From an uncultured Bacteroidales bacterium (lineage in GTDB: Bacteria > Bacteroidota > Bacteroidia > Bacteroidales > UBA932), in NCBI GenBank assembly GCA_949294195.1, contig CASFGK010000009.1, forward strand, positions 1-64,000: DNA of 64,000 nucleotides, read 5' to 3'. Under the pieces are notes generated by a model. It made no database searches and was not told the DNA's origin. It saw only the letters and a program-made list of their open reading frames with translations. This document shows positions 1-64,000 of this stretch, in pieces; the first letter of the stretch is position 1, and every line of letters starts with the position of its first letter. Both the position numbers and the translations under genes were made by a program.

Positions 1-69
1 CTCGCAAAATTATCCTTAAAAAATGCTTCCGAACTTCTAAAATACCTGAGTCCTGTCAAAGGTCCATGA
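1..69 (+). CDS. Possible C-terminal tail of an upstream gene (partial)
   Basis: Frame 1 is open from the window edge to a TGA at 67-69 and gives 22 residues ending in SPVKGP. The other two forward frames are either interrupted early or have unlikely composition. A hairpin terminator follows at about 97-137, as expected after the end of a gene. The piece is too short to assign to a family, and it could also be chance. Confidence 0.3.
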   Translation, partial: LAKLSLKNASELLKYLSPVKGP

Positions 70-96
70 AGAATCCATTAGCTACAATAAAACAAA

Positions 97-137
97 AAGA
101 AACCGACCTCAAAATTACTTTTGGGTCGGCTTCTTTT
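97..137. terminator. Bidirectional intrinsic terminator
   Basis: The stem GAAACCGACC (99-108) pairs with GGTCGGCTTC (124-133, one A-C mismatch) around an AT-rich loop. T-rich runs follow on both strands. It can end a rightward transcript entering from the left edge. It can also end the leftward hflX transcript, whose stop codon lies about 140 bases away. Confidence 0.7.
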
Positions 138-150
138 CTATTTTTACATT

Positions 151-273
151 ATGAAGAACAAAAAAAAGATTAATTGGATACTGATACTTCTGGCTCTTAT
201 AGTCGGAATATGTATAGGTCTGTTTCTTAATTTTCTTTTCCCTCTTGACACGCAGAGCGGGATAAACATTTGA
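151..273 (+). CDS. Small hydrophobic membrane peptide (hypothetical)
   Basis: An ATG-initiated 40-codon frame ends with TGA at 271-273, two bases from the stop codon of the convergent hflX gene. The peptide starts with a lysine-rich stretch (MKNKKKINW), followed by one hydrophobic segment of about 20 residues and a short polar tail. This matches a single-pass inner-membrane peptide or an uncleaved signal anchor. No family is recognised and no clear promoter is visible. The composition makes it plausible, but it may be spurious. Confidence 0.4.
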   Translation: MKNKKKINWILILLALIVGICIGLFLNFLFPLDTQSGINI

Positions 274-275
274 TT

Positions 276-1463
276 CTACCAAAGGAAGTTATCAAACGGA
301 TAGCGTCCTGCATGGATTTCCGCGACCATCTTGTAAAGGTCGGAGCGCAGCTTGTCTATGCCGATCCTGTTCTTGGCGGAGATGAAGATGCATGGTGTGT
401 TCTCCTTTGCTATCCAGCTGTTCTTGAACTCGTCGAGAGTGTAATTAACGGGCTTTTTAGGCTCTAACGAGAATTCGTCATACTCCTCGTACCTGTATGC
501 ATCGATCTTGTTGAATACGACGAAAATAGGCTTGTTTATTGCGTTTATGTCGCGGAGAGTCTCTTCCACTACTCTGATATGCTCTTCAAAATTCGGGTGC
601 GATATGTCCACAACGTGCATGAGTATGTCTGCTTCACGTACTTCATCAAGGGTGCTCTTGAATGCTTCTACAAGCTGTGTAGGGAGTTTTCTGATGAATC
701 CTACAGTATCGCTTAACAGGAAAGGGACATTCTCTATTACGACTTTTCTGACAGTTGTATCGAGTGTAGCGAAAAGCTTGTTCTCTGCAAATACGTCACT
801 TTTGGCAAGAAGATTCATCAATGTACTTTTTCCTACATTTGTGTAGCCTACAAGTGATATTCTTACCAATGATCCCCTGTTTCCTCTTTGTGAGGCCATC
901 TGCTTGTCTATTTTTTTAAGCTGGTCTTTCAGTTTTGCAATCTTGTCCTGTATTATCCTTCGGTCTGTTTCTATCTGTGTTTCACCCGGTCCTCTCATGC
1001 CTATACCACCTTTTTGCCTTTCAAGATGTGTCCACATTCTTGTAAGTCGTGGAAGCAGATACTGGTATTGGGCAAGTTCTACCTGTGTCTTTGCGTATGC
1101 GGTTTTTGCTCTTTGGGCAAATATGTCCAGGATAAGGTTTGTCCTGTCAAGTATCCTGCATGAAAGTTCTCTTTCAAGGTTTCTGAGCTGGGTAGGGGAG
1201 AGCTCATCGTCAAAAATCACTACATCTGTTTCGTTTTCCGCTATATATGCTTTGATATCTTCAAGTTTTCCGCTTCTTATGTATGTTCTCGAATCCGGCT
1301 TTTCTACTTTCTGTATAAATCTTTTCTTTCCTTGAGCACCTGCAGTTTCAGCCAGAAATTCAAGTTCATCAAGGTATTCCATTACTTGCCTCTCATCGTC
1401 TCCCTGCTTGATTACACCGACAAATACTGCTTTTTCTATGTATCTTTCTTTGATTTCAATCAT
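276..1463 (-). CDS. hflX: GTPase HflX, ribosome-associated
   Basis: This is a ribosome-binding GTPase of the HflX family, which acts on the 50S subunit and on stalled ribosomes. The protein has 395 residues, a normal length. It has an N-terminal HflX domain, the family signature GGIGMRGPGE at about 152-161, then a G domain with Walker A GYTNVGKS (206-213), the G3 motif DTVG (about 252) and G4 NKID. I chose the ATG at 1463. A GTG nine codons upstream would add only a lysine-rich stretch encoded by a poly-A run. It is convergent with a tiny ORF at 151-273 and is separated from tonB upstream by a terminator. Confidence 0.95.
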   Translation of the reverse strand: MIEIKERYIEKAVFVGVIKQGDDERQVMEYLDELEFLAETAGAQGKKRFIQKVEKPDSRTYIRSGKLEDIKAYIAENETDVVIFDDELSPTQLRNLERELSCRILDRTNLILDIFAQRAKTAYAKTQVELAQYQYLLPRLTRMWTHLERQKGGIGMRGPGETQIETDRRIIQDKIAKLKDQLKKIDKQMASQRGNRGSLVRISLVGYTNVGKSTLMNLLAKSDVFAENKLFATLDTTVRKVVIENVPFLLSDTVGFIRKLPTQLVEAFKSTLDEVREADILMHVVDISHPNFEEHIRVVEETLRDINAINKPIFVVFNKIDAYRYEEYDEFSLEPKKPVNYTLDEFKNSWIAKENTPCIFISAKNRIGIDKLRSDLYKMVAEIHAGRYPFDNFLW

Positions 1464-1510
1464 AATGTCTTTTTTTTTTGAAATAAACACATATTTATGC
1501 TTTATCCAAT

Positions 1511-1545
1511 AAAAAAGGTCCAGCCATTACGGTCGGACCTTTTTT
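1511..1545. terminator. Intrinsic terminator downstream of tonB
   Basis: AAAAAAGGTCC at 1511-1521 pairs perfectly with GGACCTTTTTT at 1535-1545 around a 13-base loop. On the minus strand it follows the tonB stop codon by about 20 bases and precedes the hflX start. It therefore ends the tonB transcript and separates the two minus-strand genes. Confidence 0.85.
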
Positions 1546-1563
1546 AAAGTCTCTTTTCCAAGT

Positions 1564-2259
1564 TTATCTCAACTGGAAGATAACAGGGAATGTGTAAGTT
1601 ACTTTTACTGCACGGTCCCTCTGTTTTCCAGGAGTCCACTTAGGTGACATTGAAACTACTCTTACTGCTTCTTTGTCGAGTGAAGGGTCTACTCCACGAA
1701 GTACTTTGATGTTGCTTACTGAACCGTCTGTATTTACAGTGAACTGAAGGGTAACACGGCCTGATACACCGTTCTCTTTAGCTATTTCCGGGTACACAAG
1801 TCTTTCGTTCACCCATTTTGAGAAAGTGTTTGCGTCTCCACCCATGAAAGTAGGTTTCTCTTCCACAAACTGGAATGGAATAGCATCTTCCTCTACGACT
1901 TCCTCTTCAACTGTCTCTACATAGTCCATAATCTCTACACCCATGCTTGCGTCATCCTCCAGATTCATGAAAAGATTGTCATCAACCTGAATTTCGTCAT
2001 CAACGATGTCGATCTGGTCTGACAGCACAGGAATTTTAGGTGTTGCGGTTGGAGGAGGAGGAGGGGTTTCCTGAGTGATTGGAACCATTTCCTCTGCTTC
2101 GACTACTTCAGCAGTCTCTTCGAAAACTGATACCTGCTTTTCGGTTGAACTCCACTCGAATGCGAGCCATACAACCAGAAGAGAAAGTATCAAACCAATC
2201 TCTGTAAAAAGCAGTTTCTTGTTTTCAAGATTGGCTTTAGGTGACTTTTTGATTTCCAT
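1564..2259 (-). CDS. TonB family energy transducer
   Basis: This inner-membrane protein likely couples the proton motive force to outer-membrane TonB-dependent receptors, of which this window has two. It has 231 residues. A short cytoplasmic N-terminus is followed by one membrane segment (about residues 18-36, ending FEWSSTEK). Next comes an acidic, proline-containing periplasmic linker (TQETPPPPPTATPK) rich in Glu and Val. The C-terminal TonB domain runs from about 140 and includes GRVTLQFTVNTDGSV and the terminal VTYTFPVIFQLR. It appears to be monocistronic. Which ExbB/D system it serves is not visible here. Confidence 0.93.
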   Translation of the reverse strand: MEIKKSPKANLENKKLLFTEIGLILSLLVVWLAFEWSSTEKQVSVFEETAEVVEAEEMVPITQETPPPPPTATPKIPVLSDQIDIVDDEIQVDDNLFMNLEDDASMGVEIMDYVETVEEEVVEEDAIPFQFVEEKPTFMGGDANTFSKWVNERLVYPEIAKENGVSGRVTLQFTVNTDGSVSNIKVLRGVDPSLDKEAVRVVSMSPKWTPGKQRDRAVKVTYTFPVIFQLR

Positions 2260-2340
2260 ATTCTATGTGTTTATTTCCGGTTTAGCGGCGTAAAGTTAAA
2301 AAATATATTTTTTATTTCATAATTTTTTCTGACTTAGTTT

Positions 2341-2349
2341 TAACTTTGC
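2341..2349 (+). promoter_or_regulatory. Bacteroidetes -7 element for ybeY-mnmG
   Basis: TAACTTTGC matches TAnnTTTG(C) and lies 14 bases before the ATG at 2364. A TTG inside the box could be read as an upstream start for ybeY. The overlap argues against that and fixes the start at 2364. Confidence 0.75.
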
Positions 2350-2363
2350 CGAAAATTTGTGTT

Positions 2364-2783
2364 ATGATACAATATTATTACGAAGATACTGACTTCATTT
2401 TTAAGAACAAAACTCTCAATAGCAAATGGTTGAGACTTGTTGCGGAAAGCGAGATAAGAAGAATCGGAGATGTTTCCATCATTTTCTGTTCTGACAATTA
2501 TATATTGGATGTTAACCAAAGGTATCTTCAGCATGATTATTTTACTGATATCATAACATTCGATTACTGTGAGGGTGCCAGGTTGTCCGGTGATTTGTTT
2601 ATAAGCGTTGACAGCGTTCGTGAGAATTCCCTTGAATACGGAACTGAATTCAGGGATGAACTCAACAGAGTCATTGTTCACGGCATACTTCATCTTATAG
2701 GTTATGATGATCATACGGAAGAGGAAATTGCGGAGATGAGAAAAAAGGAGGATTATTATCTTTCACTAAGGGAGCTTCTTTGA
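2364..2783 (+). CDS. ybeY: Endoribonuclease YbeY (rRNA maturation factor)
   Basis: This is a single-strand-specific, metal-dependent RNase involved in 16S rRNA 3' maturation and ribosome quality control. The 139-residue protein carries the family metal-binding motif near its C-terminus as [12 protein letters not shown] (the consensus is HGxLHLxGYDH). It also contains the conserved region [10 protein letters not shown] chose the start at 2364, because the alternative TTG at 2346 lies inside the promoter box. Its TGA overlaps the ATG of mnmG by one base (TGATG), so the two genes are translationally coupled. Confidence 0.95.
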
Positions 2784-4903
2784 TGGGAAAAGTTTACGAT
2801 ATAATAGTTATAGGGGGAGGGCATGCCGGTTGCGAGGCAGCGATGGCTGCTGCAAATATGGGTTCATCGGTTCTTCTCATTACTATGGACATGAACAAGT
2901 TTGCCCAGATGTCCTGTAACCCTGCTGTTGGCGGTATAGCGAAAGGACAGATTGTAAGAGAGATTGATGCTTTGGGTGGGTACACCGGGATTGTCACTGA
3001 TGCCTCTACTCTCCAGTTCAGGATGCTCAACAGATCTAAAGGTCCTGCAATGTGGAGTCCTCGTGCCCAATGCGATAAATTGCAGTACTGTATAAACTGG
3101 AGAAAAATACTTGAAACTAATTGTAAATTAGATATTTATCAGGATACAGTCACTAGTCTTTCCTTTTGTGGTTCGCGTATTTCCGGCTGCTGTACGACTA
3201 CCGGGGCAAAATTCGATTCTCAGGCAGTTATTCTGACTGCCGGAACATTCCTTGAGGGTAAGCTGTTTATCGGAAGGAACCAGTTCGAAGGCGGGAGGAT
3301 AGGCGAGTTGTCCTCTCATGGGCTGACAGGACAGTTGTCCGGCATGGGAATAAGGACTGCGAGAATGAAAACGGGAACACCTCCAAGAATTGACATTTCT
3401 TCTGTAGACACTTCAAGTCTTGTCTGTCAGGAAGGGGATTCTGATCCTGAAAAATTTTCGTATCTTCCATATCTGTCCACTGCACAGAACGGCACACCTC
3501 AGATGCCGTGCTATATTGTCCATACAAACACTGAAGTTCATGATATATTGAGAAGCGGTTTCAAGGATTCTCCGCTTTTTTCAGGTATGATAAAGGGAAT
3601 AGGACCGAGATACTGTCCGAGCATTGAAGACAAATTAAGGACTTTTGCCGACAAGGATACCCACCAGCTGTTCCTTGAGCCGGAGGGCAGGTCGACGAAT
3701 GAATATTATCTTCAGGGATTCTCGTCCTCTCTTCCTTTGGATATTCAGATTGATGCTTTGCATGCGATTAAGGGACTTGAAGGGGCAAAGATTTTCAGAC
3801 CGGCATATGCTGTCGAATACGACTACTTCGATCCTGTCCAGCTTAAACCGTCCCTTGAACTGAAATCCATAGAGAATCTTTTCTTTGCCGGTCAGGTAAA
3901 TGGAACCACGGGTTATGAAGAAGCGGCGGCTCAGGGAATAATTGCAGGAATCAATGCTCATTTGAAAGTGCACGGAAAGGAACCTTTTATTCTCAAGAGG
4001 GATCAGGCTTATATAGGTGTACTGATAGATGACCTTATAACAAAAGGTGTTGACGAACCATACAGGATGTTTACTTCCAGAGCTGAATACAGAATATTGC
4101 TCAGGCAGGACAATGCCGACTTCAGACTCACACCGCTTTCTTTTGAATTGGGTCTTGCGGACAGTTTCAGATATGATATGACAATGAGGAAATATGAGGC
4201 CGTTTCCAGATGTTCGGAGTATTTTTACAACTCAAGTATCAAACCTGAAAAGGTAAATCCATATCTTGTATCTATAGGATCATCTGAAATAGAATCAAGA
4301 AAAAGATTTTCCGATCTTATATCCAGACCAGGGGTTAAAGTTTCCGATCTTATGAAATATGTTCCACGTGGAACAATAATTTCAGAGTATATGGATATAC
4401 ATTGTAATAGAATCGGAAACCTGCCTTCTCCTGATGAGTGTTTTGAAAACTTCAATTATTTAGGGGTTTTGAAATTGCTGGAAGAAGGAAAAATTATTGA
4501 AGTAAAAACTGATTCGGAATACAGCGGCAATTACAGAGCTTTGTATGATGCCATGAGAGTTCTGAGGTGGAATTGTGATTATCCTCTGCCGGAAGCAGGG
4601 TGCGATGACTTCATGCTTTCGAAGATTAATGAAAATTCCAGACGGGAAATTATAGAGGCAATAGAAATATCCATAAAATATAAAGGCTATATCGACAGGG
4701 AAAAAAAGATTGCCGAAAAGATAATGAGACTTGAGAATCTTCTTATTCCTGATGATTTTGATTTTGATAGGGTGGAGAGTCTTTCTATCGAGTGCAGGCA
4801 GAAACTGAAGAAATATGGTCCGAAAACTATAGCGCAGGCTTCCAGGATTTCAGGAGTTTCACCTGCGGATATTTCCGTACTGCTTGTATATTTTGGAAGA
4901 TAA
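2783..4903 (+). CDS. mnmG: tRNA U34 carboxymethylaminomethyl synthase MnmG with an inserted segment
   Basis: MnmG (GidA) is the FAD-dependent partner of MnmE and modifies the wobble uridine of several tRNAs. The dinucleotide-binding motif GGGHAG is at residues 11-16. The conserved [32 protein letters not shown] and [16 protein letters not shown] blocks are present, and the protein ends in a helical domain with [16 protein letters not shown]. At 706 residues it is about 80 longer than usual (around 625-630). Compared with the Bacteroides protein as I remember it, the extra ~78 residues fall between YVP (about 528) and [11 protein letters not shown] (about 607). A perfect parS-type palindrome is encoded exactly at the left edge of that insertion. 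The reading frame is intact throughout. Confidence 0.96.
4360..4375. promoter_or_regulatory. parS-type centromere site inside mnmG
   Basis: TGTTCCACGTGGAACA is a perfect 16-bp palindrome of the ParB-binding parS class (family consensus TGTTnCACGTGnAACA). In mnmG it encodes Y-VPRGT at about residues 526-531, the left boundary of the additional MnmG segment. A second identical 16-mer lies 538 bp downstream. parS sites normally cluster around oriC, and they can lie inside genes. Confidence 0.82.
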
Positions 4904-4941
4904 AAAGAAAAGTGTTCCACGTGGAACACTTTTCTTTTTAT
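4900..4941. terminator. 42-bp perfect palindrome: bidirectional terminator containing parS
   Basis: Positions 4900-4920 are the exact reverse complement of 4921-4941. The outer parts are A/G-rich on the left and T/C-rich on the right, which suits an intrinsic terminator for both the rightward ybeY-mnmG transcript and the leftward ruvA transcript. The stop codon of mnmG (4901-4903) is inside the palindrome and that of ruvA begins at its edge (4941-4943). The core 4913-4928 is the 16-mer TGTTCCACGTGGAACA, identical to the site within mnmG. Confidence 0.82.
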
Positions 4942-5528
4942 TAGAGTCGTTTCAAAGCAAGTTTGATGATCATTTCCAAAGTCGCTTCAGGTTTTTCCTT
5001 GAGTACTGCGGATACAACTTTGTTTACATTTGCTTTGGTAAAACCGAGGAGTACAAGTGCAGTCGTGGCTTCCTGTATTATACTGTTGTCTACCTGGCTG
5101 AAAATGGCTGGTGAATCGTTTCCGGCTCCTTTGACAACTTTATCTTTAAGTTCAAGAATAAGCCTCTGTGCGCTTTTCAGCCCTATTCCCTTTATGCTTT
5201 TAATCCTATTGATGTCTTCAGCTATTATAGCGTTTCTGATTTCATCCGATGTAAGAGAAGAAAGCATCATCCTTGCTGTAGCGGCACCTATTCCTGATAC
5301 TCCGATGAGAAGTCTGAAAAGTTCCCGTTCGTCTTTTGTCCCGAATCCGTAGAAGAGTTCCTCGTCTTCTCTCAGGTAATGGTGTATATAGACAGTTACT
5401 TCCTTTCTGTTTTCAAGCTGCGAAAATGTCTGAAGAGAAATGAGAATCCTGTATCCTATACCATGACACTCGACTACCGCATCAGTAGGAGTAAGATCTT
5501 CAAGAGTTCCTTTGATGTATTCTATCAT
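4941..5528 (-). CDS. ruvA: Holliday junction DNA helicase subunit RuvA
   Basis: RuvA tetramers bind Holliday junctions and recruit the RuvB motor for branch migration. The protein has 195 residues. It has an N-terminal OB fold starting MIEYIKGTLEDLTPTDAVVE. Tandem helix-hairpin-helix motifs follow around 70-130 (LIGVSGIGAATARMMLSS and IKSIKGIGLKSAQRLILELKDK). Domain III at the C-terminus contacts RuvB (EATTALVLLGFTKANVNKVV). The gene stands alone, with its own promoter box at 5555-5563, and converges on mnmG. Confidence 0.96.
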   Translation of the reverse strand: MIEYIKGTLEDLTPTDAVVECHGIGYRILISLQTFSQLENRKEVTVYIHHYLREDEELFYGFGTKDERELFRLLIGVSGIGAATARMMLSSLTSDEIRNAIIAEDINRIKSIKGIGLKSAQRLILELKDKVVKGAGNDSPAIFSQVDNSIIQEATTALVLLGFTKANVNKVVSAVLKEKPEATLEMIIKLALKRL

Positions 5529-5554
5529 GTGAAATACCTGATTTGGTTACGGAC

Positions 5555-5563
5555 GCAAAAATA
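5555..5563 (-). promoter_or_regulatory. -7 element for ruvA
   Basis: On the minus strand this reads TATTTTTGC, which matches TAnnTTTG(C). It ends 26 bases before the ruvA ATG at 5528. Confidence 0.65.
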
Positions 5564-5664
5564 GTGAATTTATTCTTGCTGTTACATCCGGTACTGACCA
5601 AAAATCGTATTGCTGTAAGGAAAAGAATTTTAAGAAAATTAAAATCAGCTTCTCAATCTTTTTC

Positions 5665-5673
5665 TAAATTTGC
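5665..5673 (+). promoter_or_regulatory. -7 element for the suf cluster
   Basis: TAAATTTGC matches the Bacteroidetes -7 consensus and lies 21 bases before the sufS ATG at 5695. Confidence 0.7.
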
Positions 5674-5694
5674 GGTTCGTAAAAGACGGCTGAA

Positions 5695-6921
5695 ATGACT
5701 GTTGATCAATTGAGGGAATATTTTCCTGCCCTGAGCAGGAAAGTTTATGGAAAAGACCTGGTCTATCTGGACAGTGCGGCTACAGCACAGCGTCCTCGTT
5801 CTGTAGCTGATGAGTGGATGCGCATTACTGTAGAAAGCAATGCGAATATCCATCGTGCCGTACACTTGCTGGCTGAAGAGGCGACGGCTTCTTACGAGCG
5901 TGCCAGAGCAGAGGTGAAATCTTTTATAAATGCTGGAGAAAAAGAAGAGATTATCTTTACTTCAGGTGTGACGGCAGCTGTCAATCTTGCGGCATTTTCT
6001 TTTGGAGAGGCGTTTGTCAAGGCAGGAGATGAGGTGATAGTCAGCGAATGCGAGCATCATTCTAACATTGTTCCATGGCAGATGATGTGTATGCGCAAAG
6101 GTGCTTTTCTTAAAGTCCTTCCTGTGGATGACAGGGGCGAGCTTGTGCTTGAGGATCTGGAAAGACTTATTTCTTCCAGGACAAGGATAGTCGCGGTAAC
6201 ACATATTTCCAATGTTCTCGGAATAGTAAATCCTATAAGGGAAATAGTCAAGATATGTCATTCAAAGGGAGTTCCTGTGCTGGTTGACGGCGCGCAGGGA
6301 ATAGTTCATTGCGGAGTGGACGTACAGGATACCGAATGTGATTTTTATGCCTTTTCAGGACATAAGATATATGCTGCTACAGGAACAGGCGTACTTTACG
6401 GCAAAAGGAAATGGCTTGACGGCATGCCTCCTTACATGGGAGGAGGAGAGATGGTGGGGACTGTAAGGTTCAGCGGTACGACATATGCTCCGCTTCCTCT
6501 TAAATTCGAAGCCGGGACACAGAATTTTGCCGGTATTTCCACCATGACTCCGGCTCTTGCTCTTGCCGGGAGTATAGGAAAAGATTCATGTCTGAAAGAA
6601 AATGAACGCGCTGTCAGGGATTATGTCCTGGATGCTTTGGCTTCTGACAGCAGGATAAGACTGTACGGATATCCTTGTGACAGGGAAAGGAAGATACCCC
6701 TTTTTTCTATTTCAGTCAAAGGGGTGCATCATGAGGATCTGGCCCTTATTCTGGACAAGATGGGAATAGCGGTCAGGTCCGGACAGATGTGTGCCGAGCC
6801 TCTTATGGACAGGTTCGGCGTGACGGGTATGCTTAGAGCATCTTTTGCTCCGTACAACACACTTCACGAAGCAGAATATTTCATTCAGTGTCTTGATAAG
6901 GCCATAAATATGCTGAAGTAG
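5695..6921 (+). CDS. sufS: Cysteine desulfurase SufS
   Basis: This PLP enzyme removes sulfur from L-cysteine as a protein persulfide for Fe-S cluster assembly. The 408-residue fold-type I aminotransferase has the PLP lysine in SGHKIYAATGTG (K224). The catalytic cysteine sits in RSGQMCAEP (C366), the short-loop arrangement of group II (SufS) enzymes. sufE follows after 21 bases and a DUF59 gene comes next, so this is a small Fe-S biogenesis operon. The sufBCD genes are not in the window. Confidence 0.95.
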   Translation: MTVDQLREYFPALSRKVYGKDLVYLDSAATAQRPRSVADEWMRITVESNANIHRAVHLLAEEATASYERARAEVKSFINAGEKEEIIFTSGVTAAVNLAAFSFGEAFVKAGDEVIVSECEHHSNIVPWQMMCMRKGAFLKVLPVDDRGELVLEDLERLISSRTRIVAVTHISNVLGIVNPIREIVKICHSKGVPVLVDGAQGIVHCGVDVQDTECDFYAFSGHKIYAATGTGVLYGKRKWLDGMPPYMGGGEMVGTVRFSGTTYAPLPLKFEAGTQNFAGISTMTPALALAGSIGKDSCLKENERAVRDYVLDALASDSRIRLYGYPCDRERKIPLFSISVKGVHHEDLALILDKMGIAVRSGQMCAEPLMDRFGVTGMLRASFAPYNTLHEAEYFIQCLDKAINMLK

Positions 6922-6942
6922 AGGAAAATTAAATTACAATAT

Positions 6943-7359
6943 ATGGAAAAAACATTACAAGATGTTGAAAATGAGGTAGTTGACGAATTTTCAATGTTTG
7001 ATGAATGGCTTGACAAATACGAGTATCTTATCGAGCTTGGAAAATCACTTAAAGACTATCCGGACTCGGAGAAGACCGATAATCATCTTATAAAGGGTTG
7101 CCAGTCAAGGGTTTGGCTTGATTATAAAATAGATGGAGGAAAGATTTTCTTTAATGCCGACAGCGATGCCATCATTACAAAAGGTATCATTTCCCTTCTT
7201 ATAAGAATCTATTCCGGCAGGACAGCGGAAGAGATTCTGTCTTCCGACTTTTCGGTAGTCGACAGAATCGGACTTAAGGAAAATCTGTCTCCTACGCGGG
7301 CAAACGGTCTGGTGTCCATGATAGAGAAAATCAGAGAAGTTGCATCAGAGAATATTTAG
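6943..7359 (+). CDS. sufE: Sulfur acceptor protein SufE
   Basis: SufE takes the persulfide sulfur from SufS and passes it to the SufBCD scaffold. The 138-residue protein is of normal length and has the acceptor cysteine in the conserved block KGCQSRVW (C53). It lies directly behind sufS, consistent with a functional pair, and the DUF59 gene begins 14 bases after its stop. Confidence 0.94.
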   Translation: MEKTLQDVENEVVDEFSMFDEWLDKYEYLIELGKSLKDYPDSEKTDNHLIKGCQSRVWLDYKIDGGKIFFNADSDAIITKGIISLLIRIYSGRTAEEILSSDFSVVDRIGLKENLSPTRANGLVSMIEKIREVASENI

Positions 7360-7373
7360 ACATTATAGCAAAT

Positions 7374-7676
7374 ATGGCATTGGAAAGAGATATAATAATG
7401 GCGCTCAGGCAAGTTTATGATCCTGAGATACCTGTGAATATCTACGACCTCGGACTGATATACGAGCTGAAAGTAGATGAAGGTCACAACGTATATATCC
7501 AGATGACACTTACTGCCCCTAATTGTCCTATGGCAGACTATGTCGTGGATGCCGTAAGGGCTGCAGTCGAGGATGTTCCAGGGGTAGTCAGTGCAAAGAT
7601 AGAGCTTGTTTTCGAGCCTGTCTGGGATAAAAGCCGTATGTCGGAAGAGGCTTTGGTAGAGTTGGGACTTGACTGA
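7374..7676 (+). CDS. DUF59 / MIP18-family Fe-S assembly protein (SufT-like)
   Basis: This 100-residue protein is a stand-alone DUF59 (MIP18) domain. The signature VYDPEIPVNIYDLGLIYEL is near the N-terminus. TLTAPNCPMADYVVDAVRAAVEDVPGV contains the conserved cysteine of the family. Such proteins help deliver or mature Fe-S clusters, and in suf operons they are often called SufT or paaD-like. Third place behind sufS-sufE supports that role. The exact client proteins cannot be told from sequence. Confidence 0.9.
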   Translation: MALERDIIMALRQVYDPEIPVNIYDLGLIYELKVDEGHNVYIQMTLTAPNCPMADYVVDAVRAAVEDVPGVVSAKIELVFEPVWDKSRMSEEALVELGLD

Positions 7677-7725
7677 CAGGAAACTGTCATCAAATCCGTC
7701 AGGATACTGTAGCTGTCATCAGTAT

Positions 7726-8211
7726 ATGGAAGTTTATTTTTCGTTGGGAACAAACCTCGGGGACAGGGAAGACAATATACGCAGGGCACTTGAGTTAATG
7801 GACGAGGCTTTCGGAGTACATTATGACGCTCTTTCCGGTATGGTGGAAACGGAACCATGGGGCTTTGAGTCGGAAGACCTTTTCCTGAACTGTGTTGTAA
7901 GGTATATGCTTGACGAACCTTGCCGGAAGATTCTTTCGGAATGCAAAAAGATAGAAATGCTGATGGGGAGAAGTGTTCATTGCCCTGAGTTTGATGAAAC
8001 CGGAACGAGAATATACCGGTCAAGGATTATAGATATTGATATATTGTTCCACGGGGAACATCGGATAGATACTGATGTACTGAAGGTACCGCACCCTTTG
8101 ATGAAACATAGGGAATTCGTAATGGTTCCTCTCGGAGAGATTGTTTCAGAAGGAATGAGGAAGGCATTTCCTGATATTTTTGAAGCGGCGGACGAGCCGA
8201 AATCAGACTGA
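7726..8211 (+). CDS. folK: Hydroxymethyl-dihydropterin pyrophosphokinase FolK
   Basis: FolK transfers pyrophosphate from ATP to 6-hydroxymethyl-7,8-dihydropterin in folate synthesis. From the ATG at 7726 the protein has 161 residues, typical for the family. It begins with the signature VYFSLGTNLGDR and has the catalytic block RSRIIDIDILFHG and the substrate segment VPHPLMKHREFVMVPLGEI. An upstream TTG at 7669 would overlap the DUF59 gene and add 19 unconserved residues, so I reject it. Codons for CSTGNI-type surface residues near 8045-8060 contain a near-perfect parS-like sequence. Confidence 0.94.
   Translation: MEVYFSLGTNLGDREDNIRRALELMDEAFGVHYDALSGMVETEPWGFESEDLFLNCVVRYMLDEPCRKILSECKKIEMLMGRSVHCPEFDETGTRIYRSRIIDIDILFHGEHRIDTDVLKVPHPLMKHREFVMVPLGEIVSEGMRKAFPDIFEAADEPKSD
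8045..8060. promoter_or_regulatory. Degenerate parS-like site in folK
   Basis: TGTTCCACGGGGAACA differs from the two perfect parS-type 16-mers in mnmG by one base (position 10, T to G). Coding constraint could explain it, but a third near-match within 4 kb fits a parS cluster. Confidence 0.45.
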
Positions 8212-8269
8212 TTCATATCCATGACGGCATTAATCTTCTGATAAATTCGTCCAACTGACGTTAATTTAG

Positions 8270-8278
8270 TATTTTTGC
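8270..8278 (+). promoter_or_regulatory. -7 element for glycyl-tRNA synthetase
   Basis: TATTTTTGC matches TAnnTTTG(C) and is located 39 bases before the ATG at 8318. No T-box or other leader structure is apparent. Confidence 0.65.
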
Positions 8279-8317
8279 GCTCTGAAATCTGGAAACTAGA
8301 ATTAACAGTATATTTTT

Positions 8318-9859
8318 ATGACACAGGATGAACTTTTCAAGACTCTGGTTGCGCATTGCAAGGAGTATGGTTTCATTTTCCCGTCAAGCGAGATTTATGA
8401 CGGACTTGCTGCCGTATATGATTACGGCCAGATGGGAGTCGAATTGAAGAACAACATCAAGAGATACTGGTGGGAAGCCATGGTGAGGCTTCATGAAAAT
8501 ATAGTCGGCATTGATTCATGTATTTTCATGCATCCCAAAATCTGGGAGGCATCAGGGCATGTCGGGGCATTCAACGATCCGCTAATCGACAACAAGGATT
8601 CCAAAAAAAGATACCGTGCTGATGTCCTTATAGAGGATTATATCGCAAAACTCGAAGAGAAAATCAGGAAGGAGGCGGAGAAAGCGCGCAAGAAATTCGG
8701 GGATGCTTTTGACGAGGCCAAATTTATGGAGACCAACCCGAATGTGCTCCGCCACAAGGCGAAAATAGACGAGGTACGCAAGAGAATGGCTGACGCACTA
8801 AATGCAAACGATCTCAATGCTCTCCGTCAGATCATCATTGACTGCGAAATCGTCTGTCCTATATCGGGGACAAAGAACTGGACAGAGGTCCGCCAGTTCA
8901 ACCTGATGTTCAGTACTCAGCTCGGAAACACTTCCGACGATACCAATGTCATCTATCTCCGCCCTGAGACAGCCCAGGGTATCTTCGTCAATTATCTTAA
9001 TGTACAGAAGACCGGACGTATGAAAATACCTTTCGGTATCGCCCAGATAGGAAAGGCTTTCAGAAACGAAATTGTCGCACGTCAGTTCATATTCAGGATG
9101 AGGGAGTTCGAGCAGATGGAAATGCAGTTCTTCATCAAGCCGGGGACTGAGCTAGACTGGTTCAGGACGTGGAAACAGAACCGTCTTGCATGGCACGAGG
9201 CTCTCGGAATGGGAGACGGAAACTACCGCTTCCATGACCATGAGAAGCTTGCCCACTATGCCAATGCCGCCACTGATATAGAGTTCAACTTCCCGTTCGG
9301 CTTCAAGGAACTGGAGGGAATCCATTCAAGGACAGACTTTGACCTCGGAAACCATCAGAAGTTCTCAGGCAAGAAAATCCAGTATTTCGATCCTGAAAGC
9401 GGGGAAAGCTATACACCGTATGTCATCGAGACATCAATCGGCGTGGACAGAATGGTTCTTGCGGTCCTTTCCAATTCGTATCATGAAGAGAAACTTGAAA
9501 ACGGGGAAAGCAGGGTAGTGCTCGGCATTCCTGCTCCTCTTGCTCCGGTTAAGGTCGCGGTCCTGCCTTTGTTGAAGAAAGACGGACTTCCAGAGCTTGC
9601 CCAGAGTATAATGGATGATCTCAAGTATGACTTCAACTGCCAGTATGACGAGAAAGACAGCATAGGCAAGAGATACCGCCGCCAGGATGCTATCGGAACA
9701 CCGTTCTGTGTGACTGTCGACCATGATTCGATCAATGACCATTGCGTGACAGTACGTGACCGCGATACCATGACCCAGGAAAGAGTGAAGATAGAAGATC
9801 TCCATAGTATCATCGGGTCCAAAGTGAATATGAGCAACCTTCTCAGGAAGCTGAAATAA
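8318..9859 (+). CDS. glyS: Glycyl-tRNA synthetase, dimeric type
   Basis: This class II aminoacyl-tRNA synthetase charges tRNA-Gly. It is the single-chain alpha2 type also found in archaea and eukaryotes, not the alpha2beta2 GlyQ/GlyS type. The protein has 513 residues. It starts with the class-specific FKTLVAHCKEYGFIFPSSEIY. Class II motif 2 appears as FRNEIVARQFIFRMREFEQMEMQFF and motif 3 near YTPYVIETSIGVDRMVLAVL. The C-terminal anticodon-binding domain runs from about 400. The gene is monocistronic, with a terminator at 9880-9912. Confidence 0.96.
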   Translation: MTQDELFKTLVAHCKEYGFIFPSSEIYDGLAAVYDYGQMGVELKNNIKRYWWEAMVRLHENIVGIDSCIFMHPKIWEASGHVGAFNDPLIDNKDSKKRYRADVLIEDYIAKLEEKIRKEAEKARKKFGDAFDEAKFMETNPNVLRHKAKIDEVRKRMADALNANDLNALRQIIIDCEIVCPISGTKNWTEVRQFNLMFSTQLGNTSDDTNVIYLRPETAQGIFVNYLNVQKTGRMKIPFGIAQIGKAFRNEIVARQFIFRMREFEQMEMQFFIKPGTELDWFRTWKQNRLAWHEALGMGDGNYRFHDHEKLAHYANAATDIEFNFPFGFKELEGIHSRTDFDLGNHQKFSGKKIQYFDPESGESYTPYVIETSIGVDRMVLAVLSNSYHEEKLENGESRVVLGIPAPLAPVKVAVLPLLKKDGLPELAQSIMDDLKYDFNCQYDEKDSIGKRYRRQDAIGTPFCVTVDHDSINDHCVTVRDRDTMTQERVKIEDLHSIIGSKVNMSNLLRKLK

Positions 9860-9879
9860 TTCACGGCAGAAAATACATG

Positions 9880-9912
9880 AAAAAGGGAGACCCATTTGAG
9901 TTCTCCCTTTTT
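9880..9912. terminator. Bidirectional terminator between glyS and the DUF4923 gene
   Basis: AAAAAGGGAGA (9880-9890) pairs with TCTCCCTTTTT (9902-9912) around an 11-base loop. A run of T follows on each strand. It serves both convergent transcripts. Confidence 0.88.
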
Positions 9913-9936
9913 TCTTTATACGGAAGGGGCAGGGTC

Positions 9937-10563
9937 CTATTCGGTTTTACGTGACAGTTCGAATCCTATCTTCATTCCGTCATACTGGTTCACCAGAGAG
10001 TTGAGAATACCTAGTTTTGAATCTCCGGAAGTGGAGGATATCTTCCCTATGAAATCCAGTAATTTGTCTGCATTGAACAGAAGTTCCATATATGAAAGGC
10101 CTACGCTTACCTGAGTCTTCAGGACTATGCCTTTAAGTTTGTCGTTCCTGCCGTAATCCAGTTCGATGAAGTTTTCTTCACTTGAAAAAGTGTATTTACC
10201 CTGGAATTTCATTTTGTTGAATGTAGTTGTGAAAGTGCTGTCTGTGCTGAAGGTATAACCGAAAGCACCTTGTTTCAGCCCTATTTTCTGCAGATACTCA
10301 TCCAGCTTGTCTTCTATCTGGCTTGCTGCAAGATCTGAAGCTGCATTCATCAGTACGTTGTCTCCTGTGAACTTGACGGCAACTCCTGTATATTCCCAGT
10401 TTCCCGATATGTTTTTGGGTATTACGTCAAGCTGCTGCACTACTGAACCCACGGCTTCCTTGAGATTTTCTTTGTTCAGAAGGTTTTTAAGTGACTGACC
10501 GTAGAGCTGGCTGCCGCACAGCAAAAGCAGCGAAGCCAGCAGATAAGCATAAGTCTTTTTCAT
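9937..10563 (-). CDS. DUF4923 family secreted protein
   Basis: This is a 208-residue protein with a cleavable signal peptide (MKKTYAYLLASLLLLCGSQLYGQ). It resembles the Bacteroidetes DUF4923 family: a short helical N-terminal part (LKNLLNKENLKEAVGSVV), then NISGNWEYTGVAVKFTGDN and ASDLAASQIEDKLDEYLQKIGL, and a beta-rich C-terminal half. The shape suggests a small lipocalin-like periplasmic protein, but no activity is known to me. It is monocistronic and convergent with glyS. The family call is from memory of its motifs. Confidence 0.8.
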   Translation of the reverse strand: MKKTYAYLLASLLLLCGSQLYGQSLKNLLNKENLKEAVGSVVQQLDVIPKNISGNWEYTGVAVKFTGDNVLMNAASDLAASQIEDKLDEYLQKIGLKQGAFGYTFSTDSTFTTTFNKMKFQGKYTFSSEENFIELDYGRNDKLKGIVLKTQVSVGLSYMELLFNADKLLDFIGKISSTSGDSKLGILNSLVNQYDGMKIGFELSRKTE

Positions 10564-10643
10564 TTTCTGTGGATTTAAAATTTCCGAAAAAATAGAAAAT
10601 ATTCTTAAATTAGCGACCTCTATTTGTAAAAATTCGGCATAAA

Positions 10644-10847
10644 ATGAATAAAAGTGTTCTGACAGTTGTCCGTCTTACGTTTTTCTCTATGATGCTGGTA
10701 GCACTGGTCGTAATAATGATTCTCAATATCATGGAAGCCGGTGTCAGGACAGTATCCGACAAACTTTTTCTGGCTCTTTTCATATTGCTCATCATTTGGG
10801 CTGCAGTCAGAATCATAGGTCTTGTCAAAAGTTTGAGAAACAGTTAG
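10644..10847 (+). CDS. Small two-helix membrane protein
   Basis: This is a 67-residue protein with two hydrophobic segments (about 8-27 and 42-60) joined by a short polar loop. It ends in the basic tail VKSLRNS. No family is recognised. The ECF sigma factor gene starts 12 bases after its stop codon, so the two are probably cotranscribed. A role at the membrane in that signalling module is possible but is inference from position only. Confidence 0.65.
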   Translation: MNKSVLTVVRLTFFSMMLVALVVIMILNIMEAGVRTVSDKLFLALFILLIIWAAVRIIGLVKSLRNS

Positions 10848-10859
10848 TCTCAGGTACTG

Positions 10860-11453
10860 ATGACTGATGTGGCGTATCATGAAGGCAAGTCACGCTTTGA
10901 AGCTCTGTTCCGCTACTGGTACAGGCCTTTGTGTGTTTATGCCCTGCACTATCTCGGCGATACAGACAAGGCTGAGGATACAGTGCAGGAATGTTATATA
11001 TCCCTGTGGGAAAAGACATACGGTGCCGAAGCATGCGCCGGAACGGCAGGGGAGTCCTCTTGTATGCTGAAAAATCCGAAATCCTATCTTTATACGATGG
11101 TAAGGAACCGGTGCATAGACATGTTGAGAAAAAAAGGAAATCCGGCAGGAGAGAATGTCCGTATTGAAGGTCTGCACGATGACGAAAATCTTAGTGCTGC
11201 GGAGCGGCTTTACGCAGATGATGTCCTGCAGGAGGATTCCGTTACGGAAGCCCGGCTGTGGACGGCAATAGATTCCCTCCCGGAAAAATGCCGTGAAATT
11301 TTCCTCATGGCCAAGAGGGACGGGCTCCGCTATGAAGAGATAGCGGAAGACCTCGACATATCGGAGAATACGGTCCGTAACCAGGTCAGCAAAGCCTTGA
11401 AAATCCTTAAGGAGGGAGTCAGGAAGGCGGTATATTTACTGTTGGGTCTGTGA
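10860..11453 (+). CDS. ECF RNA polymerase sigma factor (FecI-like)
   Basis: This extracytoplasmic-function sigma factor likely directs RNA polymerase to the downstream FecR/TonB-receptor operon. It has 197 residues. Region 2 (FEALFRYWYRPLCVYALHYL to VQECYISLWE) is at the N-terminus, with the -10 recognition helix around YTMVRNRCIDMLRKK. Region 4 is at the C-terminus (LPEKCREIFLMAKRDGLRYEEIAEDLDISENTVRNQ). Between them, around 120, is a linker rich in acidic residues. An O-acetyltransferase gene separates it from its presumed anti-sigma factor FecR. Confidence 0.93.
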   Translation: MTDVAYHEGKSRFEALFRYWYRPLCVYALHYLGDTDKAEDTVQECYISLWEKTYGAEACAGTAGESSCMLKNPKSYLYTMVRNRCIDMLRKKGNPAGENVRIEGLHDDENLSAAERLYADDVLQEDSVTEARLWTAIDSLPEKCREIFLMAKRDGLRYEEIAEDLDISENTVRNQVSKALKILKEGVRKAVYLLLGL

Positions 11454-11500
11454 CAATTGACCAGAACCGGGCTGGAGAGCCTGCCTAGAAACCAGAAATT

Positions 11501-12079
11501 ATGATCACCGAGAAAGAAAAAAGGGAGAAAGGGGAGTGGTATGATGCAAACAACGACCCCGTCCTGCTGAAAGAGATGTCGGACTGCCAGAGCAGGCTGT
11601 ACGGATACAATATGCTACGTCCGGAGCAGATACGGGAGAAAACTGTGGCCTTGCGCGGAATTCTCGGGAAAATGGGTGAGAGATGCACCGTACAGCCCTC
11701 TTTCAGGTGCGACTACGGCTATAACATATTTCTTGGGGATGATGTATTCATTAATTATGATACTGTGATTCTCGACGGAGCTCCGGTGACTGTCGGGAAT
11801 CATGTCTTCATAGGTCCTCAGTGCGGTTTATATACTGCCATACATCCTTTTTCTGTTCATGAAAGGAATCTCGGCCTGGAACGTGCTCTCCCCATCACGA
11901 TACATGACAATGTCTGGATAGGCGGCAAGGTCTGCATTCTTCCCGGAGTCACCGTAGGGGAAGGGGCTGTCATCGGGGCCGGCAGTGTCGTGACAAAGGA
12001 TGTCCCTCCTTATACGGTCGTTGCAGGCAATCCCGCCAGGGTCATAAAGACTCTTGAAAATTCTTTCATTTCACGATAG
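11501..12079 (+). CDS. Sugar O-acetyltransferase (maltose acetyltransferase type)
   Basis: This acetyl-CoA-dependent O-acetyltransferase has a left-handed beta-helix and belongs to the Maa/LacA group. The 192-residue protein starts with the Maa N-terminal domain (EKGEWYDANNDPVLLKEMSDCQSRLYGYN). Hexapeptide repeats follow, with the signature TVILDGAPVTVGNHVFIGP, the catalytic His in TAIHPF, and the CoA-binding end IGAGSVVTKDVPPYTVVAGNPARVIK. Its substrate is a sugar hydroxyl that I cannot identify. It lies between the sigma factor and FecR, 47 bases after the former, an uncommon place for a metabolic gene. Confidence 0.92.
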   Translation: MITEKEKREKGEWYDANNDPVLLKEMSDCQSRLYGYNMLRPEQIREKTVALRGILGKMGERCTVQPSFRCDYGYNIFLGDDVFINYDTVILDGAPVTVGNHVFIGPQCGLYTAIHPFSVHERNLGLERALPITIHDNVWIGGKVCILPGVTVGEGAVIGAGSVVTKDVPPYTVVAGNPARVIKTLENSFISR

Positions 12080-12127
12080 TACTTTTCCCGTTTCTTTCCG
12101 TCATATGGTTGAAATCATAACTGGAAA

Positions 12128-13030
12128 ATGGAAAACTGTCAGGAAAGGAATCTCAGGTTCGTTCTTAAGCACTATAGGAAGGGAGTTCTCGATACGGGCA
12201 AAGCCATATCCGGCTTCAATGCACATATTTCGGGAAAAGGCGCTTCAGAAGCAGAGGCAGGCCGGTTTCCGTTGCGAGGCGCAAGGCCGGGAAATGCAAG
12301 AAGGACTGTCTGGTTGTCCGTCGTTTCAACGGCGGCTGCAGCCGCCGTCGGGGCGTTCATATATTTTAATACCGGCAGCCGCCGGTGGACAGAATTCACT
12401 ACAGCCGATGCCGTACGTACATGTGTCCTTCCGGACAATACCGTCGTGACAGCGGCACCGAACTCGTCAGTCAGGTTCAGGAAAGGCCGTACATTCAGCC
12501 GTGGCAGGCAGGTGGAGATGTCCGGAAAAGTATTTTTCCGGGTCGCCAGAGACCCCGGTCATCCTTTTGAGATAACATCCGGTGCCGGATATGTGAAAGT
12601 TCTCGGCACGGAATTCCAGATAGAAGAAATACCGGCTGACCAAAATACGGATAATCAAAACATTATAACCAGGACAGAAGTTTCGGTCCGCAACGGGAAG
12701 GTATTTTTCTCAAAAACTCCTGAAACGAAAGGGCTTGTACTTACCGAAGACATGTCCGCCAGTCTGGACTTCGGGGAAACCATCCCTGTTCTCATCAACC
12801 ATGCACCGAATCCCGAAGTCTGGGCTACAGGTGTTTTCGAGTATGATGCCGTACCGCTGCGGGATGTCCTGGATGAACTTTCCGGATACTACGGCGTTCC
12901 TCTGTCAATCGACGGGACAGAAGACCAGTATGGCAGACGCCTTACCGGAAGTTTCGATGCGGAAGACCTTGATGAAATCATCGGCATAATAGAGGATACC
13001 ATGGATATTACCATAACGGAGGGCAGATAG
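12128..13030 (+). CDS. FecR family anti-sigma factor
   Basis: FecR proteins span the inner membrane and transmit the signal from a TonB-dependent receptor to the ECF sigma factor. This 300-residue example has a cytoplasmic N-terminal part and one membrane helix (about 62-80, VWLSVVSTAAAAAVGAFIYF). The periplasmic FecR domain follows (LPDNTVVTAAPNSSVRFRKG, GKVFFRVARDPGHPFEI, VKVLGTEFQI). The C-terminal DUF4974-like STN-interacting domain (PLRDVLDELSGYYGVPLSID) completes it. The receptor gene starts 22 bases downstream. Confidence 0.93.
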   Translation: MENCQERNLRFVLKHYRKGVLDTGKAISGFNAHISGKGASEAEAGRFPLRGARPGNARRTVWLSVVSTAAAAAVGAFIYFNTGSRRWTEFTTADAVRTCVLPDNTVVTAAPNSSVRFRKGRTFSRGRQVEMSGKVFFRVARDPGHPFEITSGAGYVKVLGTEFQIEEIPADQNTDNQNIITRTEVSVRNGKVFFSKTPETKGLVLTEDMSASLDFGETIPVLINHAPNPEVWATGVFEYDAVPLRDVLDELSGYYGVPLSIDGTEDQYGRRLTGSFDAEDLDEIIGIIEDTMDITITEGR

Positions 13031-13052
13031 TCAGTCAAGAAGGGAACATGAT

Positions 13053-15545
13053 ATGAAACCATACGATAAAGTAACATTTCTGGTATCTGTACTTGTGTCA
13101 TGGACATTTGCCTGTATGCCGTCCGCTGCGGCTGGAGCTTCATGCATGGATACCCCTTCCATGCAGTCCCGCATAGTGACCCTGAAAGACAAGGTGAAGA
13201 GTCTGGAGTCGGAGTACGGAGTCAGGTTTGTCTACAGTTCGGATATAAATCTGGAGAGACCGTATATCGGAGGACGCCCGGATGCAGCGGAAAATACTGT
13301 GGAATCCGGCAGTGCCGAAGGACTTGAAGCTGCCCTTGACAGGGTGTTCCGGGGTACGGGAATCAGCTGGAAGAAGCACCGCAGGTACATAATGCTCGGT
13401 CTTGAGCCCCCCGTCGAGGTCAGGGACTCTATCCGGACCATGGCAGGAACGGACGGCATACCGGAGCGGAACGATACGATAGCGGAGTCCCGTATCACCA
13501 CTGGCCGATACATCCGGGAAAGGAACAGGACACAGACAGGACTTACACGGATAGACGGGGAAAAATTCAACAGGGGCTTTGCGTTCCTGAGCAGCCCGGA
13601 TCTGATAAAGACTATCCAGTCACTGCCCGGAGTAGCAGGAGGGACTGAGCTGATGTCCGGTCTGTATGTCCATGGCGGTACGGGAACGGACAACCTGTTC
13701 CTTCTGGACGGAGTCCCTATGTATCAGGTGAGCCATCTTGCGGGTCTGTTCTCGTCGTTCAACACGGATGTAGTCGAGTCTGTAGATTTCTACAAGAGCG
13801 GTTTTCCTGCGCGTTACGGCGGACGACTTTCCTCCGTGGTAGACGTCAGGACCCGGGAAGGGGACTTCGGGGAGTACCACGGCCTGTTTTCGATAGGGCT
13901 GATAGACGGCAGGCTTCAGTACGAGGGACCGATAGTCCGTGGAAAGACCTCGTTTAACGTGGCCATGCGCCGCAGCTGGCTGGACATACTGATGGTACCG
14001 GGATGCAAAATAGCCAATAAATACCTGAAAGAGGAGAGAATGATCGATGCCAGGTATTCATTCTATGACATCAACGGCAAGATTACGCACAGATTTTCCC
14101 GGGACAACCGGCTTTCGCTTAATTTCTATACCGGAAGGGACGGATTCAGACTGAAATATCATACAGACTCCGATGAGCAAGAAGCGGGGAAGCCGGTCCT
14201 TTACAATACCTCATCCACACATTTCATATGGGGAAACCTGACTGCTTCCCTTGACTGGGACTACAGGATCAATGACAGGATGCATACCAATGTGACTGCG
14301 TGGTACACCATGAGCAAAGGCAAGACCGGGCTCAGTACCGTAAACTGGTCCGGTCCGTCATTTAGAACAGATGTCGGGGAGAAAAATTTTTCCGTAGTCC
14401 GGGATTTCGGCATTGAGGCGGATTCCGACTGGATTCCGGCAGACAGGCATCATGTGAGGTTCGGGGCAGGATACCAGTTCCACACTTACAGCCCTTTCAG
14501 GAAAAACAAGACTTCAATGATTTCGGAAGAGGCGGATGTTCCTGTCGGGAATTATGAATATTCCTCTGTATATCACGGGCATGAAGCATCTGTATATATC
14601 GAGGATGAAATCGCATTCGGCAGCCGTTTCAGTGCCAATGCCGGCCTGAGGTATGTCCTATTCGCGGTTCCGGACAAAGCGTATCATGCTCTGGAGCCCA
14701 GAATGGCATTGAAATACAGTATCAGCCCGGCAGTCAGCATGAAAGTGTCTTATACGGAAATGAACCAGTTCAATCATAGCGTATCAACCGTATATATGGA
14801 TCTTCCGACAGGTCTTCTGATGCCTTCGACAGAGAAAATAAAGCCGTTGCATTCCCGTCAGGCGGCCCTCGGGGTGTATTCTCTGCTGCCTCGCGGCTTC
14901 CATCTGAATATGGAAGGTTTTTTCAAGACAATGGACAACATACTGGAATACGACGGCCTCAACAGCCTGTACCCTCCTTTGGACGAGTGGGAGACTTCTT
15001 TCGTCCCGGGAAAAGGCCGTTCATTCGGAGCGGAACTGGAACTGGGATACGATACCGGGAACCTGGATATAGATGCATATTATACCCTGTCATGGACACA
15101 GAGGAAGTTTGACAGTTTCTACCCTCAATGGTACAGTGACAGGTTCGACAACAGACACAAGATCACCGTTACCGCCTCATACAGGATTACGGACGGGATC
15201 GACATGTATGTGTCATGGAACTACCATAGCGGCAACAGGGTGACCGTCCCGGACCAGGGTCTGCCGCAAACCGGGTCAGCCGGCAATGTCTATTACGACT
15301 ACCTTTACAGCAAGCCGTACAATGCCCGCCTTCCTGACTATCACCGACTGGATTTCGGCATGAATTTCCGCAAGACCACTAAAAGAGGAAATGAAAGTAT
15401 CTGGAACCTTAGCGTCTACAATGCATACTGCCGTATGAATGCGCTTTTCGCCCAGATACAGGAAGGGGATAACGGACGCTATTACGGAGAAGCCATAGCG
15501 GTTTTCCCGATTATACCGTCATTCAGCTATACATTGAAATTCTGA
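13053..15545 (+). CDS. TonB-dependent receptor with STN signalling domain
   Basis: This is an outer-membrane active transporter of 830 residues with a signal peptide ending near SAAAGASC. An N-terminal secretin/TonB short (STN) domain follows (about 40-115, LKDKVKSLESEYGVRFVYSSD), then a plug domain (SPDLIKTIQSLPGVAGGTELMSGLYVHGGTGTDNLFLLDGVPMY). The barrel ends in FSYTLKF. The STN domain and the upstream FecR and sigma factor genes define a transenvelope signalling system, so the ligand probably induces its own uptake operon. It lacks the SusC-type carboxypeptidase-regulatory N-domain. The ligand is unknown. Confidence 0.94.
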   Translation: MKPYDKVTFLVSVLVSWTFACMPSAAAGASCMDTPSMQSRIVTLKDKVKSLESEYGVRFVYSSDINLERPYIGGRPDAAENTVESGSAEGLEAALDRVFRGTGISWKKHRRYIMLGLEPPVEVRDSIRTMAGTDGIPERNDTIAESRITTGRYIRERNRTQTGLTRIDGEKFNRGFAFLSSPDLIKTIQSLPGVAGGTELMSGLYVHGGTGTDNLFLLDGVPMYQVSHLAGLFSSFNTDVVESVDFYKSGFPARYGGRLSSVVDVRTREGDFGEYHGLFSIGLIDGRLQYEGPIVRGKTSFNVAMRRSWLDILMVPGCKIANKYLKEERMIDARYSFYDINGKITHRFSRDNRLSLNFYTGRDGFRLKYHTDSDEQEAGKPVLYNTSSTHFIWGNLTASLDWDYRINDRMHTNVTAWYTMSKGKTGLSTVNWSGPSFRTDVGEKNFSVVRDFGIEADSDWIPADRHHVRFGAGYQFHTYSPFRKNKTSMISEEADVPVGNYEYSSVYHGHEASVYIEDEIAFGSRFSANAGLRYVLFAVPDKAYHALEPRMALKYSISPAVSMKVSYTEMNQFNHSVSTVYMDLPTGLLMPSTEKIKPLHSRQAALGVYSLLPRGFHLNMEGFFKTMDNILEYDGLNSLYPPLDEWETSFVPGKGRSFGAELELGYDTGNLDIDAYYTLSWTQRKFDSFYPQWYSDRFDNRHKITVTASYRITDGIDMYVSWNYHSGNRVTVPDQGLPQTGSAGNVYYDYLYSKPYNARLPDYHRLDFGMNFRKTTKRGNESIWNLSVYNAYCRMNALFAQIQEGDNGRYYGEAIAVFPIIPSFSYTLKF

Positions 15546-15547
15546 AA

Positions 15548-16609
15548 ATGATACGACTCATAAAAACAGCCATTGCTCTCATGTCGGTCATGGCGGCGGT
15601 CTTGTCATGCCGGTACACATTCGACCTGACCGGCCTTTCCGACAAAGGGAAAATCTACATGATGTGCATCCCCGGAGGGTCAGACACTACCATATTCGAA
15701 CTGAAGTCTACGGTGCCACTGACTGATGCCGGGACAAAGCCGGTACCGGTTGAAAATGCCACCGTATCCTTTTCCGTCAACGGTACTCCGGAGAACCTCC
15801 TGCTGTCTGACGGATCGGACCCCCGTATTCCGGAGGGCAGTTTCTACACGCTGAAGAAATTCTCCGCAGGAGAAATACTTGATTTCAGCGCTTCTGCGGA
15901 AGGATTAGGTGATATTTCGACTGAAACTGTTGTTCCGGACCGGTTTCCTGATGTCCTGACGGAAATCGGTCTGGAAACGGAATACAATTCTTTCGGACAA
16001 TACGATGCTCTGGCCCTTAAGGTTTCGTTCCGGGACGACCCGTCAGGCAAGGATTTTTACGGCATCATGGTACAGGGCCAAGTATACTATGTCAGGAATT
16101 TCGACACCGGACAAGAGGATTTCCCTGCAGAGGATTACTGTTATTTCCCATATGTCTTTACCGATGATACCATGGACATGTCTTCTGAAAAGCCGGAACT
16201 CAGGATCAACTATACGGGAGGCAACCGTCTGAACGAGGATTCATCAGATCCGGAAATGCTCCTTTTCAACGACGGTTCCTTCAATGGAAGGATTATGGAA
16301 CTGAGTGTAAACACCAACTACATCCAGGACTGCCGCTACACTATGAACACCGGTACGGTTGAATGCCGCAGCAGGTACCGTTTCATACTGTTCAAGCTGT
16401 CCCCGGAATTCTATGACAGTATAAAAGCATGGTACAACAGGTCTTATGGTCTGCCATACGTAGAATATGCCATGTCGTCACCTTCATTTGTCTATACGAA
16501 TATCCGTGGCGGACTCGGCTTTTTCGGTGCGGTCAATGTTTCTGTTTCTGAATGGATGGACAATCCTGGGGAACTTAAAGAAATGGGACCGTACATGGGG
16601 TCTGTGTAG
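15548..16609 (+). CDS. DUF4249 family outer-membrane lipoprotein
   Basis: This 353-residue lipoprotein has the lipobox Cys at about position 21 (MAAVLSCRYT). It carries the DUF4249 pattern, a beta-sandwich domain with PVENATVSFSVNGTPENLLL and a late-gene tail. DUF4249 proteins accompany STN-type TonB receptors in Bacteroidetes, and this gene starts two bases after the receptor's stop codon. It probably sits on the receptor as a surface partner in ligand capture. That role is inferred from context. Confidence 0.85.
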   Translation: MIRLIKTAIALMSVMAAVLSCRYTFDLTGLSDKGKIYMMCIPGGSDTTIFELKSTVPLTDAGTKPVPVENATVSFSVNGTPENLLLSDGSDPRIPEGSFYTLKKFSAGEILDFSASAEGLGDISTETVVPDRFPDVLTEIGLETEYNSFGQYDALALKVSFRDDPSGKDFYGIMVQGQVYYVRNFDTGQEDFPAEDYCYFPYVFTDDTMDMSSEKPELRINYTGGNRLNEDSSDPEMLLFNDGSFNGRIMELSVNTNYIQDCRYTMNTGTVECRSRYRFILFKLSPEFYDSIKAWYNRSYGLPYVEYAMSSPSFVYTNIRGGLGFFGAVNVSVSEWMDNPGELKEMGPYMGSV

Positions 16610-16713
16610 AATAGTGATAAAAATCAATCGATTGCAGGAAAAATTCCGTATATTTACAGAAAACCGGGCAATCACACCGGTTTCGTATATACGGATTTTC
16701 TAATATAGGCACT

Positions 16714-17337
16714 ATGGATCCCGACCTGCAGTATCTGTTTGATCTTGACTGGATAATCACCCGTATAAACGGGAAAATATCTTCTGTGGCCCTCGACTGG
16801 AAGCCGCTTGCCGCCCTCACTTCCAAAATTTCATTCTGGCCTTCTTCACGGATTTCCGACATTGAAAGCGTTAAAATCAGTACACGGGAACTTCTGAAGA
16901 TTTCTTCGGAAGCCGTATGGGACGACCTGTTTCCGGTAGGCACCCCGTTCCAGAAAAAGGTGTGGGAGAATCTTTTCTATCTTACGCACTGCAGGCCGGA
17001 AGAATCTCCTGACAAGAGGTCAGCGGAGCCGGGTAATCCAGTCAGGCTGGTAAGCTATACCGACTTTGCAGAGATGTGTGGCAGCCGTCCGGGGGTAAGG
17101 GCTGTGGCGCATGCAGTCGGCCTGAATCCGATACCGGTAATAATCCCGTGCCATCTTATAGTACCGAAAGAAGCGACTGACAGCATCGCCCGCACAGAAA
17201 AAGAAGCAGAGACCACCCTTTTCGGAAAGGACGGTCTCTGTCTTGATACCTCGCTTGATTTCGGACAGTTCAGCCTTCTGGGAGGAAAACCACTCAAGCG
17301 CGACCTCATCCGCCTTACTTTTTCAGATAATATGTGA
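16714..17337 (+). CDS. Divergent methylated-DNA-protein cysteine methyltransferase-like protein
   Basis: The C-terminal half matches the O6-alkylguanine-DNA alkyltransferase fold: GTPFQKKVWENL, VSYTDFAEMCGSRPGVRAVAHAVG, then NPIPVIIPCHLIVPK. The acceptor cysteine of the PCHR motif is kept, but the following arginine is leucine (PCHL). The usual small glycine-rich GG-x-x-K tail is replaced by FSLLGGKPLKRDLIRL. In total 207 residues. Cysteine retention means alkyl acceptance remains possible, while the lost Arg suggests altered base flipping. Its 3' end overlaps the convergent SIMPL gene by 23 bases. Confidence 0.75.
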   Translation: MDPDLQYLFDLDWIITRINGKISSVALDWKPLAALTSKISFWPSSRISDIESVKISTRELLKISSEAVWDDLFPVGTPFQKKVWENLFYLTHCRPEESPDKRSAEPGNPVRLVSYTDFAEMCGSRPGVRAVAHAVGLNPIPVIIPCHLIVPKEATDSIARTEKEAETTLFGKDGLCLDTSLDFGQFSLLGGKPLKRDLIRLTFSDNM

Positions 17338-18022
17338 CAGAGGTCACTACACGTACCTTCTTGATTTCAGGGGTGTTGCTGTCGCGGTTTTCTATAGTGA
17401 AAGTTCCCTGGTTGGCTGTCTTGATCTTGCCGAGCCTGCTGCCTGAATCCTTTGCGAATTTTTCGCCTACTTCACGGGCATTCTTCGTAGCCTCTTCGAT
17501 CATTCCGGGCTTTATCTCATTCAGTCCTTCGAACTTGAATTCCACAGGGTTGCTCCATGCATTTTCAGACCCTACCACGATACCTTTCTTCAGCAGGTCA
17601 GTCTGCTTTTTCATCAGGGCGAGGACGGTATCCACGTTGCCTGTGCAGACAGTGACGACATTGGTCGACAGATAGCGGTATGTCCGGTCATTGTTACCGT
17701 ATTCCTGTGCATATTTATCCGATATTACGGGAACGGCCACAGTGATTTCGGAATCGGCTATACCTCCGTCCGTCAGGAATTTCCTGATAGTGGCGGTGTT
17801 CCTGTTTATTTCAGAATATACGGTGTTGATATCGTTCCCCACCACTTTGAATACCAGAGGCCAGATGACCTTGTCTGCCGGTACCTCTTTTTCACACAGA
17901 CCTTTTACGGTCACTATCCTGTCGAAAGACCTGAAGTCCTTCACCGCCTTCGGGAGCATGGTCCCCAGAAAGATCAGGCCGGTCATTATGAACAGGCCCG
18001 AAAAGAATTTACCTTTATCCAT
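17315..18022 (-). CDS. SIMPL (DUF541) domain protein
   Basis: This 235-residue protein has one N-terminal membrane anchor or signal segment (about 5-23), then a SIMPL/DUF541 domain beginning VTVKGLCEKEVPADKVIWPLVFKVV and continuing through SDKYAQEYGNNDRTYRYLS and EEATKNAREVGEKFAKDSG. The YggE-like family is linked to oxidative stress in Enterobacteria, with unclear biochemistry. It faces the periplasm. It lies 93 bases downstream of the efflux operon in the same direction and may be its last gene. Confidence 0.85.
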   Translation of the reverse strand: MDKGKFFSGLFIMTGLIFLGTMLPKAVKDFRSFDRIVTVKGLCEKEVPADKVIWPLVFKVVGNDINTVYSEINRNTATIRKFLTDGGIADSEITVAVPVISDKYAQEYGNNDRTYRYLSTNVVTVCTGNVDTVLALMKKQTDLLKKGIVVGSENAWSNPVEFKFEGLNEIKPGMIEEATKNAREVGEKFAKDSGSRLGKIKTANQGTFTIENRDSNTPEIKKVRVVTSVTYYLKK

Positions 18023-18115
18023 AACTGTAAAGTTTGAAATATCCGGCCAATATAATATTTTTCAGCCAAATTATGATGACTGCGAGCTGTCGTATGATTA
18101 TATCCGGGTTCCCGG

Positions 18116-19528
18116 TCATTCCCCTGTCCTGTCCAGGTAAGCCTGCAGGGCGGTGCGGTAGGCGATGCACTGGTCGATGTACTCGTTGGAGCATTCCTGC
18201 AGCCGGCTCTGCGCCTGAAGAAGATCTGAAAGCGGGGACATCCCGGCCCTGTAATAAGACTCCAGCTGATATACGCTCTCCTGCGCTGTTCCAACACTTT
18301 CACGGGCCACCAGAAGCTGTTCCCAGGAAGCCGTAAGATCCATCCACAGCTGCCTTACCTGCAGGATGAGCTGGGCATTCAGGAAGTCCTTTTCATTCTC
18401 GGCCTTCTGTATCTGGTAGTCGTATCTCTGCATTTTTCTGGCTGTCTTCCCCCAGTCGGAAAGCGGAATCTGTATCGAGGCGAACACTGCGCCGTTCATC
18501 TGCCCTTTGTCTATGATGTTCCCGTACCCGTAAGACGCCCCGACACCGATCTGCGGCAGGGTTTCCCCAACGGTCATCTTCTTTTCCAGCTGCTTCGACC
18601 GGACTGAGAGGTCCAGCAGCCTGCTCTCTGCCTGTCTGGCGGCCGCTTCCTCTTCCGGCATGTAATAGGCATCGGGGGCGGACAGGTCAGTCAGTCTGTC
18701 CGAAAGCAGTATGTCGTCTATATAAGGAACGGAATCGTTCCGTATGGTGCTGTATGGATTGTACTCGAGACCTATGGAATTGAACAGGTTCATCTTTGCG
18801 AGGCGGATTCCGTTCCTGACCCGGATTTTACCGGAGCGTATCTCGTTTTTCTTCAATTTTACCTGGAGCAGGTCATTTTCTGTGGCCAGCCCGGCCTGTA
18901 CGGCCGCATTGACATCCCGGTACAAAGTATCTACAAGCCCCTGCATCTGGTCCAGAGTCTTCATTTTTTCCTCCAAAGACACGACTTGCCAGTAGCCTTT
19001 CTCCACATCTTCGGATGTGGTCCGCAGCCGGATTTCATGTTTGAGCTGTGCGGCCTCCATCCCGAGTGCGGCCAGTTTGTTCCCGTTGATGATCCTGCCT
19101 CCTGCAAATACCGGCTGCATTGCGGTAACAGTTGCGGTTATCCCTTTCTTGAGGGTAGAGTATTGTGTGTTGAAACCGTATTGTTCCGCATAGCCTTCCA
19201 GCATGGAGTTGAGGCTGTTTGCAAAGTCATTGTCTCCCATTATATCGGTGAGACCTATTTCAAGAATAGGGTCAAACGCATAAAAAGCCAGGGCGTTGAC
19301 AGACACTTTCGGGAAGTATTCCGCCACCGCTTCCCTTTTCCTGGCCTGCGCTGCCAGTATGTCCAGTTGCGAGTTGAGTATATACGGGTTGTGCTCCAGA
19401 GCCATTTCCTGGCATTGTTCCAGAGAGATTTCCGTTTTCTCTTGTGCTGCGGCCTGCGGACCGTATGCAACTGCCGGTACCATTGCCATGACCAGCAGGC
19501 ATACCTTCATATAGTTATTTTTCATCAT
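18116..19528 (-). CDS. TolC family outer-membrane efflux protein
   Basis: This is the outer-membrane channel of the tripartite pump encoded here. It has 470 residues with a signal peptide ending near AYGPQAAAQ. Two OEP repeats of helical coiled-coil follow, starting ISLEQCQEMALEHNPYILNSQLDILAAQARKREAVAEYFPKV and DLSVRSKQLEKKMTVGETLPQIGVGAS. The start overlaps the end of the RND gene by 14 bases, so the two are cotranslated. Order on the minus strand: TetR, adaptor, RND permease, TolC. Confidence 0.95.
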   Translation of the reverse strand: MMKNNYMKVCLLVMAMVPAVAYGPQAAAQEKTEISLEQCQEMALEHNPYILNSQLDILAAQARKREAVAEYFPKVSVNALAFYAFDPILEIGLTDIMGDNDFANSLNSMLEGYAEQYGFNTQYSTLKKGITATVTAMQPVFAGGRIINGNKLAALGMEAAQLKHEIRLRTTSEDVEKGYWQVVSLEEKMKTLDQMQGLVDTLYRDVNAAVQAGLATENDLLQVKLKKNEIRSGKIRVRNGIRLAKMNLFNSIGLEYNPYSTIRNDSVPYIDDILLSDRLTDLSAPDAYYMPEEEAAARQAESRLLDLSVRSKQLEKKMTVGETLPQIGVGASYGYGNIIDKGQMNGAVFASIQIPLSDWGKTARKMQRYDYQIQKAENEKDFLNAQLILQVRQLWMDLTASWEQLLVARESVGTAQESVYQLESYYRAGMSPLSDLLQAQSRLQECSNEYIDQCIAYRTALQAYLDRTGE

Positions 19529-22500
19529 TGTTCACCTCCACTGTTTTGGCGTTCTTGAACACCTGCCAGTATGAAACCGGCATTATCAGGACGATCAGGA
19601 CGATCGAAAGCATAGTACCGAAACATATCACCACTCCCATCGGCATCCAGAGTGCATCTCCGCTGATGATCATCGGCAGCACTCCGAGTGCCGTAGTGCA
19701 TGATGTCAGGAAAATAGGCCTCATCCTCCGTTTCCCGGCCTCGATAGAAGCCTCTTTTACATTCCATCCCTTTTCGAACCTCAGATATTCCGCATACTCG
19801 AACATAAGTATGCCGTTCCTGACTATGATGCCCATCAGGCTTATGAGGCCGAGGACGGAAGTCAGTCCGAAATCCAGCTTGAAGAGCCACAGCCCGAGGA
19901 AAGCCCCGAAAAAGCACAGAGTGCTCAGAATCATGGTAAGGGTCGCTATGGACACTTTCTTGAAATGCACCAGCAGGAAGAAGAAAAGTATGGCCACGGC
20001 GCACAGGAAAGTGGTGGCTATTTCCGGTCCCACCTCGCTGTTCATGGAAGACAGCCCTCCGTATGACACTTCTACTCCTTCAGGCAGAATAGGCTTGATT
20101 TCGTGCTCGACATACCTTTTTATATCTTTCATCACCTCAGGCTGGCTGTGTCCGAATTTCAGGTCGGCCCCTACTGTAATGGACTCCTCGCCGCTGATTC
20201 TTGCATGGGTGTCGGGACCCCAGTCTGGCTCTATATCCGCCACCTGCCTCAAAGGGACAGACACTCCGGGTATCCTTGTAGGGACTATCTGGTTTCCTAC
20301 GGCATCATAGCTCATGTCAGTGCCGGTAGTCCGGCTGTACAGCATTACAGGAATCTTCGTGTCTCCCTCCCATACGGAGCCTACCGGAAGCCCGTTGAAA
20401 ATCCCGGCAAGAGACATCGACAGCATGCTGCGGTTCACTCCAAGCCTGGCGGCCTCGTCGGAATCCAGGTCAATATCCACGAATGAAGCCATCCCTTCAC
20501 AGTCGCTGTGTATCCACTGCAGCTTGTCGTCCATTGTGTAAAAGAAATGCTTTATGGAGTCAGCTATAGGCTGCAGAGTATAGAAATCCCCTCCTTTCAC
20601 CGTCACTTCGACCGGTGCCGCGACAGCCTGGTAATCCATCTGCTTGAACCTTATCGTCGCATCCGGGAACCAGTGCTGGTACTTTTCACCGTAGTCCATC
20701 AGGACGGCTTCTGTCGCTTTGGTGGATTCGGTATTTACTATGAACTGTGCGAAATCAGGTGAAGGAGTCTGCGGCGCGTATGTGGCGTGGAATCTCGGGG
20801 AACTGTTTCCCACAAAAGCCGTAACAGACTTGATACGCTTGTCTTTCAGTAAGATATGTTGCAGGGAATCGCTCACGGCCGTTGTCCTGTCCAGTCCCGA
20901 CCCGCTTTCCAGGTAAATCTCCACCACGAAACTTTCCCTTGCCGCCTTAGGCATCATCTGGATGTTGATATGGAAGAACATAAGGGCACCCAGCCCGATC
21001 GCCAGCACTCCCGAGGCAATAGTTATCTTCGGATGGCGGAAGCAGGCGGCTTCCATCACCTCGTAACCTTTCTGCATTCCGTTGAAGAAATGCGACTGCC
21101 CTCTGGCGAACCACCCTTTGCTTTCAGCCTTAGGACTTTTTATGAACCGCACTTCCAGGGAAGGGACAACGAACATCGCGTATGCCAGTGACGAGCACAG
21201 GGCTATCGCTATCACCCACGGGAAAGTCGTCACAAAGTCGCCTAAATAGCCTGAAATGAGGCCCTTGGCCGGGAAAGACATGATGCTTATGGCCATGGTC
21301 GCAGTAAACATCGGGAAGAGAAGTTCCTTCATGCTGGAGCTTGCAGCTTCTATTCTGGACATCCCGCGTCCCAGTTTGTCCATGTAGCCGTCCATCGTTA
21401 TGATAGAGTCATCGACGATCATCCCCAGCACTACTATCAGTGCGGCAAGAGATACGGTGTTCAGGTCAATCCCGGCAATGAACATCACCGCCAGGGCCAC
21501 TGCCGTACATACCGGTACCCCGGAACTTGCAATCAGCGCCGATTTGATAGGGAAGAGCATGAGCATCACCAGAATGACCACAAGCATTGATATCACCAGA
21601 TCCCTTAGGAACGACAGCACTGACATTCCGACAACTTTCGGCTGGTCTGTAATCTTGCTGAGGGTCACACTGTCCGGCAGCCCTTTCTGGAATTCGTCAA
21701 GGACTTTGTCCACCTCACGCCCGAATGCCACGATGTCGTTGTCCGGACGCATTTCCACAGAGAGGATAACGGCCGTATTGCCGTTGTAATCCACAGTGGA
21801 AGACGGTTCCCTGTATCTCCTTTCAACTGTGGCTATATCCTTCAGCCTGACTATATTGCCGGCAGGGTCGGAATATACGATCCTTTCCGCTATCTCCTTT
21901 TCGGACGCCACCGTGTTGGATACATGAATGTGTGAGGTGACATATTCGGTGTCGAAATCCCCGCTTGCGGCCTGCATCCCTGAACTCTGGTAGTCGAGCA
22001 TCAGCGTCGCAGGACTGATTCCGTATGCCGAAAGCCTGTCCATATCTACATGAACGGCTATCTCCTCGTCCTGCGTTCCGATGATACGGACGTTGGCCAT
22101 GTCAGGGATCCTCCTGAGGAGGGTGCTCAGATTCTCCGCATACTCTTTCATTTCCCCGTATCCTTTGTCAGAGGACTCGAGGGCGATAAGCAGCGAAGAC
22201 ACGGCACTGAAATCATCCATCACCGCCACTGCCATCACTCCCTGAGGGAGAGTCTGCTTCGTGGCTTCGAGTTTAAGCTTTATTTTCGACCAGACCTCGT
22301 TTTTTGTACTGGCCGGTGTCGTCAGGTCTGTGTATATATAGCACAGCCCGTCTTTCGAATAGGACTTGGTGTTGTCCCTGTTTATCTCGGAAAAGGAGAA
22401 GAGGGCGTCCTCCAGAGGCCGGGTCAGCTGGTCTTCGACTTCTGCTGCTCCGGCACCGGGATACACTCCTACAATCAGGCCGTTTTTCAGCTCGAAAGAC

Positions 22501-22628
22501 GGAAACTCATCCTTGTTCATATAGGAAAGGCCTATGATGCCCAATGCTACAAGGACTCCGACCACGAAGTAGACTATCTTCTTGTGGGCGATGACACCTT
22601 TTACTATATCTGAAGTTCTGCTGCTCAT
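19515..22628 (-). CDS. RND efflux transporter permease (AcrB/HAE1-like)
   Basis: This is the inner-membrane proton-driven pump of 1037 residues. It has a first membrane helix at about 15-35, two large periplasmic loops, and the proton-relay aspartates in helix 4 (VVLGMIVDDSIITMDGY). The conserved C-terminal GLISLMGIIVRNGILMFEYAEYLR follows. The DD pair and 12-helix layout fit the HAE/AcrB branch. With its adaptor and TolC it would export drugs, bile salts or a metabolite. The substrate cannot be read from sequence. Confidence 0.95.
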   Translation of the reverse strand: MSSRTSDIVKGVIAHKKIVYFVVGVLVALGIIGLSYMNKDEFPSFELKNGLIVGVYPGAGAAEVEDQLTRPLEDALFSFSEINRDNTKSYSKDGLCYIYTDLTTPASTKNEVWSKIKLKLEATKQTLPQGVMAVAVMDDFSAVSSLLIALESSDKGYGEMKEYAENLSTLLRRIPDMANVRIIGTQDEEIAVHVDMDRLSAYGISPATLMLDYQSSGMQAASGDFDTEYVTSHIHVSNTVASEKEIAERIVYSDPAGNIVRLKDIATVERRYREPSSTVDYNGNTAVILSVEMRPDNDIVAFGREVDKVLDEFQKGLPDSVTLSKITDQPKVVGMSVLSFLRDLVISMLVVILVMLMLFPIKSALIASSGVPVCTAVALAVMFIAGIDLNTVSLAALIVVLGMIVDDSIITMDGYMDKLGRGMSRIEAASSSMKELLFPMFTATMAISIMSFPAKGLISGYLGDFVTTFPWVIAIALCSSLAYAMFVVPSLEVRFIKSPKAESKGWFARGQSHFFNGMQKGYEVMEAACFRHPKITIASGVLAIGLGALMFFHINIQMMPKAARESFVVEIYLESGSGLDRTTAVSDSLQHILLKDKRIKSVTAFVGNSSPRFHATYAPQTPSPDFAQFIVNTESTKATEAVLMDYGEKYQHWFPDATIRFKQMDYQAVAAPVEVTVKGGDFYTLQPIADSIKHFFYTMDDKLQWIHSDCEGMASFVDIDLDSDEAARLGVNRSMLSMSLAGIFNGLPVGSVWEGDTKIPVMLYSRTTGTDMSYDAVGNQIVPTRIPGVSVPLRQVADIEPDWGPDTHARISGEESITVGADLKFGHSQPEVMKDIKRYVEHEIKPILPEGVEVSYGGLSSMNSEVGPEIATTFLCAVAILFFFLLVHFKKVSIATLTMILSTLCFFGAFLGLWLFKLDFGLTSVLGLISLMGIIVRNGILMFEYAEYLRFEKGWNVKEASIEAGKRRMRPIFLTSCTTALGVLPMIISGDALWMPMGVVICFGTMLSIVLIVLIMPVSYWQVFKNAKTVEVNNDEK

Positions 22629-22632
22629 GGTG

Positions 22633-23670
22633 TTATATTATCTTGACTTTCATTCCGCCGCTTACTTTCTGGGTGCCTTCGGTGATGACGTTGTCGCCCG
22701 CTGCAAGGCCTGAGCTGACGACGATTCCTTTCTCTGAAAATCCTTCGGCAGTGATGTATTTTTTTTCTACCCGGCTGTCCCCGTTTACTGTCCAGACATA
22801 TCTTCCCGTACCGTCTGTCCTGACTACGGATGCCGGGATGACAATACCGCTTCCGTCATTCTTCATGGAGTACACCTTGCAGACCATTCCCGGCATGAGA
22901 CCATCCACTTTTCCTGAAGGAGAGAGAATGCAGCTGTAGCTGTGCGACAGCCTGGATGCGGAAATCCCTTTGGATTTTACCCGGGCGCTGAATGTTTTTC
23001 CGTCAAGAGCTGGGACTTCGACAGTGAATGCCTCTCCTTTGGAGACAGTCCCTATTTCCTTTTCCGGGACGGAAAACGATATTTCCACGGAAGCTATGTC
23101 CATCATCCGGACCAGTGGTTCAATTGCATTTGTCACGACTCCCTGTTCAGAGAACACTTCTTCTATCACGCCGTTGAACGGGGCTTTGACAGTACAGTCG
23201 TCCAATGCTTTCCGTGCGGCCTGCGCCGAAGCCCTGGCTTTGCTCAGCTGGGTCTGTATCTCTATCATTTTCACCTGCGCCACACTTCCGCTTTCATATA
23301 CCTGGGAGAGCCTTCTGTAGCCGTCCTCAGCCTGTTCGAGCGTTGCGTCAGCCATCTGTTTTGCGCTCGTCACATTCTGGGATTCCACTATGGCGATTGT
23401 ATCGCCTTGCCTGACGATGTCGCCGGTATTTACACGCAGCTCCTTGAGAGTTCCGGGATAGCTGCAGGACAGCACTGCTGTCCTGGATGCCTCTACAGTC
23501 CCAACATAGTTTTTGCCTGTAACACTTTCTTCCAGCTGTATCTTCATGACTTTTACAGGGACAGCCTCTGTCTGCCTTCCTTCCCCGTACCCGGATGCGC
23601 AGCCTCCTGATATCGCTGCGGCTGCGCCCAGCATGGCAGCCGGGATGAGTAATCTTGTTGTCCTATTCAT
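22633..23670 (-). CDS. RND efflux periplasmic adaptor lipoprotein
   Basis: The 345-residue membrane-fusion protein joins the RND pump to TolC. A lipoprotein signal ends at ISGGC (lipid-anchored Cys about 24). A barrel-sandwich half follows (RTAVLSCSYPGTLKELRVNTGDIVRQGDTIAIV), then the alpha hairpin (about 100-150) and the second half (DDCTVKAPFNGVIEEVFSEQGVVT), then beta-barrel and membrane-proximal domains. Its stop lies 4 bases from the pump start. Only 11 bases separate it from the TetR gene, so it is all one operon. Confidence 0.94.
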   Translation of the reverse strand: MNRTTRLLIPAAMLGAAAAISGGCASGYGEGRQTEAVPVKVMKIQLEESVTGKNYVGTVEASRTAVLSCSYPGTLKELRVNTGDIVRQGDTIAIVESQNVTSAKQMADATLEQAEDGYRRLSQVYESGSVAQVKMIEIQTQLSKARASAQAARKALDDCTVKAPFNGVIEEVFSEQGVVTNAIEPLVRMMDIASVEISFSVPEKEIGTVSKGEAFTVEVPALDGKTFSARVKSKGISASRLSHSYSCILSPSGKVDGLMPGMVCKVYSMKNDGSGIVIPASVVRTDGTGRYVWTVNGDSRVEKKYITAEGFSEKGIVVSSGLAAGDNVITEGTQKVSGGMKVKII

Positions 23671-23681
23671 AGCCGTATATG

Positions 23682-24287
23682 TTATTCGTTTGAGTTTGAG
23701 AAATTTCTTGAAATCAGAAGATCTACCATTGCGTCGTATGTTTTCCTCAAGGCTTTCCGGTCTTCATAGCTTTTGAACTGGAGTTCCAGTCCCTTGAGAA
23801 TGACCAGCATTGTCTTTCCGAATGCGTCCGGTTCGACAGCTTCTGAAAGGATGCCGGCTTCCCTGCCGTTGTTGCATGCCGTCACAAAATAAGCGTATTC
23901 CCAGTCATCCAGGATATTCCTTGCTTCTTCCACGGCCTCTTTCACTTCTCCGGACTTTTCAAGATACGGAGCCATAATGTAGCTGTAGAAGACTTTTGCA
24001 TATCCGATAACGTCTATACGTGCTTTCATGTATGCTATAAGCTGCTCTTTCTGTTCAGGATGTGCATCGATGACTTCCGTCATGCGCCGGATTATATCCG
24101 CCATTTCCTGCTGCAGTACGGACTTGAATATACCCAGTTTGCTGTCGAAATGGTAGTAGACGGATGCCTTTGCCTTATGTGCGGCGGCGGCAATCTCGTC
24201 TACCGAGGTCTTTTCATAACCGTATTTTTCAAACAGCCCTGCTGCTGCAGAAATGATGGAGTTTCTGATTTTTTCCTTGTCCTTCAT
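23682..24287 (-). CDS. TetR family transcriptional regulator
   Basis: This 201-residue DNA-binding regulator is at the head of the efflux operon. The N-terminal TetR helix-turn-helix is MKDKEKIRNSIISAAAGLFEKYGYEKTSVDEIAAAAHKAKASVYYHF. The ligand-binding C-terminal domain is unassigned. It is likely a repressor of its own operon that is released by a pump substrate. Inverted repeats just upstream (24292-24336) are candidate operators. A divergent AGE-family gene starts at 24503. Confidence 0.93.
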   Translation of the reverse strand: MKDKEKIRNSIISAAAGLFEKYGYEKTSVDEIAAAAHKAKASVYYHFDSKLGIFKSVLQQEMADIIRRMTEVIDAHPEQKEQLIAYMKARIDVIGYAKVFYSYIMAPYLEKSGEVKEAVEEARNILDDWEYAYFVTACNNGREAGILSEAVEPDAFGKTMLVILKGLELQFKSYEDRKALRKTYDAMVDLLISRNFSNSNE

Positions 24288-24291
24288 CTGT

Positions 24292-24336
24292 AAAATTTGT
24301 ATTTTTCGACCAAATCGGTATAATAGTACAAATTTT
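24292..24336. promoter_or_regulatory. Candidate TetR operator region
   Basis: A perfect 10-bp inverted repeat, AAAATTTGTA (24292-24301) and TACAAATTTT (24327-24336), flanks a shorter dyad ACC-AAATC-GGT (24309-24319). The pair begins five bases upstream of the tetR ATG, where a repressor could block transcription. The ACC/GGT dyad looks like TetR half-sites. Binding is inference. Confidence 0.5.
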
Positions 24337-24449
24337 ATGCCTGTTTGCGGCCCGGAAGGTTCCGTACGTCAATTTGAAAAATAAATTTCGGGATTAGATT
24401 ATTTTTCATTAAATTTAACGCTGTATCGCTTGTTCGGTACACTGTCATA

Positions 24450-24467
24450 CGGACTGGAGACAGTCCG
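24450..24467 (+). other. Hairpin upstream of the AGE-family gene
   Basis: CGGACTG and CAGTCCG pair perfectly around the tetraloop GAGA, a GNRA-type loop, followed by a short T-rich tract. It lies 35 bases before the ATG at 24503. It could be a 5'-UTR structure or weak terminator. Nothing else in 24337-24449 is recognisable. Confidence 0.45.
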
Positions 24468-24502
24468 AAACCTTTTATTAATAATATTAAAACTTTAATG
24501 AC

Positions 24503-25507
24503 ATGGAAAGGACCGATGCCTTCACGAAAGAGACCGGAAGGATGCTGGAGGAGGAGATTCTCAAATTTCCGGTAGAAAAGATGCAGGACCCTAATGGTGG
24601 ATTCTACGGTCATATGACCGAAGCTGGAAAAGCAGACGGGAGTGCACCTATGGAGGTTGTTTTAAACGCAAGGATTCTTTGGACTTATGCTGCGGGATAC
24701 AGAGTGCTGAAAAAGAAGGAGTATCTGATGACAGCCACAAGGACAAAGGATTTTTTTGTGGAGCATTTCCTTGACCATAAATACGGCGGTGTATTCTGGT
24801 CGCTGAACCCGGACGGCACCCGTCTTGACACCGGCAAGCGTTTCAGGGCAATGGGAGCTGCAATTTACGGACTTAGTGAGTATGTCCTCGCTACAGGGGA
24901 TGAAAGTGTCCTTTCTTATGCCAGGAACCTGTTCGAAACGACGGAAAAGGAAGGATTCGATCCGGAAAAGGGACTTTACCGTGATATGAAGGCCAGAGAC
25001 TGGGGGCAGGCTGAGCCGCAGCTTAAGGACGAGACCTTCTGCACCCATCTCAGCATTCTGGAAGGATATACGAACCTTTATCAGGTATGGAAAGACGAAC
25101 GGCTGCGCTCAAGGATAAAGGCACTCCTTACAATAATGACCGACAAGGTGCTTGCCGGTCCGTGTGAAGAGGAGGGACACGGCTGCCGTAATGTTGTCGA
25201 GGCTTCATGGCAGATGCTCAAGGCCGCTTTCGCCGTGCGGGACATTTATGTGACCGACAAGGTGCGGCCTGTGGTCAAAGGGCTTTTGGACAAGGCGTCT
25301 GCCGGAGACTGTGGAAACAAGCTCTGTGAAAAGGCTGAAAAGGTCGTTGCGGACCTCTGGGCGTGGAAGTACCTGAATGAAACCGGAGCTGCAGACCGTG
25401 CTCTGGCCTGCTGGGATACGATCAAAGGCACTTCTCTGGAAGGGAAATGCGGAAACGGCATTTTCCGCCTTGGACGTATGTGTGTCGAAGTAATTGATAT
25501 GTTTTAA
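24503..25507 (+). CDS. Short AGE-family (N-acylglucosamine 2-epimerase-like) protein
   Basis: The (alpha/alpha)6-barrel signature is clear: MEVVLNARILWTYAAGYRVL, KYGGVFWSLNPDG, AAIYGLSEYVLATGDESVL and LSILEGYTNLYQVWKDE. Members epimerise or isomerise sugars, such as cellobiose or mannose. At 334 residues it is about 60-70 shorter than cellobiose 2-epimerases. The segment between ALLTIMTDKVL and VVEASWQMLKAA is cut down to a Cys/His-containing loop. The HLHL-type motif reads THLSIL, so one of the usual histidines is a serine. It may have a different activity. The reading frame is intact. Confidence 0.8.
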   Translation: MERTDAFTKETGRMLEEEILKFPVEKMQDPNGGFYGHMTEAGKADGSAPMEVVLNARILWTYAAGYRVLKKKEYLMTATRTKDFFVEHFLDHKYGGVFWSLNPDGTRLDTGKRFRAMGAAIYGLSEYVLATGDESVLSYARNLFETTEKEGFDPEKGLYRDMKARDWGQAEPQLKDETFCTHLSILEGYTNLYQVWKDERLRSRIKALLTIMTDKVLAGPCEEEGHGCRNVVEASWQMLKAAFAVRDIYVTDKVRPVVKGLLDKASAGDCGNKLCEKAEKVVADLWAWKYLNETGAADRALACWDTIKGTSLEGKCGNGIFRLGRMCVEVIDMF

Positions 25508-25521
25508 TTTTCAACGGAAAG

Positions 25522-26967
25522 ATGTTCAATAAGGAAGTTTACATCAGAAGAAGGGCGGAGCTGGTCAGGAGGCTTTCCGCACATATGCCGGCCGGCAAGG
25601 CAGGGGTAGCGGTTTTTATCGGCAACGCAGAAGCGCCGCAGAATTACAGGGGGAATGACTACAAGTTCAGACAGGAGAGTTCTTTCCTGTATTACTGGGG
25701 TATAGACGAGCCCGGGTTTGCCGCTTTGCTTGATCTTGATTCCGGTGATGAGGTGATATATGGTGACAATGTGGAAATAGGGGATATCATCTGGATGGGT
25801 CCCCAGCCGTCGGTGGAATCCAAGGCTGCGGCTGTAGGAGTCGCCGTGTCTGCACCTTCGGCCATGTTCGACAAGGCTGTCGCTGCCGCCCGTTCTCTCG
25901 GCCGGACTGTACACTTCCTTCCGGCATCAAGATATTACAATGTCCTCAGGACTGCATCCCTTACCGGATGCAGTCCTGATTCAGTGCGCAAAGTCGCGTC
26001 TGTTTCCGATGGTGAGGTACATGCTTCCCTGGAGCTTGTGAATGCTGTCATATCTATGCGTCTGATTAAGGAAGACTGTGAGATAGAAGAGATTGACAAG
26101 GCTTGTGAAATCGGTTACCTGATGCATTCCGAGGCCCGCCGCTGCTGCAAGCCAGGGGTATGCGAGCAGGAGATTGTCGGAAAGATGGAAGGAGTGACCA
26201 TATCCAAGGGCTGGGGAGTTTCCTTCACCACTATCCTTTCGCAACATGGGGAGACGCTGCACAACCACAAACATGACGGAGTCATAACTCCTGGAAAACT
26301 CCTTCTGATAGACGCCGGAGCGGAAAGCAATACCCACTATGCATCCGATTTCACCAGGACGATTCCGTGCAGTGGGAAATTCTCCCCGAAACAGCGTGAC
26401 ATTTATGACATCGTCGTAGCCTGCAACGACCTTGCATACGACCTCGCAAGACCTGGTATGACCTACAGGGATGTCCATCTGGCAGTCGCGGCGAGGATGC
26501 TTGAGGGTCTGAAAGCGCTGGATCTTGTACGGGGAAATGTCCAGGATATGGTAGCAGAGGGTATTGCCGGCATGTTCATGCCGCATGGACTCGGCCACAA
26601 TATGGGAATAGACGTCCATGACATGGAGGATCTGGGAGAAGATCTTGTCGGATACGACCCTGACCAGAAGCGTTCCGGACAGCTTGGCCTGGGCTCTCTC
26701 CGTATGGCGCGCAGGCTCTTGCCAGGGCATGTAATCACGGATGAACCGGGGATTTACTTCGTACCTGCACTCATTGCCAAGTGGAAAGCGGAAGGTACGG
26801 GCAAGGATTTCATAAACTATCCGAAGCTGGAGTCCGGCTATCTTGACTTCGGTGGAATCCGTCTTGAAGATGACCTTCTTATAACCGCGGACGGCTGCCG
26901 CAGGCTCGGGCCGAACAGGCTTCCTGTCTACGCTGACGAGGTCGAAGCTGTAATGGCATCAGAATAA
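25522..26967 (+). CDS. pepP: Xaa-Pro aminopeptidase (aminopeptidase P, M24B)
   Basis: This dimetal peptidase removes an N-terminal residue preceding proline. The 481-residue protein has an aminopeptidase P N-terminal domain (YIRRRAELVRRLSAHMPAGK) and an M24 pita-bread domain. Metal ligands are visible in DAGAESNTHYASDFTRT, PHGLGHNMGIDVHD, ITDEPGIYF and GGIRLEDDLLIT. It is probably cytoplasmic, since there is no signal peptide. It lies 14 bases after the AGE gene. A second, unrelated-length aminopeptidase P is at 38010. Confidence 0.94.
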   Translation: MFNKEVYIRRRAELVRRLSAHMPAGKAGVAVFIGNAEAPQNYRGNDYKFRQESSFLYYWGIDEPGFAALLDLDSGDEVIYGDNVEIGDIIWMGPQPSVESKAAAVGVAVSAPSAMFDKAVAAARSLGRTVHFLPASRYYNVLRTASLTGCSPDSVRKVASVSDGEVHASLELVNAVISMRLIKEDCEIEEIDKACEIGYLMHSEARRCCKPGVCEQEIVGKMEGVTISKGWGVSFTTILSQHGETLHNHKHDGVITPGKLLLIDAGAESNTHYASDFTRTIPCSGKFSPKQRDIYDIVVACNDLAYDLARPGMTYRDVHLAVAARMLEGLKALDLVRGNVQDMVAEGIAGMFMPHGLGHNMGIDVHDMEDLGEDLVGYDPDQKRSGQLGLGSLRMARRLLPGHVITDEPGIYFVPALIAKWKAEGTGKDFINYPKLESGYLDFGGIRLEDDLLITADGCRRLGPNRLPVYADEVEAVMASE

Positions 26968-26977
26968 GGTCGGATTT

Positions 26978-27469
26978 ATGGAAATAGTCATATCGATAAT
27001 GGCGCTGCTTGCCGGGGTAGTCGGAATCCTCGGCAGCATCCTGCCTGCTCTTCCGGGCCCGCCTCTTGCTTGGGTCGGAATGCTGCTTCTGTATTTTTGG
27101 GGCGGTACAGACGGAGCCGGTGAGCACATGTCTCTCACCCTGCTTCTTGTAATGCTCGGAGTCACCATAGCTGTCAGTATAATAGACTATGTCGTCCCTC
27201 TGTACTTTACAAAGCTTACAGGAGGGACCAAGGCAGCCGAGCGCGGTGCCATGGCCGGTCTGGTTTTCGGCCTGTTCGTTGTCCCTCCTGTAGGTATGAT
27301 TCTGGGCTCTTTTATCGGAGCCTTCCTTGCCGAACTGTACTACGCCAGAAAGTCTGCCGGGGATGCCCTTAAGTCGGCCTTCGGCTCTTTCCTCGGATTC
27401 CTTGCCGGCACCGGCCTCAAACTCATCGCCTGCGGAGTGATGATGTACTATATCATAGTATACATTTAA
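26978..27469 (+). CDS. DUF456 family membrane protein
   Basis: This 163-residue integral membrane protein has four or more hydrophobic segments and glycine-rich packing, with the DUF456 signature LLAGVVGILGSILPALPGPPLAWVGMLL and GLFVVPPVGMILGSFIGAFLAELY. The function of the family is unknown to me. It follows pepP by 10 bases and is probably cotranscribed. A hairpin and a tiny Cys-rich ORF follow downstream. Confidence 0.9.
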   Translation: MEIVISIMALLAGVVGILGSILPALPGPPLAWVGMLLLYFWGGTDGAGEHMSLTLLLVMLGVTIAVSIIDYVVPLYFTKLTGGTKAAERGAMAGLVFGLFVVPPVGMILGSFIGAFLAELYYARKSAGDALKSAFGSFLGFLAGTGLKLIACGVMMYYIIVYI

Positions 27470-27491
27470 AATCAGGTTTACATAAAAAGAT

Positions 27492-27523
27492 AGAGCGTCC
27501 GCGATTCACATCGTAGACGCTCT
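27492..27523 (+). other. Stable hairpin downstream of the DUF456 gene
   Basis: AGAGCGTC and GACGCTCT pair over eight bases, and inside them CGAT/ATCG pair with a four-base loop. The total is 12 bp with a 2x2 internal loop. No T-run follows, so it is not a standard terminator. It sits 25 bases before the ATG of the tiny ORF at 27549. Confidence 0.6.
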
Positions 27524-27548
27524 GCAATTCTAACCTAAAACTTAACCT

Positions 27549-27623
27549 ATGAAAAAACTATTCGCGAAAAATTATTGCAACTCCTGTGCCAAACGTGCTC
27601 CTTGTGCTGAAAAATATCTTTAG
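27549..27623 (+). CDS. Tiny cysteine-rich ORF (24 residues)
   Basis: ATG at 27549 and TAG at 27621-27623 enclose 24 codons. The peptide begins MKKLFAKNYCNSC and continues with another Cys in RAPCAEK, giving a CxxC plus one Cys and many basic residues. A purine-rich, AT-rich leader (CTAACCTAAAACTTAACCT) with a hairpin precedes it, an arrangement I associate with translated short leaders in Bacteroidetes. Its stop overlaps the 3' end of the convergent HAD gene. It may be a small metal-binding peptide, or it may not be expressed. Confidence 0.4.
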   Translation: MKKLFAKNYCNSCAKRAPCAEKYL

Positions 27624-28312
27624 AGCAGTATTTTTATCAGGTTTCTGAAATTTTCCGCTTCAATCACTCTGTCAGACCCGGGCATTTCCATCATTTCATG
27701 CTCCCATTCCATTTCATGCGGAATATGGATAGCCGTTCCGCCGACGCCTATTACCGGGGCGATATCCGAACGTACGGAATTCCCTGCCATGACCATTTCT
27801 TCAGGACGCAGTCCGTATTTGCCCGCCAGTGCCGAGTAGCTGTTTTCGGTCTTGTCATTCATTACTTCAAATCCGGACAGGTATTGTCCGAGACCTGAGC
27901 GGTGCAGCTTCCGCTCCTGCTCTATATTGTCTCCTTTGGTGGCTACCACTATCCTGTAATTGCCGGAAAGTGTTTTCAGGGTGTCTTCCACTCCGTCAAT
28001 GAGAATCACATCATGACAGATAAGTTCCCTGCCGATGGCCTTGATTCCGGTGTAGACTTCTCCCGGAATGGCACCTCCGCAGATTTCACTGGCGGTATCC
28101 AAGAAGCCCAGCATGCATGTCTTTGTGCCATAGCCGAAAACAGGGATATTCTCTTCCTGTACGGCGTTGAAGAATTCCATGATCTTTTCTTCGGCGGCAT
28201 AAGAAGAGAGAAGCAAGGCGAATCTCCGCTTTGCTTCTCTGAAATATACCTCATTTTCCCACAGAGTGTCATCTGCATCCAGGAAAATGTATTCCGGTGT
28301 CTTTATTTTCAT
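27620..28312 (-). CDS. HAD superfamily hydrolase
   Basis: This 230-residue phosphatase-type protein of the HAD superfamily has motif I FLDADDTLWEN (nucleophile Asp of DxDxT), motif II around VVATKGD, a lysine in MNDKTENSY, and motif IV in MAGNSVRSDIAPV. The alpha-helical cap after motif I resembles YjjG-type nucleotidases. The substrate is unknown. It overlaps the end of the cyclophilin gene upstream by four bases (ATGA), so the two are coupled. Confidence 0.88.
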   Translation of the reverse strand: MKIKTPEYIFLDADDTLWENEVYFREAKRRFALLLSSYAAEEKIMEFFNAVQEENIPVFGYGTKTCMLGFLDTASEICGGAIPGEVYTGIKAIGRELICHDVILIDGVEDTLKTLSGNYRIVVATKGDNIEQERKLHRSGLGQYLSGFEVMNDKTENSYSALAGKYGLRPEEMVMAGNSVRSDIAPVIGVGGTAIHIPHEMEWEHEMMEMPGSDRVIEAENFRNLIKILL

Positions 28313-29010
28313 TTCTCCGCAGGCTTGTCCGATGAAGTGCTGTCTGCTGTCTGGCTTGCCGCTGTCCGGGCAGGAACTTCAGGACGGACGGAAATGATAT
28401 GTATGTCTTTCACGGGCCTGTCCCGGCCGTCGGTTTCTACAGCGGCTATTTTGTCTATGACATCGAATCCTGAGACAGTTTCTCCGAATATCGTATATTC
28501 TCCGTCAAGCTGTGCGCATGTGGCAGGATCCTGTACTATGTAGAACTGGGATCCGGAAGATTCCTTTTTCGGATTTGCCGCATCTCCTCTTCTGGCTGCT
28601 GCCAGGGCTCCTTTCTTGTGCGTAAGTCCCGGAACGATTTCGGCAGGGATGGTGTATCCCGGACCGCCCGTTCCGTACTGTGCCGATTTGGATGGGTCTG
28701 TAGTGAGAGGGTCGCCAGTCTGGATCATGAACCCGTTGATCACTCTGTGAAAGAGCAGGCCGTCATAGTATCCTTCGGAAGCGAGCTTTACGAAATTGTC
28801 CCTGTGCAGAGGGGTCTGCTTGTAGAGTTTCACCCTGATGGTGCCGAGATCTGTCCTGATATCGAAGACAGGCTCTTCGGAAAGTGATGTAGCGTCAAAT
28901 GCCATTGCCTTTTCTTTTTCTTCTTTCTGTTTCTGTCCGGAATTGCCGCAGGATGAAACCATTGCGATGATTCCCAGAGCACACATAAGTTTAAGTACTG
29001 TTCTTTTCAT
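28309..29010 (-). CDS. Cyclophilin-type peptidyl-prolyl isomerase lipoprotein
   Basis: This 233-residue prolyl isomerase has a lipoprotein signal (MKRTVLKLMCALGIIAMVSSC, lipidation at about residue 21). The domain shows RDNFVKLASEGYYDGLLFHRVINGFMIQTGDP, GGPGYTIPAEI and SQFYIVQDPATCAQLDGEYTIFG, all characteristic of the bacterial cyclophilin active site. It is likely in the periplasm facing the outer or inner membrane, where it aids folding of exported proteins. It heads a two-gene unit with the HAD gene. Confidence 0.93.
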   Translation of the reverse strand: MKRTVLKLMCALGIIAMVSSCGNSGQKQKEEKEKAMAFDATSLSEEPVFDIRTDLGTIRVKLYKQTPLHRDNFVKLASEGYYDGLLFHRVINGFMIQTGDPLTTDPSKSAQYGTGGPGYTIPAEIVPGLTHKKGALAAARRGDAANPKKESSGSQFYIVQDPATCAQLDGEYTIFGETVSGFDVIDKIAAVETDGRDRPVKDIHIISVRPEVPARTAASQTADSTSSDKPAEK

Positions 29011-29148
29011 ATTATACGGGTTGATTTTGTATGCTGGTTCAAGGCTTCGGATATTGTCCTCAGCGTATTATGTGCAGATTCAAAGCCAATAGATGCCTGA
29101 ACATGCAGATAAGTTGCACAAATCTAGATATAATTCCTGACAGTTTCT

Positions 29149-29157
29149 TAATTTTGC
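29149..29157 (+). promoter_or_regulatory. -7 element immediately upstream of the flippase gene
   Basis: TAATTTTGC matches TAnnTTTG(C) and ends 7 bases before the ATG at 29165, so the transcript would have almost no leader. Confidence 0.6.
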
Positions 29158-29164
29158 GCCCATT

Positions 29165-30709
29165 ATGGCAAATCCGTTGAAACAGCTGGCGGGAGATACC
29201 GCCATTTATGGCCTCAGTACCATACTTGCGAGGGTCATCAATTTCCTCTTTGTTCCGTTCTATACAAGGCTTCTGACGACGGAAAGCTACGGCGTCGTGA
29301 CGGAATTCCTGGCCTATATAGCAGTTTTGCAGGTAGTTCTGGTTCTTGGTCTGGAGACAGGATGCTTCAGGTTTGCAAACAAGGAAGGAATAAATCCTGA
29401 TACCGTATATTCCAATGCTCTGTCAGCCGTCTTCGGTGTCAGCGGCCTTTTTCTTGCCGCCATGATTGTCTTTTCAGGACCGGTTGCGGCTGCGCTGGGC
29501 TATCAGGGATATGAATCATGTATAATGTACGTGGGAGGGATTCTGTTCCTGGACAGTGTCACGGCCATACTCTTTGCCAGACTCCGACAGGAGCGCAAGG
29601 CTCTGAAATTCGCTGTATTCAAGACAATAAAGATACTCACGGAGACAGCATCCAACCTGGTGCTTTTCTTCTGGTTCCCGGCATATTGCCTAAAGGCTGC
29701 CGGGAAGCTCGGGACAGATGCCGCTTCCCTGACGGCAGATGACGTATGGATGCTTCATCTGGTTTCTGCGACACCGGATTTCACTTATCCTATATTTGCC
29801 ATCCTTGTAAGCTGCATTGTCTGCGCCCTGCTTTTCCTGCCTTCATTCCTGAGATTCACCTATTCTTTTGACAGGAAACTCATGTGCCGGATGCTGGCCT
29901 ATTCCCTGCCGCTGATGGTGGCCGGTCTGCCCGGTGTGGCGAATGATTTTCTGGACAGGTACCTGTTCCGCTATTTTGATACTGGGGCCGATAACTGGAG
30001 GTCCAGTCTGGGTATATATCAGGCTGCCGTGAAGTTGTCTGTAATCATGTCGCTGTTCATACAGATGTTCCGCTTCGCGGCCGAACCGTTCTTTTTCCAG
30101 AGAGCAAGGGACAAGGACATGAAAACCCTGTATGCGAAAGTGATGGAATATTTTGTGGCTTTCTGCGGCCTGATTTTTCTGGGTGTCATACTTTATATTG
30201 ACGTCATTTCGCTGATTCTCGGTCGCGATTTCAGGGAAGGGGTGGGTATAGTTCCTGTAATGTTGCTGTCCTATGTGCTTCTGGGCATGCTGTTCAATGT
30301 CTCCATGTGGTACAAGCTTTCCGGCAAGACCGGTTATGCCATATACATTACCATGTCGGGACTTGCCGTGACGGCCGCAGTGAATATCATCTTCATGCCG
30401 GCATATTCCTATTGGGCTTCCGCTTTCGGACATCTGGCAAGCTACGCCGTAATGCTGGCGGTATGTGTCATGCTCGGCAGAAAATATTATCCCATACCTT
30501 ACAGGTGGGGGCGCATAATGATGTCTCTCCTTCTTTCCGGAGCTGTCTACGCCGTTTCCTTGTGGCTGGACAGCATGTTTTTCTCTTCGGATGTCCTTGA
30601 CGGAGTCTCATGGGGTTCCCTTGCCACGAAACTCATTCTGCACACTGTCCTCCTCATCTTCTATGCGGCCGTATCCTGGGTTATGCTCAGACAAAGGTCA
30701 GAATATTAG
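29165..30709 (+). CDS. Polysaccharide biosynthesis flippase (Wzx/MATE-like)
   Basis: This is a multi-pass inner-membrane protein of 514 residues and about 12-14 helices. It opens ANPLKQLAGDTAIYGLSTILARVINFLFVPFYTRLLT, typical of the polysaccharide-biosynthesis/MVIN-type MOP superfamily. It probably flips lipid-linked oligosaccharide units. No glycosyltransferases flank it, unlike in a full polysaccharide locus, so the substrate is open. The C-terminal half is entirely hydrophobic segments with short loops. Confidence 0.9.
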   Translation: MANPLKQLAGDTAIYGLSTILARVINFLFVPFYTRLLTTESYGVVTEFLAYIAVLQVVLVLGLETGCFRFANKEGINPDTVYSNALSAVFGVSGLFLAAMIVFSGPVAAALGYQGYESCIMYVGGILFLDSVTAILFARLRQERKALKFAVFKTIKILTETASNLVLFFWFPAYCLKAAGKLGTDAASLTADDVWMLHLVSATPDFTYPIFAILVSCIVCALLFLPSFLRFTYSFDRKLMCRMLAYSLPLMVAGLPGVANDFLDRYLFRYFDTGADNWRSSLGIYQAAVKLSVIMSLFIQMFRFAAEPFFFQRARDKDMKTLYAKVMEYFVAFCGLIFLGVILYIDVISLILGRDFREGVGIVPVMLLSYVLLGMLFNVSMWYKLSGKTGYAIYITMSGLAVTAAVNIIFMPAYSYWASAFGHLASYAVMLAVCVMLGRKYYPIPYRWGRIMMSLLLSGAVYAVSLWLDSMFFSSDVLDGVSWGSLATKLILHTVLLIFYAAVSWVMLRQRSEY

Positions 30710-30801
30710 ACATTAGTTATGATTTATAATGCTTATGTGCATACATATATGATTCTGTAACGAAAATTAAGAAATTGTTAACAGAGTGTAAAGAAATTGT
30801 A

Positions 30802-30810
30802 TATCTTTGC
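30802..30810 (+). promoter_or_regulatory. -7 element for the SusC/SusD operon
   Basis: TATCTTTGC matches TAnnTTTG(C) and precedes the ATG at 30852 by 41 bases. A TTG at 30775-30777 lies about 24 bases upstream, slightly farther than the usual -33 spacing. Confidence 0.7.
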
Positions 30811-30851
30811 CAGAATTATAACCACTTTATGTATAACTAAAATTTTCTATT

Positions 30852-33800
30852 ATGACTAAAACGATCAAGTCTTCAGTCGTAATGAGTTGTCTGGCGTTTG
30901 TTGCCGTGGCACTCATGAACGTATTGATGCCTTTCGATGCCTCAGCCCAGAATCAGGGGGGGGCAGTTAGTGGCGTAGTATCCGATGCAATCGGACCGGT
31001 TGCAGGCGCAGCAGTCTTCGTCAAGGACGGGACAAACGGTGTTACAACCGATCTGGACGGTGCTTACTCCCTGTCAGACCTGAACCTAAATGACGTTATA
31101 GTAGTGTCCCTTCTCGGTTATGAGACCCAGGAAGTCGTATATACCGGTCAGGCGACACTTAATTTTGTCCTCAGGGAAGAGTCCACTCTTCTGGAAGGAG
31201 TTGTTGTGACAGCTATGGGTATCGAGCGTCAGGAAGAATCCCTGACCTACGCTGCCGAGACTGTCGGCGGAGATGACGTGAACGACATCAAGAGTGTCAA
31301 CATGATCAACTCCCTGCAGGGTAAGGCTGCCGGTCTGGTCATCACTCCTAACTCTACAGGTGCCGGCGGATCATCCAAGATCCTCTTCCGAGGCAGCAAA
31401 TCCATCAGCGGAAGCAACCAGCCTCTTATCGTGATCGACGGCGTGCCTGTAATGAACAGCGTCACGACTTCACAGGTTTCTTCAAACTACGGTGGCGAAC
31501 GAGACGGCGGTGACGTGATGTCTACCATCAACCCTGACGACATCAAGTCCATCTCTCTTCTGAAAGGTGCATCGGCAGCAGCCCTTTACGGTGCAGTCGC
31601 TGCCAACGGAGCCATCATGATCACTACCAAGTCCGCACAGTCCGGCAAGGTGAACGTAAACTTCTCCAGCAACACTACGGTGGAGACTCCTCTTACCCTT
31701 CCGAAATTCCAGAACAGCTACGGTATGTCCGACAACGGATCATACAGCTGGGGAGACAAGCTTTCGTCTTCATCACCTAACTATCTTAAGGAGTTCTTCC
31801 GCACGGGTGTCACTACCAACAACTCTGTCGCAGTTTCAGGCGGAAGCGAGAATTTCGGAGCATATTTCTCATACGGCAACGTATATTCTGAAGGTATCAC
31901 TCCTGAAAATGACTACATGAGCCACAACCTGAATGCCAAGGTGAATTTCACTGTCCTGAAGAAAGTGCATATCGATTTCAATGCAAAGTATACCAACCAG
32001 CACATTGAGAACCAGGCGGCATCAGGATTCCTCTTCAACCCTCTTCCTGGCGCATACCTGTTCCCGAGAGGAGAAGACTGGAACTACTACAAGAACAACT
32101 TCGAGGTATACGATGCTTCAAGAGGAGTGAACGTACACAACTGGACAAACACCGCAATGGAGCAGTTCGAGAACCCGTACTGGGTGCTGAACAGGGAAAA
32201 ACCGGTCGTAGACCGTAACCGTTACACTTTCGGCGGATCCATCAGATATGACATCATTGACGGCCTCTATATCCAGGGACGACTCACTTATGAAAGAGGT
32301 GACGAGCGCTTCCAGCACAACCTGTACGCATCCAGCGTCGCTGACCGTTATACGATGGGACGTATGAAAGACAACCGCTACTTCAGCAGCCAGATGTACG
32401 GTGATGTCCTCATCAGCTACAACCATACCTGGAATGACACCTACTCGCTTTCAGTGACAGCCGGTTCCAGCTTCACGCATACGAAGACTTCCCATGTGGA
32501 TCTCTGGGGAGAAGGATCTGCATTTACGGGTCCTGGCTCGGGAAATATCTACTACCCGAACATCTTCACTCCGAACAACTACTACAACAACATGTCTACA
32601 GTCAGCGCGACAGACAACTGGGAGACAGAAAAGAGACTGAATGCCGTATTCGCTACCGCGCAGTTCGGATTCAAGGACGGCCTGTTCATCGATGTGACCG
32701 CACGTAACGACTGGTCTTCATCACTTGCCTTCACTGACGATATTTCTTTCTTCTATCCTTCAGTCGGCGCCAGCCTCCTGCTCGACAGGTTCGTGGATAT
32801 GGGCGAGAACGTTGACCTTCTCAAATTCAGAGGCAGCTACTCTATTGTGGGTAATGACGTGCCGGTTTTCATGTCCAACCTTCTTTACAGCCTCGGTTCA
32901 CAGGGTACCATCACTGCACCGGACAAGGCTCCGTTCAGGACATTGAAGCCGGAGATGACACACTCTGTAGAGGCCGGATTTGACGGTGCGTTCTTCAACA
33001 ACAGGTTCAACATCTCCGCAACATGGTACAAGACCAACACCAAGAACCAGTTCTTCTCCGTATCGGCTCCTTACGAGTCCGGCCTGAGAAACAGGTATGT
33101 GAATGCCGGTGACGTACAGAACCAGGGATTCGAGTTCACCGCAAGCTGGTACGAGCCTTTCACTCCGGACTTCAGCTGGGAGACAGGAATCAACCTTTCA
33201 TACAATGACAACACCATCAAGACTCTCGTCGACGACCTTCCAAACGGTCTGACTCTTTCAGACTTCGGCGGCGCGAAGATTATCCTCAAGGAGGGCGGTT
33301 CATACGGTGACCTTTATGTACGCCATATCATGAGAGATGAAAACGGCAAGCCTGTGAAGAACGAACAGGGGCAGCCTGTTCTCAGCGGAGACGATGACTT
33401 CGCTTATGCAGGCAATATGACTTCAAAGGTCAATGCAGGATGGTCCAACACATTCCGTTACAAGAACTTCACTCTCTCATTCCTCATTGACGGAAGATTC
33501 GGAGGCAAGGTTCTTTCCATGACAGAAGCAGCCCTTGACGGATGGGGAGTTTCACAGAGGACAGGAGAAGCCCGTGATGCAGGCCAGATAGTGGTTGACG
33601 GAGTTTCTTTCGAGCCGAGAGCATGGTATGAGACCACAGGTCTTTCAAACTACAACTCACAGTACGCAAACGAGAACTACGTCTACAGCGCTACAAACAT
33701 CAGACTCCGTGAATTCAGCATAGGTTATACGTTCCGTGACGTATTCGGTGCGGGCAAGAACATCACCGCTTCCCTTATCGGACGCAACCTGTTCTTCTTC

Positions 33801-33923
33801 TACAAGGACGCTCCTATGGATCCTGACGTTTCAGCAGGTACCGGTAACGGTATTCAGGGAGTCGACATGTTCGCTCTTCCTACCACACGCAGCTTCGGTC
33901 TGAATTTGAAACTTAATTTCTAA
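30852..33923 (+). CDS. SusC/RagA family TonB-linked outer-membrane transporter
   Basis: This outer-membrane nutrient importer of 1023 residues has a signal peptide ending near DASAQ. It has a carboxypeptidase-D regulatory-like N-domain (VSGVVSDAIGPVAGAAVFVKDGTNGVTTDLDG) and a SusC plug with the signature LQGKAAGLVITPNSTGAGGSSKILFRGSKSISGSNQPLIVIDGVPVMN, and the barrel ends LNLKLNF. It pairs with the SusD-type lipoprotein 12 bases downstream. No carbohydrate-active enzymes follow, so a glycan, peptide or other ligand is possible. Codon use looks strongly biased, which suggests high expression. Confidence 0.96.
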   Translation: MTKTIKSSVVMSCLAFVAVALMNVLMPFDASAQNQGGAVSGVVSDAIGPVAGAAVFVKDGTNGVTTDLDGAYSLSDLNLNDVIVVSLLGYETQEVVYTGQATLNFVLREESTLLEGVVVTAMGIERQEESLTYAAETVGGDDVNDIKSVNMINSLQGKAAGLVITPNSTGAGGSSKILFRGSKSISGSNQPLIVIDGVPVMNSVTTSQVSSNYGGERDGGDVMSTINPDDIKSISLLKGASAAALYGAVAANGAIMITTKSAQSGKVNVNFSSNTTVETPLTLPKFQNSYGMSDNGSYSWGDKLSSSSPNYLKEFFRTGVTTNNSVAVSGGSENFGAYFSYGNVYSEGITPENDYMSHNLNAKVNFTVLKKVHIDFNAKYTNQHIENQAASGFLFNPLPGAYLFPRGEDWNYYKNNFEVYDASRGVNVHNWTNTAMEQFENPYWVLNREKPVVDRNRYTFGGSIRYDIIDGLYIQGRLTYERGDERFQHNLYASSVADRYTMGRMKDNRYFSSQMYGDVLISYNHTWNDTYSLSVTAGSSFTHTKTSHVDLWGEGSAFTGPGSGNIYYPNIFTPNNYYNNMSTVSATDNWETEKRLNAVFATAQFGFKDGLFIDVTARNDWSSSLAFTDDISFFYPSVGASLLLDRFVDMGENVDLLKFRGSYSIVGNDVPVFMSNLLYSLGSQGTITAPDKAPFRTLKPEMTHSVEAGFDGAFFNNRFNISATWYKTNTKNQFFSVSAPYESGLRNRYVNAGDVQNQGFEFTASWYEPFTPDFSWETGINLSYNDNTIKTLVDDLPNGLTLSDFGGAKIILKEGGSYGDLYVRHIMRDENGKPVKNEQGQPVLSGDDDFAYAGNMTSKVNAGWSNTFRYKNFTLSFLIDGRFGGKVLSMTEAALDGWGVSQRTGEARDAGQIVVDGVSFEPRAWYETTGLSNYNSQYANENYVYSATNIRLREFSIGYTFRDVFGAGKNITASLIGRNLFFFYKDAPMDPDVSAGTGNGIQGVDMFALPTTRSFGLNLKLNF

Positions 33924-33935
33924 AATCCTACAGCA

Positions 33936-35621
33936 ATGAAAAAAATCATAAAATATACTTCAATTGCGGTTCTCGGCCTCGGTCTTCTCGCTTCGTGTAC
34001 AGAGAAGTTCGAGGAAATGAATACGAGCAACATTCAGGTCGATCCTGCCGATCTGCCTCTTTCTTCGCAGTGTGCCGAACCGATGAACTACTGCTATGCT
34101 CCGCAGCAGAACATGTTCCAGTTCTGGACCAACCTTACTGTGGACCTCTACAGCGGATATTTCATGACACCTAACGGAAACTTCACCAACGGTGACATGG
34201 GGGAAAACCGGGGACACAGCGGCGGAATGTATGAAAACTACTATCTGCATATCTTCAACAACACCCGCCGTCTCATCTCCACATTCGAATCGGAAGGCAA
34301 GTTGGGTCTTGCCGGTGTCATGAGAGTGGTACAGGCTTTCGGAACCATGATGACTACCGACGTTTATGGCCCTATCGCATACAGTTCTATCCTTTCAGGA
34401 GAATATGAGTCATACTTCCCGTTTGACAGCCAGCAGGATATCTACTGCCAGATGATAGATGATCTCCGCAAGGCCGCTACTGATATCGCTGCCATGTCTG
34501 ATACGGAAAAGGCTGAACTGGTTTCATTCGATTCATGGTGCGGCGGTGACGTCGACCTGTGGGTCAAGGTTGTCAACACTATGAAGCTCCGTACTGCTCT
34601 CCGCCTTTCAAAGAGGGAGTCCGAGATGTCGGCCGCAGGATATGACCTGAAGGCACTTGCACAGGAAGCGGCAGGCAATACTCTTGCAAACGGAGGAAGG
34701 GACATCCTCATTGACAAGAGCCTTGAGAACGAGATGTGGCTTATGTTCAACTGGGGTGACTGCGGATTCAACGCAAACCTTGTCACTCTGATGTCAGGTA
34801 TGAAAGACCCTCGCCAGCCTCTGTTCATGACCAAGAACAACGGGGACATTACAAATCTTGACGGGGAGCTTGTGATGCCTAAAGGCACGGACTATGTCGG
34901 TATCCGCTTTGCCAGCGGACTTCCAGGCAAGCCTAACAGCTGGGGCAACTTCTCCTACTGGCCAGATCCGAGCAACACGAAAGGTATCTACGCCGCTCCG
35001 CTTCCGATCTTCAGACAGGCAGAGTCTTACTTCCTTGTCGCAGAGGCTGCTCTTCGCGGATGGGTTTCAGGAGACATCAAGACCCTGTATGAGGATGGAA
35101 TCAGGTGCTCTATGGTAAATGAGCTCGCTTATAAAGGCGAATATGTGGATATGACCGACTATCCTGGAGGTCTTGAATCTGCATACCAGGCTTATGTCAA
35201 TGGAGAAACGACGCAGATTGACTACGAGGACCCTGTAGATCCTAATCTCAGTACGCCTGCTGTGAACCATCTGGGTGTAAAATGGGATGAAGGCGCTTCA
35301 AACGAGGACAAGCTCGCAAGGATCATCACCCAGAAATATTTCGCTCTCTTCCCGCTTTCTACCGAAGCATGGGCCGAATACAGAAGGACAGGCTATCCTG
35401 TACAGTTCCCTCCTGCTGTCAATGAAAGCAACGGAGCAGTATCGGATGAAGAAGGCGTACGCCGTCAGATTTACAGCAGCAACGCCATCGATACCAACAG
35501 ACAGGGCTATGATGAAGGCGTGGAACTCCTGAACCGGGAGAACTCCAGCCAGACCGGACACAGCGGTGATACAGGCGGAACCCGTGTATGGTGGGATAAC
35601 GCAGCTAAAGGCAATTTCTGA
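33936..35621 (+). CDS. SusD/RagB-type nutrient-binding outer-membrane lipoprotein
   Basis: This surface-exposed lipoprotein of 561 residues caps the SusC channel. The signal peptide ends at the lipobox LLASC (Cys about 21). The body follows the SusD-like_2 type, with CTEKFEEMNTSNIQVDPADLP, an N-terminal TPR-like helical core (MRVVQAFGTMMTTDVYGPIAYSS), and a C-terminal RITQKYFALFPLSTEAWAEYRRTGYP. This branch is known from lone SusC/D pairs that may not bind glycans. A terminator follows at 35654-35692. Confidence 0.94.
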   Translation: MKKIIKYTSIAVLGLGLLASCTEKFEEMNTSNIQVDPADLPLSSQCAEPMNYCYAPQQNMFQFWTNLTVDLYSGYFMTPNGNFTNGDMGENRGHSGGMYENYYLHIFNNTRRLISTFESEGKLGLAGVMRVVQAFGTMMTTDVYGPIAYSSILSGEYESYFPFDSQQDIYCQMIDDLRKAATDIAAMSDTEKAELVSFDSWCGGDVDLWVKVVNTMKLRTALRLSKRESEMSAAGYDLKALAQEAAGNTLANGGRDILIDKSLENEMWLMFNWGDCGFNANLVTLMSGMKDPRQPLFMTKNNGDITNLDGELVMPKGTDYVGIRFASGLPGKPNSWGNFSYWPDPSNTKGIYAAPLPIFRQAESYFLVAEAALRGWVSGDIKTLYEDGIRCSMVNELAYKGEYVDMTDYPGGLESAYQAYVNGETTQIDYEDPVDPNLSTPAVNHLGVKWDEGASNEDKLARIITQKYFALFPLSTEAWAEYRRTGYPVQFPPAVNESNGAVSDEEGVRRQIYSSNAIDTNRQGYDEGVELLNRENSSQTGHSGDTGGTRVWWDNAAKGNF

Positions 35622-35653
35622 AAACAGGGATAGCAGAGATTGCAATATAGACG

Positions 35654-35692
35654 AAAACAGGGAATTCCAACTTGGGAGTTCCCTGTTTTTTA
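35654..35692 (+). terminator. Intrinsic terminator after the SusC/SusD operon
   Basis: AAAACAGGGAA and TTCCCTGTTTT pair around a 15-base loop, followed by T-rich sequence. It separates the SusC/SusD operon from the convergent PspC/PadR operon. Confidence 0.88.
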
Positions 35693-35707
35693 TTGACTGC
35701 TGCCTGT

Positions 35708-36793
35708 TTACAGCAGTGTTTCTATTATCAGCAGCCTGCGGATGACCCAAGCGGCAAGTACCAGAAGGGAGACAATCCAGAGGATGAATATGACTGTCCC
35801 CGGCCGCCACCGCGGGGATCTGAGGTTGAATGTCATCAGGACGCCGTTATAGATAAGCCAGATGGAAAAGAGGGCCACGCAGCCTATGATGATCCACATG
35901 AACTGCGGATGCATCAGAAACTGGCTGACTATTATTTCATCGTCGCTGTAGTATCCTATGTGCCCAGTTCCGGCTTCCCGTATTATCAGGTCCCTGACAA
36001 GGTCATACATGGTGCATCCCAGAAGGCTTCCTATACCGGTGATGATGAGGAATATGCCTATTACTATGCTTACGACTCTCCCGACAGCATGCAGAGCCGG
36101 TGCCGATTTCATTTCTTCTACCGTTTCCTTTACCGGAAATTTCTCGAACTTTTCGGTGAAATGCTTCAGGTCTATCGGTTCGCCTCTCATTCTGCATTTC
36201 TCTTCCACAGTCTTTGCAGCGGGGATGATGAGCCACAGGACCGCATATCCTATAAGGCAGAATACGGCTGAATTCAGCAGCCCTGCACTGAAATATCTGT
36301 ATGGCGCCAGGCTTATGAAAAACCCGACCAGGAAAACTATGCCGCAGAATATGAGCCTCGGTATCACGACATCAATATGAAAATATGCCGCTATGCCGCT
36401 GCATACGCCTCCGAGGATTCTGTGGTCAATGTCCCTGTAAAGTCTTTTCGGTCCGTCAGGGAATGCCGCCCCGCGTTTTGCTTCATGCCTGTCGGTACCT
36501 GTATGGTCCTGTATGCCTGACTCTGCCTTTTCTTCATCAGCCAGTTCTGCAGGGCTGCCTATCCGGCGGATGACAGCATCCACCATTGCGTAGCTGATGA
36601 TACATTCCTTGCCTCCTTTCTCAATGAACAGTTCTGCAATACGCTGTTCTATGTCGCTCAGTATTTCAGGGGCGTATGAATTGTCCTGATATGTGCTTCT
36701 GACATCTTCGATGTACCCGTTTAGTCTCTCGTATGCATCCCTTTCCAGGATGAAGGAATATCCTCCGATGCTTACTTTTTCAGTCTGTTTCAT
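35708..36793 (-). CDS. PspC domain membrane protein (larger)
   Basis: This inner-membrane protein has 361 residues from the ATG at 36793. A TTG- or ATG-type start 34 codons upstream would overlap padR and is not needed. The N-terminal region carries a small PspC-associated domain (VSIGGYSFILERDAYERLNGYIEDV). The PspC domain follows (KRLYRDIDHRILGGVCSGIAAYFHIDVVIPRLIFCGIVFLVG). Several membrane helices and a C-terminal helical bundle complete it. The PspC family senses envelope stress in some bacteria. It is the last gene of a PspC-PadR-PspC operon. Confidence 0.87.
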   Translation of the reverse strand: MKQTEKVSIGGYSFILERDAYERLNGYIEDVRSTYQDNSYAPEILSDIEQRIAELFIEKGGKECIISYAMVDAVIRRIGSPAELADEEKAESGIQDHTGTDRHEAKRGAAFPDGPKRLYRDIDHRILGGVCSGIAAYFHIDVVIPRLIFCGIVFLVGFFISLAPYRYFSAGLLNSAVFCLIGYAVLWLIIPAAKTVEEKCRMRGEPIDLKHFTEKFEKFPVKETVEEMKSAPALHAVGRVVSIVIGIFLIITGIGSLLGCTMYDLVRDLIIREAGTGHIGYYSDDEIIVSQFLMHPQFMWIIIGCVALFSIWLIYNGVLMTFNLRSPRWRPGTVIFILWIVSLLVLAAWVIRRLLIIETLL

Positions 36794-36813
36794 GGTGTTG
36801 TCCTGATAGGTTT

Positions 36814-37188
36814 TTACTGTTGGTTCCCTGCCTCCGGCAACTGGCGCTGCGAAGCGGAGCGTATGGACTCTATGGATCTGACAAGTTCCTGCCATGTGGC
36901 GTCAAGTTCCGCGAGCTGTTCGCGCCCCTTGTCTGTAATCATATAGTATTTGCGTGGGGGACCCTGCGGGGATTCTTCCCATCTGTATGACAGAAGGCCG
37001 AGATTCTTCAGCCGGATAAGCAGGGGATAAAGGGTCCCTTCCACTACGATTATATCTACATCCTTGAGTTTCTGGATAATCGATGACGCATAGTCATCGG
37101 AAGAGCGGAGAACCAGCAGTATGCTGTATTCCAGCACTCCTCTCCGCATCTGCGTGCGGCTGTTTTCCACTATAGTATTCGTTTCCAT
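36814..37188 (-). CDS. PadR family transcriptional regulator
   Basis: This 124-residue winged-helix regulator has the PadR core RRGVLEYSILLVLRSSDDYASSIIQKLKD, VEGTLYPLLIRLKNLGLLSYRWEESPQGPPRKYYMITDKG. It sits between two PspC genes in one direction and probably controls them. A palindrome at 37918-37936 is a likely operator. The small C-terminal helix typical of PadR-s1 proteins is present. The effector is unknown. Confidence 0.93.
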   Translation of the reverse strand: METNTIVENSRTQMRRGVLEYSILLVLRSSDDYASSIIQKLKDVDIIVVEGTLYPLLIRLKNLGLLSYRWEESPQGPPRKYYMITDKGREQLAELDATWQELVRSIESIRSASQRQLPEAGNQQ

Positions 37189-37201
37189 ATTGTCCGGGTT
37201 T

Positions 37202-37771
37202 TTATTTTCTTTTGAATTCTGAAAATCTGCGGATATTTTCCGCAGTAGGAGGGATTCCTCTCATTTCGCATTTCTGCGCGGCGGTCCTGGCCGGCGGAGC
37301 TATGATCCACAGGACAATGTATATCCAGAATCCCGCGGTTCCGAAAATAAGGGCTATAACGAACAGAATGCGGACGACAACTACGTCTACATTGAAATAC
37401 AGGGACAGTCCGGAGCATACACCGCCCAGCATGTTGTGGTCCGGATCCCTGTAGAGCCTTCTCGGGGCAGGGGGTTCCTCTTTGACAGTGCTGTCGGAGT
37501 AGTTGCCGGACATATTGTCCGACTGCCAGTCCGGCATGCCGAGCTGTGCTATTACGCCACGGACAATCTCTATGTCCACGACTTCCTTTCCTTTGAGCCG
37601 TTCCTTGAACAGATCCGCGATTCTCATCTCCAGTTCATCCATCACTTCGAACTTTCCCGGCTGGCCGATACCTGCCTTGAAACTGTCGAGGTAAGTTGAT
37701 AATGCGTTGTATGCATCTTCGTCCAGAATAAAGCTGCGACCACCGATCGCTACATTGACTGTCTTTTTCAT
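37202..37771 (-). CDS. PspC domain membrane protein (smaller)
   Basis: This 189-residue protein is first in the operon. Its N-terminal segment VNVAIGGRSFILDEDAYNALSTYLDSFKAGIGQ resembles the larger PspC gene's N-terminus. The PspC domain is PRRLYRDPDHNMLGGVCSGLSLYFNVDVVVVRILFVIALIFGTAGFWIYIVLWIIAPPA with one long hydrophobic stretch. The two PspC genes are probably duplicates that have diverged. Envelope-stress or membrane-protection function is inferred only from the family. Confidence 0.88.
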   Translation of the reverse strand: MKKTVNVAIGGRSFILDEDAYNALSTYLDSFKAGIGQPGKFEVMDELEMRIADLFKERLKGKEVVDIEIVRGVIAQLGMPDWQSDNMSGNYSDSTVKEEPPAPRRLYRDPDHNMLGGVCSGLSLYFNVDVVVVRILFVIALIFGTAGFWIYIVLWIIAPPARTAAQKCEMRGIPPTAENIRRFSEFKRK

Positions 37772-37895
37772 TGCATTGTATATTAAAGGTTCAAATTATT
37801 CAAATATCATGTTTTCATAAAGTGTGTTTCCGAGGTCCTGCTGTGGAATATATTGCTGCAGTCAGATATTAGACTGTACAAAGTTCTTAATAGTT

Positions 37896-37904
37896 GCAAA
37901 TATA
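37896..37904 (-). promoter_or_regulatory. -7 element for the PspC/PadR operon
   Basis: On the minus strand TATATTTGC matches TAnnTTTG(C). It lies about 125 bases upstream of the first PspC ATG at 37771. Confidence 0.55.
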
Positions 37905-37917
37905 TGTTAAATTTTAA

Positions 37918-37936
37918 TACCTTGTACTGCAAAGTA
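37918..37936. promoter_or_regulatory. Candidate PadR operator
   Basis: TACCTTG-TACTG-CAAAGTA is an inverted repeat (one mismatch) with a 5-base spacer. It lies 13 bases upstream of the leftward -7 element, at the -33 region, and 36 bases from the rightward -7 element of the aminopeptidase gene. A related half-site TACAAAGTTC lies at about 37877-37886. The match to PadR-type dyads is inference. Confidence 0.5.
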
Positions 37937-37971
37937 CTAAAATTTATGTGGGATTATACAGGAAACATCGT

Positions 37972-37980
37972 TATCTTTGT
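37972..37980 (+). promoter_or_regulatory. -7 element for the second aminopeptidase P gene
   Basis: TATCTTTGT matches TAnnTTTG and ends 29 bases before the ATG at 38010. Confidence 0.65.
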
Positions 37981-38009
37981 AAAGTATTGTAATCAAATAA
38001 TATATTCTC

Positions 38010-39836
38010 ATGGGAAATATACATTCGGCAAGAGTGGCGGCAATCCGCCGGATGATGGCGGAAAACGGATGGGATGCAGTGGTGATATCCGGATCCGACC
38101 CGCATGGCAGCGAATATCCTGCTCCGAGATGGAAGCAGGTGGAGTGGGTGTCCGGGTTTACGGGCGAGGCAGGAGATATGGTCATTACGCAGGAGCATGC
38201 GGGACTATGGACCGACCCGAGGTATTTCATCCAGGCGTCGGACCAGCTCTCGGGCAGCGGCATAGAGCTGCACAAGACACGTATTCCGGGTGCAGTCGGC
38301 ATTCCTGAATGGGTAGCCGGGAAAGCGGATATCGTGGCTGTGGATGGCATGAGCCAGAGTTCCGTCTCGGTCGGCAGCATAGTATCTGCCCTGGCTGCTT
38401 CGCATGCCGACAGTGAAAGAGAATACAGAGTGGTGGATGCTCCGGATTTCCTTGACAGGGTATGGGATTACCGGCCATGGTATCCGGTCAGCCCTGTGAT
38501 TACCCTGGATGAACAGAATGTCGGCGAGTCCAGACACAGAAAGATAATAAGGCTCAGGAAATTCCTTATGGAGAAAGGCTATGATGCCGTCCTTCTTTCT
38601 GCTCTTGATGATATTGCCTGGGTACTGAACGCGCGTGGAGGCGATATAGAGTACAATCCTCTGGTAATATCTTATCTGCTTGTTACGCTGGAGGATGTGT
38701 ACTGGTATGTAACTAAGGAGAATACCGGCGAGCTTGATATAGAGACTGCGGACAGTTTCAGCGAACTTCGGGCTGACAGCGTGGAGATCAGGAATTATGA
38801 TGATCTGGCTGTCGATGTTTCGGGGCTTGAGGAGGGGATAAGGATATTTACGGATTCGGGGACACTCAATTACCATACTCATCTGATGCTGGAAAGCGTG
38901 CTTGGACCGGACGGGGTCATAGACGGGATTTCACCCGTGCCTCTTTACAAGGCTGTGAAGAATCCTGTGGAAACGGAGAATCTCAGAGAAGCCTGTCTGG
39001 AGGACGGGGCGGCAGTGGAACAGTTTCTTTTCTGGCTTGAGTCCGGAGTAAAGGCGGGAGAAAGTATTTCCGAATGGGAGGCCTCGGAAAAGCTTACATG
39101 GTTCAGGTCGCGGATCCCGGGCTACCGCGGGAACAGTTTTGCGAATATATCAGCCTACGGTCCGTCTGCCGCTTTGCCCCATTACAGTACTCCGAGAGAG
39201 GGATCCTCTGTCATAGAGCCGCGGGGGCTGTACCTCACGGATTCGGGGGGACAATATATTTTCGGGACAACGGACATCACCCGCACGGTGCCTATGGGAG
39301 AATGTACGCCTCTTGAAAAAGAAGACTATACTCTGGTCCTGAAAGGAATGATTTCACTTGCAATGGCCGTATTTCCTGAAGGTACTGCAGGATGCCAGCT
39401 GGATGTCCTTGCCAGAAATGCCCTGTGGCGCAGCAAGCGCAATTTCGGGCATGGGACTGGCCATGGAGTAGGCTTCTATCTCTGCGTACACGAAGGTCCG
39501 CAGGACATAAGACAGAATTTCAACCCGCAACCGCTTCTTCCGGGCATGGTCACATCGGACGAGCCGGGAATCTACCGCGAAGGAATGCACGGAGTCAGAC
39601 ACGAGAACTTGCTTCTGTGCAGGGAAGCCGGGAACAATGAATTCGGCCGCTGGCTTGGGTTCGAGACCCTCACATGCTGCCATATAGATACCTCCGCCGT
39701 GATTACGGAACTTATGAATGCAGATGAAATAGCATGGCTGAATGCCTACAATGCATCAGTGTACCGAAAACTTTCAGCCAGACTGCCGGACGATGTGGCA
39801 GCGTGGCTGAAAGAGAAGACGGCAGCAGTGGAATAA
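38010..39836 (+). CDS. Aminopeptidase P family protein (long form)
   Basis: This M24B metallopeptidase of 608 residues is larger than the copy at 25522. It has two creatinase-like N-terminal domains (VAAIRRMMAENGWDAVVISGSDPHGSEY and the one near KIIRLRKFLMEKGYDAVLLS), then the M24 domain. Metal ligands are in YLTDSGGQYIFGTTDITRTV, GHGTGHGVGFYLCVHEGP, MVTSDEPGIYREGMHGVRHENLL and GFETLT. The C-terminus has the extra M24_C helix bundle. It likely acts on Xaa-Pro peptides in the cytosol. It is the only gene of its transcription unit. Confidence 0.94.
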   Translation: MGNIHSARVAAIRRMMAENGWDAVVISGSDPHGSEYPAPRWKQVEWVSGFTGEAGDMVITQEHAGLWTDPRYFIQASDQLSGSGIELHKTRIPGAVGIPEWVAGKADIVAVDGMSQSSVSVGSIVSALAASHADSEREYRVVDAPDFLDRVWDYRPWYPVSPVITLDEQNVGESRHRKIIRLRKFLMEKGYDAVLLSALDDIAWVLNARGGDIEYNPLVISYLLVTLEDVYWYVTKENTGELDIETADSFSELRADSVEIRNYDDLAVDVSGLEEGIRIFTDSGTLNYHTHLMLESVLGPDGVIDGISPVPLYKAVKNPVETENLREACLEDGAAVEQFLFWLESGVKAGESISEWEASEKLTWFRSRIPGYRGNSFANISAYGPSAALPHYSTPREGSSVIEPRGLYLTDSGGQYIFGTTDITRTVPMGECTPLEKEDYTLVLKGMISLAMAVFPEGTAGCQLDVLARNALWRSKRNFGHGTGHGVGFYLCVHEGPQDIRQNFNPQPLLPGMVTSDEPGIYREGMHGVRHENLLLCREAGNNEFGRWLGFETLTCCHIDTSAVITELMNADEIAWLNAYNASVYRKLSARLPDDVAAWLKEKTAAVE

Positions 39837-39847
39837 TCCGTCTGCTA

Positions 39848-41146
39848 TCAGAGATTTCCGGCAATATACTGGTCATATGCGGACATGTCCACGAGCCCGT
39901 GTCCGGAAAGGTTGAAAAGCAGGACTTTGCTTTCACCTGATTCCCTGCATTTGAGAGCTTCGGCGACAGTCGCGGCAATTGCGTGGCATGATTCCGGCGC
40001 CGGGATTATCCCTTCGCATCTGGCAAACATGCATCCGGCCGCAAAAGAATCGTGCTGTCCTATATCGACAGCTTCCATATACCCGTCTTTCAGCAGTTGG
40101 GAGACAATTACTCCTGCACCATGGTATCTGAGCCCTCCGGCATGAATGTTTGCAGGAGTGAAGTCATGCCCCAGAGTGAACATCGGCATGAGAGGAGTAT
40201 AGCCCGCTTCGTCCCCGAAATCGTATCCGAATTTTCCTCGGGTGAGCTTCGGACAGGCTACCGGTTCCGCAGCCACGAATCTTGTCTTCCTTTCACCCGA
40301 GAAAACATGCCTCATGAATGGGAAGGATATTCCTCCGAAGTTGGACCCTCCGCCGAAACATGCTATCACGACATCGGGATATTCTCCCGCCATTTCCATC
40401 TGTTTTTCGGCTTCCAGCCCGATTACAGTCTGGTGCAGGGCAACGTGGCTCATCACGGAGCCCAGAGTATACTTGCAGTCAGGGGTCATCCTGGCAAGTT
40501 CCACGGCCTCTGAAATGGCTGTTCCGAGCGAGCCCTGGTGATGCGGGGTTCTGGTGAGGATGTCTTTCCCGGCTCTGGTGGACATTGACGGCGACGGTGT
40601 AACCTGTGCTCCGAAAACCTGCATCATGCTGCGCCGGTACGGCTTCTGCTCATAACTGATCCTGACCTGATACACGGCTGCTTCCAGTCCGAAAAGCCGG
40701 GCGGCATAGGACAGGGCCGTGCCCCACTGGCCGGCTCCCGTTTCAGTGGTCACGTTCTTCACGCCTTCCTTTTTGCAGTAGTACGCCTGCGCGAGAGCCG
40801 AATTCAGCTTGTGCGACCCAACAGGACTGACACTTTCGTTCTTGAAATATATATGCGCCGGAGTGTCGAGTTCCTTTTCCAGTCCGTATGCGCGGACAAG
40901 AGGTGTTGGCCTGTAGTACGTATACTGTTCCCTGACTTCATCCGGAATGTCGAACCATCTGTGTTCGGTATCGAGTTCCTGTCTGCACAGTTCCCTTGCG
41001 AAAACGGGATACAGATCCTCTTCTTTTACCGCCTGACGTGTAGCCGGATTCAGCATCGGCTGTGGCTTTACCGGCATGTCAGCCTGGATATTGTACCATT
41101 GCGAGGGGATTTCGTCTTCCCTGAGGAAAAATCTTTTCTGTTTCAT
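39848..41146 (-). CDS. TrpB2-type tryptophan synthase beta-like PLP protein
   Basis: A fold-type II PLP enzyme of 432 residues that is close to TrpB2 rather than TrpB1. It has the characteristic WYNIQADMP N-terminus, the PLP lysine in NESVSPVGSHKLNSALAQAYYCKKEGV, and GGGSNFGG and ACFGGGS motifs. TrpB2 proteins can make tryptophan from serine and indole without a TrpA partner. A TTG at 41176 would add 10 residues, but ATG at 41146 fits family N-termini. The gene starts 28 bases downstream of an sdhC terminator. Confidence 0.92.
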   Translation of the reverse strand: MKQKRFFLREDEIPSQWYNIQADMPVKPQPMLNPATRQAVKEEDLYPVFARELCRQELDTEHRWFDIPDEVREQYTYYRPTPLVRAYGLEKELDTPAHIYFKNESVSPVGSHKLNSALAQAYYCKKEGVKNVTTETGAGQWGTALSYAARLFGLEAAVYQVRISYEQKPYRRSMMQVFGAQVTPSPSMSTRAGKDILTRTPHHQGSLGTAISEAVELARMTPDCKYTLGSVMSHVALHQTVIGLEAEKQMEMAGEYPDVVIACFGGGSNFGGISFPFMRHVFSGERKTRFVAAEPVACPKLTRGKFGYDFGDEAGYTPLMPMFTLGHDFTPANIHAGGLRYHGAGVIVSQLLKDGYMEAVDIGQHDSFAAGCMFARCEGIIPAPESCHAIAATVAEALKCRESGESKVLLFNLSGHGLVDMSAYDQYIAGNL

Positions 41147-41173
41147 CTGTCTGTCGTTTATGTGGTTCAAGGA

Positions 41174-41203
41174 CAAAAAAACGGGCCGCCGCAGGCAGCC
41201 CGT
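41174..41203 (-). terminator. Intrinsic terminator between sdhC and trpB2
   Basis: On the minus strand ACGGGC and GCCCGT pair around an 11-base GC-rich loop, and a run of seven T follows. It ends the sdhC transcript, since the sdhC stop codon is 25 bases upstream. The trpB2 ATG is only 28 bases beyond the T-run. No promoter box is visible in between. Confidence 0.85.
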
Positions 41204-41227
41204 CAGTCTTTATATCAGGAGATTCTG

Positions 41228-41914
41228 TCAGCAGCAAGCTTCAATGCAAGAATTGACAGCTACAATTGCGAATCCCAGGAAAATGATAGTCGCGAAAATA
41301 TAAGCGAGGACCTTGAGTCTGCCGAGCCATATCCTGTTGTCCCAACCGATAGTCTGGAATGCGCTCCAGAAACCGTGTGTAAGATGGAACCACAGAGCTC
41401 CGAACCATACTATATAGATGACAACGTTATACCAGTGTCCGAAAGTGGTGGTAAGGAGAAGATAAGGATCTTCGGCGTGTGCTCCTGTCCACTCCTGAAG
41501 CTGCATGTCAGCCCAGAAATGTGTGAGATGGAAAGCAAGGATACCAAGTACGATGATTCCGAGAACAATCATGTTCTTTGAAGCCCACGAATCGGTTCTT
41601 GCCTTGCTGGCAACAGCGTAGCGGTTGTATCCGCCACGGGACTTCAGGTTGCTGAAAGTCAGGATAAGAGCGTAGATGATGTGGATGATGAATCCGAATG
41701 CAAGCACAGGGACCATTACGGTCACTATTGGAAGTGACATGAATTCGCATCCTGCTGCAAAAAGCCCGTCCGGAGAACCGAATGTGCCGTTGATCGAGTC
41801 AATCACAGAAAAGAGATTGATGGTCATGTGCAGAAGGAGGAAGATAATGAGGAATAGTCCGCTGACGCTCATAATGAGCTTCTTGCCGATTGAAGATGTG
41901 AAAATGTTCGCCAT
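41228..41914 (-). CDS. sdhC: Succinate dehydrogenase/fumarate reductase cytochrome b subunit
   Basis: This membrane anchor subunit of complex II has 228 residues and five helices. It begins MANIFTSSIGKKLIMSVSGLFLIIFLLLHMTINLF, with likely haem-ligand histidines in LLHM, HIIY, FHLTHFWAD and WFHLTHGFW. It is the one-protein (di-haem b) type found in Bacteroidetes and epsilonproteobacteria. In those genomes sdhA and sdhB normally follow directly. Here a terminator and trpB2 follow instead. The promoter box is at 41955-41963. Confidence 0.93.
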   Translation of the reverse strand: MANIFTSSIGKKLIMSVSGLFLIIFLLLHMTINLFSVIDSINGTFGSPDGLFAAGCEFMSLPIVTVMVPVLAFGFIIHIIYALILTFSNLKSRGGYNRYAVASKARTDSWASKNMIVLGIIVLGILAFHLTHFWADMQLQEWTGAHAEDPYLLLTTTFGHWYNVVIYIVWFGALWFHLTHGFWSAFQTIGWDNRIWLGRLKVLAYIFATIIFLGFAIVAVNSCIEACC

Positions 41915-41954
41915 ATCTTTATCTGTAGTTTATTATCAGTACGCTAAATACCGT

Positions 41955-41963
41955 GCAAATATA
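41955..41963 (-). promoter_or_regulatory. -7 element for sdhC
   Basis: On the minus strand this reads TATATTTGC, matching TAnnTTTG(C), about 40 bases before the ATG at 41914. Confidence 0.65.
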
Positions 41964-41995
41964 TACTCTTTCTTGCAAGTTTCATAATAATTCGA

Positions 41996-42003
41996 TACTT
42001 TTG
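41996..42003 (+). promoter_or_regulatory. -7 element for pyrH
   Basis: TACTTTTG matches TAnnTTTG and ends 51 bases before the pyrH ATG. It is divergent from the sdhC promoter. Confidence 0.6.
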
Positions 42004-42054
42004 TTTCGATAAAAATGACAGGAATTTATAAGTTTCAGCCTGAAATATCTGACA

Positions 42055-42765
42055 ATGGGACAGTACAGAAGAGTTTTGCTCAAGCTCAGCGGAGAAAGTC
42101 TGGGCGGCCCCTCAGGCAGAGGAATCAGTGAAGATGTCCTTGCTGCCTATGCCCGGGAAATAGCAGGAGCCGTGAAAGGCGGTCTGCAGGTGTCTATAGT
42201 TATCGGCGGAGGAAATATTTTCAGAGGCCTTTCCGGAGCAGGAAAAGGCTTCGACCGTGTAGTGGGAGACCGTATGGGAATGCTCGCTACAGTGATCAAT
42301 TCCCTGGGGCTTTCGTCCGCAATCAGGTCCGAGGGAGTCGATGCTGAAGTATTCACCGCCACTCCGATGATGCCTGTCGCCAGATATTACATGAGAGACG
42401 ATGCCGTGGCCGTGATGGAAAGGGGCGGAGTCGCGCTTCTGGCGGGAGGGACAGGCAACCCGTTCTTCACGACTGATTCCGGAGCTGCCCTCAGGGCTCT
42501 TGAAATAGGAGCCGATGTCCTTTTGAAAGGAACCAGGGTCGACGGAGTGTACACGGCAGATCCGGAGAAGGATCCGTCCGCGGTAAAATATGACGAGCTG
42601 ACCTTTGACAAGGCTATGGAGGACCATCTTAAAGTCATGGACCAGACGGCCTTTGCCCTGTGCCGGGAAGGGAACATGCCGATCATCGTATTCGACATGA
42701 ACTGTCCCGGAAACCTTCTCCGTCTGCTTGGCGGAGAGAAAACAGGAACTCTGGTACATCTCTAG
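42055..42765 (+). CDS. pyrH: UMP kinase
   Basis: PyrH phosphorylates UMP to UDP with ATP, and in many bacteria it also senses UTP/GTP. The 236-residue hexameric amino-acid-kinase fold protein contains RRVLLKLSGESLGG, IGGGNIFRG, DRMGMLATVINSLGLSSAI and FTTDSGAALRALEIGADVLLKGTRVDGVYTADPEKDPSAVKYDELT. It is followed by frr, an ordering shared widely in bacteria. Here rpsB-tsf is not adjacent but 13 kb away. Confidence 0.96.
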   Translation: MGQYRRVLLKLSGESLGGPSGRGISEDVLAAYAREIAGAVKGGLQVSIVIGGGNIFRGLSGAGKGFDRVVGDRMGMLATVINSLGLSSAIRSEGVDAEVFTATPMMPVARYYMRDDAVAVMERGGVALLAGGTGNPFFTTDSGAALRALEIGADVLLKGTRVDGVYTADPEKDPSAVKYDELTFDKAMEDHLKVMDQTAFALCREGNMPIIVFDMNCPGNLLRLLGGEKTGTLVHL

Positions 42766-42848
42766 AATTTCTCCCGATGCTCCAGCAAGCGGGACAGATT
42801 ATCTCCGGTAGCGTACAAAAAGACGAAACAAACATTAATATTTATACT

Positions 42849-43412
42849 ATGTTAGATAAAGCAAAAGAAATCCTTGACGGAGCGAAATCCAAGATGAGCG
42901 ACGCCGTGAGGTTCCTTGAAGAGGATCTGAAGACATATCGTGCAGGAAAGGCCAATCCTCTTGTCTTCAACAATATAATGGTTGACTACTATGGCTCTGA
43001 GACTCCTGTGCCTCAGGTGGCTTCAGTTACCACTCCGGATGCAAAGACAATTCTTATCCAGCCGTGGGAGAAAAAGATGATACCGGTGATAGAAAAGGCT
43101 ATAATGGACGCCAACATCGGTCTTACTCCGCAGAACAACGGAGAACATATCCGCTGTGTCGTTCCGCCTCTTACAGAAGAGAGAAGAAAAGAACTCATCA
43201 AGAAGGTAAAGACAGCCGGAGAGAATTCCAAGATCGTCATCAGGAATGCGCGCAGGGATGCTATCGATGCACTCAAGAAAGCGCAGAAAGAAGGTCTTCC
43301 TGAAGATGTCCAGAAAGATTACGAGCAGAATGCCCAGAAAGAGACCGATGCTTATGTAAAGAAAGTGGACGAGCTCTGCGCTGCAAAGGAAAAGGAAATC
43401 CTTACTGTCTGA
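42849..43412 (+). CDS. frr: Ribosome recycling factor
   Basis: RRF splits post-termination ribosomes together with EF-G. The 187-residue protein starts MLDKAKEILDGAKSKMSDAVRFLEEDLKTYRAGKANP and has the conserved TILIQPWEKKMIPVIEKAIMDANIGLTPQNNG. I chose the ATG at 42849 because the longer frame from 42660 overlaps pyrH and is not conserved in the family. Its stop is followed by 120 bases before the pheA attenuator promoter. Confidence 0.95.
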   Translation: MLDKAKEILDGAKSKMSDAVRFLEEDLKTYRAGKANPLVFNNIMVDYYGSETPVPQVASVTTPDAKTILIQPWEKKMIPVIEKAIMDANIGLTPQNNGEHIRCVVPPLTEERRKELIKKVKTAGENSKIVIRNARRDAIDALKKAQKEGLPEDVQKDYEQNAQKETDAYVKKVDELCAAKEKEILTV

Positions 43413-43516
43413 TAAAGTTTTGATAATCAGTGTATTCCTTGGTAGACCGCATCGTTGTATGCAGGCCGGAAAAAATTTAATGCCGGCTGGATGGTCGTAC
43501 TAAAGGAAAAATTTTG

Positions 43517-43525
43517 TAGTTTTGC
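43517..43525 (+). promoter_or_regulatory. -7 element driving the pheA operon leader
   Basis: TAGTTTTGC matches TAnnTTTG(C). It lies 7 bases before the ATG of the Phe/Tyr leader peptide. Confidence 0.7.
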
Positions 43526-43532
43526 TCCCGTT

Positions 43533-43592
43533 ATGATGGATTTTCGATTTAACGACTTCGGTTTTTATTATTTCTATTACCAGGAAAGGTGA
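43533..43592 (+). CDS. Phe/Tyr-rich attenuator leader peptide of the pheA operon
   Basis: This short frame encodes MMDFRFNDFGFYYFYYQER, 19 residues with five phenylalanines and four tyrosines, including the run FYYFYY. It lies directly upstream of pheA and just before a strong intrinsic terminator. This is the layout of a translation-coupled attenuator leader (as in E. coli pheL). When charged tRNA-Phe or tRNA-Tyr is scarce, the ribosome would stall at the FYYFYY codons and promote antitermination. There is no tryptophan codon. Confidence 0.75.
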   Translation: MMDFRFNDFGFYYFYYQER

Positions 43593-43666
43593 TGGACCGG
43601 AAGTCGCGTATCGTAATAAATGAGGTTTTAAGGGCTGTCCGGTAGTATAGCGGACAGCCCTTTTTC
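43553..43666 (+). promoter_or_regulatory. Attenuator RNA of the pheA operon with terminator
   Basis: Segment 1 CGACTTC (43553-43559), inside the leader peptide gene, pairs with GAAGTCG (43600-43606). The FYYFYY codons are in the loop. Segment 2 ACCGGA (43596-43601) can instead pair with TCCGGT (43638-43643), the inner part of the terminator's left arm. The terminator stem GGGCTGTCCG (43632-43641) and CGGACAGCCC (43651-43660) has five T after it. Freeing segment 2 would therefore block the terminator. The pairing is read directly from sequence. Function is inferred. Confidence 0.72.
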
Positions 43667-43752
43667 TGTGTGCCGGCGCGACCGGGCTCATTGCGGCTTG
43701 CAGTACGTGAGGAACATGCAGATGAACGGGAACCGGAATATTTTCAGAGAAT

Positions 43753-44640
43753 ATGGATATAATGAAAAGAGTAGCGATCCAAGGCTTTGCAGGATGTTTT
43801 CATGAACAGGCCGCAAGACTGTTCTACGGCAGGGAAGAAGCCTGGGGTCATGCCGGCTTCCGGCAGGACGGAAATCCTGTGAAGCTGGAGATCGTGGAAT
43901 GCAGCACTTTTGACGGTCTGTATGAATCTTTGTCCGGCGGAAAGGCGGACGCAGCTGTAATGGCAATAGAGAATACCGTCTCCGGCGGACTGCTGCCGAA
44001 TTTCGAACTCCTTCGCAAGCATGATGTAAAGATAAAGGGAGAAGTCTTTCTGCGCATCTGCCAGAATCTCATGGTCATGCCGGGGCAGAAAATAGAGGAT
44101 ATACATGAGGTGAGAACACACTATATGGCTATCAATCAGACCAGACAGTTCTTTTCCGCATATCCGCATATCCGGCTGGTGGAGTCCGATGATACAGCCA
44201 AGAGTGCCGCGGATATCGCCACCGGTAAAATATACGGGGTGGGAGCAGTCGCCTCTTCTCTTGCGGCCGAACTCTACGGCCTGGAAATAATAGCCCCCGG
44301 CATCGAGACCTACAAGCAGAATTTCACAAGGTTCCTTATTATGGATGACAAGGTGGACGTTCCCGAAGAGCGTATTGACAAAGTCTCCCTGTGCTTCACC
44401 CTTCCTCACAAGGCAGGTTCTCTGGCACAGGTCCTCACCATCCTTTCTTTCTATGATATGAACCTGACCAGAATCCAGTCTCTGCCGATCCCTGGCAGGG
44501 AATGGCAGTATTTCTTCTATGTGGATATCAAATTCGATTCATATAAACGTTATACACAGGCTCTTTCAGCTGTACGACCGTTGATGGAGGACCTGAAGGT
44601 CCTGGGAGAATACAGAAGTTTCAAACCGAAGGAATCATGA
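43753..44640 (+). CDS. pheA: Prephenate dehydratase
   Basis: This enzyme converts prephenate to phenylpyruvate, the committed step to phenylalanine. The 295-residue protein has the catalytic domain (VAIQGFAGCFHEQAARLFYG and IENTVSGGLLPNFELLRKHDV) and a C-terminal ACT domain that would bind Phe (VSLCFTLPHKAGSLAQVLTILSFYDMNLTRIQSLP). It has no fused chorismate mutase, which is supplied by the last gene of the operon. Its TGA overlaps the next ATG. The upstream attenuator makes amino acid control likely. Confidence 0.95.
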   Translation: MDIMKRVAIQGFAGCFHEQAARLFYGREEAWGHAGFRQDGNPVKLEIVECSTFDGLYESLSGGKADAAVMAIENTVSGGLLPNFELLRKHDVKIKGEVFLRICQNLMVMPGQKIEDIHEVRTHYMAINQTRQFFSAYPHIRLVESDDTAKSAADIATGKIYGVGAVASSLAAELYGLEIIAPGIETYKQNFTRFLIMDDKVDVPEERIDKVSLCFTLPHKAGSLAQVLTILSFYDMNLTRIQSLPIPGREWQYFFYVDIKFDSYKRYTQALSAVRPLMEDLKVLGEYRSFKPKES

Positions 44641-45872
44641 TAATAAGACCAGCACGCAGGACGGAAAACATAAACGAGTATTATTTTTCTGCCAAACTTA
44701 AGGAAATAGACAGACTCAATGCAGTCAGGTCAGAGGAAGGGAAGGACAGGATCATCAATTTGGGGATAGGTGCTCCTGACGGGATGCCTCCGGTACAGGC
44801 CATTGAGGCACTTGTGGAGTCAGCCCGCCAGCCCGGAAACCATGCATATCAGAGCTATACCGGTATTCCGGAACTCAGGCAGGCTTTTGCAGAATGGTAC
44901 AGGCGGTACTATGGTGTAGAGCTTGATCCGGCTGCTGAAATCCAGCCGTTGGTCGGGTCCAAGGAAGGGATTCTGCTGCTTTCCCTTGCATTCCTGAATG
45001 AAGGGGACAAAGTGCTTGTCCCGGATCCCGGGTATCCTACCTATTTGTCCGCTACGGCTCTGGTGCAGGCGGAACCTGTGAAATATGATCTGGTAGAGGA
45101 AAACGGCTGGCAGCCTGACTTTGATGCGCTCGAAAAGACTGACCTTACAGGCGTCAGGATGATGTGGACCAACTATCCCAACATGCCTACCGGAGCGCCT
45201 GCGACAGAGGAACTTTACAGAAAACTTGCAGACTTCGGACGCAGACACGGGATAATGATATGCAACGACAATCCGTACAGTTTCATACTGAACGACCGTC
45301 CTTTGTCTATCCTCGGTGTCCCGGGAGCCAAGGAATGTTGTGTGGAACTGAATTCCCTGAGCAAGGCCCACAATATGTCCGGATGGAGAATAGGAATGGC
45401 GGCGGCTTCCGGAGAAGTCATATCGCAGCTGCTCAAAGTCAAGAGCCAGATGGATTCCGGAATGTTCAGGCCGTTGCAGCTGGCCGCTGTACAGGCTCTT
45501 TCCCAGAGACCGGAATGGTTTGAGTCCCTTAATGCCGAATACAGGAAAAGGAAAGTCCTGGCCGGGAAGATATTCGATATGATAGGAGCTGAATATGATC
45601 CCGGCAGTATGGGAATGTTCCTCTGGGGGAAAGTCGGCAGTGACAATCCTCTGGCAACGGAAGGTCCTGACGGCAGTCCTCTTGGGGCCGGAGAGGATCT
45701 CCGCTCACCAGGTGAGAAAGTATCGGACAGGATTCTCTATGGGGCAGGAGTATTCATTACACCCGGTTTCATATTCGGGAAGAACGGTCGCGACCATATC
45801 CGCATTTCGTTGTGTGCCGGTCCGGAAATCCTGGAAAATGCGGCGGAGAAAATCAGAGAGCTGATGGGATGA
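44637..45872 (+). CDS. Aminotransferase class I/II in the aromatic operon
   Basis: A PLP-dependent fold-type I aminotransferase of 411 residues, probably for phenylpyruvate/4-hydroxyphenylpyruvate or prephenate. The PLP lysine is in NSLSKAHNMSGWRIGMAA. It resembles the LL-diaminopimelate/aspartate aminotransferase branch (LGIGAPDGMPPVQAI, DPGYPTYLSATAL, NYPNMPTGAPAT). Context suggests the last step of Phe and Tyr synthesis. The start overlaps the pheA stop by four bases. Confidence 0.92.
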   Translation: MIIRPARRTENINEYYFSAKLKEIDRLNAVRSEEGKDRIINLGIGAPDGMPPVQAIEALVESARQPGNHAYQSYTGIPELRQAFAEWYRRYYGVELDPAAEIQPLVGSKEGILLLSLAFLNEGDKVLVPDPGYPTYLSATALVQAEPVKYDLVEENGWQPDFDALEKTDLTGVRMMWTNYPNMPTGAPATEELYRKLADFGRRHGIMICNDNPYSFILNDRPLSILGVPGAKECCVELNSLSKAHNMSGWRIGMAAASGEVISQLLKVKSQMDSGMFRPLQLAAVQALSQRPEWFESLNAEYRKRKVLAGKIFDMIGAEYDPGSMGMFLWGKVGSDNPLATEGPDGSPLGAGEDLRSPGEKVSDRILYGAGVFITPGFIFGKNGRDHIRISLCAGPEILENAAEKIRELMG

Positions 45873-45930
45873 CGGGAACTTCCGGGTGTCAACTGCCGCC
45901 CGGAGCCTGAATCCGCATATTGGAAAATAT

Positions 45931-46821
45931 ATGGAAAGACAGTATATAATGACAGTCATTGGCCTTGGCCTTATAGGAGGATCAATGGCAGTAGACCTGA
46001 AGCGGCGCGGCTTCGCATCTCAGGTGCTTGGAGTGGAAGCAGACCCGGTCAATGCAGCCGCAGCGGAGAAAATAGGTCTTGTAGATGAAGTGCTCCCTTT
46101 CGCAGAAGGTGTATGCAGGGGGGAAATTATAGTCCTGGCTGTACCGGTGGGAGAAGCTGTCCGTATGCTTCCGGAGATTCTGGACATGTTCGGCGGAAAG
46201 GGATCCGGGACGGAGGAAGCAAGGGAAAATCCGGGGAAGATCGTTATAGACGTATGTTCCACAAAATCCTCGTTGGTCAGGGCTGCGGAAGGACATCCGA
46301 TGCGCGGACGCTACGTTTCCACCCACCCGATGGCAGGAACCGAATATTCAGGTCCGTGGGCAGCCATGTCCGGAATGTTCGACGGGAAAGCCTGTGTGAT
46401 ATGTGACAGCGCAAAATCCGGACAGGATGCACTTGACGTCATAGAAAAAATGTATGATGTGCTGAATATGAGGACTATACGTATGGATGCCTCCAACCAT
46501 GACATGCATGCGGCATATGTATCCCATATTTCCCATGTGACATCTTTTGCCCTGGCCCTTACAGTGCTTAAGCAGGAACGCAGCGACAGGCATATTTTCG
46601 ATCTTGCCTCAGGAGGGTTCTCTTCTACGGTCAGGCTTGCAAAAAGCAATGCTGACATGTGGGTCCCGATCCTTACCCAGAACAGGGACAATGTCCTGGA
46701 TGTCATCGATACCTATATGGAGGAAATGACTGCATTCAGGGATGCGATAGCCACAGAGGACGGAGCCAGGATACGGGAGCTTATCGGGGAGGCGAACAGA
46801 ATCCGCAGGATCATCAAATAG
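45931..46821 (+). CDS. tyrA: Prephenate dehydrogenase
   Basis: TyrA-type enzyme that oxidises prephenate to 4-hydroxyphenylpyruvate for tyrosine. The 296-residue protein starts MERQYIMTVIGLGLIGGSMAVDLKRRGF, a Rossmann NAD(P)-binding motif GLGLIGG, and has the catalytic STHPMAGTEYSGPWAAM and the substrate-binding block HDMHAAYVSHISHVTSFALAL. A GTG at 45886 would add 15 residues lacking conservation. Regulatory ACT domain is absent. Confidence 0.94.
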   Translation: MERQYIMTVIGLGLIGGSMAVDLKRRGFASQVLGVEADPVNAAAAEKIGLVDEVLPFAEGVCRGEIIVLAVPVGEAVRMLPEILDMFGGKGSGTEEARENPGKIVIDVCSTKSSLVRAAEGHPMRGRYVSTHPMAGTEYSGPWAAMSGMFDGKACVICDSAKSGQDALDVIEKMYDVLNMRTIRMDASNHDMHAAYVSHISHVTSFALALTVLKQERSDRHIFDLASGGFSSTVRLAKSNADMWVPILTQNRDNVLDVIDTYMEEMTAFRDAIATEDGARIRELIGEANRIRRIIK

Positions 46822-46887
46822 AAACGGCAGTCACCCCGGCCGCAGTTGAAGAAGAAAAGGAAAAACAAATCAAAAACAATAGTAATT

Positions 46888-47994
46888 ATGGAAAGGAAAT
46901 TGGAAATCGTACCTCTTTCTCAGTGGAATCTTTTCCCTGAGGGGCAGCCCAGGGTGATAGCCGGACCTTGCAGCGCAGAGTCTGAAATCCAGGTGATGGA
47001 GACGGCCAGAAGAATCAAATCGCTGGGTGTAGACGTATTCCGGGCAGGTATCTGGAAGCCGAGAACCCATCCGGGAACATTTGAAGGAGTCGGCACTCCA
47101 GGCCTGAAGTGGATGCAGAGGGTCAAGAATGAACTTGGCATGAAGATATGTACCGAAGTGGCCAGCGAGCGCCATGTATTCGACTGCATGAAATACGGAG
47201 TGGATATGGTCTGGCTGGGAGCCAGGACTACAGCCAATCCGTTTCTGGTTCAGGAGATTGCAGAGGCTCTCAGGGATGTGGACATTCCGGTGCTTGTAAA
47301 GAATCCGGTAAGTCCTGACCTGGATCTGTGGATAGGGGCCCTCGAGAGGCTCAATCAGGTCGGGGTGAAGAAAATAGGTGTCATTCACAGGGGATTCTCC
47401 ACATTCGAGAAAATCCAGTACAGGAATTCTCCGGAATGGCAGATTGCGATTGAGCTGAGAAGCCGCTATCCGCAGCTTCCGTTCTTCTGTGATCCGAGCC
47501 ACATGGCCGGCAGCACGAAGTATATCGAAGAGATTTCACAGAGATCTCTCGATCTCGGTCTGGACGGTCTGATGATAGAGACACACTGTGACCCGACATG
47601 TGCATTGAGCGATGCGAAACAGCAGCTTACGCCCGAACAGCTGGGAGACATGCTCGGACGTCTGGTGGTCAGGAACCAGGATTCGGACAATGTCGAATAT
47701 AAGGAAAACATAGACCAGCTGCGCGCAAAGATAGACGTCATCGACGACAGCATCCTGTATACTTTGGGCTCAAGGATGAGAATCAGCCATCAGATCGGCG
47801 AATACAAGAAAAAGAACAATATCGCTATTCTCCAGACATCCCGTTGGGATTCGGTACTGGAAAGGGTGATAGCAAAAGGGGCGGAGTACGGACTGTCGGA
47901 AAAATTCGTCTCGACTCTTTTCAATGCTATCCATGATGCTTCAGTCCGGGAACAGAATTCTATCCTTGAAGGAAATCGCGGAGAAGACAAGTAA
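46888..47994 (+). CDS. Fused DAHP synthase - chorismate mutase
   Basis: This enzyme joins the first step of the shikimate pathway (DAHP synthase) and the branch point (chorismate mutase). The N-terminal domain (about 1-260) is the KDO8P-synthase-like type, with RVIAGPCSAESEIQVMETARRIKSLGVDVFRAGIWKPRTHPG and DPSHMAGS. The C-terminal AroQ domain (about 275-360) starts YKENIDQLRAKIDVIDDSILYTLGSRMRISHQIGEYKKKN. The mutase domain may also give inhibition of DAHP synthase. ATG 46888 avoids a 14-residue lysine-rich TTG extension. It overlaps the convergent lpxK by 35 bases. Confidence 0.94.
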   Translation: MERKLEIVPLSQWNLFPEGQPRVIAGPCSAESEIQVMETARRIKSLGVDVFRAGIWKPRTHPGTFEGVGTPGLKWMQRVKNELGMKICTEVASERHVFDCMKYGVDMVWLGARTTANPFLVQEIAEALRDVDIPVLVKNPVSPDLDLWIGALERLNQVGVKKIGVIHRGFSTFEKIQYRNSPEWQIAIELRSRYPQLPFFCDPSHMAGSTKYIEEISQRSLDLGLDGLMIETHCDPTCALSDAKQQLTPEQLGDMLGRLVVRNQDSDNVEYKENIDQLRAKIDVIDDSILYTLGSRMRISHQIGEYKKKNNIAILQTSRWDSVLERVIAKGAEYGLSEKFVSTLFNAIHDASVREQNSILEGNRGEDK

Positions 47995-49099
47995 AGCGAT
48001 GCTTCTCTTCCCCGGAAAGGAAATCTACGGTGATAGGTATCCGGAACATTCTCTGTCTGAGTGTTCCGGATATGTTTTTGCATTCCATAAGTCTCTGGCT
48101 GTCCTTTTCGGTGGTGACTATTACGGCAGTAGGGTGAGCCTTCACCGCCTTTCCGATGCATCTTATGTCTGACTGTGTAAAGGCATGGTGGTCAGGGAAC
48201 GAGAGCTTTTCCGAAATTTTATAAGAATCGCTCAAATACATCATCATAGGTTTGTCGTTGGCAATGCCTGTGAGCATTATTGCCTGTTTGGAATATGTGT
48301 ATCTGGGTTCCCCGTCCTGGAATACGGCCTCGGGAGCACAGTATCGGATCCGGGTGAAGAAAATATGGATTTTCCGTCCTTTCCTGTCTGTGGCAGTGCA
48401 TGTACGGGGATCGAATCCCTTGAGATGCAGTTCTGAAGCGACATATTCCGCCTTGTCCTTGTCTTCAAGATATGCCGGGGATTTGGTCACGATGATGATG
48501 TCTGCTTCGAGCATCCGTTCCGGGAGATCCCTGAGTCGCCCTGCAGGTATGAGGCTGTCTTTGAATACAGGTCTGCCGTAGTCCGCCAGCACTATGGAGA
48601 CTGTCGGATTCAGTGCCCGGTACTGGAAAGCGTCATCCAGGATAATGAGGTCTTGAGGTTCAATGCTCTTGTCAATACACTTCCTGGCCTTTTTCGAAGT
48701 CTGGAGCTTATCGGGGTGTACCAGAAAGTCACATCCGCGGATACGGTTGCTGTCTACTGCCACTGTGGTATGAGGAAACTTCCGTCTGATCTGGAGCGGT
48801 TCGTCCCCGTAGGCGCTTGCCGGACCTTCCGGGCTGACCTGCTGGAAGCCTTTTGTCTTTCTTTTGTAGCCTCTGGAAAGGACAGCTACCTTCCTGTCTT
48901 TCCAGTACGGGTCGGAAGCAAGCAGGCGGAGCAGCATTTCCGTATGCGGAGTCTTTCCTGTCCCGCCTACGGTCACATTCCCGACTGAAATGGTCGGGAC
49001 TTCGGCCGGTCTGCTCTTCCGGATGCCTTTGTCATATAGGAAATGTCTGAATTTCAGCGCCAGGTAATATGGCGACAAAAGAATGCGGTCTATCATCAT
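47960..49099 (-). CDS. lpxK: Tetraacyldisaccharide 4'-kinase (lipid A synthesis)
   Basis: LpxK phosphorylates the 4' position of the lipid A disaccharide precursor at the inner membrane. It has 379 residues. An N-terminal membrane-associated helix comes first, then the P-loop in VPTISVGNVTVGGTGKTPHTEMLLRLL, and conserved LSRGYKRKTKGFQQV, GDEPLQI, DDAFQYRAL. The C-terminal region TTEKDSQRLMECKNI is typical. Its 3' end overlaps the DAHP synthase gene by 35 bases in convergent orientation. Confidence 0.95.
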   Translation of the reverse strand: MMIDRILLSPYYLALKFRHFLYDKGIRKSRPAEVPTISVGNVTVGGTGKTPHTEMLLRLLASDPYWKDRKVAVLSRGYKRKTKGFQQVSPEGPASAYGDEPLQIRRKFPHTTVAVDSNRIRGCDFLVHPDKLQTSKKARKCIDKSIEPQDLIILDDAFQYRALNPTVSIVLADYGRPVFKDSLIPAGRLRDLPERMLEADIIIVTKSPAYLEDKDKAEYVASELHLKGFDPRTCTATDRKGRKIHIFFTRIRYCAPEAVFQDGEPRYTYSKQAIMLTGIANDKPMMMYLSDSYKISEKLSFPDHHAFTQSDIRCIGKAVKAHPTAVIVTTEKDSQRLMECKNISGTLRQRMFRIPITVDFLSGEEKHRFTCLLRDFLQG

Positions 49100-49169
49100 A
49101 CAGGATTTTGTAAGGTCAGATTGTAGTCAAATTCGGGACAGTGTTACGGTTCTGCGATTCCGTACGGAC

Positions 49170-50201
49170 TTATCCGTAGACGGAAGCCGCTGCCGGGGGA
49201 TCGGCGTCTCCCCAGCGCTCCGAAATATAGTCGAGAGTGGCAAACAGCTCCTGTGGGTCGTTGATGGTGACGAGTTTCAGTCTGGTCTCCTTGAAGTCGG
49301 GAAGACCCTTGAAGTAGCAGGAAAGATGGCGGCGCATCTCCAGAATGCCTACGCGGTCTCCCTTGAATTCCAGTGACTTGGCCAGATGCCGCTTGGCCAG
49401 TTCCACTCTGTCGCGCACGCTCATCTGCGGAAGAGGCTCCCCGGTCTGCAGATAGTGCTTTATCTCACGGAATATCCACGGATGTCCGTAGGTCGCCCGG
49501 CCGATCATTATTCCGTCTACTCCGTAGCGGTCAAAAGCTTCTGCCGCTTTCTGCGGGGAATTTATGTCTCCGTTGCCGATTATCGGGATGTGCATGCGAG
49601 GATTCTCTTTTACTTTCCCTATGAGTGTCCAGTCGGCTTCTCCGGTGTACATCTGGCATCGTGTCCTGCCGTGGATGGTAAGAGCCTGGATTCCGACATC
49701 CTGGAGCCGCTCTGCCAGTTCCACTATGATTTTCGAGTTCTCGTCCCAGCCCAGGCGGGTCTTGACTGTGACCGGAAGTTTCACGGCATTGACCACCAGC
49801 CGTGTGATTTCCACCATCTTGTCCGGCTCTCTCATCATTCCGGAGCCTGCTCCGCGACGGGCTATCTTGTTTACCGGGCATCCGAAATTTATATCCACAA
49901 GGTCAGCGCCGTGCCCGCCGGCTGTCTCCGCAGCGTTCTCGGCCATCCTGGCGGCATCGACCATCGCCTCGGGGATATTCCCGTATATCTGTATTCCGAT
50001 CGGGGCCTCGTAATCGTAAGTGACGAGCTTGGCCAGTGACTTTTTCGCATCGCGTATAAGTCCGTCTGACGAGATGAATTCCGTGTACATCATATCTGCC
50101 CCGAACTCCTTGCATACGAAACGGAAGGATGCGTCTGTCACATCCTCCATGGGAGCCAGGAAAAGCGGCTTTTCTCCCAGATTTATGGTCCCGATTTTCA
50201 T
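49170..50201 (-). CDS. dusB: tRNA-dihydrouridine synthase (Dus family)
   Basis: This flavoenzyme reduces uridines in tRNA D-loops. From the ATG at 50201 the protein has 343 residues. It has the FMN TIM barrel (LFLAPMEDVTDASFRFVCKEFGAD), the catalytic cysteine in VDINFGCPVNKI, and IPIIGNGDINSP. The C-terminal helical domain starts at about 245. Its -7 element at 50206-50214 is only four bases upstream, so the mRNA would be leaderless. A GTG-type extension 31 codons upstream overlaps that promoter and is rejected. Confidence 0.94.
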   Translation of the reverse strand: MKIGTINLGEKPLFLAPMEDVTDASFRFVCKEFGADMMYTEFISSDGLIRDAKKSLAKLVTYDYEAPIGIQIYGNIPEAMVDAARMAENAAETAGGHGADLVDINFGCPVNKIARRGAGSGMMREPDKMVEITRLVVNAVKLPVTVKTRLGWDENSKIIVELAERLQDVGIQALTIHGRTRCQMYTGEADWTLIGKVKENPRMHIPIIGNGDINSPQKAAEAFDRYGVDGIMIGRATYGHPWIFREIKHYLQTGEPLPQMSVRDRVELAKRHLAKSLEFKGDRVGILEMRRHLSCYFKGLPDFKETRLKLVTINDPQELFATLDYISERWGDADPPAAASVYG

Positions 50202-50205
50202 GGGT

Positions 50206-50214
50206 GCAAAAATA
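50206..50214 (-). promoter_or_regulatory. -7 element touching the dusB start
   Basis: On the minus strand TATTTTTGC lies four bases before ATG 50201. Transcription would start on or next to the A of the start codon. Confidence 0.6.
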
Positions 50215-50261
50215 GCAACATTATTGATGAAAAAACATTTATCAGCAAAAGAATAATCCGT

Positions 50262-50270
50262 TATATTTGC
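50262..50270 (+). promoter_or_regulatory. -7 element for the GxGYxYP gene
   Basis: TATATTTGC matches TAnnTTTG(C) and is 84 bases before the ATG at 50355, leaving a leader of about 75 bases. Confidence 0.65.
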
Positions 50271-50354
50271 GTAGCCGGGCGCAATCCCCGCCACAATACC
50301 CGGATGTGAAACTGAATACCGGTTGGTTTCATTAATATATAAAACGGATTTGCA

Positions 50355-52403
50355 ATGAAAAACCTACTCCTTGAAATCTCCATGACGGCAGCAGTTTTCT
50401 GCCTTTCTGCCGCCGTTTCAGCCAGGGATATTCCGCATGGTACGGATATGGGTATGTATTGGCCTGAAGGCCAGGCTTTTCCTCATTTTTCAACTCCTGC
50501 CGACACGCTGTACGGACTTTCCATGGAGGAAGGCCGCCTTCCGGCAGAAGAGAGGGTCATGTTTTCTGCTCTTCAGGGTATTGTGAACAGGACAAGGCCC
50601 AGGATATTCCTTTTCGACCATGAGAGGGAAGGAAAATACAAATGGCCTGACATTATGGGGCTTGCAATCAGCGAGGTACCCGTAGACAAGAGATTCTCCC
50701 TGGTCTCGGGATATGCCGGAGAACTGAAAGGGGTGGTGCTGTACGACATGGAAAAAAGCGGGCATTATGCAAACCTGGCATCTTCCGTGGGCGGACTCCT
50801 GAATGCTTTGCCTGTCACGGAAAGGCTTTATGAAGAGATGGTGTCGCATGGTGCCGGTCTGCCCGTCGTTGCCGATTTTACGGATCTTCCGTATACGCGC
50901 CCTCAGGAAATATACGACTATCTTTTCGAAAATTACGGAAGTATGCTTTCGGACCGGCTGCTGGTCAGCCTGCGCCCCGGGCTGGCTTATGTCCGTGACC
51001 TTGCTGTAGCTTCCGGCGCGGCCGTAGTCTGGCTTGATCCCAGAAAGTGGCCTGAAAATACCGTCCTGCGCAAGTTTCTTTCAGCCATGACTCCGGGAGA
51101 AAGCATCATTACAGGATGGTATCCTGAAGAGAGGTCCGGAATAGGTCTTGCCACTGAGTACGGACTTTCGACAGTACCTTCGGATTTCTATGAGAACACC
51201 ACTGTCTATGCCGGTATGCCCCACGACATCCGGTATCCTGCGGTCCCGAAGATGCCGCGGCTTGAAAACAAGGTGTATCTTGCGATTTTCCTCAGTGACG
51301 GCGACAATGTCCAGTATTGCCAGCATGCCATGTCCGGGCTTTGGGACAAGGCAGGACGCGGGACAATGCCTATAAACTGGACTGTAAGTCCCGCACTTGC
51401 GGATCTGGGTCCGGGAATCCTCAACTACTATTACAGTACGGCGACTCCTTTCGATTTCTTTGCTTCAGGTCCTTCCGGCATGGGGTATTCCCTTATATAT
51501 GATGCGCACAACTATTTGTGGAATTCCGTTTCCGGAGAGGTTTTCCGCCCTTATGCGAAACTTACCCAAAAGTATTTGGAAAAGAGCGGTCTGCGTGTTA
51601 TAACGATATGGGACGAAGTGAGTAGGGAGCAGATGGAGGAATACGCCGTGAACTGCCGCTATCTGTATGGCCTCACGCAGCAGGACTGGGAACGCAGGCC
51701 GTACAAGGTGCCTGTATATGTAGCAGGCAGCCGTCTGGCGTTTATCCCGAACCTGCCTTGTTACGCAAGCGGTGTGGATGTAATATATTCTTTCTGGGAA
51801 GATGACATAAAGGCTTTTGACGGCAAGGCTCCGCTGTTCCTGACAGCTCAGGGTGAATCCTGGAAAATGGGTCCGGACAATGTCGCCGGACTGAAAGACC
51901 GGCTCGACAGTCTTTCCCGAGGAAATATAGTAATCTGCCGCGGAGACCATTTCTTCAATCTGTACAACCAGGCCAACGGGCTGCCGTTCAACCTCACACT
52001 TCTTCCTGATATGGAAATCATGGCAGACGATACTTCTGCCGACGCATGCACACTGGCTGACGGGTCCTGTTCCGAGGCCCGGATGTGGGTGGGCAGGAAC
52101 AGGACCGCAAGCGTGGTCCTGGATTTCAAAAGGAACTATCTGATAGAGAGATACGTTGTCAGGCATGCGGGTGCCGCAGGACAGCCTGCCATGCTGAATA
52201 CAGATGAGTTTACCGTTGAGGTGAGCAGAAACGGAAAGGACTGGACACAGGCCGGATGCGTGACAGGAAACAGTGACGACGTCACGGATGCCGATATCAT
52301 TCCGGTTACGGGCAGATATTTCAGGCTGACTGTAAAAAATCCCGGAAATGACGGAACAGTGCGGATCGCCGACCTGGAAGTATATGGCAGAGAGACAAAA
52401 TAA
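50355..52403 (+). CDS. GxGYxYP-domain secreted protein (putative glycoside hydrolase)
   Basis: A 682-residue exported protein with signal peptide (MKNLLLEISMTAAVFCLSAAVSA). The GxGYxYP_N and GxGYxYP domains follow: MFSALQGIVNRTRPRIFL, LAIFLSDGDNVQYCQHAM, GPSGMGYSLIYDAHNYLW. A C-terminal F5/8 type C (discoidin-like) carbohydrate-binding domain starts at about 575 (ASVVLDFKRNYLIERYVVRHAG). The family is called a putative glycoside hydrolase, but catalytic residues are not established to my knowledge. It is transcribed on its own and may act on host or dietary glycans in the periplasm or at the surface. Confidence 0.85.
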   Translation: MKNLLLEISMTAAVFCLSAAVSARDIPHGTDMGMYWPEGQAFPHFSTPADTLYGLSMEEGRLPAEERVMFSALQGIVNRTRPRIFLFDHEREGKYKWPDIMGLAISEVPVDKRFSLVSGYAGELKGVVLYDMEKSGHYANLASSVGGLLNALPVTERLYEEMVSHGAGLPVVADFTDLPYTRPQEIYDYLFENYGSMLSDRLLVSLRPGLAYVRDLAVASGAAVVWLDPRKWPENTVLRKFLSAMTPGESIITGWYPEERSGIGLATEYGLSTVPSDFYENTTVYAGMPHDIRYPAVPKMPRLENKVYLAIFLSDGDNVQYCQHAMSGLWDKAGRGTMPINWTVSPALADLGPGILNYYYSTATPFDFFASGPSGMGYSLIYDAHNYLWNSVSGEVFRPYAKLTQKYLEKSGLRVITIWDEVSREQMEEYAVNCRYLYGLTQQDWERRPYKVPVYVAGSRLAFIPNLPCYASGVDVIYSFWEDDIKAFDGKAPLFLTAQGESWKMGPDNVAGLKDRLDSLSRGNIVICRGDHFFNLYNQANGLPFNLTLLPDMEIMADDTSADACTLADGSCSEARMWVGRNRTASVVLDFKRNYLIERYVVRHAGAAGQPAMLNTDEFTVEVSRNGKDWTQAGCVTGNSDDVTDADIIPVTGRYFRLTVKNPGNDGTVRIADLEVYGRETK

Positions 52404-52406
52404 TTG

Positions 52407-52414
52407 TATCTTTG
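52407..52414 (+). promoter_or_regulatory. -7 element for pfkA
   Basis: TATCTTTG matches TAnnTTTG and lies 43 bases before the ATG at 52458, directly after the stop codon of the preceding gene. Confidence 0.6.
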
Positions 52415-52457
52415 AAAGGCGAATCTGTCAATATGAAATACTTTAAATTTATTTATA

Positions 52458-53435
52458 ATGGCTAGAAACATTTCAACTATCGGCGTGCTTACTTCCGGAG
52501 GCGATGCTCCGGGAATGAATGCCGCTATCAGAGCCGTGACGAGGGCCTCCATTTTCAACGGCTGGAAAGTCATGGGTATCTACAGAGGCTATGAAGGCCT
52601 GATCAATGATGAGATTGAAGAGTTGACCACACAGAGTGTCAGCAGTACAATCCAGAGAGGTGGTACGATTCTCAAAACAGCACGTTCCACGGATTTCCTT
52701 ACTCCGGAAGGCAGGCAGAGGGCATTTGAAAACATGCAGAAGCATGCGATTGACGCACTTATCGTAATAGGGGGAAACGGTTCTCTTGCCGGTGCGCAGG
52801 TACTTGCCCAGGAATATGACGTGCCTTGTATCGGAATCCCGGGTACAATCGACAACGACCTTTACGGGACCGACTCCACTATCGGATATGACACTGCGCT
52901 CAATACCATAATGGAGTGTGTCGACAAGATCAGGGATACGGCGACTTCGCACAACAGGATATTCTTTATCGAAGTGATGGGCCGCGATGCAGGTTTCCTT
53001 GCCCAGAACAGCGCCATAGCTGCCGGAGCAGAGGCTGCCATCATCCCTGAGGACAATACCGACATCGACCAGCTGGAGCAGTTCATCAGCCGTGGATTCC
53101 GTAAGAGCAAGAACAGCAGTATCGTCATAGTTGCCGAGAAGGACGGAGGTGCGATGCACTATGCCGAGCGTGTCCGCAAGGAGTATCCGCAGTATGACGT
53201 GCGCGTATCCATTCTCGGGCATCTCCAGAGGGGAGGGTCTCCAAGCGCATACGACCGAATCCTTGCAAGCCGGCTGGGAACAGCCAGCATCGAGGCTTTG
53301 AAAGAAGGCCAGCGCAACGTGATGGTCGGCATTTCAAATGACGAGATTGTCTATGTGCCGTTCAGCCGCGCCATCAAGAAGAACAAGCCTATCGACAAGG
53401 AACTCATAAATGTTCTGAACGTACTGTCGATCTGA
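52458..53435 (+). CDS. pfkA: 6-phosphofructokinase
   Basis: This glycolytic kinase phosphorylates fructose 6-phosphate with ATP. The 325-residue protein has [20 protein letters not shown] (ATP site), the catalytic [22 protein letters not shown] (proton-relay TIDND) and the substrate-binding [12 protein letters not shown] and [15 protein letters not shown]. The Gly residue after GGD (position 11 region) favours an ATP-type, not PPi-type, enzyme. It is monocistronic. Confidence 0.96.
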
Positions 53436-53440
53436 CGGCT

Positions 53441-54676
53441 CTATTCACCGGCCTGCTCTTCCAGTATTTTTCTGGCTTCATAGAATGCCGGGTGGTAGTC
53501 TCTGGCAAGGATGGCTCCATCCGGTCCTATAAATACGAAATACGGAAGACCGGATATCATGAAGATATCGGAGACCCTTTCATTTTCCGGGTGGTTTGTT
53601 TTAGTCTCCGCTTCCGGCCACGGATGAGACAGCATTTCTTCCAACCGTGCATGCAGGTCATCAATTCCTATGTATGAGGCAGAAGAACCTTCCGGAACAG
53701 ATTCTGCAAGACTGCGGAAGTTTTCAATCGATTCGGTCAGACCTATTATGCAGAGCCCTGAATCCTTGTATTCCCTGTAAAGGGCCTGGACTTCAGGGTC
53801 TATCTGCATGGAGCCCGGACACGTTCCCCAGTGGAACAAGAGGAGGTATTTCCCTTTGAAGTCATTTTTCTTCACAATCCTGCCGTCTGTAAGGATAAGG
53901 GAGAAGTCCGGAGCCTGATTGCCGACAGCTATGGCTTCGATGTCTTTCATTCTGTGAGCGTATATCCGGCCGTAATGGCTGTCTTTCACTTCCTGTGAGT
54001 ATGCTTCATAAGCTTCCCGCAGTTTGTCTATGGGCTGATTGTCCATCCTTGATATCCGTTCGACGAGTATGTAGTTGTTCCCCTGCGGGTTGTCCTTGAA
54101 GTATGCTTCTCGGAGTCTGTCTGATCGGGAGACTCCGGGATTCCCGTTATAGAAAGAATTGAATTGTCCGGCGAGTTTCTTTGATGTGTCATAGTCTTTC
54201 GCGGCGTTGGCTTCTTCAATCCGTCTCATGATGTCGCCCCTGGCAGCCCCCACCGAGTCCTCGACTGCCAGGTATTCAGCCAGAGCCGGGTCATCGTACA
54301 CGCCGCCTTCAAGTGTGCTGTAATAAATGTAGTCTTTGGAACCGCTGATTCTTATATGATCATTCCCGGCGATTATCATTGTCTTTCCTGTCCTGTCACA
54401 TGCAGGGGCGCTTCCGTTTACGGGGTGGTATTCCATGATGTAATACATGTCATGTCTCTGGATGCCTTTGTATTTGAACTTGCCGTCCTTTTTCAGGACA
54501 ACATCGAAAGTGTCCCCGTCTTTCCACCCTGGAAGGATTATCTGCCTGAACCTTAGCGTGTCGCCTTTTTCAAGTCCGCCGATGTTTCCAGAGACAGTAA
54601 ATTTCTGCTCCTGTGCCGGCAGTGCCGTCGCTGCGGTAAAGGCCAGGAATATGGAAAGCAGTGTATTTTTCATCAT
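53441..54676 (-). CDS. Exported thioredoxin-fold protein with DUF4369-like N-domain
   Basis: A 411-residue protein with a signal peptide (MMKNTLLSIFLAFTAATALPAQ), a DUF4369-like beta domain (FTVSGNIGGLEKGDTLRFRQI) and a helical middle (ADFY-type). The C-terminal AhpC/TlpA-like thioredoxin fold is from about 255 (VGNQAPDFSLILTDGRIVKKNDFKGKYLLLFHWGTCPGSM). The redox motif WCxxC is replaced by WGTCPGS, which leaves one Cys in the active-site loop. It therefore cannot form a normal disulfide there. Monothiol, peroxide or scaffold roles are open. It is convergent with pfkA with five bases between stops. Confidence 0.85.
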   Translation of the reverse strand: MMKNTLLSIFLAFTAATALPAQEQKFTVSGNIGGLEKGDTLRFRQIILPGWKDGDTFDVVLKKDGKFKYKGIQRHDMYYIMEYHPVNGSAPACDRTGKTMIIAGNDHIRISGSKDYIYYSTLEGGVYDDPALAEYLAVEDSVGAARGDIMRRIEEANAAKDYDTSKKLAGQFNSFYNGNPGVSRSDRLREAYFKDNPQGNNYILVERISRMDNQPIDKLREAYEAYSQEVKDSHYGRIYAHRMKDIEAIAVGNQAPDFSLILTDGRIVKKNDFKGKYLLLFHWGTCPGSMQIDPEVQALYREYKDSGLCIIGLTESIENFRSLAESVPEGSSASYIGIDDLHARLEEMLSHPWPEAETKTNHPENERVSDIFMISGLPYFVFIGPDGAILARDYHPAFYEARKILEEQAGE

Positions 54677-54989
54677 TTCATTTTGAGTTTAAGTTGATCG
54701 AATCAGTACAAATATCGGCAGAAGCCGAGAACAATGCAAATCAAACTCGTTTGAATTTCATAGCCGAGGCGCAACGGTATATGTGGCAAAGTCAAATATA
54801 ACTCAGGACGGGACAAACTCTGGCGCAAATTAACTGTTGTGTAAATTATTGATATTTAGCATGTTTCTCTGATTAATGCCTGCGCCAGAGGCCTGTGTCT
54901 TCATCTCCCGGGAGGACATTCCCGGTCAGGGGCAAAGATTTGGGTAATACATACAACTGATTGAAAATGAATGTGAAAATTCAGAAAAT
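54677..54989. other. Intergenic region with dyad elements upstream of rplM
   Basis: No gene is apparent in this stretch. Around 54723-54768 two direct repeats AGCCGAG (54723-54729 and 54762-54768) flank the palindrome CAAACtcGTTTG (54742-54753). Further on TCTGGCGCA (54819-54827) and TGCGCCAGA (54881-54889) form a perfect inverted repeat with a 53-base loop, followed by a GC-rich patch at about 54907-54935. These could be a small repeat element or a remnant RNA. The rplM promoter begins at about 54990. Confidence 0.4.
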
Positions 54990-55021
54990 TTTGTTTTGAA
55001 TAAAATAATTGTTACCTTTGC
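54990..55021 (+). promoter_or_regulatory. Full Bacteroidetes promoter of the rplM operon
   Basis: TTTG (54990-54993) is followed by a 19-base spacer and TACCTTTGC (55013-55021). This is a complete -33/-7 pair at the spacing expected for the primary sigma factor of Bacteroidetes. The GTG start of rplM is 62 bases downstream. Confidence 0.8.
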
Positions 55022-55082
55022 GCCCCCTATGTAGTGTAGGGAACGCAGTAATTTAAGTATTAACCAATTAAAAATCAAGACA

Positions 55083-55535
55083 GTGGACACACAGAGTTAC
55101 AAGACTGTATCGCTCAAGGCGGGCGATATCAAGAAAGAGTGGGTCGTGATTGATGCTACCGACTTGGTGCTCGGCCGTCTTGCTTCCAGGATCGCGCTCG
55201 TTCTTCGTGGAAAGAACAAGCCTAGCTTCACCCCTCACATGGATTGCGGTGACAATGTCATCGTTCTCAATGCTGACAAGGTAAGGCTTACCGGGAAAAA
55301 GATGACCGACAGGGTGTATGTCCGTCACACCGGCTATCCGGGTGGACAGAGATTCACTACTCCTAAGGAGGTTCTTCAGAAGAAACCTACCGAACTTCTC
55401 AGGATGGCTGTCAAAGGCATGCTTCCTAAGAACCGTCTTGGTGCAAAGCTCATCAACAACCTCTATCTCTATGAGGGAAGCGAGCATCCGCATCAGGCGC
55501 AGAACCCGAAAACAATCAAGTTAAACGAAATTTAA
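55083..55535 (+). CDS. rplM: 50S ribosomal protein uL13
   Basis: L13 of the large subunit, 150 residues, starting [88 protein letters not shown]. The start codon is GTG at 55083, supported by the family N-terminus MDTxSYKT. rpsI follows after seven bases, the conserved rplM-rpsI order. Confidence 0.97.
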
Positions 55536-55542
55536 GCAGAGC

Positions 55543-55932
55543 ATGAAACAAGTAAACGCCCTTGGAAGACGTAAATCAGCAGTCGCTCGCGTTTATGTCG
55601 TGCCTGGAAAAGGTAACATCGTGATCAACGGCCGTGACATCAACGAATATTTCTGCGACGAGTCACTCCGTTATATCGTGAACCAGCCTTTCTCTGTAAC
55701 AGGAACGACAGCACAGTTTGACGTGAAGGTAAACGTTGACGGTGGCGGAATCAAAGGTCAGGCTGAAGCTATAAGGCTCGGTATCGCACGCGCTCTTTGC
55801 GAGGTGGATAAAGAGGCTTACCGCTCTACCCTGAAATCAAACGGATTCCTTACCCGCGACGCTCGCGAAGTCGAGAGAAAGAAACCTGGTCAGCCTGGTG
55901 CACGCAGACGCTTCCAGTTCAGTAAACGTTAA
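55543..55932 (+). CDS. rpsI: 30S ribosomal protein uS9
   Basis: S9 of the small subunit, 129 residues. The typical N-terminus [22 protein letters not shown] is present, as is the C-terminal basic tail [17 protein letters not shown] that reaches toward the P site. It is seven bases after rplM. A 216-base structured gap precedes rpsB. Confidence 0.97.
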
Positions 55933-55957
55933 TCGTTATCTGTTGATTTACAAAAAA

Positions 55958-56075
55958 GTGCAGTCCGTAAGAGAATTTCGGGACCATGGCTTCGGATGCG
56001 AATCCGGCTTTGCTGCCTAGAGATTGGCGAGACTGCGTAAAACCGGCGGGACCGGCAAGGCCGCTACTCCCGGTT
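55958..56075 (+). ncRNA. Structured leader RNA upstream of rpsB
   Basis: The 216-base gap between rpsI and rpsB folds well on paper. GTGCAGTC (55958-55965) pairs with GACTGCGT (56031-56038, two G-U). Inside are CGGAT-GCGA-ATCCG (55993-56006, a GNRA tetraloop) and GCC/GGC. Downstream AACCGG (56041-56046) pairs with CCGGTT (56070-56075) around a CGGC-AAG-GCCG hairpin. It is a candidate ribosomal-protein-binding leader, by analogy with S2 autoregulation of rpsB-tsf in E. coli. No family match was recognised. Confidence 0.55.
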
Positions 56076-56148
56076 GATGAAAAGAGCCCGACAGGGAAAA
56101 CGGCAAATACCTGGAGGGAAATTAAGAAACAAGTAAAAATTCAAGAAA

Positions 56149-57012
56149 ATGCCAAGAACAAATTTCCAGGAACTGCTTGATGCAGGTGTTCATTTCGGAC
56201 ACTTGGCGAGGAAATGGAATCCGAAAATGGCCCCTTATATCTTTGACCAGAAAAACGGAATCCACATCATCGACCTGCATAAAAGTATAGTAAAAATCGA
56301 TGAGGCTGCGAATGTCATGAAACAGCTTGCGCGTTCTGGCCGCAAGATTCTTTTCGTAGCCACAAAGAAACAGGCAAAGGAGATCGTAGCAGAGAAAGCA
56401 GCTACAGTCAACATGCCGTTCGTGACAGAGAGATGGCCGGGCGGAATGCTTACCAACTTCCCGACTATCCGCAAGGCTGTCAAGAAGATGAATACCATCG
56501 ACAAGATGATTGAGGATGGTACTTTCGATACTCTTGCAAAACGTGAGCGTCTCCAGATCACCCGCCAGAGGGCAAAACTCGAGAAGAACCTCGGTTCCAT
56601 CAAGGATCTGAGCCGCCTTCCTTCAGCGCTTTTCGTAGTGGATGTACAGAAAGAGATGAATGCCGTAAAAGAGGCAAATCGTCTTAACATACCGGTTATC
56701 GCAATGGTTGATACTTGCTGCGATCCTACTCCGATTGATTATGTGATTCCGGCCAACGATGATGCTGCAAAGTCTATCGCCCTTATCATGGACGTAGTCT
56801 GCGGTGCTATCTCAGAGGGTCTGAACGAAAGGAAGCTGGAGAAAGACAAGGAAGCTCCTGAGGCAGGGGACGAGAAGGCTCCTGCAGGAAAGAAGCTCCG
56901 TGCACGTAAAGGCGCTGCCAAAGAAGAGGCTCCTGCCGCAGAAGTTTCTGTTGAAGCCGCACCGGCTCCAGTAGAGGCTCCGGTTGCCGATCCGGCAGAA
57001 AAGGCTGAGTAA
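56149..57012 (+). CDS. rpsB: 30S ribosomal protein uS2 with C-terminal extension
   Basis: S2, 287 residues, starting MPRTNFQELLDAGVHFGHLARKWNPKMAPYIF with FVATKKQAKEIVAEKAATVNMPFVTERWPGGMLTNF and VDTCCDPTPIDYVIPANDDAAKSI. Compared with about 240 residues in E. coli it has an additional C-terminal tail of roughly 60 residues rich in Ala, Pro, Glu and Lys (from about 226). Such tails are frequent in Bacteroidetes S2. It is followed by tsf 32 bases later, so rpsB-tsf is a unit. Confidence 0.96.
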   Translation: MPRTNFQELLDAGVHFGHLARKWNPKMAPYIFDQKNGIHIIDLHKSIVKIDEAANVMKQLARSGRKILFVATKKQAKEIVAEKAATVNMPFVTERWPGGMLTNFPTIRKAVKKMNTIDKMIEDGTFDTLAKRERLQITRQRAKLEKNLGSIKDLSRLPSALFVVDVQKEMNAVKEANRLNIPVIAMVDTCCDPTPIDYVIPANDDAAKSIALIMDVVCGAISEGLNERKLEKDKEAPEAGDEKAPAGKKLRARKGAAKEEAPAAEVSVEAAPAPVEAPVADPAEKAE

Positions 57013-57044
57013 TCAGAGTATTAACATTAAAATCATCAGAACAA

Positions 57045-58040
57045 ATGGATATCAAAGCAGCTGACGTAATGAAATTGCGTCAAATGACCGGAGCCGGAAT
57101 GATGGACTGCAAGAAAGCCCTCATCGAGGCAAACGGAGACTATGCAAGAGCTCAGGAGATCATCCGTGAGAAAGGCAAGCTCGTTGCAGCGAAGAGAGCT
57201 GACCGCGAGACTACCGAAGGTGCAGTCGTTGCCCGTGTAAACGGAGACAAGGCTATCATCGTATGCCTCGGATGCGAGACTGACTTCGTTTCCAAGAATG
57301 CTGAGTTCCAGAAACTTGCAGGTGACATCGCGGATGTTGCCATCAAGGATCTTCCTGCAGATGCAGAGGCTCTCAAGGCCTGCACCCTCGCTGACGGAAG
57401 GACAGTGGAGGCTGCCATTACAGAGCAGACAGGCAAGACCGGAGAGAAGCATGTGCTGGTAGGATATGAGAAGGTGGAGGCACCTTTCATCGTTTCCTAT
57501 ATCCACGCTATCAACGGCAAGCTCGGTGCTCTCGTAGGATTCAACAAGGAAGTGGCTTCAGACCTCGCCAAAGGCGTGGCAATGCAGGTGGCTTCCATGA
57601 ACCCTGTCGCTATCAACAAGGACAGCGTTCCTCAGAATGTCATCGACAATGAGCTCACAGTGGCTGTCGAGAAGACCAAAGAGGAACTCGTGAAGAAAGC
57701 GGTGAATGCAGCACTCGAGAAAGCAGGCATCAACCCTGCACATGTCGACAGTGAAGACCATATCGCTTCCAACACAGCCAAAGGCTGGCTCACTCCGGAG
57801 CAGGCAGATCAGGCACGCGAGATCATCAAGACCGTCTCAGCAGAGAAGGCAGCAAACCTTCCTGAGGCAATGATCAACAACATCGCAAACGGCCGTCTGA
57901 ACAAGTTCTTCAAGGAGAACACCCTTGAGGAGCAGGAGTACCAGATGGGCGACGGCAAGACATCTGTCAAAGCATCTATCGCTGCCGTTGACAAGGATGC
58001 CAAGGTGGTTGTATTCAAGAGATTCTCTCTCAACGACTAA
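57045..58040 (+). CDS. tsf: Elongation factor Ts
   Basis: EF-Ts exchanges GDP for GTP on EF-Tu. The 331-residue protein starts MDIKAADVMKLRQMTGAGMMDCKKALIEANGDYARAQEIIREKG (UBA-like domain) and contains the contact motif TDFVSKNAEFQKLAG. It is longer than the E. coli protein (283) in the middle, as in other Bacteroidetes. It is the last gene of the rplM operon, with a terminator at 58061-58096. Confidence 0.96.
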   Translation: MDIKAADVMKLRQMTGAGMMDCKKALIEANGDYARAQEIIREKGKLVAAKRADRETTEGAVVARVNGDKAIIVCLGCETDFVSKNAEFQKLAGDIADVAIKDLPADAEALKACTLADGRTVEAAITEQTGKTGEKHVLVGYEKVEAPFIVSYIHAINGKLGALVGFNKEVASDLAKGVAMQVASMNPVAINKDSVPQNVIDNELTVAVEKTKEELVKKAVNAALEKAGINPAHVDSEDHIASNTAKGWLTPEQADQAREIIKTVSAEKAANLPEAMINNIANGRLNKFFKENTLEEQEYQMGDGKTSVKASIAAVDKDAKVVVFKRFSLND

Positions 58041-58060
58041 TACTGTATACTTCATATATG

Positions 58061-58096
58061 ATAAAAGCGGCCGGAATTCCGGCCGCTTTTATTTTT
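58061..58096. terminator. Bidirectional terminator between tsf and the GH27 gene
   Basis: Positions 58061-58076 are the exact reverse complement of 58077-58092, a 32-bp perfect palindrome with a GC-rich core and T-rich flank. It ends the ribosomal protein operon and, on the other strand, the leftward GH27 transcript whose stop is at 58103. Confidence 0.9.
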
Positions 58097-58102
58097 GGCT
58101 TT

Positions 58103-59734
58103 TCACCGCATCCGAGGTGCCTGGAGCTTTCTCAGACGGAAGCAGTCGATGTCAGGAGCCCATGTGTAGGAGCTGCCGATTCTGACGGTATTGTATCCCC
58201 GTTGCAGTTCGACGGGAAGGAATATGCGGCAGATTCCTTCTGCCCTGTCCCGTACAATATCCTTAAGCACTGTTTTTTGCCCGTTCACTTCTACTTCTAT
58301 GCACTGGTCGTTCACTTCCCGCTCATCGGGCTCTACCGGCACATACGATATTGTCATTTCATATTTTCCCCCTTTCGTACTGTATACTTCGTCCCATTCC
58401 AGATGATTTTCCCACCGTGATCCGGAGCGGCTTACAGTCATTCCTCCGGAAGCTCCTTCGAACGGCCTGTAGTTTATTCCCTTGAAATTCTTTCCCAGGT
58501 CATTGAACATAGGGAGCATGGCCCATTCAGCTTCATATATTTCCGGTTCAAGCCTTTCTTTTCCTTCGATACGCAGGATTTTCACTCCATGTGCAGGAAC
58601 ATCCGCTTCAATGCTGCCTGAAACCTTTCCCAAGCTGGTCCTTGCCACAAGGTCTCTGATTTCGGCTTTTCCTCCGAATTCAAGTGCCTCGAGAGGGACA
58701 GAGAAATGCATTGTGGTATCTGACGGGTTGTACAGGGCTGCAGCACGGACCTGTCCGCGCTTTTCCAGAATATCCTTTACAAGGACGTATCCTTCGCCGC
58801 TGTGCTGGACGACATAGGCCTGCAGCCCGAGCGGATCCTGGTTAAGTGCTATCAGCTCCGGGTTTTTCAGAAGTTCCAGGGACTGCTCCGGTATGGAGGT
58901 GAGATCGCATCCTATCAGCAGCGGCGAGCTCATGATGCACCATATTCCGAAATGTGTCTGCTCTTCATCGGAGCTGAGCCCGCGACCGATTTCAAGCATG
59001 TCCATATCATTGTAGTGTCCTTCTCCGGCATAGGCGGAAAGATACAGGTTTCTGGAGATAATGCTCCTGACGGAAGCCCAGCTCGGATTGATGTCAGGGC
59101 TTATCCTCCATGAACGGGCGAGATCGCGGGCCCATGTGCCGGGGAATGCCCACCGGCAGATATTCAGTGATATGTCGCGTCCGCAGACATCCTTTATGGC
59201 CGAGCAAATGGCACTGTACCTCTCCTGCTCTTCCAGAGCAAGCTTGTCGGCGCCGCAATAGTCTATCTTGATGAAATCGAAACCCCACTTGTTGAAGAAC
59301 ATGTCTGCGTCCTGCAGTTCATGTCCGTAGAATCCTACTCCTACACCGTGGATGTCATTGTCCCAGATGGAGCCGCATGTATTGCATCCGGCATCGGAAT
59401 AAGTCCCGGCTTTCATTCCTCTGGCGTGTATATAGTCTACTATGCCTTTCATCCCGTCCGGGAATCTTTCAGGATGGGTAATCAGATTGCCCTCGGAGTC
59501 CCGTCCTCCGAAGAACCCGTCATCGATGTTGATGTATATATACCCTGCGTCCCTGAGTCCTAGACGGACTGCGGCATCGGCCTGCTTGCGTATAAGTTCG
59601 TCGTTAATGTTCACCCGGTAGGTGTTCCATGAGCTCCAGCCCATGACCGGAGGGTTGGCTGTCTGCGCGGACATGATACCGACAGAGAGTGCGCTGAACA
59701 GAACTGTCCCTGCCAAAAATAACATATGTTTCAT
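58103..59734 (-). CDS. GH27 alpha-galactosidase (secreted)
   Basis: This is a glycoside hydrolase of family 27, 543 residues, with a signal peptide ending near SAQTANP. The GH27 signature PPVMGWSSWNTYRVNINDELI is near the start. The nucleophile is Asp158 in WGFDFIKIDYCGAD and the acid/base is Asp214 in SWRISPDI. The C-terminal part (from about 300) has a beta domain and a carbohydrate-binding-like module. It would release terminal alpha-galactose from plant or host glycans. It has its own -7 element and is the last gene of the minus-strand cluster. Confidence 0.93.
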   Translation of the reverse strand: MKHMLFLAGTVLFSALSVGIMSAQTANPPVMGWSSWNTYRVNINDELIRKQADAAVRLGLRDAGYIYINIDDGFFGGRDSEGNLITHPERFPDGMKGIVDYIHARGMKAGTYSDAGCNTCGSIWDNDIHGVGVGFYGHELQDADMFFNKWGFDFIKIDYCGADKLALEEQERYSAICSAIKDVCGRDISLNICRWAFPGTWARDLARSWRISPDINPSWASVRSIISRNLYLSAYAGEGHYNDMDMLEIGRGLSSDEEQTHFGIWCIMSSPLLIGCDLTSIPEQSLELLKNPELIALNQDPLGLQAYVVQHSGEGYVLVKDILEKRGQVRAAALYNPSDTTMHFSVPLEALEFGGKAEIRDLVARTSLGKVSGSIEADVPAHGVKILRIEGKERLEPEIYEAEWAMLPMFNDLGKNFKGINYRPFEGASGGMTVSRSGSRWENHLEWDEVYSTKGGKYEMTISYVPVEPDEREVNDQCIEVEVNGQKTVLKDIVRDRAEGICRIFLPVELQRGYNTVRIGSSYTWAPDIDCFRLRKLQAPRMR

Positions 59735-59752
59735 CTGCAATGGGAAATTTGG

Positions 59753-59761
59753 CCAAATATA
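59753..59761 (-). promoter_or_regulatory. -7 element for the GH27 gene
   Basis: On the minus strand TATATTTGG matches TAnnTTTG and is 18 bases before the ATG at 59734. The GH27 gene is therefore transcribed separately from the upstream cluster. Confidence 0.6.
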
Positions 59762-59785
59762 ACCTTAAATTATCGGATTTCCATA

Positions 59786-61825
59786 TTATTGGTTGCTTAC
59801 CGGGAATTCGGCTATTCTCAAGGTAGTACAGCCGAACGGGATGAGTTCGACTGTCTCTTCCGGCCCGAAATTGCCCGGCATCTGTGCGAAGTAGGCGACA
59901 GGTCCGGCAGAACCGTTGACTTCCTTCCAGTTTCTGACTTTCCTTGCTTTTGCCTTGATGGTTACCGGTGCGTTTTCGGGATTCCACGGATAGTCGGCAA
60001 TGCTGTCCGTCATCTCTACGGTGAAAGTCTTCCCGAGCTTCTCCGGAGCAAGCTCTGCATTTACGAAACCGTAGTTCCATGGTGAGTCGGATGTAACTTC
60101 ATAATACCAGTCGCCGAATTCCTTCTTTTCGGTTCCGAATTCCTTCTTTTCGGTTCCGAATTCCTTCCTGGTCCATTTTTCATCCATTTTCAGTGCGTAG
60201 ATAAGCGGACCGCGCTCGACTACAGCTCCTTCGTCATACCACCTGCTGATGTTTACTTCCATAGGGAACTCCGCGGAAAGTACATCGTTCTTTTTCCAGG
60301 TCCGGCAGATTTTCACAATCCCTTCTGCTGCGGCGCCGGCATTTATTTCCTTCCCGTTGATCCTGAACACGGGATTCCTGCACCAGCCGGGGACACGTAC
60401 ATGGAACGGGAACCAGGCTTCCGAGGTTTTCCTGTCTGTAAATGAAAACAGGAATTCTACCGTTTCCCCGAACGGATAGGATGTATTTTCTTCGATACGG
60501 ACCTGTGTTCCGTCAGTTACCCTGGCTGTCACGGAGGAAGGGCCGAATACCAGTGCGGCAATGCCATTGTCATCGGTGGCAAACCACAGATGCTGAACAA
60601 GTTTCGGCCATCCCTGGTGCATATTTGACGAGCAGCACGGATATCCGGTCAGCGGGCCGAACAGCAGGGGAGTGTCTTCATACGGAGAAACGAAATCCCT
60701 CCACTGACGGGTGACGCTGATCTGGTTGATCTGGGAATAGTACTGGCGTGCTGAATAGTCGTCCGTTATCTGGGTCGGGAGCACATTGTAGGCTATCCTT
60801 TCAAGATGGTCAGCCCATCTCATGTCTCCTGTTATTCCGATGATCTTTTCGAGAGAGAACATCATTTCCACTGCAGTACACAGTTCCGAGCCTGCTGTCG
60901 GACGCCCGAAGCGCATCATTTCGTCTCCTGCCCAAAGTCCTGTCGGCAGAGCGGTGCTGTGTCTCATCTTTTCCACGGCTTTGTATACCGCCTGAAGGTG
61001 CTCCGGATTCTTTGACTGCTGGTACCAGATTACCGGTTCCTTGAATCCCATGGCCAAGTTCACGCAGTGGTATGAGTGCTGCCGTGAAACTGCATCCGAG
61101 TAAAGGAATTCCCCCGTCCAGTCGCGTGTCTGGCTGTGTATCAGCTCCGCAAGGTCAAGGAGAAAGCTCTCTCCGGTGATATTGTACAACCAGTGGACCA
61201 TCATCAGGTTTTCTCCTCCTCTTTCCCTGGCCCATTCCGTCCAGTGGTCCAGAGGTGTCTCTGGCAGACGTTCCAGCTGGTAGCGGAAGTAACGGGTCAT
61301 CAGGTCCGTCACCCGTTCGTCTCCAGTGGCAGAGTAGTACTGCTGCAGCACTTTCAGCATTACCATCTTGGGCCACCAGTCATGAGTCAGTCCTCTTTGC
61401 ATTCCGTCCTTGTCCGGCCTGTCTGTGTCCGGCCCGAAATAGCCGTCAGGTTTCAGGGATGTCAGAGTATGCTCTATCCATGGCTGTACCTTGTCTTTCA
61501 GTTCCTTGTCATCCAGAATATAGGCCAGAGGCAGAAGGCCGTCTACCCAGTACGGCCCCCTTTCCCAAGCATCGCCTTCACCTCCAAGCCAAGCATTGCC
61601 GGGCCCCATGACAGAAGTATAGATACTGTCCATGTGTCCGGTCATTCCATCCCTGGCACGCAACAACTGCTCTTTGAGCCATCCTTCCGCCTTGATACTT
61701 CCGAGCGGGAGTTCCATATATTCCTTCTGTGCGAGCGGAGGTCTGTTGTTTATGTATTCCTGTGCGGAAACACATGCCGGCCCCATTACTGAGGCCAGCA
61801 CGAGTGTAAATAGGATTTTATTCAT
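59786..61825 (-). CDS. GH127-like (DUF1680) glycoside hydrolase
   Basis: A 679-residue protein with signal peptide (MNKILFTLVLASVMGPACVSAQ). It has the DUF1680/GH127 (alpha/alpha)6 barrel with PLGSIKAEGWLKEQLLRARDGMTGHM and the conserved Cys block GYPCCSSNMHQGWPKL. GH127 beta-L-arabinofuranosidases use Glu and Zn-bound Cys here. A SELCTAVEMM segment resembles the family's other Cys motif. Substrate likely plant arabinan or a host glycan. A 21-bp tandem repeat encodes KEFGTEK twice at about 555-570. ATG overlaps the preceding gene's stop by one base. Confidence 0.85.
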   Translation of the reverse strand: MNKILFTLVLASVMGPACVSAQEYINNRPPLAQKEYMELPLGSIKAEGWLKEQLLRARDGMTGHMDSIYTSVMGPGNAWLGGEGDAWERGPYWVDGLLPLAYILDDKELKDKVQPWIEHTLTSLKPDGYFGPDTDRPDKDGMQRGLTHDWWPKMVMLKVLQQYYSATGDERVTDLMTRYFRYQLERLPETPLDHWTEWARERGGENLMMVHWLYNITGESFLLDLAELIHSQTRDWTGEFLYSDAVSRQHSYHCVNLAMGFKEPVIWYQQSKNPEHLQAVYKAVEKMRHSTALPTGLWAGDEMMRFGRPTAGSELCTAVEMMFSLEKIIGITGDMRWADHLERIAYNVLPTQITDDYSARQYYSQINQISVTRQWRDFVSPYEDTPLLFGPLTGYPCCSSNMHQGWPKLVQHLWFATDDNGIAALVFGPSSVTARVTDGTQVRIEENTSYPFGETVEFLFSFTDRKTSEAWFPFHVRVPGWCRNPVFRINGKEINAGAAAEGIVKICRTWKKNDVLSAEFPMEVNISRWYDEGAVVERGPLIYALKMDEKWTRKEFGTEKKEFGTEKKEFGDWYYEVTSDSPWNYGFVNAELAPEKLGKTFTVEMTDSIADYPWNPENAPVTIKAKARKVRNWKEVNGSAGPVAYFAQMPGNFGPEETVELIPFGCTTLRIAEFPVSNQ
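60114..60167. repeat. In-frame 21-bp tandem repeat in the GH127-like gene
   Basis: The 21-base unit starting CCGAATTCCTTCTTTTCGG occurs twice exactly (60114-60134 and 60135-60155), with a 12-base partial third copy. It encodes KEFGTEK repeats in frame. Slipped-strand copy-number changes would keep the frame. Confidence 0.85.
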
Positions 61826-63183
61826 CAGTTATTGTAAATGCCTTCTTTGTCTATATATACCATCTGGCCTGGTGCAAGCCATACTTCATAGTGGCTTCCT
61901 CTGTTCAGATAATCCTTGCAGAAGACATAGAAGTTGACAGGGAGTTCCCTGCCCATATTTACAATTGTATAGCAGATCTTACCGTCTTTATCTGCCCATT
62001 TTGTCACAGCAAGTTCCGGTGTGTCTTTGAAAACATCCTGTTTGAGCTGGATATCAATAAGTTCATTGTTGCTGTTGAATTCAGGGAATCTGCCGTACGC
62101 TTTCCCGTAGTGACTTACTGCCATGAATTCGCATTCGCTAAGTTTCTCGGCAAAATTAAGGTTGAAGGAACGGTTGATATATGAGAGGTCTTCATAAGTC
62201 TGGGTCCTTTCTCCGAAGCGGTTGATAGGACTGTCCCTGTAGCTTGCGCTAGGCTGGTCGAGTTCATAGAACTGGAACCAGTGGACTCCTTCCGCCCCAT
62301 GGGCGACAGCGGTGTAGAGCTGCCATCTGAAATCATCCTCATCAGGTACCTCATACCACAAATGACCGACACTCAGTAAAGTAACGAAAAGTTTCGTACC
62401 GGTTTCCCGTGCCACATAGCTGAAGAGGTTCAGGTTTTTCATATAGAGATCCTGATAATATTCCTTATCTACGTAGCTGCACTGTCCGTAATAGTCATAC
62501 GATATGATTCTTGCTCCTGAACGGTTGATGAAATCGATCAGTTTGTCCTTGTAGCCGTCCATTCCTTCGCATCCGAGTTTCTCCGGGAACCATTCGTCTT
62601 CACCATAAGGGAGCATATTTATGAATGCGGTCAGTGAAGGAATGGCCTCCTGTACTATTTTGAAAGCGGTCACGGCATCTTCCCACTGGTCGGCGTAAGG
62701 CTCGTCGCCGACATGGAAACCATACACTGCAGGATGACTTCCGAAATCAGCCATTGCATCCGCAACTCCCTTTTTGAATTCCTCCAGTCCGGCTTCTTCT
62801 CCCTTATCCTGTTTTTCCCATATCAGCCTGGTGAAAGTGGTCCTTTCGTCACATACGATTACTTTCAAGCCGGCCTTTGCACATTCATCAAGCAGTTTGA
62901 ACATCAGGGATTTGTCTGTCCACCAATAATATTCGAAAGACATCGGGAGGTTGATTCCGCAATCAACCCATTCCTTTACCGCATCGACTTCGCTGCGTTC
63001 TCCGAGCGGGAGATAGTTCCACATGCTGATGTAGTACTTGTTATCCGGATCCGGATCCGGTTTTGTAGGAGTCTCTTCTTCATCATCAGGTATGACAGGA
63101 GTATCTATTTCGACTTTGTCACATCCGATAAACGGGAATAGCGCAAAGAGCAGAAATGTAAAAAGCAATAAATGATTTTTCAT
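61825..63183 (-). CDS. Lipoprotein with TIM-barrel-like glycoside hydrolase features (unassigned)
   Basis: A 452-residue lipoprotein (signal ending FIGC, lipid Cys about 21) followed by an acidic, proline-rich linker (DDEEETPTKPDPDPD). The rest looks like a (beta/alpha)8 barrel with HPAVYGFHVGDEPYADQWEDAV, where GDEP could present an acid/base Glu as in GH families of the GH-A type, and ISYDYYGQC plus FYELDQPS further on. No GH family is recognised with certainty. It is cotranscribed with GH127-like (overlap TGATG) and with GH20 upstream. Confidence 0.7.
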   Translation of the reverse strand: MKNHLLLFTFLLFALFPFIGCDKVEIDTPVIPDDEEETPTKPDPDPDNKYYISMWNYLPLGERSEVDAVKEWVDCGINLPMSFEYYWWTDKSLMFKLLDECAKAGLKVIVCDERTTFTRLIWEKQDKGEEAGLEEFKKGVADAMADFGSHPAVYGFHVGDEPYADQWEDAVTAFKIVQEAIPSLTAFINMLPYGEDEWFPEKLGCEGMDGYKDKLIDFINRSGARIISYDYYGQCSYVDKEYYQDLYMKNLNLFSYVARETGTKLFVTLLSVGHLWYEVPDEDDFRWQLYTAVAHGAEGVHWFQFYELDQPSASYRDSPINRFGERTQTYEDLSYINRSFNLNFAEKLSECEFMAVSHYGKAYGRFPEFNSNNELIDIQLKQDVFKDTPELAVTKWADKDGKICYTIVNMGRELPVNFYVFCKDYLNRGSHYEVWLAPGQMVYIDKEGIYNN

Positions 63184-63212
63184 ACAATTTTCGGTTTATA
63201 ATTCAAGTGTCA

Positions 63213-64000
63213 TTATTCACAGTCATTTGCAGGACCATAGTTTATTCCTTTGGAGTCCCATATCTTCATGAGTTTCGGGAGAGGGCCCTCCTTGAATTTT
63301 CTGTAATCCTTGTGCTGAGGCTCGGTCCAGCCAGCTTCAGCTATGGCGGCTATACGGGGAAATGCCTGATAGAACATTTTTTCATCTGTCCTTATCCACT
63401 CTGTCCATAGCTGGGCGCCGCATCCTATTATCTTGCTGTGCAGGCCTTCCGGGAGATCGGGAGGAATAGGGCTGAAGTTGTAGGAATTCTCGAATGGCAG
63501 CCTGTTATAGTCATAGTCAAGGTATGAACACATGTTGTAGGAGTTGACTATGTCATAACCTCTTTCGGCAGCATCCTTGATTTGAGAGATATCCCCCATC
63601 CAGAACTGGATGATAGTACCTTCCTTAAGTTGTCCTCCGCTGTCTGCCACTCCAGTTACTTTCTCGTGCGGGTTGCGGCCTATGTCGCTCCAGCCCATCA
63701 TTCTTCTCCCTTTTGATGCTATGTAGTCGGACATTCTGTTCGTGAAATCCAACTGGACATCAGAGAGAGTCTTTATGTCATGTTCTTTCATGTATTTCCT
63801 GATTGCCGGAGAGTTTTTCCATACACCGAATGAAGCTTCGTCACCGCCTATATGTATGACCTGACTTGGGAAAAGTTCCATTACTTCATCAAGGACGTCG
63901 TGGAGGAAGGATATGACTTTAGGATCAGTGACGTTCAGCATGTCAACGGCTTCTGCACTGAAATAGCACGGTACCTTTATCTGTTTTCCTACAGTGCCGA
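63213..64000 (-). CDS. GH20 beta-N-acetylhexosaminidase (5' part beyond window)
   Basis: The visible 262 codons are the C-terminal part of a family 20 hexosaminidase. The frame stays open to the window edge, so the true start lies beyond 64000, and an internal ATG at 63941 is not the start. The catalytic Asp-Glu pair is in VIHIGGDEASFGVW, and WTEWIRTDEKMFYQAFPRIAAIAEAGWT is typical of the substrate-binding end. It cleaves terminal GlcNAc/GalNAc from host glycans. It is the first gene of the operon seen here, 29 bases before the lipoprotein. Confidence 0.93.
   Translation of the reverse strand, partial: GTVGKQIKVPCYFSAEAVDMLNVTDPKVISFLHDVLDEVMELFPSQVIHIGGDEASFGVWKNSPAIRKYMKEHDIKTLSDVQLDFTNRMSDYIASKGRRMMGWSDIGRNPHEKVTGVADSGGQLKEGTIIQFWMGDISQIKDAAERGYDIVNSYNMCSYLDYDYNRLPFENSYNFSPIPPDLPEGLHSKIIGCGAQLWTEWIRTDEKMFYQAFPRIAAIAEAGWTEPQHKDYRKFKEGPLPKLMKIWDSKGINYGPANDCE

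Follow-up and report, generated by a model that had tools for sequence, protein, structure and literature searches.

The leader of pheA in Escherichia coli and other Proteobacteria (Rfam family RF01859) and the trp and his attenuators have a leader peptide rich in the operon's own amino acid, alternative RNA stems, and a terminator placed before the first gene. The E. coli pheA leader is a Phe-only leader. The multivalent attenuators of enterobacteria stand ahead of ilvGMEDA (Ile, Val, Leu) and thrABC (Thr, Ile).

In 2010, leader-peptide systems were stated to have been shown, to the knowledge of the authors, only in Proteobacteria and Actinobacteria before their own Firmicutes case (PMC2965389). 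A comparative survey of the same year by Lopatovskaya and colleagues, cited in PMC4833913, may already include some elements of the kind considered here. In mycobacteria, regulation by leader peptides was proposed for cysteine-rich upstream ORFs, in a discussion that also takes in leaderless transcripts, and was called speculative (PMC4633059). In Bacteroides thetaiotaomicron, short ORFs reminiscent of leader peptides are reported (PMC7366714). The Bacteroid-trp motif (RF01692) is a candidate cis-regulatory RNA of Bacteroidetes that is linked to trp by its name (PMC2864571). Closest to the present case, a conserved structured 5′ element that has no Rfam hit was found before pheA, between genera, in Flavobacteriaceae in 2021, along with strong indications that amino-acid operons are preceded by leader-peptide attenuators (PMC9723704). 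Among the matches listed for Bacteroidetes or Bacteroides leader peptides, attenuation and pheA, no other title or abstract opening describes the element. A structured 5′ element of pheA is therefore already on record in Flavobacteriaceae, and the candidate attenuator described below is of that known kind.

The window, which is the whole stretch of 64,000 nucleotides that was analysed, contains a gene for a short Phe- and Tyr-rich peptide ahead of a Phe/Tyr operon. The peptide, its conservation, the alternative RNA pairings with their covariation, and the position ahead of the cognate operon are read directly from the sequences. The element is very probably a transcription attenuator of the trp/phe/his type, operated by the translating ribosome, that would read charged tRNA-Phe and tRNA-Tyr together. 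The features are as follows.

43517–43524, + strand: −7 promoter box TAGTTTTG, of the TAnnTTTG type, read at this position
43533–43592, + strand: leader peptide gene, MMDFRFNDFGFYYFYYQER plus TGA, conserved in relatives
43553–43561, + strand: strand 1 of the protector stem, partner 43597–43598 and 43600–43606
43573–43596, + strand: inner hairpin across the final control codons together with the stop codon (consensus hairpin columns 48–70)
43596–43606, + strand: strand 2, common to the protector and the antiterminator
43633–43643, + strand: strand 3, common to the antiterminator (with 43596–43605) and the terminator
43631–43665, + strand: intrinsic terminator, stem 43632–43641/43651–43660, then TTTTT
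43753–44640, + strand: pheA, prephenate dehydratase (PF00800), with ATG 43762 as alternative start
44637–45872, + strand: class I/II aminotransferase (PF00155), second gene of the operon
45931–46821, + strand: tyrA, prephenate dehydrogenase (NF006307, above cut-off), start chosen within frame 45886–46821
46888–47994, + strand: DAHP synthase–chorismate mutase fusion (PF00793 and PF01817), start chosen within frame 46846–47994
48037–48073, + strand: terminator-like hairpin past the last gene, probable operon end (consensus scan only)

The leader gene starts at ATG 43533, with a second in-frame ATG at 43536 as an alternative start, and stops at TGA 43590–43592. Its 19 residues include five Phe and four Tyr. 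The promoter box, the leader of this length and composition, and the terminator with its run of five T all lie where the first-pass annotation had placed them. The peptide was said to end in FYYFYY; its actual C-terminal end is FYYFYYQER. The terminator arms are GGGCTGTCCG at 43632 and CGGACAGCCC at 43651, with TTTTT at 43661–43665. This terminator was omitted by the terminator-like consensus scan, which had a loop limit of 8, and was recovered by our own scripts. The pairing of CGACTTC at 43553 with GAAGTCG at 43600 is correctly positioned, but it had been described as enclosing the control codons, and Phe codons 4 and 6 fall outside the 43553/43606 stem. Likewise, the antiterminator is found at ACCGGA 43596 and TCCGGT 43638 but is longer than proposed, with 10 pairs and one bulged G (43596–43605 with 43633–43643). 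The arms of the inner hairpin, 43573–43581 with 43588–43596, lie inside the first (protector) stem.

The operon products were assigned by Pfam and NCBIfam matches. Upstream of the leader, frr ends at 43412. The named relatives of pheA come from Candidatus Cryptobacteroides or from uncultured Bacteroidales or Bacteroidia. About 2.4 kb upstream of the leader, 39848–41176 on the − strand has a translation that we take to resemble the tryptophan synthase beta chain. Downstream of the operon, a 682-aa frame (50355–52403) has no NCBIfam match at E 0.001.

Chance occurrence was controlled within the window. The leader has seven Phe/Tyr in eight codons, and it is the sole frame with more than five when ATG-started frames of 8–40 codons are considered on both strands of the 64 kb; the next best is one frame with five in eight codons. 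A scan for terminator-linked frames returned the leader as the only Phe/Tyr frame, and one weak Trp frame when other amino acids were sought. The region 43524–43670 folds with z = −4.1, which none of 200 shuffles equalled.

The DNA before pheA was read at 140 loci of the genus, comprising 60 of 84 pheA places and the best 80 of 175 named loci. Since the 24 places left out are mostly distant (25–31% identical, often the genome's only match) or contig-end pieces, the genus figures are valid for close pheA only. A leader was defined as a frame with at least five Phe/Tyr in eight codons within 450 nt before pheA, and such a frame is present at 89 of the 140 loci. After removal of duplicates, 75 of the 89 leader loci are distinct, and there are 127 distinct regions of 300 nt. 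The leader is found in 77 of these 127 regions, to be compared with 2 of 127 in antisense and 44 of 2540 shuffles. With a threshold of at least seven Phe/Tyr, 39 of the 127 regions are retained, and none in antisense or shuffles. All 89 leaders are followed by a terminator with a first arm that reads GCTGTCCGG or departs from it by one to three changes.

Presence of the leader goes with the space available. At genus loci with a leader (79 loci), 103–573 nt separate the upstream open frame from pheA; at 45 of 48 leaderless loci, the gap is at most 97 nt or the open frame runs into pheA. The upstream "genes" here are open frames of at least 80 codons and not annotations, and the association is partly built in because a leader cannot fit into a gap under about 100 nt. 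Three loci are exceptions. In L067 the leader is at −536, beyond the scanned stretch, and was scored as lacking. L113 is a decayed copy that lost the leader and kept the GCTGTCCGG terminator between the upstream gene and pheA, and L042 has neither. In 14 genomes with a leaderless pheA, no copy was found elsewhere with the covariance model R1, which can miss diverged copies. Genome G083, with a leaderless pheA, has a sparser leader before an aminotransferase gene. Three other genomes (G054, G070 and G073) gave no match in the search for pheA places and none with R1.

One hexamer of the leader gene stands out in nucleotides. CGATTT (Arg-Phe; 43545–43550 in the window) is near-invariant, being found in 72 of 77 genus leaders, with CGA in 72 of 75 at that codon; it is found in 10 of 55 leaders of the order and 0 of 17 of the class. 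In the 40 nt after it, most subgroups have an RTCG that might pair with it, but only 4 of 14 members of the RFSAY subgroup do.

In what follows, "order" designates the other families of the order, and "class" the class beyond the order. The order sample was anchored on PF00800, which had a match in 68 of 148 genomes, and 64 of 69 places were examined. A leader lies within 400 nt of pheA at 57 of these 64 loci. With the 300-nt test, it is found in 55 of 62 regions (antisense, 6; shuffles, 83 of 1240). The other 7 loci have no leader in the scanned stretch; for one of them, L201, no more than 24 nt of upstream sequence is available, and another scored as leaderless, L233, has two units at −742 and −511, beyond that stretch. 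In the class, 33 places were retrieved and 2 were left out besides the window's own; the leader is present in 17 of 27 regions by the 300-nt test (antisense, 3; shuffles, 23 of 540), and the other 10 loci have no such leader in the scanned stretch. In the other classes of the phylum, 71 places were retrieved and 24 left out. Only 2 of 47 loci have a leader, 0 of 27 in a first sample, of which 16 came from one family, and 2 of 20 in a broader second sample from other families. The element thus occurs commonly within the class and seldom beyond it, and some pheA genes of the class have no leader. A description of the leader as confined to the class was dropped, as it is present in L297 and L304. 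The pheA proteins behind these two leaders begin like those of the class. All locus counts are numbers of related sequences, uncorrected for relatedness, and not of independent events. Counting with R1 in the order was abandoned. At 6 of 14 loci (L163, L164, L165, L168, L169, L170), it matched a terminator-like structure without a Phe/Tyr leader, and the counts therefore rest on pheA-anchored searches.

Two leaders, those of L151 and L267, precede a gene matching the aminotransferase of the window (52% and 61% identity) and not pheA. That of L267 is sparser in Phe/Tyr.

Loss of the leader frame in relatives had been named in the first-pass annotation as grounds for giving up the attenuator. 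On the contrary, the frame, the terminator and the antiterminator are conserved far beyond the genus. That related bacteria keep the same arrangement suggests a shared way of sensing both amino acids.

Terminators were counted with a strict rule, at least 8 pairs with 5 G-C. They follow 135 of 149 leaders, compared with 5 of 1490 shuffles: 77 of 77 in the genus, 45 of 55 in the order and 13 of 17 in the class, versus 2 of 770, 3 of 550 and 0 of 170 shuffles, respectively. With a lenient rule, all 149 leaders pass (54 of 55 in the order when counted from the last Phe/Tyr), and so do 295 of 770, 192 of 550 and 47 of 170 shuffles; the strict count is quoted for this reason. The antiterminator is stronger than in dinucleotide shuffles (p < 0.05) at 51 of 77 loci in the genus, 45 of 55 in the order and 12 of 17 in the class, and is not significant at the remaining 26, 10 and 5. 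The protector, formed by strands 1 and 2, passes the same test at 51 of 77, 25 of 55 and 10 of 17 loci. It is not significant at 26, 30 and 7 loci, respectively, and p is 0.06 in the window.

The letters of the antiterminator change wholesale outside the genus, with pairings such as GGCAGGA/TCCTGCC, GAGCAGGA/TCCTGCTC or AGCGGGA/TCCCGCT; it is significant there in 57 of 72 loci, with 55 distinct sequences of strand 2. Within the genus, strand 3 is nearly invariant, whereas most of the drift in the opposite arm of the terminator passes through G-U pairs; this is the pattern predicted for a shared strand. The outer pair of the antiterminator is A-U in 28 genus sequences, U-A in 13, G-U in 6, U-G in 2 and C-G in 1, unpaired in 8 and a gap in 17. 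Counted without alignment, it forms in 53 of 74 sequences, with a maximum of 49 in 2000 shuffles; one of the 75, L027, did not fit the pattern of this count. Only 2 antiterminator pairs are changed on both sides in the genus, no more than in shuffles, 372 of 500 of which reach 2. The number of cells changed on both sides (18 versus 7.4 in shuffles) and the covariation score exceed those of all shuffles. In the terminator, 6 of 10 pairs have changes on both sides. Among these loci, which are related sequences, the antiterminator is thus kept with changed letters.

The competition between these pairings was evaluated by folding. Since the leading edge of the ribosome lies 12 nt past the A-site codon, the model was set with this footprint, the second arm of the terminator not yet being made. 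The predicted probability of the antiterminator in the window is 0.38–0.76 with the A site at codons 1–3, 0.88–0.97 at codons 4–18 and 0.48 at codon 19, and it falls to 0.00 with the A site at the stop codon. Across loci, moving the ribosome from the last Phe/Tyr codon to the stop codon lowers the sequestration of the terminator arm by at least 0.3 in 41 of 77 genus, 49 of 55 order and 16 of 17 class loci, and the reverse never occurs. Mean sequestration is 0.82, 0.80 and 0.74 in the genus, order and class, compared with 0.63, 0.52 and 0.54 with shuffled spacers. In the genus, the strength of this modelled switch test is moderate.

The completed terminator wins in every computed case for the window, so the choice between antiterminator and terminator must be kinetic. 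In a ribosome-free transcript ending past strand 3, the probability is 0.83 for the antiterminator and 0.09 for the protector. Consequently, any role that the protector may have when the leader is untranslated would require that it win by forming first. Given this weakness without a ribosome, untranslated leader transcripts may escape the textbook-style shut-off. The textbook logic ascribed to the locus is supported, by prediction, for the leader, the antiterminator and the terminator; the protector is weaker than had been stated.

From these elements, we infer the following course of events in the cell. RNA polymerase would start just ahead of the leader gene and a ribosome would follow. When both amino acids are plentiful, the ribosome would reach the stop codon at 43590 and cover strand 2, and the terminator would form before pheA. 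When charged tRNA-Phe or tRNA-Tyr is short, the ribosome would wait at one of the nine control codons, leaving strand 2 free to pair with strand 3; the terminator would be blocked and the whole Phe/Tyr operon transcribed. Either shortage would suffice. As regards the attenuator class, the locus has a leader with codons for the end products and a terminator between leader and pheA, and it is predicted to form an antiterminator that a stalled ribosome would set free and that would keep the terminator from folding.

The position of the promoter box bears on the loading of the ribosome. In 43 of the 75 distinct genus loci, as in the window, exactly 8 nt lie between the end of the TAnnTTTG box and the leader ATG; the others comprise 27 with another distance, 4 without an exact box, and 1 cut short. 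The box is located at −12 to −5 relative to the transcription start (PMC9723704), and transcription of the window's leader presumably starts near 43529, about 4 nt ahead of the first ATG. Because the box ends 8 nt before the ATG, the leader mRNA of the genus is probably nearly leaderless, with about 4 nt 5′ of the ATG. In B. thetaiotaomicron, 5′ ends under 10 nt are rare, about 3.7% (PMC7366714). Where the box is exact, it lies within 10 nt of the ATG at 1 of 36 order loci and at 15–32 nt at 32 of 36, and at 8 nt at 1 of 8 class loci.

Two leader-plus-terminator units stand in series before pheA at 12 of 62 order loci (L174, L186, L191, L196, L199, L204, L207, L216, L220, L225, L230 and, further upstream, L233), at 0 of 128 in the genus, and at 1 of 27 in the class, L258, where the A/T-rich distal hairpin is doubtful. 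A second unit within 260 nt before the proximal leader was found at 11 of 55 order loci, compared with 1 of 55 in antisense and 2 of 550 shuffles. Comparison of 10 pairs of first and second units revealed no split into a Phe sensor and a Tyr sensor. To our knowledge, tandem leader-peptide attenuators are unusual. In one genome of the genus (G141; L145, L156), a second copy of the leader lies about 550 nt upstream of the first, and no such terminator is evident in the stretch.

A wider reading of the pheA attenuator of Bacteroidia, at most of the sampled loci, is tentative, and we lean slightly against it as a whole. Phe and Tyr would constitute one interchangeable signal; Cryptobacteroides would have a near-leaderless type with promoter box and start codon held 8 nt from each other, in which the ribosome would load as soon as RNA appears; and other families of the order would have two complete tandem units that multiply repression.

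Which amino acids are sensed can be considered from the codons. An alignment of relatives had been proposed to look for conserved Phe/Tyr codons; the two kinds of codon replace each other at the same positions of the leader. At positions whose commonest residue is Phe or Tyr, a single-base codon change leaves one of the two in place in 145 of 166 cases, 123 of them by exchange of TTY and TAY, whereas random single changes would do so in 2 of 9. At least two Phe and two Tyr are present in 75 of 77 genus, 51 of 55 order and 17 of 17 class leaders. Because of this interchange at the same positions, dual sensing of Phe and Tyr is favoured. It is conceivable that only one of them is sensed in practice, for example Phe, which has five codons, or Tyr, to which the last codons ahead of strand 2 belong, the others being filler. 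According to the folding, a stall anywhere at codons 4–18 frees strand 2, so that one amino acid could suffice, and two of the 55 order leaders have Phe and no Tyr. This is nevertheless improbable, as both residues occur at least twice in nearly all leaders, Phe and Tyr give way to each other far more often than to other residues, and the operon makes both. Trp is found in 1 of 77 leaders in the genus, 17 of 55 in the order and 4 of 17 in the class (for example L193, L194 and L256). As DAHP synthase serves Trp synthesis too, Trp may possibly be a third signal in some species, where the leader would be a three-amino-acid sensor.

Two other explanations dispense with hungry codons. The nascent aromatic-rich chain could itself stall the ribosome in the exit tunnel, as an arrest peptide. 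The dense aromatic run would fit, as would the Arg-Phe that precedes it and is conserved in the genus (CGATTT in 72 of 77 leaders), but the order of Phe and Tyr is unconserved, the flanking residues differ widely outside the genus, and CGATTT is found in only 10 of 55 leaders of the order and none of 17 of the class; arrest by the peptide is thus quite unlikely. Alternatively, the hairpin could be the terminator of the upstream frr, combined with a chance Phe/Tyr-rich frame and without regulation, since frr ends at 43412 and the terminator lies between frr and pheA. Conservation of the frame, codons, pairings and position extends to the order and the class, where the controls are close to zero, and the leaders of L151 and L267 precede an aminotransferase-like gene instead of pheA. 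We consider this coincidence barely credible. An attenuator that would sense Phe and Tyr together is retained as the explanation of the element.

The window was compared with Rfam families. There is no match at gathering cut-offs, including those of RF01859 (Phe_leader), T-box and RF01692 (Bacteroid-trp). Up to E 10, the region 43450–43760 gives three unrelated weak matches, none of them to RF01859, T-box or RF01692. Up to E 1, 16 loci (15 relatives and the window's own, L002) give 10 matches, all below the cut-offs. Membership in RF01859 was rejected, the sole match being the distal leader unit of L157 with 36.9 bits for a cut-off of 55 (E 0.017). Membership in the Leu or Thr leader families was also rejected, the matches of the L161 and L166 leaders being below cut-off.

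Although the window stays below the cut-offs of all Rfam families, the element precedes pheA in 55 of 62 regions of the order and in 17 of 27 of the class. If the attenuator works as proposed, it would show how transcription is coupled to translation in a large gut and environmental group with unusual promoters, and dual-amino-acid sensing could be tested in one reporter. The near-leaderless type raises the question of how a ribosome can keep up with the polymerase if it has to load on about 4 nt of 5′ sequence, and the tandem type that of whether two attenuators multiply.

The element of Flavobacteriaceae precedes the same gene; the main text describing it gives no leader sequence, Phe/Tyr specificity or wider survey (PMC9723704). 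The mycobacterial ORFs are likewise short upstream leader ORFs and differ in being cysteine-rich and actinobacterial (PMC4633059). The Bacteroid-trp motif is also a cis-RNA of Bacteroidetes, and its model has no match in the window. With the E. coli pheA leader and the trp and his attenuators, the window has in common the leader peptide, the alternative stems and the terminator before the first gene. It differs from the E. coli pheA leader in that Phe and Tyr codons are mixed and that the operon includes tyrA. Unlike ilvGMEDA and thrABC, it uses other amino acids, belongs to another phylum and matches no Rfam leader family, but as in those two, a single leader carries codons for more than one end product of the operon.
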